Below are positions 1-12,152 of a stretch of 12,152 nt of DNA, piece by piece; the first letter of the stretch is position 1; each line of letters starts with the position of its first letter. The translations under genes and the position numbers were made by a program. The notes beneath the pieces are model-generated. The model worked only from the letters and a program-made list of their open reading frames with translations. It had not been told where the DNA came from and did not search any database. The DNA is taken from NCBI GenBank assembly GCA_022838965.1, contig JALHDK010000041.1, positions 1 through 12,152 of the forward strand, read 5' to 3'. This DNA comes from Actinomycetales bacterium (GTDB taxonomy: Bacteria > Actinomycetota > Actinomycetes > Actinomycetales > Actinomycetaceae).

Positions 1-298
1 CGAGCGTGACTCCACTGTCTGGTACCGCATGGTGCCGGCCTTCCTGGTGCTGTTCCTGGTCGCGGCGGGAGTACGCAGTCTGGGGATCATCCCGGATGCG
101 GCCGGCCCGGCCATCGCCTTCCTGGCCCACTTCGGCATCACGGTGGCGATGGCGGCCGTCGGCATGACCAGTTCGCTGACGGCCATCAGGGCGGCGGGCT
201 GGCGTCCGTTGGCGCTGGGTGGAATCCTCTGGGTGCTCGTGGCCGCGTCCAGCCTCGCCCTGCAACTGCTCACCGGACAGCTACGAACTGTGGGTTGA
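1..298 (+). CDS. yeiH: YeiH-type (UPF0324) membrane protein, C-terminal part
   Basis: This is the 3' end of a gene that enters from the left edge; the frame is open from base 2 and stops with TGA at 296-298. The roughly 98 visible residues form three hydrophobic segments. They carry the pattern typical of the C-terminus of the UPF0324/YeiH family: a PAFLVLFL helix, a second helix with the MAMAAVGM-like stretch (seen here as TVAMAAVGM), a short SLTAIRAAGWRPL loop and a final GGILWVLVA helix. The family is a set of inner-membrane proteins of about 330-350 residues, often called putative sulfate exporters, although that function is weakly established. Nothing links it to the downstream cluster; hairpins and an empty stretch separate them. 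The family call is fairly secure and the transported substrate is not. Confidence 0.85.
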   Translation, partial: ERDSTVWYRMVPAFLVLFLVAAGVRSLGIIPDAAGPAIAFLAHFGITVAMAAVGMTSSLTAIRAAGWRPLALGGILWVLVAASSLALQLLTGQLRTVG

Positions 299-316
299 GC
301 CTGATCAACTCCCGCG

Positions 317-342
317 CACGCCGCCGCGCCACTGGCGGCGTG
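317..342 (+). terminator. Hairpin after yeiH, probable terminator
   Basis: A perfect 9-bp stem (CACGCCGCC at 317-325, GGCGGCGTG at 334-342) with an 8-nt loop lies 18 bases after the yeiH stop. No T-run follows, which is common for GC-rich actinobacterial terminators but makes the call less certain. Confidence 0.5.
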
Positions 343-358
343 AGAGTGCAGGTGGCCG

Positions 359-378
359 AAGGGGCCGCGACGCCCCTT
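359..378 (+). terminator. Second hairpin in tandem after yeiH
   Basis: A perfect 7-bp stem (AAGGGGC at 359-365, GCCCCTT at 372-378) with a 6-nt loop lies 16 bases beyond the first hairpin. With that hairpin it could form a bidirectional or backup terminator. No T-run is present. Confidence 0.35.
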
Positions 379-552
379 GCCTGGCAACGTGAGGTCACTC
401 CGTGACGCGGTCACCCGAACGAGGCTGCGCCTCCTCAACGACCGGGTCAGCCGACGCGTGGCCTGGGACATCGCGCTCGCGGTTTTGACTATCGGATGCC
501 ACACCTCTGGTGGTCATGTGCCACTGTGAGCAGTCTGCACTGAGGAGCTCGA
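379..552. other. Stretch with no recognised gene
   Basis: Together with the hairpins this forms the 254-bp gap between yeiH and the TIG remnant. A 46-codon plus-strand frame starting with GTG at 389 and ending with TGA at 527-529 is open. It has no convincing ribosome binding site and no family resemblance that I recognise. I see no transposase, tRNA or repeat array. Confidence 0.5.
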
Positions 553-993
553 CTAGTCGTCCTCGAGGCCTGCTTCGGAGGAGGTCTCTGTCGGCACCAT
601 GGTGGTGTGGGTGGCGGGTGTGTCTCCGAAGAGCACGACGGCGTCGGGGGTGTAGCCGCTGCCGGTGATGGTCACCGCGGTGCCACCCTCGGCGGGACCC
701 TCCTGCGGGGTGACCCGTTTGATCCTGGGCTCGGCGAGGTAGGTGAACGCGCCGGTGAGTGTGGCGGTGGTGGCATCGGGATTGGTGACAGTCAGGTCGA
801 CCGTGCCCTCCCGGCCGCGGGGCGTCAGCGCGGTGATGGTGTGCGCGTCGACGACGGTGACCTCCCTGGCCGGGCGTCCACCCAGTGTGACCGTGGCACC
901 GGGCACGAACCCCGTCCCGGTCACGGTGATCAGCGTCCCCCCGGTCACCGGACCCGCCACCGGACTCACACCCGCCACCCCCAGCACCTCGAC
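553..993 (-). pseudogene. IPT/TIG-domain protein remnant
   Basis: The minus-strand frame encodes one complete IPT/TIG immunoglobulin-like repeat and part of a second. The first has the SPVAGPVTGG start, GTGFVPGATVTLGG strand and TVDLTVTNPD end. The second has TPQEGPAEGGT, then GSGYTPDAVVLFGDTPA. Such repeats normally sit in tandem in large secreted or surface proteins. Here the second repeat breaks off after the GDTPA strand and ends in an unrelated acidic tail before the stop at 553. At the other end the frame runs upstream of 993 into proline- and arginine-rich sequence that overlaps the marR leader and looks non-coding. No signal peptide, plausible start or ribosome binding site is visible. 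I read it as an internal fragment of a larger gene, cut at both ends. The domain assignment is strong; the exact remnant borders are approximate. Confidence 0.7.
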
Positions 994-1063
994 CGGACCC
1001 GCTTTCGCCAGAGGTCTGGGCCGTCCTCCTTGCGACGGAGGTCTCACGGGGTGCGGCGCCTGT

Positions 1064-1070
1064 GGGAGAG
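1064..1070 (+). promoter_or_regulatory. Ribosome binding site fixing the marR start
   Basis: GGGAGAG ends 10 bases before the ATG at 1081. That ATG is in a different frame from the body of the regulator, so this site is the main reason to place the start there and to infer a frameshift. The alternative ATG at 1106, in frame with the body, has no such site. Confidence 0.6.
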
Positions 1071-1080
1071 ACTGGTGACC

Positions 1081-1660
1081 ATGACCGACGAGCACCTCCT
1101 GCCGGATGACCTGGAGCCGGAGTTCTGGAAGGACGGTCCCCCCCCTCCTGATCGAGCTGGCCCAGGTGATGTCGGTGCTCTCCTACCTCGACCTGACGAG
1201 CCTGCCGCAGTTGACCGCCGATGAGGCCGAGGTCCTCCGCATCGTGGTGTGGCGTGGCGGGATCCGGTTGCGGTCGATCGGCGACTCGCTCAAGATGCCG
1301 GCCAACCGCCTGCGCACCGCCTGCAGCCGGCTGGAACGCCTAGGGTACGTCTACCGGGTACCGGCGCGGTCGGACAAGCGGGAGCGCGTCATCCTGCCGA
1401 CCGAGCGCGGCACCCAGGCCGGCAAGTTCATCATCTCCCGGTCGGCGAACACGTCACGCGAACTCCTGGCCGGCCTCGATCCCGAGAAACGGGCCGCGGT
1501 CCTCGAGGCCGCGCAGATCCTCACCGCCCGTGGCCTCGAGATGATGCGCGACGCCGAGGCGCCCGGAGTCCAGACGGGACCAAAGTCCCCGAATGTGCGC
1601 GGCACTTTTTCACTTCGCCGAGGACCTGCGGCCCCTCCATTTTCGGGACGCCCGAACTAA
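1081..1660 (+). pseudogene. MarR-family regulator, frame broken at an eight-C run
   Basis: The gene starts at ATG 1081 (MTDEHLLPDDLEPEFWKDG), which has a good ribosome binding site. It leaves frame at the C-run 1138-1145 and continues one base later as LLIELAQVMSVL. Removing one C joins the parts into a protein of about 192 residues, normal for MarR. The body shows the MarR winged helix: an alpha-1 dimerisation helix, TADEAEVLRIVVWRGG, a recognition-helix region SIGDSLKMPANRLRTACSRLERLGYV, and the wing SDKRERVILPTERG. A long helical C-terminus follows. MarR proteins bind operators as dimers and usually respond to small acids or CoA thioesters. The gene sits 63 bp upstream of the acyl-CoA dehydrogenase and is probably the local regulator of the cluster. 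As read, the protein would be truncated, or would need a weak internal start at ATG 1106 or GTG 1168. Error, decay and phase variation all fit. Confidence 0.75.
1138..1145 (+). repeat. Eight-C homopolymer inside marR
   Basis: The run of eight C coincides exactly with the point where the marR reading frame changes. Seven or ten C would restore a continuous MarR frame. Such runs are prone to replication slippage and to sequencing miscounts alike. Confidence 0.8.
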
Positions 1661-1663
1661 CCT
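1642..1663 (+). promoter_or_regulatory. Candidate operator and -10 box ahead of the catabolic cluster
   Basis: A perfect inverted repeat TTCGGG-ACG-CCCGAA (1642-1656) overlaps the last codons of marR and is followed at once by TAACCT (1658-1663), which fits the TANNNT -10 pattern. A dimeric MarR protein bound there would cover the spacer of such a promoter, about 60 bases upstream of the acyl-CoA dehydrogenase start. No clear -35 box is visible. The arrangement is suggestive only, and the repeat could instead be an RNA hairpin at the marR end. Confidence 0.3.
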
Positions 1664-1723
1664 TTCGGTCTGTCGCGACCACCGCTCGCGCCGAATTCGA
1701 ATCGTGAGGAGATCCCCACCACA

Positions 1724-2881
1724 ATGCACGTGAACTTCAAGCCTGACGAGGACCAGCAGCTCATGCTCGACGCTCTCAACGAGCTGCTCGACCGGGAAGC
1801 CACTGAGGCCTACATCACCAAGTGCGACAACGAGCACCGGCAGATGCTCGAACTGCGCCAGAAGCTGTCCGAGGCGGGCTTCCTCTCCCTCGGCTACGGC
1901 GAGGAGTTCGGCGGCACGCCCGCGTCCACCACCACGATCATGCTGATCGTGGAGGCGATCGCCAGGCGCGGCATCAACATGGCCTACGGCCTCGACGTCA
2001 TCGCCGTCCGCGACATCCTCGAGTTCGGCAATGACGAGCAGAGGGCTGCTGTCCTCGCCGAGATGTCCAAGGGCGAGGAGCCCTTCGCACTCAACATCAC
2101 CGAGCCCGGCGCCGGTTCGGACAACAGTGGCATGAAGACCACTGCCGTGACGAAGGACGGGATGGTCACGATCAACGGCACCAAGACCCTCATCACGAAC
2201 GCCACGACGGCGAAATACCAGCTGGTCATGGCCGTGGACCAGGACGCCGTGGACCCGCGCCACAACGTCTCCATGTACCTGGTGCCCTCGGACACTCCCG
2301 GCATCACGATGGACAGGCTGACGAAGGTCGGCTGGCACACGGTCGACTCCTGTGAGGTCCACTTCGACAACGTCGTCGTCCCCGAGTCCACCCTGCTTGG
2401 CCGCAAGGGCTACGGGTTCTTCCAGCTCATGAAGAACTTCGAGATCGAGCGCGTCGCGATCTGTACGGTCATGCTCGGGCTCGCCGAGGCCGCGTTCCAC
2501 GACGCGGCGGAGTACGCCGGCCAGCGGGTGGCGTTCGGGAGGCCGATCGGTGACTTCCAGCTCATCCAGGAGAAGCTCACCGACATGAAGATCGTGCTGG
2601 AGAACATGCGGCACCTCGTGTACCGCACCGCCGAGGCGATCGACAACGGCGACGACGACGTCAAGGTGCTCGCCGCCATGACCAAGCGCTACTGCGCCAA
2701 GGAGGGCTTCTGGCTCGTCGATGAGGCCATGCAGATCTTCGGCGGCATCGGCTACACCGACGGCCTGCGCGTCGCCCGCATCTGGCGCGACTTCCGCGGC
2801 CACCGCTTCGGTGGCGGCACCGACGAGATCATGGTCCACATCATCGGCCGCCAGCTCGTCAAGGACCACCTGCAGAGGTGA
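1724..2881 (+). CDS. CaiA-like acyl-CoA dehydrogenase (probable enoyl-CoA reductase)
   Basis: This 385-residue flavoprotein has the usual acyl-CoA dehydrogenase length. FAD/substrate motif ITEPGAGSD lies at 125-133, GRPIGDFQLIQEKLTDM at 272-288, QIFGGIGY at 337-344 and the terminal GGGTDEI at 363-369. The closest family I recognise is E. coli CaiA, crotonobetainyl-CoA reductase; shared features are the DSCEVHFDNV strand and the FEIERVAI helix. The catalytic Glu of the common YEGT position is Gly here. Glu242 in FEIERV aligns with the base of isovaleryl-CoA dehydrogenase and may replace it. The start at ATG 1724 has GAGGAG at 1706-1711. Gene order with a CoA-transferase, a crotonase and FixABCX argues that it works in the reducing direction, taking electrons from the electron-transfer flavoprotein. 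That direction is inferred, and the acyl chain is unknown. Confidence 0.88.
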   Translation: MHVNFKPDEDQQLMLDALNELLDREATEAYITKCDNEHRQMLELRQKLSEAGFLSLGYGEEFGGTPASTTTIMLIVEAIARRGINMAYGLDVIAVRDILEFGNDEQRAAVLAEMSKGEEPFALNITEPGAGSDNSGMKTTAVTKDGMVTINGTKTLITNATTAKYQLVMAVDQDAVDPRHNVSMYLVPSDTPGITMDRLTKVGWHTVDSCEVHFDNVVVPESTLLGRKGYGFFQLMKNFEIERVAICTVMLGLAEAAFHDAAEYAGQRVAFGRPIGDFQLIQEKLTDMKIVLENMRHLVYRTAEAIDNGDDDVKVLAAMTKRYCAKEGFWLVDEAMQIFGGIGYTDGLRVARIWRDFRGHRFGGGTDEIMVHIIGRQLVKDHLQR

Positions 2882-2887
2882 CACGAG

Positions 2888-2992
2888 GGGCTGACTCCCT
2901 CGGGAGTCGGCCCACGGCGCCGGGCCTGGGTCAGCTTCGTCAGAAGGTGGCCCAGGCGACATTCCCACACCGCCACGACGACGTGGGCGGTG
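2888..2992 (+). promoter_or_regulatory. Three consecutive hairpins in the 208-bp gap inside the operon
   Basis: The gap before the CoA-transferase gene is the longest in the cluster and holds three inverted repeats. Hairpin 1 (2888-2898 with 2903-2913) has 11 pairs including one T-G and a CTCG tetraloop. Hairpin 2 is GCCTGGG (2924-2930) with CCCAGGC (2951-2957) and a 20-nt loop. Hairpin 3 (2968-2992) pairs CACCGCC with GGCGGTG and extends inward by three pairs past a bulge. No T-run follows any of them. They could act as a partial terminator, a processing site or a 3' stabiliser that sets the ratio of the first gene to the rest. I recognise no known riboswitch or leader. Confidence 0.45.
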
Positions 2993-3089
2993 AAGTCAGA
3001 CACCGCCGTGTTCCCGGACACGCAGTGCCGCCCGATGACGTGAGCGGCGCAGAACCCGGCGGCAGAAGCATCAAGGAGAAAGAAGAGAG

Positions 3090-4313
3090 ATGGAATTCGG
3101 CAAGGTCCTCGAAGGCGTCAAGGTCGTCGAGCTCGGAACGTACATCGCAGCACCGTCCGCGTCTCGCCTCCTGGCCGACTGGGGCGCTGAGGTCATCAAG
3201 ATCGAGGGCCCCGGCCCCGACCCGATCCGCGCGTGGGGCGCCGACCTGTGCAACACCCACACGCGGGAGGAGAACCCGATCCACCAGTTCGAGAACGCCA
3301 ACAAGCTGGGCATCGGACTCAACCTCAAGACGGAGGGGGCCAGGGAGATCCTCGACAAGCTCCTCGGCCAGGCAGATGTCTTCATCACCAACACCCGCCT
3401 GCAGTCGCTGGCGAAGCTCGGCCTGGACTACGAGACGCTGCATGCGAAGTTCCCCCGCCTCGTGTGGGCGCACGTCACCGGCATGGGGACCGAAGGGCCG
3501 GAGGCGGCGAAGCCCGGCTTCGACATCACCGCGTTCTGGTCGCGGTCCGGCGCCCTCCTCGACCCGGCCGAGGCCGCCGCCTCAGTCCCGAACACCTCGC
3601 CCTACGGTGCCGGTGACCACACCCTGGCCCTCGGGCTCACGGCCGGCATCCTCGCCGCACTCCTCAGGCAGCGCGCCACCGGGGAGGGCGAGAAGGTGAC
3701 CGCCTCCCTGCTCGGCACCGCGGCGTACACCTACTCCACGATGATCGTCTCGACCCAGTACGGCGACGAATGGCCGAAGAGCCGCCTGAAGGTGATGTCG
3801 CCGCTGAACGCCTCCTACCGCTGCGCCGACGGCGAGTGGTTCATGCTCACCGTGATCCAGTACCAGCGCATGTACGAGGGCGCCTGCAAGGTCCTCGGCC
3901 TCGACCACCTCATCGACGACCCCCGGTACAACACGTTCGCCGAGCTGAAGAAGGACGGGCACGACACGGAACTCGTGAAGATGATCGACGAGGCCTTCGC
4001 CACACACGACTCGGCCTACTGGGACGAGGCCTTCACCAGGGCTGACATCCCGCACGAGATCGTCCGCCACTTCAAGGATGTGAAGGACGACCCGCAGGCG
4101 TGGGCCAACGGCAACCTCTCGACGTTCACCTTCGAGAACGGCCACGAGGCGGTCTTCCCGAGCACGCCCATCCAGTTCTCCACCAACGTCGCACCCCCGA
4201 ACAGGCGCGCCCCGCACCTGGGCGAGCACAACGAGGAGGTCCTGAAGCGCCTCGGCTACGACGACGCCCAGATCGCCGCCTTCCTGGCGTCCGGCGACAT
4301 CTTCCAGGGCTGA
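3090..4313 (+). CDS. Class III (family III) CoA-transferase, FldA/HadA/CaiB type
   Basis: This 407-residue protein moves CoA between carboxylates through an enzyme-bound Asp anhydride. The N-terminal VELGTYIAAPSASRLLADWGAEVIKIE-type motif spans about 13-39, ENANKLGIGLNLK about 68-80, and the catalytic Asp is D145 in KPGFDITAF. The C-terminal part has ADIP at 318-321, a DDPQAWANG run at 333-341, and LGEHNEEVLKRLGY at 377-390. These features, especially the AWAN run, read closer from memory to clostridial FldA (phenyllactate) and HadA (2-hydroxyisocaproate) CoA-transferases than to E. coli CaiB, whose length is almost the same. The start ATG 3090 follows AAGGAG at 3073-3078. It probably loads the incoming acid using the reduced product acyl-CoA as donor, so no ATP-dependent ligase would be needed, and none is encoded here. 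The family is secure; the acid is unknown. Confidence 0.9.
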   Translation: MEFGKVLEGVKVVELGTYIAAPSASRLLADWGAEVIKIEGPGPDPIRAWGADLCNTHTREENPIHQFENANKLGIGLNLKTEGAREILDKLLGQADVFITNTRLQSLAKLGLDYETLHAKFPRLVWAHVTGMGTEGPEAAKPGFDITAFWSRSGALLDPAEAAASVPNTSPYGAGDHTLALGLTAGILAALLRQRATGEGEKVTASLLGTAAYTYSTMIVSTQYGDEWPKSRLKVMSPLNASYRCADGEWFMLTVIQYQRMYEGACKVLGLDHLIDDPRYNTFAELKKDGHDTELVKMIDEAFATHDSAYWDEAFTRADIPHEIVRHFKDVKDDPQAWANGNLSTFTFENGHEAVFPSTPIQFSTNVAPPNRRAPHLGEHNEEVLKRLGYDDAQIAAFLASGDIFQG

Positions 4314-4339
4314 GGGCCCACGAGCATCGAGGAGAGACC

Positions 4340-5123
4340 ATGGACAACGGAGTCGTCCTGCTGGAGGTCCGGGACAGCGTCGCGTACATCACGATGAACC
4401 GTCCCGAGGTACTGAACGCGATCAACTACGAGGTGCTCGACGGCACTGTCGGCCGTCATCGACGAGGTGGAGGCGAACGACGACGTCGCCGTCGTCGTCA
4501 TCAAGGGCGCGGGCGACCGTGCGTTCGTGGCCGGTGCCGACATCGCGGAACTCGCCACCTTCGACGCCTTCTCGGCGAAGGCCTACTGCGAGCGCGGGCA
4601 GGAGATCCTCAACAGGATCGAAGCCCTCAGCAAGCCGGTGATCGCGCAGATCAACGGTTTCGCGCTCGGTGGTGGCTGCGAACTGGCAATGGCCTGCGAC
4701 ATCCGCGTGGCCTCGGAGGTCAGCAAGTTCGCGCTGCCCGAGGTCACCCTCGGAGTGATCCCCGGTTTCGGTGGCACGCAGCGGCTGCCGCGGCTGGTGG
4801 GTGCGGGCATCGCCAAGCAGATGGTCTACACGGGCAAGACGATCGATGCGCAGCGCGCCTACCAGATCGGCCTTGTCAATGAGGTCCTGCCTGTGGAGGA
4901 ACTCGAGGCCGGCGTGCAGAAGCTCGCGCAGACGATCGCCCGGAACAGCGCCGTCGCGATCCGGTTCGCGAAGGCCGCGATCAACGAGGGCCTCGAGATG
5001 GAACTCCACCGCGCGATCGCACAGGAGGCCACGCAGTTCGCCGTGAACTTCACCTCGGCGGACCGGGTGGAGGGGATCGCCGCCTTCCTCGAGAAGCGCC
5101 GGCCCACCTTCAGGAAGCCGTGA
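4340..5123 (+). pseudogene. Enoyl-CoA hydratase (crotonase), CaiD-like, frame broken
   Basis: The start ATG 4340 has GAGGAGAG at 4329-4336. The reading begins MDNGVVLLEV and keeps crotonase sequence through MNRPEVLNAINYEVLD, then loses frame. One extra G at 4442-4443 accounts for this: dropping it continues directly as ALSAVIDEVEANDD and gives a 260-residue protein, normal for the family. In the repaired protein the oxyanion-hole segments FVAGADI (62-68) and NGFALGGGCELA (105-116) are present, as are both catalytic glutamates, E114 and E134 (in PEVTLGVIPG). So only the frame is damaged. Crotonases add or remove water at the 2,3 position of acyl-CoAs; here it would dehydrate a 3-hydroxyacyl-CoA for the neighbouring reductase. 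The 26-bp and 34-bp gaps fit an operon. The good conservation after the break favours a recent mutation or a sequencing error over old decay. Confidence 0.85.
4442..4443 (+). other. Apparent one-base insertion in the crotonase gene
   Basis: The codons before (GTG CTC GAC) and after (GCA CTG TCG GCC) read as continuous crotonase sequence if one of the two G here is removed. The site is not a long homopolymer. Confidence 0.7.
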
Positions 5124-5157
5124 GAGTGAGGGGCTCGATCATGAGAAATGAGGGCAT

Positions 5158-6483
5158 ATGGGCGACGTACTGGGCCTGATCGGCATCTTCGTCGGTCTCG
5201 CATTCCTCGTCTGGGCAATCTTCAAGGGCTTCAGCCTCGTCATCGCCGCACCAGTGGCGACCATGATCGTGGTGCTCTTCAACGGACTGCCCTTCTACGA
5301 GAGCGTGTTCACCGGGGACGCCTCCTACATGGCGGCACTGGTGGGGTTCCTCAAGAACAACTTCCCGGTGTTCCTGTTCGGCGCCATCCTGGCGAAGTAC
5401 ATGGACAAGAGCGGAGCTGCTGTCACCATCGCCGAGAAGCTCATGCAGCTCGTGGGGACCTCGAGCCCTTACCGGGCGCTGGTCTCCCTGTTCGTCATCG
5501 CAGCGGTGCTCACCTACGGCGGCATCAACATCTTCGTGGTGATCTTCATCCTGATTCCGCTCGCGAAGCCGATCTTCAAGGAGTATGACCTCCCGTGGAA
5601 ACTCGTCATCGCCCCGATATTCGGCGGTGGCGCCACGTTCACCATGACGATGCTGCCGTTCTCCCCGTCACTGCACAACGCGGTACTGGCGAACGCACTC
5701 GGCACCCCGCTGTCGGCTGCGCCGATCCTCGGCACCTCGAGTGCCATCCTCTCCGTGGCCTTCGTCCTCTGGTACATGGGGTGGGACCTCAAAGCCAGCC
5801 GGAAGAAGGGAGAGACCTACAGCGTCTCCGGAGACGTCGGCGCGAATCCGTTCGACCGCGTGCGGCCCAGCTTCGGGCCGAGCTTCGCCCCGATCCTCCT
5901 GCTCCTGCTCCTGATCCTGGTGTTCACCCTCACGGCGGTCATCCCGTCCGGGCAGGCGCTGGTGTACGCGCTCATGGCGGCCATCGTCCTGGCGGCAGTG
6001 CTCTTCCGGAACTACACCACCCAGAAGGACGCCATCAACCAGGGCACGGCCGACGCGCTCACCTCGGTGCTGGCCACCGGCTCCACCATCGCCTTCGGTA
6101 GCTTCGCGGTGAGCGTGCCAGCGTTCCAGGGCGTCAAGGAGGCGATCGTCAACGTCCCCGGCAACCCCATGATCGGCCTGATGCTCGGCACGATGGTCCT
6201 GGCACTGATCACCGCGTCCTCCGTAGGCTCCGAGGGCATCTCGCTGTCTGCGTTCGCACCCGGCTACGTGGCCCAGGGCGTCGACCCGGCTTTGATCCAC
6301 CGCGCGACGGCCATCGCGGGTGGCATCTCGCTCGCCCCCCACAACGGCTTCCTCAACGTCTTCAACGGTCTGGCCGGCTTCACCCTGAAGGACTCCTACG
6401 GGCGGGCCTTCATCGCCTTCCACGTGCCGCACTTCATCGGGATGTTCCTGGTGGTCGTGTTGTCCTCGATCGGCGTCTACTGA
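5158..6483 (+). CDS. GntP-family permease
   Basis: This 441-residue integral membrane protein has about 11-12 hydrophobic segments, the size and hydropathy of the GntP family of proton-coupled carboxylate permeases (gluconate, glycerate and 3-hydroxybutyrate transporters). The C-terminal family signature is clear: TASSVGSEG at about 352-360, VDPALIHRATAIAGG next, and the conserved HNG at 395-397 followed by FNGLAGFTLKDSYGRAF. The central region has a GGINIFVV segment and a GGGATFTMTMLPFSPS loop. The start ATG 5158 has only a short-spaced GAGGG before it, so initiation may be coupled to the upstream crotonase gene 34 bp away. The gene sits where a carnitine operon would have CaiT (a BCCT transporter), so the substrate is more likely a hydroxy-carboxylate than a betaine. 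The substrate cannot be read from sequence. Confidence 0.88.
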   Translation: MGDVLGLIGIFVGLAFLVWAIFKGFSLVIAAPVATMIVVLFNGLPFYESVFTGDASYMAALVGFLKNNFPVFLFGAILAKYMDKSGAAVTIAEKLMQLVGTSSPYRALVSLFVIAAVLTYGGINIFVVIFILIPLAKPIFKEYDLPWKLVIAPIFGGGATFTMTMLPFSPSLHNAVLANALGTPLSAAPILGTSSAILSVAFVLWYMGWDLKASRKKGETYSVSGDVGANPFDRVRPSFGPSFAPILLLLLLILVFTLTAVIPSGQALVYALMAAIVLAAVLFRNYTTQKDAINQGTADALTSVLATGSTIAFGSFAVSVPAFQGVKEAIVNVPGNPMIGLMLGTMVLALITASSVGSEGISLSAFAPGYVAQGVDPALIHRATAIAGGISLAPHNGFLNVFNGLAGFTLKDSYGRAFIAFHVPHFIGMFLVVVLSSIGVY

Positions 6484-6512
6484 CCACCCCTCACGCCAGA
6501 AAGGTTCCACTC

Positions 6513-7346
6513 ATGAGCAAGAGAATCGGATTCGTCGGCCTCGGAGTCATGGGATTGCCCATGGCGGTGAACCTGAACAAGGCCGGCTTCGACGTCGTCG
6601 GTTACGACGCCTTCGAGGCCGCGCGGGACCGGGCCCGGGCCGCAGGAATCACCGTTGCCGGTTCCCTGAAGGACGTCGCCGCACAGGCGGACGAGGCGAT
6701 CATCTCGATGGTGCGCGACTACGCCCAGAACGTCGACGTCATCCTGGGGGAGGGCGGACTGCTGTCCGCGAACCCGCAGAACAAGACGATCATCGTCATG
6801 AGCACCCTCGACCCGGACACGATGAACGAACTGGCCAGGAAGGTCGAGGCGAGCGGCGGCGTGAGGATGATCGCCGCCGCCGTCAGTGGGGGAGCGTCCG
6901 GCGCACAGGCAGGAACGCTGTCGATCATGGCCTCCGGCGCGGAGGACGTCGTCGAGTCCTGCCGGCCGTACTTCAATGCTGTCGGCTCACACGTCTTCTA
7001 CTACGGCAGCGAGCCGGGCAACAGCCAGGCGGCGAAGCTGATCAACAACCTCATTCTCGGCATCACCATGAATGCCGTGGCCGAGGGTCTCAGATTCGGC
7101 GCGCACTACAGCCTGCCCCAGGAGGAGTTGCTCAAGCTCTTCACGGTCAGCACGGCCGACAGCTGGGTTGTCAGAAACTGGGATGCGGTCTCGGCCTGGA
7201 CCGCGGAGACGGCGCTGTCCGTGCTGCTCAAGGATCTGATCGCCGCGTACCACAAGGGCCTCGAGCACAACGTCCCGATGCCGTTCAATGCCCTTTCCTC
7301 GACCCAGCTGTTCACCTCCATGGGCAAGGAGAAGCAGGCCAGCTGA
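6513..7346 (+). CDS. Beta-hydroxyacid dehydrogenase (3-hydroxyisobutyrate dehydrogenase/GarR family)
   Basis: This 277-residue NAD(P)-dependent enzyme has a Rossmann GLGVMG at 9-14 and an acidic residue after beta-2 (D32 in GYDAF), which suggests NAD rather than NADP. The substrate loop is SGG at 125-127, inside AAAVSGGASGAQAGTL. The catalytic Lys is K175 in GNSQAAKLINN, with N179 and K240 (LLKDL) at the usual positions. It is slightly shorter than the 290-300 residues usual for the family. The family interconverts 3-hydroxy acids and their semialdehydes or oxo-acids (3-hydroxyisobutyrate, tartronate semialdehyde, 3-hydroxypropionate, gamma-hydroxybutyrate). Beside a crotonase and a CoA-transferase it could feed a beta-hydroxy acid into the pathway or drain one to supply reductant. 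The start ATG 6513 follows AGAAAGG at 6498-6504, 29 bp after the permease. Which member of the family it is cannot be decided here. Confidence 0.88.
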   Translation: MSKRIGFVGLGVMGLPMAVNLNKAGFDVVGYDAFEAARDRARAAGITVAGSLKDVAAQADEAIISMVRDYAQNVDVILGEGGLLSANPQNKTIIVMSTLDPDTMNELARKVEASGGVRMIAAAVSGGASGAQAGTLSIMASGAEDVVESCRPYFNAVGSHVFYYGSEPGNSQAAKLINNLILGITMNAVAEGLRFGAHYSLPQEELLKLFTVSTADSWVVRNWDAVSAWTAETALSVLLKDLIAAYHKGLEHNVPMPFNALSSTQLFTSMGKEKQAS

Positions 7347-7353
7347 CGACATC

Positions 7354-7378
7354 CGGTTCGGTCCCGAGACCCGAACCG
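7354..7378 (+). promoter_or_regulatory. Hairpin between the dehydrogenase and fixA
   Basis: CGGTTCGG (7354-7361) pairs with CCGAACCG (7371-7378), and two further pairs form inside past a one-base bulge. It lies 7 bases after the dehydrogenase stop and has no T-run. It could be a leaky terminator or an mRNA processing or stability element separating the substrate genes from the fix genes. Confidence 0.4.
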
Positions 7379-7417
7379 CCAGCACGACAAGCAGACATAC
7401 AGAAGGGAAGCTCACCA

Positions 7418-8191
7418 ATGAGCGTTGTTGTTGCCTACAAGTGGGCGGCCAATCCGCAGGACGCCAGTGTTGGCGCCGACGGCACCGTGGACTGGTCGCG
7501 CGCCAAGCCGGCAGTGTCCGAGTATGACCCCGTCGCCATCGAACTCGGCCGTCGCCTCGCCGACGAGTTCGGCACCGAGCTCGTGGGCGTCTCGGTCGGG
7601 ACCAGGGATGTGGCCGCCTCGGCCGCCAGGAAGGCCGCGCTCTCGCGCGGGTTCGACCGCGCCGCGCTCGTCGCGGACGATCGCCTCAAGGGTGCCGGCA
7701 GCACCCGCACCGGCATCGTGCTCGCCGCGGTGATCAAGCGCCTCGGCGACGTGGACGTGGTTCTCACCGGTGACGCCTCCGTGGACGTGGGCGCGCAGAT
7801 GGTGCCCGCCGTCGTGGCAGGCGCCCTGGGCTGGCCGCTCCTCACGGACGTGACCTCCATCTCCGGCACGCCCGGGAACCTCACGGTGCACCGCAACCAC
7901 CGCGGCGGGTCCCAGGTCCTGACCGTCACCGGCCCCGCCGTGCTGTCGGCCGCCGCCGACGCCGTCCAGCCGCGCATTCCCGGGATGAAGGACATCCTGG
8001 CGGCCGGCAAGAAGCCCTCCGAGGAGATCGACCTCGACTCCCTCACGCTTCCGGAGTTCGCGCCCCTCGAGTTCCTCGGGAACTCCAGGCCCGAGTCACC
8101 CGCCCGCAAGCGTGAGGTCATCGACGGCGCCGACCCGGCCGCCGCCGCCGCCAGGCTCGTCGCTGCGCTGCGCGCCGCGAAGGTCATCTGA
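7418..8191 (+). CDS. fixA: Electron transfer flavoprotein beta subunit FixA
   Basis: The 257-residue product is almost exactly the length of E. coli FixA (256). It shows the EtfB/FixA landmarks: an early VVVAYKWAANPQD strand, a TVDWSRAKPAVSEYDPVAIE segment, ALSRGFD at 74-80, TGDASVD at 117-123, and near the C-terminus IPGMKDILAAGKKP at 187-200, which resembles the PSMKAILGAAKKP stretch of E. coli FixA. With FixB it forms the ETF heterodimer that passes electrons between FixCX and the acyl-CoA dehydrogenase. The start ATG 7418 follows GAAGGGAAG at 7402-7410. The fixABCX order matches the classic operons. Whether this set bifurcates electrons, as in diazotrophs, or runs simply from quinol or ferredoxin, cannot be told from the sequence. 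Confidence 0.92.
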   Translation: MSVVVAYKWAANPQDASVGADGTVDWSRAKPAVSEYDPVAIELGRRLADEFGTELVGVSVGTRDVAASAARKAALSRGFDRAALVADDRLKGAGSTRTGIVLAAVIKRLGDVDVVLTGDASVDVGAQMVPAVVAGALGWPLLTDVTSISGTPGNLTVHRNHRGGSQVLTVTGPAVLSAAADAVQPRIPGMKDILAAGKKPSEEIDLDSLTLPEFAPLEFLGNSRPESPARKREVIDGADPAAAAARLVAALRAAKVI

Positions 8192-8221
8192 GCAACGAGT
8201 CGAGAGGGAGAGTAGAGAAGA

Positions 8222-9125
8222 ATGAGCACCACATACATCCTCGTTGCAGGCGATGCAGCGATCGACAACCTGGTCGCCACCGCCCGGGCGGTTGGTGGGC
8301 AGACCACCGCCGTCGTCGTCGGCGAGCGCGGTGGCGGACGCCGTCGCCGCCTCCGGCGTGGACAAGGTCCTCTGGACGGGCGAGCCCGGCGGGCTGCCCC
8401 TGGAGGCCTACGCCCCGGCGGTCGCGGAGATCGTGGCGGCCGCCGCACCCAACCTCGTCATCACGTCGAGCCGCGCCGCCGACCGGGCCATCATGGGGGC
8501 CGTTGCAGCGAGACTGGTCGCCCCCGTCTACACGCTGACCTCCTCCGTGGAGCACGTCGACGGCGGCACGCGGGTCACGCACGGGCTCTTCGGCGGCATC
8601 GCGGAGGAGACGGTCCAGGTACCCGGCGCCGCCCTCCTCATCCTGGATGGCGGCTCGATCGCCACGGGCGGCAGCGCGCCGGTCGAGGAGGTTGCGGCCA
8701 CCCCGATCGACACGGTCCGCGTGGTCGAGACCCTCCCGTCCACCCACGAGGCGGTGGACCTCGGCAAGGCCCCGCGGATCGTCGCCGTGGGCCGCGGCGT
8801 CAAGGCGAAGGACGACCTGGCGCTGGTGGAGGCACTCGCCGCTGCCCTGCGCGCCGAGATCGCCTGCTCCCGGCCGCTCGCCGAGGGCCTCGAGTGGTTC
8901 ACGCACGACCGGTACGTGGGCGTCACCGGCCAGCACGTCTCGCCGGAGCTCTACGTGGCCATCGGGATCTCGGGGCAGCTGCAGCACACCGTCGGTGCCC
9001 GGTCCGCCGGGGTCGTCGTCGCCATCAACACGGACAAGGACTGCCCATACTTCAAGGAGGCCGACTTTGCGGTCCTCGGTGACCTGTACAAGATCGTCCC
9101 GGCGTTGACGGAGGCCCTCAGGTGA
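8222..9125 (+). pseudogene. fixB: Electron transfer flavoprotein alpha subunit FixB, frame broken near the 5' end
   Basis: Translation from ATG 8222 (AGAGGGAG at 8203-8210) gives MSTTYILVAGDAAIDNLVAT and continues to TTAVVVG, then runs into an arginine-rich wrong frame. One base later the correct frame reads SAVADAVAASGVDKVLW onward and is intact to TGA 9123-9125. With one base removed between about 8309 and 8330 the protein is about 300 residues, close to the 313 of E. coli FixB. The C-terminal FAD domain is fully conserved: GRGVKAKDDLALVEALA, ACSRPLAEGLEWF, RYVGVTGQ, ELYVAIGISGQLQH and INTDKDCPYFKEADF. The ETF alpha subunit carries the FAD that donates electrons to the dehydrogenase. Its stop overlaps the fixC start (GTGA), indicating translational coupling. 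If the insertion is real, the electron route would fail unless frameshifting rescues it. Confidence 0.87.
8309..8330 (+). other. Apparent one-base insertion zone in fixB
   Basis: The start-codon frame reads well up to about 8323 and the frame one base later reads well from 8325. The change falls in a GTC-repeat, G/C-only stretch, so the exact extra base cannot be fixed. Confidence 0.65.
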
Positions 9126-10429
9126 CCACTCCCCAGGTGGAGCCGGACTTCGACGTCATCGTCATCGGTGCCGGCGTCGCGGGGTGCGTGACCGCCTACC
9201 AGCTCGCCCAGGCGGGCCGGTCGGTGGTCCTCATCGAACGCGGCGAGAGCGCGGGCTCAAAGAACCTGTCCGGCGGCGTGTTCTACTGCCGCGTCATGGA
9301 GCAGGTTTTCCCGAACTTCCTCGAGGAAGCGCCGGTGGAGCGCCGGATCACGCGCAACTGCCTGTCCTTCCTCAACGCGTCCTCGTTCGTGAACATCGAC
9401 TACTGGGACTCCCGGCTCGCCGAGCCCGTCAACGCGGTCAGCGTCCTGCGGGCGAAGCTGGACGTCTGGCTGGCGGAGCAGTGCGAGGAAGCCGGCGTGA
9501 TGGTGATGCCCGGCGTCCGCGTGGACTCCCTCATCTTCGAGGGTGACCAGGTGGTCGGCGTACGTGCCGGAGAGGACGAGTTGCGGGCCCACGTGGTGGT
9601 GGCCGCGGACGGCGTCAACTCCTTCATCGCGCAGTACGCCGACATCCGTGCCAAGGAGCCCATGAAGCACCTCGCCGTCGGGGTGAAGTCGGTCATCAGG
9701 CTGCCGCGCAGCGTCATCGAGGACCGCTTCCAGCTGACGGGGGACGAGGGTGCGGCGTACGCCGTCGTCGGCGACGCGACGCAGGCCGTCGCCGGCGGGG
9801 GCTTCCTGTACACGAACATCGATTCGATCTCGATCGGCGTGGTGCTGCGGCTGGACGACCTGGCCAGGAAGGGCCTGACGTCATCCGGCGTCCACGACCA
9901 CTTCCTCGCCCACCCTGCGATCGCCCCGTTCCTCAAGGACGGCGAACTGCTGGAGTACGGCTGCCACCTCACCATCGAGGACGGCCCCGCGATGGTCACG
10001 CACGACCTGACCCGGCCCGGCCTCATCCTGGTGGGCGACGCCGCCGGCTTCACGCTCAACACGGGGATGACGATCCGCGGGATGGACCTCGCCGCCGGGT
10101 CCGCGCTGGCAGCTGTCGAGGCGATCAACGCGGCGCTCGACGCCAGGGACTTCTCGCAGGCCGCGATGGACCGGTACGTGACCGCGTGGAAGAAGTCCTG
10201 GCTCGGGGCGGACATGGCCACCTACTCCAGGGCTCCGGCGTTCCTCGAGACCGACGAGATGTACCGCGAGGTCGGCCTGCTGCTCGCGGACGTCTTCCAC
10301 GGCGTCTTCGACCACGACCTGACCCCGCGGCGGCACCTCATCGGCGTGGCCCGCGAGGCACTCAAGAAGTCCACGCTCTCGCTGTTCCGGCTCGGCCGCA
10401 TCGGTGCTGCCGCCATCCGGGCGCTCTAG
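9122..10429 (+). CDS. fixC: FixC, ETF-quinone-oxidoreductase-like flavoprotein
   Basis: The 435-residue protein (E. coli FixC has 428) begins with a Rossmann FAD fold, VIGAGVAG at 14-21, followed by VVLIERGESAGSKNLSGG at about 35-52. The second FAD motif LVGDAAGF lies at 303-310, followed by TIRGMDLA. The family is the membrane-peripheral flavoprotein related to ETF:quinone oxidoreductase. It works with the ferredoxin-like FixX to move electrons between a quinone or ferredoxin pool and FixAB. The start is GTG 9122, chosen because it overlaps the fixB stop by four bases and gives the correct N-terminus just before the FAD motif. The following fixX is 11 bp away. The gene is intact and its identity is secure; the direction of electron flow is inferred from the cluster. 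Confidence 0.92.
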   Translation: MTTPQVEPDFDVIVIGAGVAGCVTAYQLAQAGRSVVLIERGESAGSKNLSGGVFYCRVMEQVFPNFLEEAPVERRITRNCLSFLNASSFVNIDYWDSRLAEPVNAVSVLRAKLDVWLAEQCEEAGVMVMPGVRVDSLIFEGDQVVGVRAGEDELRAHVVVAADGVNSFIAQYADIRAKEPMKHLAVGVKSVIRLPRSVIEDRFQLTGDEGAAYAVVGDATQAVAGGGFLYTNIDSISIGVVLRLDDLARKGLTSSGVHDHFLAHPAIAPFLKDGELLEYGCHLTIEDGPAMVTHDLTRPGLILVGDAAGFTLNTGMTIRGMDLAAGSALAAVEAINAALDARDFSQAAMDRYVTAWKKSWLGADMATYSRAPAFLETDEMYREVGLLLADVFHGVFDHDLTPRRHLIGVAREALKKSTLSLFRLGRIGAAAIRAL

Positions 10430-10440
10430 GAGGAATGACG

Positions 10441-10731
10441 ATGGCACAGTTCGGAAGTGTTCCGGAGCGGCTCGCGGGCAACCGGTTCCAGACGGATGAG
10501 GAGTTTTCGCACATCGAGGTCCACCAGGACATCGCGAAGGCCACGGGGACGGGCAAGCTCCTGGTGCGGGTCTGCCCGGCCCACGTGTACGCCGAGGAGG
10601 CGGACGGCACCATCTCGGTGGAGTACGCGGCCTGCCTCGAGTGCGGCACCTGCCTCGCCGTGGCAGCACCCGGCTCGCTGACATGGCACTACCCGCGCGG
10701 CGGATTCGGCATCTCGTTCCGCGAGGGCTGA
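10441..10731 (+). CDS. fixX: FixX ferredoxin-like protein
   Basis: The 96-residue protein matches the length of E. coli FixX (95) and its layout: an N-terminal NRFQTDEEFSHI segment, VCPAHVY with C45, CLECGTC with C65, C68 and C71, and a C-terminal PRGGFGISFREG. The four cysteines suit one [4Fe-4S] cluster. FixX pairs with FixC to connect the ETF to the electron pool. Two ATGs are possible. The one at 10435 sits directly against the AGGAGG (10428-10433) that overlaps the fixC stop, leaving no spacing. The ATG at 10441 has a 7-base spacer and is preferred. It is the last gene before the terminator, consistent with the end of the operon. Confidence 0.92.
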   Translation: MAQFGSVPERLAGNRFQTDEEFSHIEVHQDIAKATGTGKLLVRVCPAHVYAEEADGTISVEYAACLECGTCLAVAAPGSLTWHYPRGGFGISFREG

Positions 10732-10750
10732 TCCCGGCCGGCTGGCTCCA

Positions 10751-10786
10751 GGGAGGCTTCCCGCCACTGCCGGCGGGGAGCCTCCC
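10751..10786 (+). terminator. Strong hairpin terminator of the fix operon
   Basis: A 15-bp stem, broken only by one G-T pair, joins GGGAGGCTTCCCGCC (10751-10765) to its partner at 10772-10786 across a 6-nt loop, starting 19 bases after the fixX stop. There is no T-run, as is common in high-GC actinobacteria. Being nearly symmetric, it could also stop transcripts from the other strand. Confidence 0.8.
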
Positions 10787-10974
10787 GTGCGTCTGCGCGA
10801 CCTGGTGCACCGCTCGCCGCGGCTGACCGAGGCGCCCGGACAAGGCCGGTATCGGGTGGGCTGGGTTGGGTGAACGCCTCCACCCGGATCTCCCGCGACG
10901 ATCTCGCCGACTTCCTCCTCACCCAGATCGACGACCGCCGGTTCGTCCACCAGATGCCCTTCGTGAGCGCCTGA
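10787..10974 (+). pseudogene. NAD(P)H-binding (NmrA/atypical SDR) protein, C-terminal remnant
   Basis: Two short frames together read like the C-terminus of the NAD(P)H-binding family related to atypical short-chain dehydrogenases. The first, from 10787, gives VRLRDLVHRSPRLTEAPGQG and then RYRVG. The second, one frame over from 10870, gives VNASTRISRDDLADFLLTQI and ends DDRRFVHQMPFVSA before TGA 10972-10974. Family members end with a R-P-P-R-L-T-D-G-P segment, a R-Y-R-V segment, a S-R-x-D-x-A-D-F helix and a short terminal strand, all recognisable here. The Rossmann nucleotide-binding part is missing. The remnant begins directly at the fix terminator and has an internal frameshift near 10860-10870, so it is dead. 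The recognition is from memory of the family and is moderately confident. Confidence 0.6.
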
Positions 10975-10985
10975 TCGGGACCGGT

Positions 10986-10999
10986 CCACGGAACCGTGG
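10986..10999. repeat. Short perfect inverted repeat
   Basis: CCACGG-AA-CCGTGG lies 12 bases after the NAD(P)H-binding remnant and about 90 bases beyond the 3' end of the minus-strand NYN gene. A two-base loop is too tight for a good RNA hairpin as written. It may be a protein-binding palindrome or chance. Confidence 0.3.
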
Positions 11000-11021
11000 G
11001 CGGTAACTGGCTCATCGAACC

Positions 11022-11076
11022 CCCGCGATGTGACACGTTCCCGCGGGAACGTCTCCAGCCCGGAGTCCCGCCAGGG
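11022..11076 (-). pseudogene. 55-bp relic of a DUF222/HNH endonuclease gene
   Basis: This stretch matches 12051-12105, inside the intact HNH gene, at 45 of 55 positions without gaps by my count, including 22 identical bases in a row (11030-11051 and 12059-12080). On the minus strand it reads GDVPAGTCHIAG where the intact gene reads GGVPAGTCHLAG. The VPAGT(C/S) stretch is a common motif of this protein family. It is therefore either what is left of a second copy or a short gene-conversion or recombination footprint. Confidence 0.65.
11035..11052. repeat. 18-bp perfect palindrome, copy 1
   Basis: ACGTTCCCGCGGGAACGT is a perfect palindrome inside the 55-bp relic. A second copy, perfect over 16 bp, lies at 12065-12080 within the HNH gene. 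In the gene it encodes the VPAGT motif, so coding constraint may explain it. Confidence 0.6.
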
Positions 11077-11091
11077 GTGGGGAGTCGGAGA

Positions 11092-11505
11092 TCACTGCCG
11101 GGCGCGGCGCTCCTGGTTGACTCCACCGGTGACGACTGTGGCGAGTTGCCCCCAGAGCCAGGACGGACCCACCCATTCGCCTCCCGCTGCGGCGATGCGC
11201 TGGCGGAGGCGGCGGTCCGCGGTGACCACCGCGACGGCCGCACCCGTCTCCCGCCACGCCCGCACCTCGTCCACGATCGTCTCGTCGCCCTCGCCGTGGG
11301 CGTGGACGCACCGGATCCCGTCGGCGTCGCCCGGTGGCTGCCCGCGCCGGGCGGCACCCTCGAGGACGAGGACGACGACGTCGTGATCCAGATCCGCGGT
11401 GGCGAGCGCGGCGTGGAGCCGCGCGGCCGCACCCGCCCGATCGCGCCACCAACCGTCCGGCCTGCTGCCGACGACGTTCGCGGCGTCGACGATGAGCACG
11501 CGCAT
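11092..11505 (-). CDS. PIN/NYN-like domain protein
   Basis: The 137-residue protein starts MRVLIVDAANVVGSRPDGWW. ATG 11505 was chosen because AAGGAGGT lies 6-7 bases before it (11512-11519 on the plus strand). Although the same frame runs upstream into the HNH gene region, this is the only start with a good site. Acidic residues typical of the PIN/NYN nuclease fold are at D7, D74-E75 (GDETI), D79-E80 and D97 (VTADRRLRQRI). The strand order VLIVDAAN, VVLVLEG and VAVVTAD also fits. Close relatives in actinobacteria are usually labelled hypothetical or, doubtfully, NTP pyrophosphohydrolase. A metal-dependent RNA-cleaving role is possible but not shown. It lies 49 bp downstream of the HNH gene on the same strand and may be co-transcribed with it. 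The C-terminus is basic (QERRARQ). Confidence 0.75.
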   Translation of the reverse strand: MRVLIVDAANVVGSRPDGWWRDRAGAAARLHAALATADLDHDVVVLVLEGAARRGQPPGDADGIRCVHAHGEGDETIVDEVRAWRETGAAVAVVTADRRLRQRIAAAGGEWVGPSWLWGQLATVVTGGVNQERRARQ

Positions 11506-11554
11506 GTCGGGACCTCCTTCCCGCAGGTTACGTGCTGCGGTCTCGGCGTGCTTC

Positions 11555-12152
11555 TCAGGCGGCCATGTTGAACAGGGCGGTGACGCAGGCGTCGAGGGTG
11601 AAGCCTTCGCCGGCGTGGGGTGGGAAGATCCGGGAGTCGGTGAGGAGTTTCCAGGCAGGTTCCCCGGGGGTGGGTGGGGTGAGCCGGCACACCTCGGATC
11701 CGTCGCGGTGACGGAACACCCACCTGCCCGCCTGCCGGGTAAGGGACATGCCCCCTTCGTGGACCGCGGTGTGATGCCGGCGGCACAGGTTGACCAGGTT
11801 CTCGAGGTCGGTGGGACCACCCGCCCACCACGGGACCACATGGTGGGCGTCCAGGTGACGGGTCTGCTCACAGCCCGGGAACTGGCAGGCCTCCCCGTCC
11901 CGGAGCCGCAACGCCCGCCGCTGCGCCCGCGACACCCGCCGCCGCGCCCGCCCCAGGGCGAGGACCTCCCCGTCCTGGTCGAGGACCGCCGGCGCCACCC
12001 GGCCGGTACACGCCAGCCGCCGAGCGGTGTCCGGCTCGACCGGCCCGGCTCCCGCGAGGTGACACGTTCCCGCGGGAACGCCCCCGCCCGGAACACCCAC
12101 CAGGGTTTCGGCGGCCACGTGCACCACCACAAGATGATGGTCATCCTCCACC
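11555..12152 (-). CDS. HNH endonuclease (DUF222/13E12 type), C-terminal part
   Basis: The gene enters from the right edge and its start lies outside the window; 199 residues are visible. The linker VPAGTCHLAG and DTARRLACTG precede the HNH nuclease domain. Its motif is CQFPGC at about 89-94, HLDAHHVVPWW at 99-109, then ENLVNLCRRHH at 117-127 and AVHEGG. The cysteines 89, 94 and 123 with the last His pair look like a structural zinc site. HH at 103-104 and N118 or N121 belong to the beta-beta-alpha metal site. The family carries an N-terminal DUF222 and occurs in many copies in actinobacterial genomes; its biological role is not settled. A C-terminal region of about 60 residues follows the HNH motif, up to TGA at 11555-11557. 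Confidence 0.87.
   Translation of the reverse strand, partial: VEDDHHLVVVHVAAETLVGVPGGGVPAGTCHLAGAGPVEPDTARRLACTGRVAPAVLDQDGEVLALGRARRRVSRAQRRALRLRDGEACQFPGCEQTRHLDAHHVVPWWAGGPTDLENLVNLCRRHHTAVHEGGMSLTRQAGRWVFRHRDGSEVCRLTPPTPGEPAWKLLTDSRIFPPHAGEGFTLDACVTALFNMAA
12065..12080. repeat. 16-bp perfect palindrome, copy 2 (inside the HNH gene)
   Basis: CGTTCCCGCGGGAACG, identical to the core of the palindrome at 11035-11052, lies in the VPAGT-coding part of the HNH gene. It belongs to the 22-base stretch shared exactly by the gene and its relic. Confidence 0.6.

Follow-up and report, generated by a model that had tools for sequence, protein, structure and literature searches.

A nine-gene actinomycete operon combining a GntP-family permease and a beta-hydroxyacid dehydrogenase with FixABCX-linked CoA-transfer genes: a candidate route for short beta-hydroxy acids

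Background

Which acid is handled by a gene cluster that resembles those for carnitine reduction, with an acyl-CoA dehydrogenase (ACAD), a class III CoA-transferase (CoA-T), a crotonase and fixABCX, when a GntP-family permease and a dehydrogenase of the 3-hydroxyisobutyrate dehydrogenase (HIBADH) family are located in its middle? Such a cluster is present in an Actinomycetales bacterium (assembly GCA_022838965.1, contig JALHDK010000041.1), and we refer to the whole stretch that was analysed, 12,152 nucleotides, as the window. An earlier note on this DNA had proposed a closed loop in which CoA is recycled on a hydroxy acid other than carnitine.

Gene content of the operon

The proposed nine-gene operon was confirmed on the basis of open reading frames (ORFs), protein families, start and stop codons and GC3, with all genes on the plus strand (Table 1). 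The mid-operon genes are closely spaced and the nine genes may be co-expressed. Scanning the window for promoter and terminator consensus sequences gave no more matches than shuffled sequence, and Rfam returned nothing in the window at the gathering threshold.

Table 1. Predicted genes in the window and the basis for their assignment.
Feature	Position	Strand	Basis and remarks
MarR-like gene, possible regulator	1106..1660	+	Upstream of the operon; 22.8 bits, below the 27-bit cut-off
Acyl-CoA dehydrogenase (ACAD)	1724..2881	+	Pfam/NCBIfam profiles, ORF; proposed enoyl-CoA reductase
Class III CoA-transferase (CoA-T)	3090..4313	+	Family profiles, tree
Crotonase (enoyl-CoA hydratase)	4340..5123	+	Profiles; one frame switch at ~4440-4470
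GntP-family permease	5158..6483	+	Pfam GntP; same branch as HIBADH-paired permeases
HIBADH-family (beta-hydroxyacid) dehydrogenase	6513..7346	+	Pfam; below every curated cut-off tried
FixA (ETF beta-like)	7418..8191	+	Pfam ETF domain
FixB (ETF alpha-like)	8222..9125	+	Pfam ETF domain; one frame switch at ~8300-8335
FixC (ETF-quinone oxidoreductase-like)	9122..10429	+	Best NCBIfam match below cut-off, E. coli identity
FixX, ferredoxin-like	10435..10731	+	Four Cys kept

The Fix names are based on Pfam ETF domains (FixA and FixB), best NCBIfam matches that lie below the cut-offs, and 33-45% identity to the E. coli homologues. All four fix genes are present in the same cluster as the ACAD, CoA-T and crotonase genes, but the first reading of this DNA overlooked that fixB switches frame once, and the same applies to the crotonase gene (ORFs and GC3); the set is therefore full only if the switches represent sequencing errors. 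These frame changes count against the explanation that we prefer below.

The first gene encodes a member of the ACAD family, as had been claimed, but "CaiA-like" is a loose label for a protein that is 42% identical to YdiO and 36% to CaiA. It scored 307.1 bits against the CaiA model (cut-off 540), which places it outside the CaiA type, and higher against PRK12341, 471.7 bits, yet below the cut-off of 537. The crotonase, scored on its 3' piece only, gave 137.1 bits with the CaiD model (cut-off 500) and is likewise not of the CaiD type by this measure. Alignments revealed that Glu368 of the ACAD and the two Glu residues of the crotonase are kept, and that Asp176 of the CoA-T aligns with CaiB residue 169; we assume that these residues, together with the FixX cysteines, have catalytic roles.

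The CoA-transferase and the missing carnitine genes

Family profiles and a tree confirmed the assignment of the CoA-T to class III. The enzyme shares 28.5% identity with CaiB and 44% with a crotonase/GntP-linked enzyme, and its score against the L-carnitine CoA-transferase model, 138.8 bits, is below the cut-off of 413, i.e. it is not of the CaiB type. In a quick tree of 54 sequences it belongs to a clade of 12 (support 100); CaiB branches off far away as an outgroup, and the relatives linked to HgdAB or to crotonase are nearer. The CoA-T clade is large, and while some of its members adjoin crotonase and GntP genes, others adjoin 2-hydroxyacyl-CoA dehydratase genes. The window thus combines a CoA-T from a clade with hydroxy-acid neighbourhoods, a dehydratase and an ACAD (tree and neighbourhoods). 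Together with the position of CaiB far outside, the clade neighbourhoods support a hydroxy acid different from carnitine, in keeping with the earlier proposal, and they are consistent with a CoA-recycling loop that would act on a hydroxy acid.

The E. coli proteins CaiT, CaiC and CaiE gave no tblastn match in the window at 1e-3, nor did the HGD activator and HGD-D subunits of Proteus mirabilis, which agrees with the reported absence of CaiT, CaiC, CaiE and HadBC-type genes; CaiF, YdiF and FadK of E. coli were also without a match at this threshold, and among the 11 query proteins only CaiB and CaiD matched the window. A carnitine function was rejected because of the distance of the CoA-T from CaiB. 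Close relatives of the CoA-T were searched for at E<=1e-90 in 397 genomes of one order (that of genome G001) with 0 matches, there being no positive genome among them as control, and the 44% identical Aerococcus tenax CoA-T has no comparable annotated neighbours. Plasmid searches with the CoA-T, the HIBADH-family enzyme and GntP gave matches that were all <60% identical.

The permease and the dehydrogenase

The presence of a GntP permease was upheld by Pfam with 28.2 bits, which is over the cut-off (22.5) but weak; the score against the gluconate symporter model TIGR00791 was 29.2 bits, far below its cut-off of 292.75. The permease shares a 22-member clade (support 97) with the three GntPs that were read beside HIBADH genes, and judging from this branching the permease and the dehydrogenase probably share a substrate.

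The dehydrogenase is a member of the beta-hydroxyacid dehydrogenase superfamily, as predicted, with NAD_binding_2 and NAD_binding_11 over the Pfam cut-offs. String searches located VSGG at 124 and Lys at 175, which we take to be the family motif and the catalytic-type Lys. The scores against the 3-hydroxyisobutyrate dehydrogenase model TIGR01692 (159.9 bits, cut-off 291.6) and the L-threonate dehydrogenase model (155 bits, cut-off 350) are nearly equal and both below cut-off, and the best match to a solved structure is distant (132.5 bits). The subfamily is conserved, with at least 70% identity among the best 120 matches listed, and passes no NCBIfam cut-off. An Asp placed after the second Rossmann strand, here in "YDAF", usually indicates a preference for NAD and oxidation.

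The enzyme could equally oxidise as make the hydroxy acid. Since members of the family can reduce semialdehydes, it might, close to the view of the earlier note, reduce an internal semialdehyde to a hydroxy acid that feeds a reductive loop, with GntP exporting or exchanging; the NAD preference implied by the "YDAF" Asp and the fact that GntP members are mostly importers argue against this, and we consider it improbable.

At three loci (L001, L097 and L098) GntP and HIBADH form a two-gene unit near a LysR gene without CoA genes, which suggests that the operon joins two modules. Moreover, GntP was absent near HIBADH in 8 of the 11 HIBADH-bearing genomes; hence HIBADH does not need this permease or the loop. 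Are the two modules then unrelated, GntP-HIBADH acting on one hydroxy acid and CoA-T-crotonase-ACAD-Fix on another acid? The two-gene units favour this, as does the finding that no permease from Bacillus sp. B15-48, the source of a close CoA-T relative (P0127), is among the best 120 of 138 permease matches. The tight mid-operon spacing, the repeated recruitment of GntP into such clusters and an apparent recurrence on one contig (see below) speak against it, and we regard it as clearly unlikely. The earlier note had stated that its proposal would fall if the two genes were unrelated insertions: the pair does exist outside such clusters, but it does not have the appearance of random insertions, GntP having joined comparable clusters from different branches.

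Within at most 10 kb on each side of 80 GntP loci there were CoA-T 0, HIBADH 1, crotonase 1, ACAD 2 and FixB 1. Pfam was run on the GntP neighbours, and at six of the nine loci with listed neighbours (L006, L009, L012, L013, L037 and L059) a thiolase, class I CoA-transferase, SDR or 3-hydroxyacyl-CoA dehydrogenase is nearby, as expected of 3-hydroxybutyrate-type use; the other three (L002, L003 and L008) have no such neighbours as judged by eye.

Recurrence and comparison with known systems

The order ACAD-CoA-T-crotonase-GntP recurs in a Bacillota family, where the CoA-T was present in 4 of 17 genomes with GntP next to it in three (G381, G702 and G703; one, G381, interrupted by an insert on which Pfam was also run); the fourth CoA-T locus is cut by a contig end. 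These operons match the window in these four genes and their order but differ in that no HIBADH or FixABCX was seen in the stretches read, GntP is of another branch and the ACAD is ~30% identical. Relatives of the permease (P0003), CoA-T (P0123) and HIBADH (P0283) each have a longest contig of 124,858 bases, which suggests that they are located on one contig and that the set recurs; among the loci read, the full nine-gene cluster was not read in a second genome.

In P. mirabilis (L082) the order CoA-T-HGD activator-HGD-D-HGD-D-GntP-ACAD-FixABCX is found beside its own cai/fix genes. This locus and L119 of G247 represent HadABC-type reduction, for which 2-hydroxy acids are the expected substrates, and have related class III CoA-Ts (40% and 39% identity); water is removed by an HGD-D dehydratase with activator, while the window uses a crotonase.

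The E. coli caiTABCDE-fixABCX region (L108) likewise has an ACAD, a class III CoA-T, a crotonase (36% identical to that of the window) and FixABCX, divided between two divergent operons and not on one strand as in the window, where GntP and the HIBADH-family gene replace CaiT, CaiC and CaiE. The ACAD is nearest YdiO, and FixC nearest YdiS (43%), of the E. coli ydiF-ydiO/ydiQRST-fadK region (L107); that region has YdiF, presumably a class I CoA-transferase, and the ligase FadK, and in the stretch no crotonase, GntP or HIBADH is annotated.

Every part of the operon is of a known kind, and the nearest described arrangement that we found is the Propionibacterium freudenreichii cluster, a close precedent (PMC11007987; PMC7650540). 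Its description in the relevant passages comprises caiABC, an MFS transporter, an enoyl-CoA hydratase and fixABCX without CaiT or CaiD homologues (PMC11007987). As in the window, the transporter differs from CaiT and the hydratase from CaiD; in this published cluster both lie between the cai and fix genes. Unlike the window it has MFS transporters, CaiC, an alpha/beta-hydrolase and a link to carnitine/acylcarnitine, and GntP and HIBADH are absent from those passages; the comparison is by description and not by sequence (PMC11007987). This precedent favours the window being, as has been proposed for P. freudenreichii, a carnitine/crotonobetaine reduction cluster with a non-homologous transporter and hydratase, a reading that is very improbable given the identities of its CoA-T, CaiB as a far outgroup and the lack of tblastn matches to CaiC and CaiT in the window. 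The gamma-butyrobetaine (bbu) cluster of Emergencia timonensis also combines an ACAD-type flavoenzyme with class III CoA-transferases, and as described in the text on its six genes it has a betaine/carnitine/choline transporter, a ferredoxin and a thioesterase, with no crotonase or FixABC among them (PMC8364193).

Proposed function and direction of flux

We tentatively prefer, with somewhat less than even confidence, one operon of two modules by which an imported short beta-hydroxy acid is disproportionated or used as an electron sink. In the first module GntP would import the acid, and the HIBADH-family enzyme would oxidise part of it, yielding NADH; a role of GntP as the substrate importer is favoured by its recurrent association with CoA-transfer clusters. 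In the second, the CoA-T would take CoA off the end-product acyl-CoA and load it onto the hydroxy acid that has been imported, the crotonase would dehydrate the hydroxyacyl-CoA and the ACAD, fed by FixABCX, would reduce the enoyl-CoA, with the end-product acid exiting once its CoA has passed to the next substrate. 3-Hydroxyisobutyrate and 3-hydroxypropionate as substrates are guesses. It is doubtful, while conceivable, that the system is a self-contained disproportionation with one 3-hydroxy acid as both electron donor (HIBADH) and acceptor (CoA-T, crotonase, ACAD and FixABCX), i.e. a crotonase-based counterpart of the radical HadABC/acrylate pathways that arose when a permease-dehydrogenase pair was inserted into a reductase cluster driven by Fix proteins.

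The strongest competing explanation runs the pathway in the oxidative direction. Isobutyrate or a similar acid would be activated by the CoA-T, oxidised by the ACAD (via FixAB and FixCX to quinone) and hydrated by the crotonase; HIBADH-family enzymes have free acids as substrates, which would explain why CoA is passed on from the hydroxyacyl-CoA to the next acid before the 3-hydroxy acid is oxidised to a semialdehyde by this enzyme. This direction uses every gene, FixC and FixX each give a match, in both cases under the cut-off, to models of ETF-quinone oxidoreductase, and permease and HIBADH relatives both come from Planococcus (apparently one contig) and from Sinomonas and Pseudarthrobacter (different strains), which we take to be aerobic genera. 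We nevertheless find it rather unlikely: the frequent 3-hydroxybutyrate-type neighbours of GntP relatives suggest import of a hydroxy acid and not of a plain fatty acid, and parallel clusters carry the HGD-D dehydratase, which has a known role in reductive pathways.

Conclusions

If the two-module reading is true, bacteria with FixABCX would have beta-hydroxy acids as additional electron acceptors or fermentation substrates, and the occurrence of GntP beside CoA-transfer reduction genes would be explained. It would also be a warning that clusters resembling CaiA/CaiB/FixABCX should not all be assigned to carnitine metabolism, and the HIBADH subfamily would gain a testable substrate.

Gene content and borders of the operon

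The nine genes (see the table) form one closely spaced group, in which the widest gap, 208 bases, separates the acyl-CoA dehydrogenase (ACAD) and class III CoA-transferase genes, and GC3 is 0.89-0.95 across the nine genes or gene parts measured. The group looks bounded on both sides, being preceded by a MarR-like gene and followed, on the opposite strand, by a DUF222/HNH gene. The FixX assignment rests on the NCBIfam match together with 45% identity to E. coli FixX (37% to YdiT) and four conserved Cys. Outside the group, the ORF with IPT/TIG domains is perhaps a surface protein fragment.

Features of the operon, its surroundings and two related loci
Feature	Record	Position	Strand	Basis or remark
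End of PF03601 (Conserved hypothetical protein 698) protein	window	29-298		
ORF with IPT/TIG domains	window	553-1095	-	
Nine-gene group	window	1724-10731	+	
ACAD, CoA-transferase family III	operon		+	Pfam
Crotonase	operon		+	Pfam; split between frames of 4340 and 4467; GC3 signal shifts frame at about 4440-4470
GntP permease	operon		+	Pfam, weak but over cut-off
HIBADH	operon		+	HIBADH-family enzyme; beta-hydroxyacid dehydrogenase domains (Pfam)
FixA	operon		+	ETF domains (Pfam)
FixB	operon		+	ETF domains (Pfam); split between frames of 8222 and 8244; GC3 signal shifts frame at about 8300-8335
FixC	operon		+	FAD-dependent oxidoreductase domains (Pfam)
FixX	operon		+	Pfam 22.6, below cut-off of 24; NCBIfam FixX model 73 bits vs cut-off 166
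DUF222/HNH gene	window	11555-12151	-	
GntP cut short beside resolvase/recombinase and HTH_38 genes	L096 (genome G381)	about 5272-8420		
Second gene set adjoining cai/fix genes	L082 (Proteus mirabilis NZ_OL790811.1)	10297-22510		

At both frame switches the GC3 signal is high on either side, and because the remaining seven genes are open throughout, the switches seem more likely to be artefacts of sequencing or assembly than signs of pseudogenes. All four genes of the full fixABCX claimed in the earlier note were found, but fixB changes frame once, and the set would be full only if this switch is an artefact. We consider the operon to be real and probably functional.

Relationship to carnitine and other CoA-transfer clusters

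The crotonase is 36% identical to E. coli CaiD, and ACAD 42% to YdiO and 36% to CaiA, while FixA, FixB and FixC share 33%, 38% and 43% identity with YdiQ, YdiR and YdiS and 36%, 40% and 41% with E. coli FixA, FixB and FixC, respectively. Residues which we take to have catalytic roles are conserved in the window enzymes. We placed 54 CoA-transferases in a quick tree, 43 of them picked among 120 matches listed and the others taken from the window and from loci that we fetched. The window enzyme falls in a clade of 12 (support 100) including proteins of Arcanobacterium wilhelmae (P0131) and Bacillus sp. B15-48 (P0127), and CaiB attaches through a very long branch. This placement of CaiB outside the clade, and its 28.5% identity to the window CoA-transferase, contradict a carnitine cluster and back the earlier proposal of a different substrate. 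The absence of CaiT, CaiC and CaiE was confirmed by tblastn of the window, which also gave no match to CaiF, YdiF, FadK or 2-hydroxyacyl-CoA dehydratase relatives.

Among 398 sampled Bacillota genomes, four had a match to the CoA-transferase at E≤1e-55, and only one of them, G381, at 1e-100. In G381, ACAD, CoA-transferase, crotonase and GntP follow in the same order as in the window. With the G381 protein as query, four of the 17 genomes of its family were positive (1e-120); GntP is next after crotonase in three, being cut short in G381 and full length in G702 and G703, and the contig of the fourth, G704, ends inside crotonase. No HIBADH or Fix genes were found in the stretches read of these four genomes. 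The other three of the four matching genomes in the Bacillota sample carry dehydratase and activator genes (G247), ACAD and ETF-like genes (G364), or ACAD with FixC/FixX-like genes nearby (G368), and no GntP within about 19.5 kb around the CoA-transferase (tblastn, 1e-4).

The second set in P. mirabilis, from a 4.08 Mb record filed among plasmids without annotation, comprises a ligase-like gene, a CoA-transferase (40%), a dehydratase activator, two dehydratase subunits, GntP, ACAD and a second FixABCX, and looks like a cluster for Fix-driven 2-hydroxy acid reduction; among open-licence papers we found none joining "2-hydroxyacyl-CoA dehydratase" and "fixABCX".

The permease-dehydrogenase pair

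Among the best 80 of 596 GntP loci (up to 10 kb either side, tblastn 1e-4), HIBADH was found in one (Oceanobacillus damuensis, adjacent, 73%), crotonase in one, ACAD in two, FixB in one and CoA-transferase in none. We searched 299 genomes belonging to the same order as genome G001 and found the HIBADH subfamily in 11 (1e-60). GntP adjoins HIBADH in three of these, one again O. damuensis; in the other eight, the 12-17 kb of surrounding sequence that we read gave no GntP. Loci L099-L106, which have the subfamily (56-68% identity) and no nearby GntP, showed no neighbour common to all when compared by eye.

Equal longest-contig sizes, compared by eye among the 120 matches listed for each of three protein searches, link permease and HIBADH (4,883; 7,400; 103,995; 128,973; 512,813 and 5,303,701 bases), permease and CoA-transferase (2,085,583 bases, A. 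wilhelmae) and all three (124,858 bases); these links are indirect, and equal sizes of short contigs could be chance.

In a quick GntP tree (43 rows, midpoint root for drawing only), the window protein belongs to a clade of 22 (support 97) holding the three GntPs read beside HIBADH (L001, L097, L098) as well as several for which contig size gives the link. Those of the Bacillota ACAD-CoA-transferase-crotonase operons group with L012, L013, L037 and L059 (10 members, support 99). The placement of the P. mirabilis GntP, which sits on a long branch, is unsure. Six of nine GntP loci with listed neighbours carry thiolase, class I CoA-transferase, SDR or 3-hydroxyacyl-CoA dehydrogenase genes (Pfam); by eye, the other three (L002, L003, L008) have no such neighbours. 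On the window's side of the root are L006 and L009, with hydroxybutyrate-type neighbours, and likewise L002 and L003. From branches and neighbours, GntP seems to have been recruited into CoA-transfer clusters more than once.

Proposed function

Permease and dehydrogenase travel together, and therefore HIBADH probably acts on the acid imported by GntP. The CoA-transferase would move CoA from product onto imported acid, crotonase and ACAD/FixABCX would dehydrate and then reduce the activated acid, and HIBADH would oxidise part of the imported acid to the semialdehyde, supplying NADH for FixABCX. All nine genes are accounted for by this disproportionation, and equally by a pathway running in the opposite, oxidative direction. 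The role of NADH as electron donor to FixABCX is taken from Azotobacter work, as described or cited in passages of PMC11007987 and PMC7650540, and is putative for the window, where fixB changes frame.

The nearest described arrangement found is caiABC-MFS-hydratase-fixABCX of Propionibacterium freudenreichii, as presented in parts of PMC11007987; a bbu cluster is described in part of PMC8364193. Among open-licence papers, by titles or abstract starts, we found no GntP or HIBADH-family gene in such a cluster. We suggest that the operon represents a variant form of hydroxy acid metabolism driven by CoA transfer, putative as to both substrate and direction.
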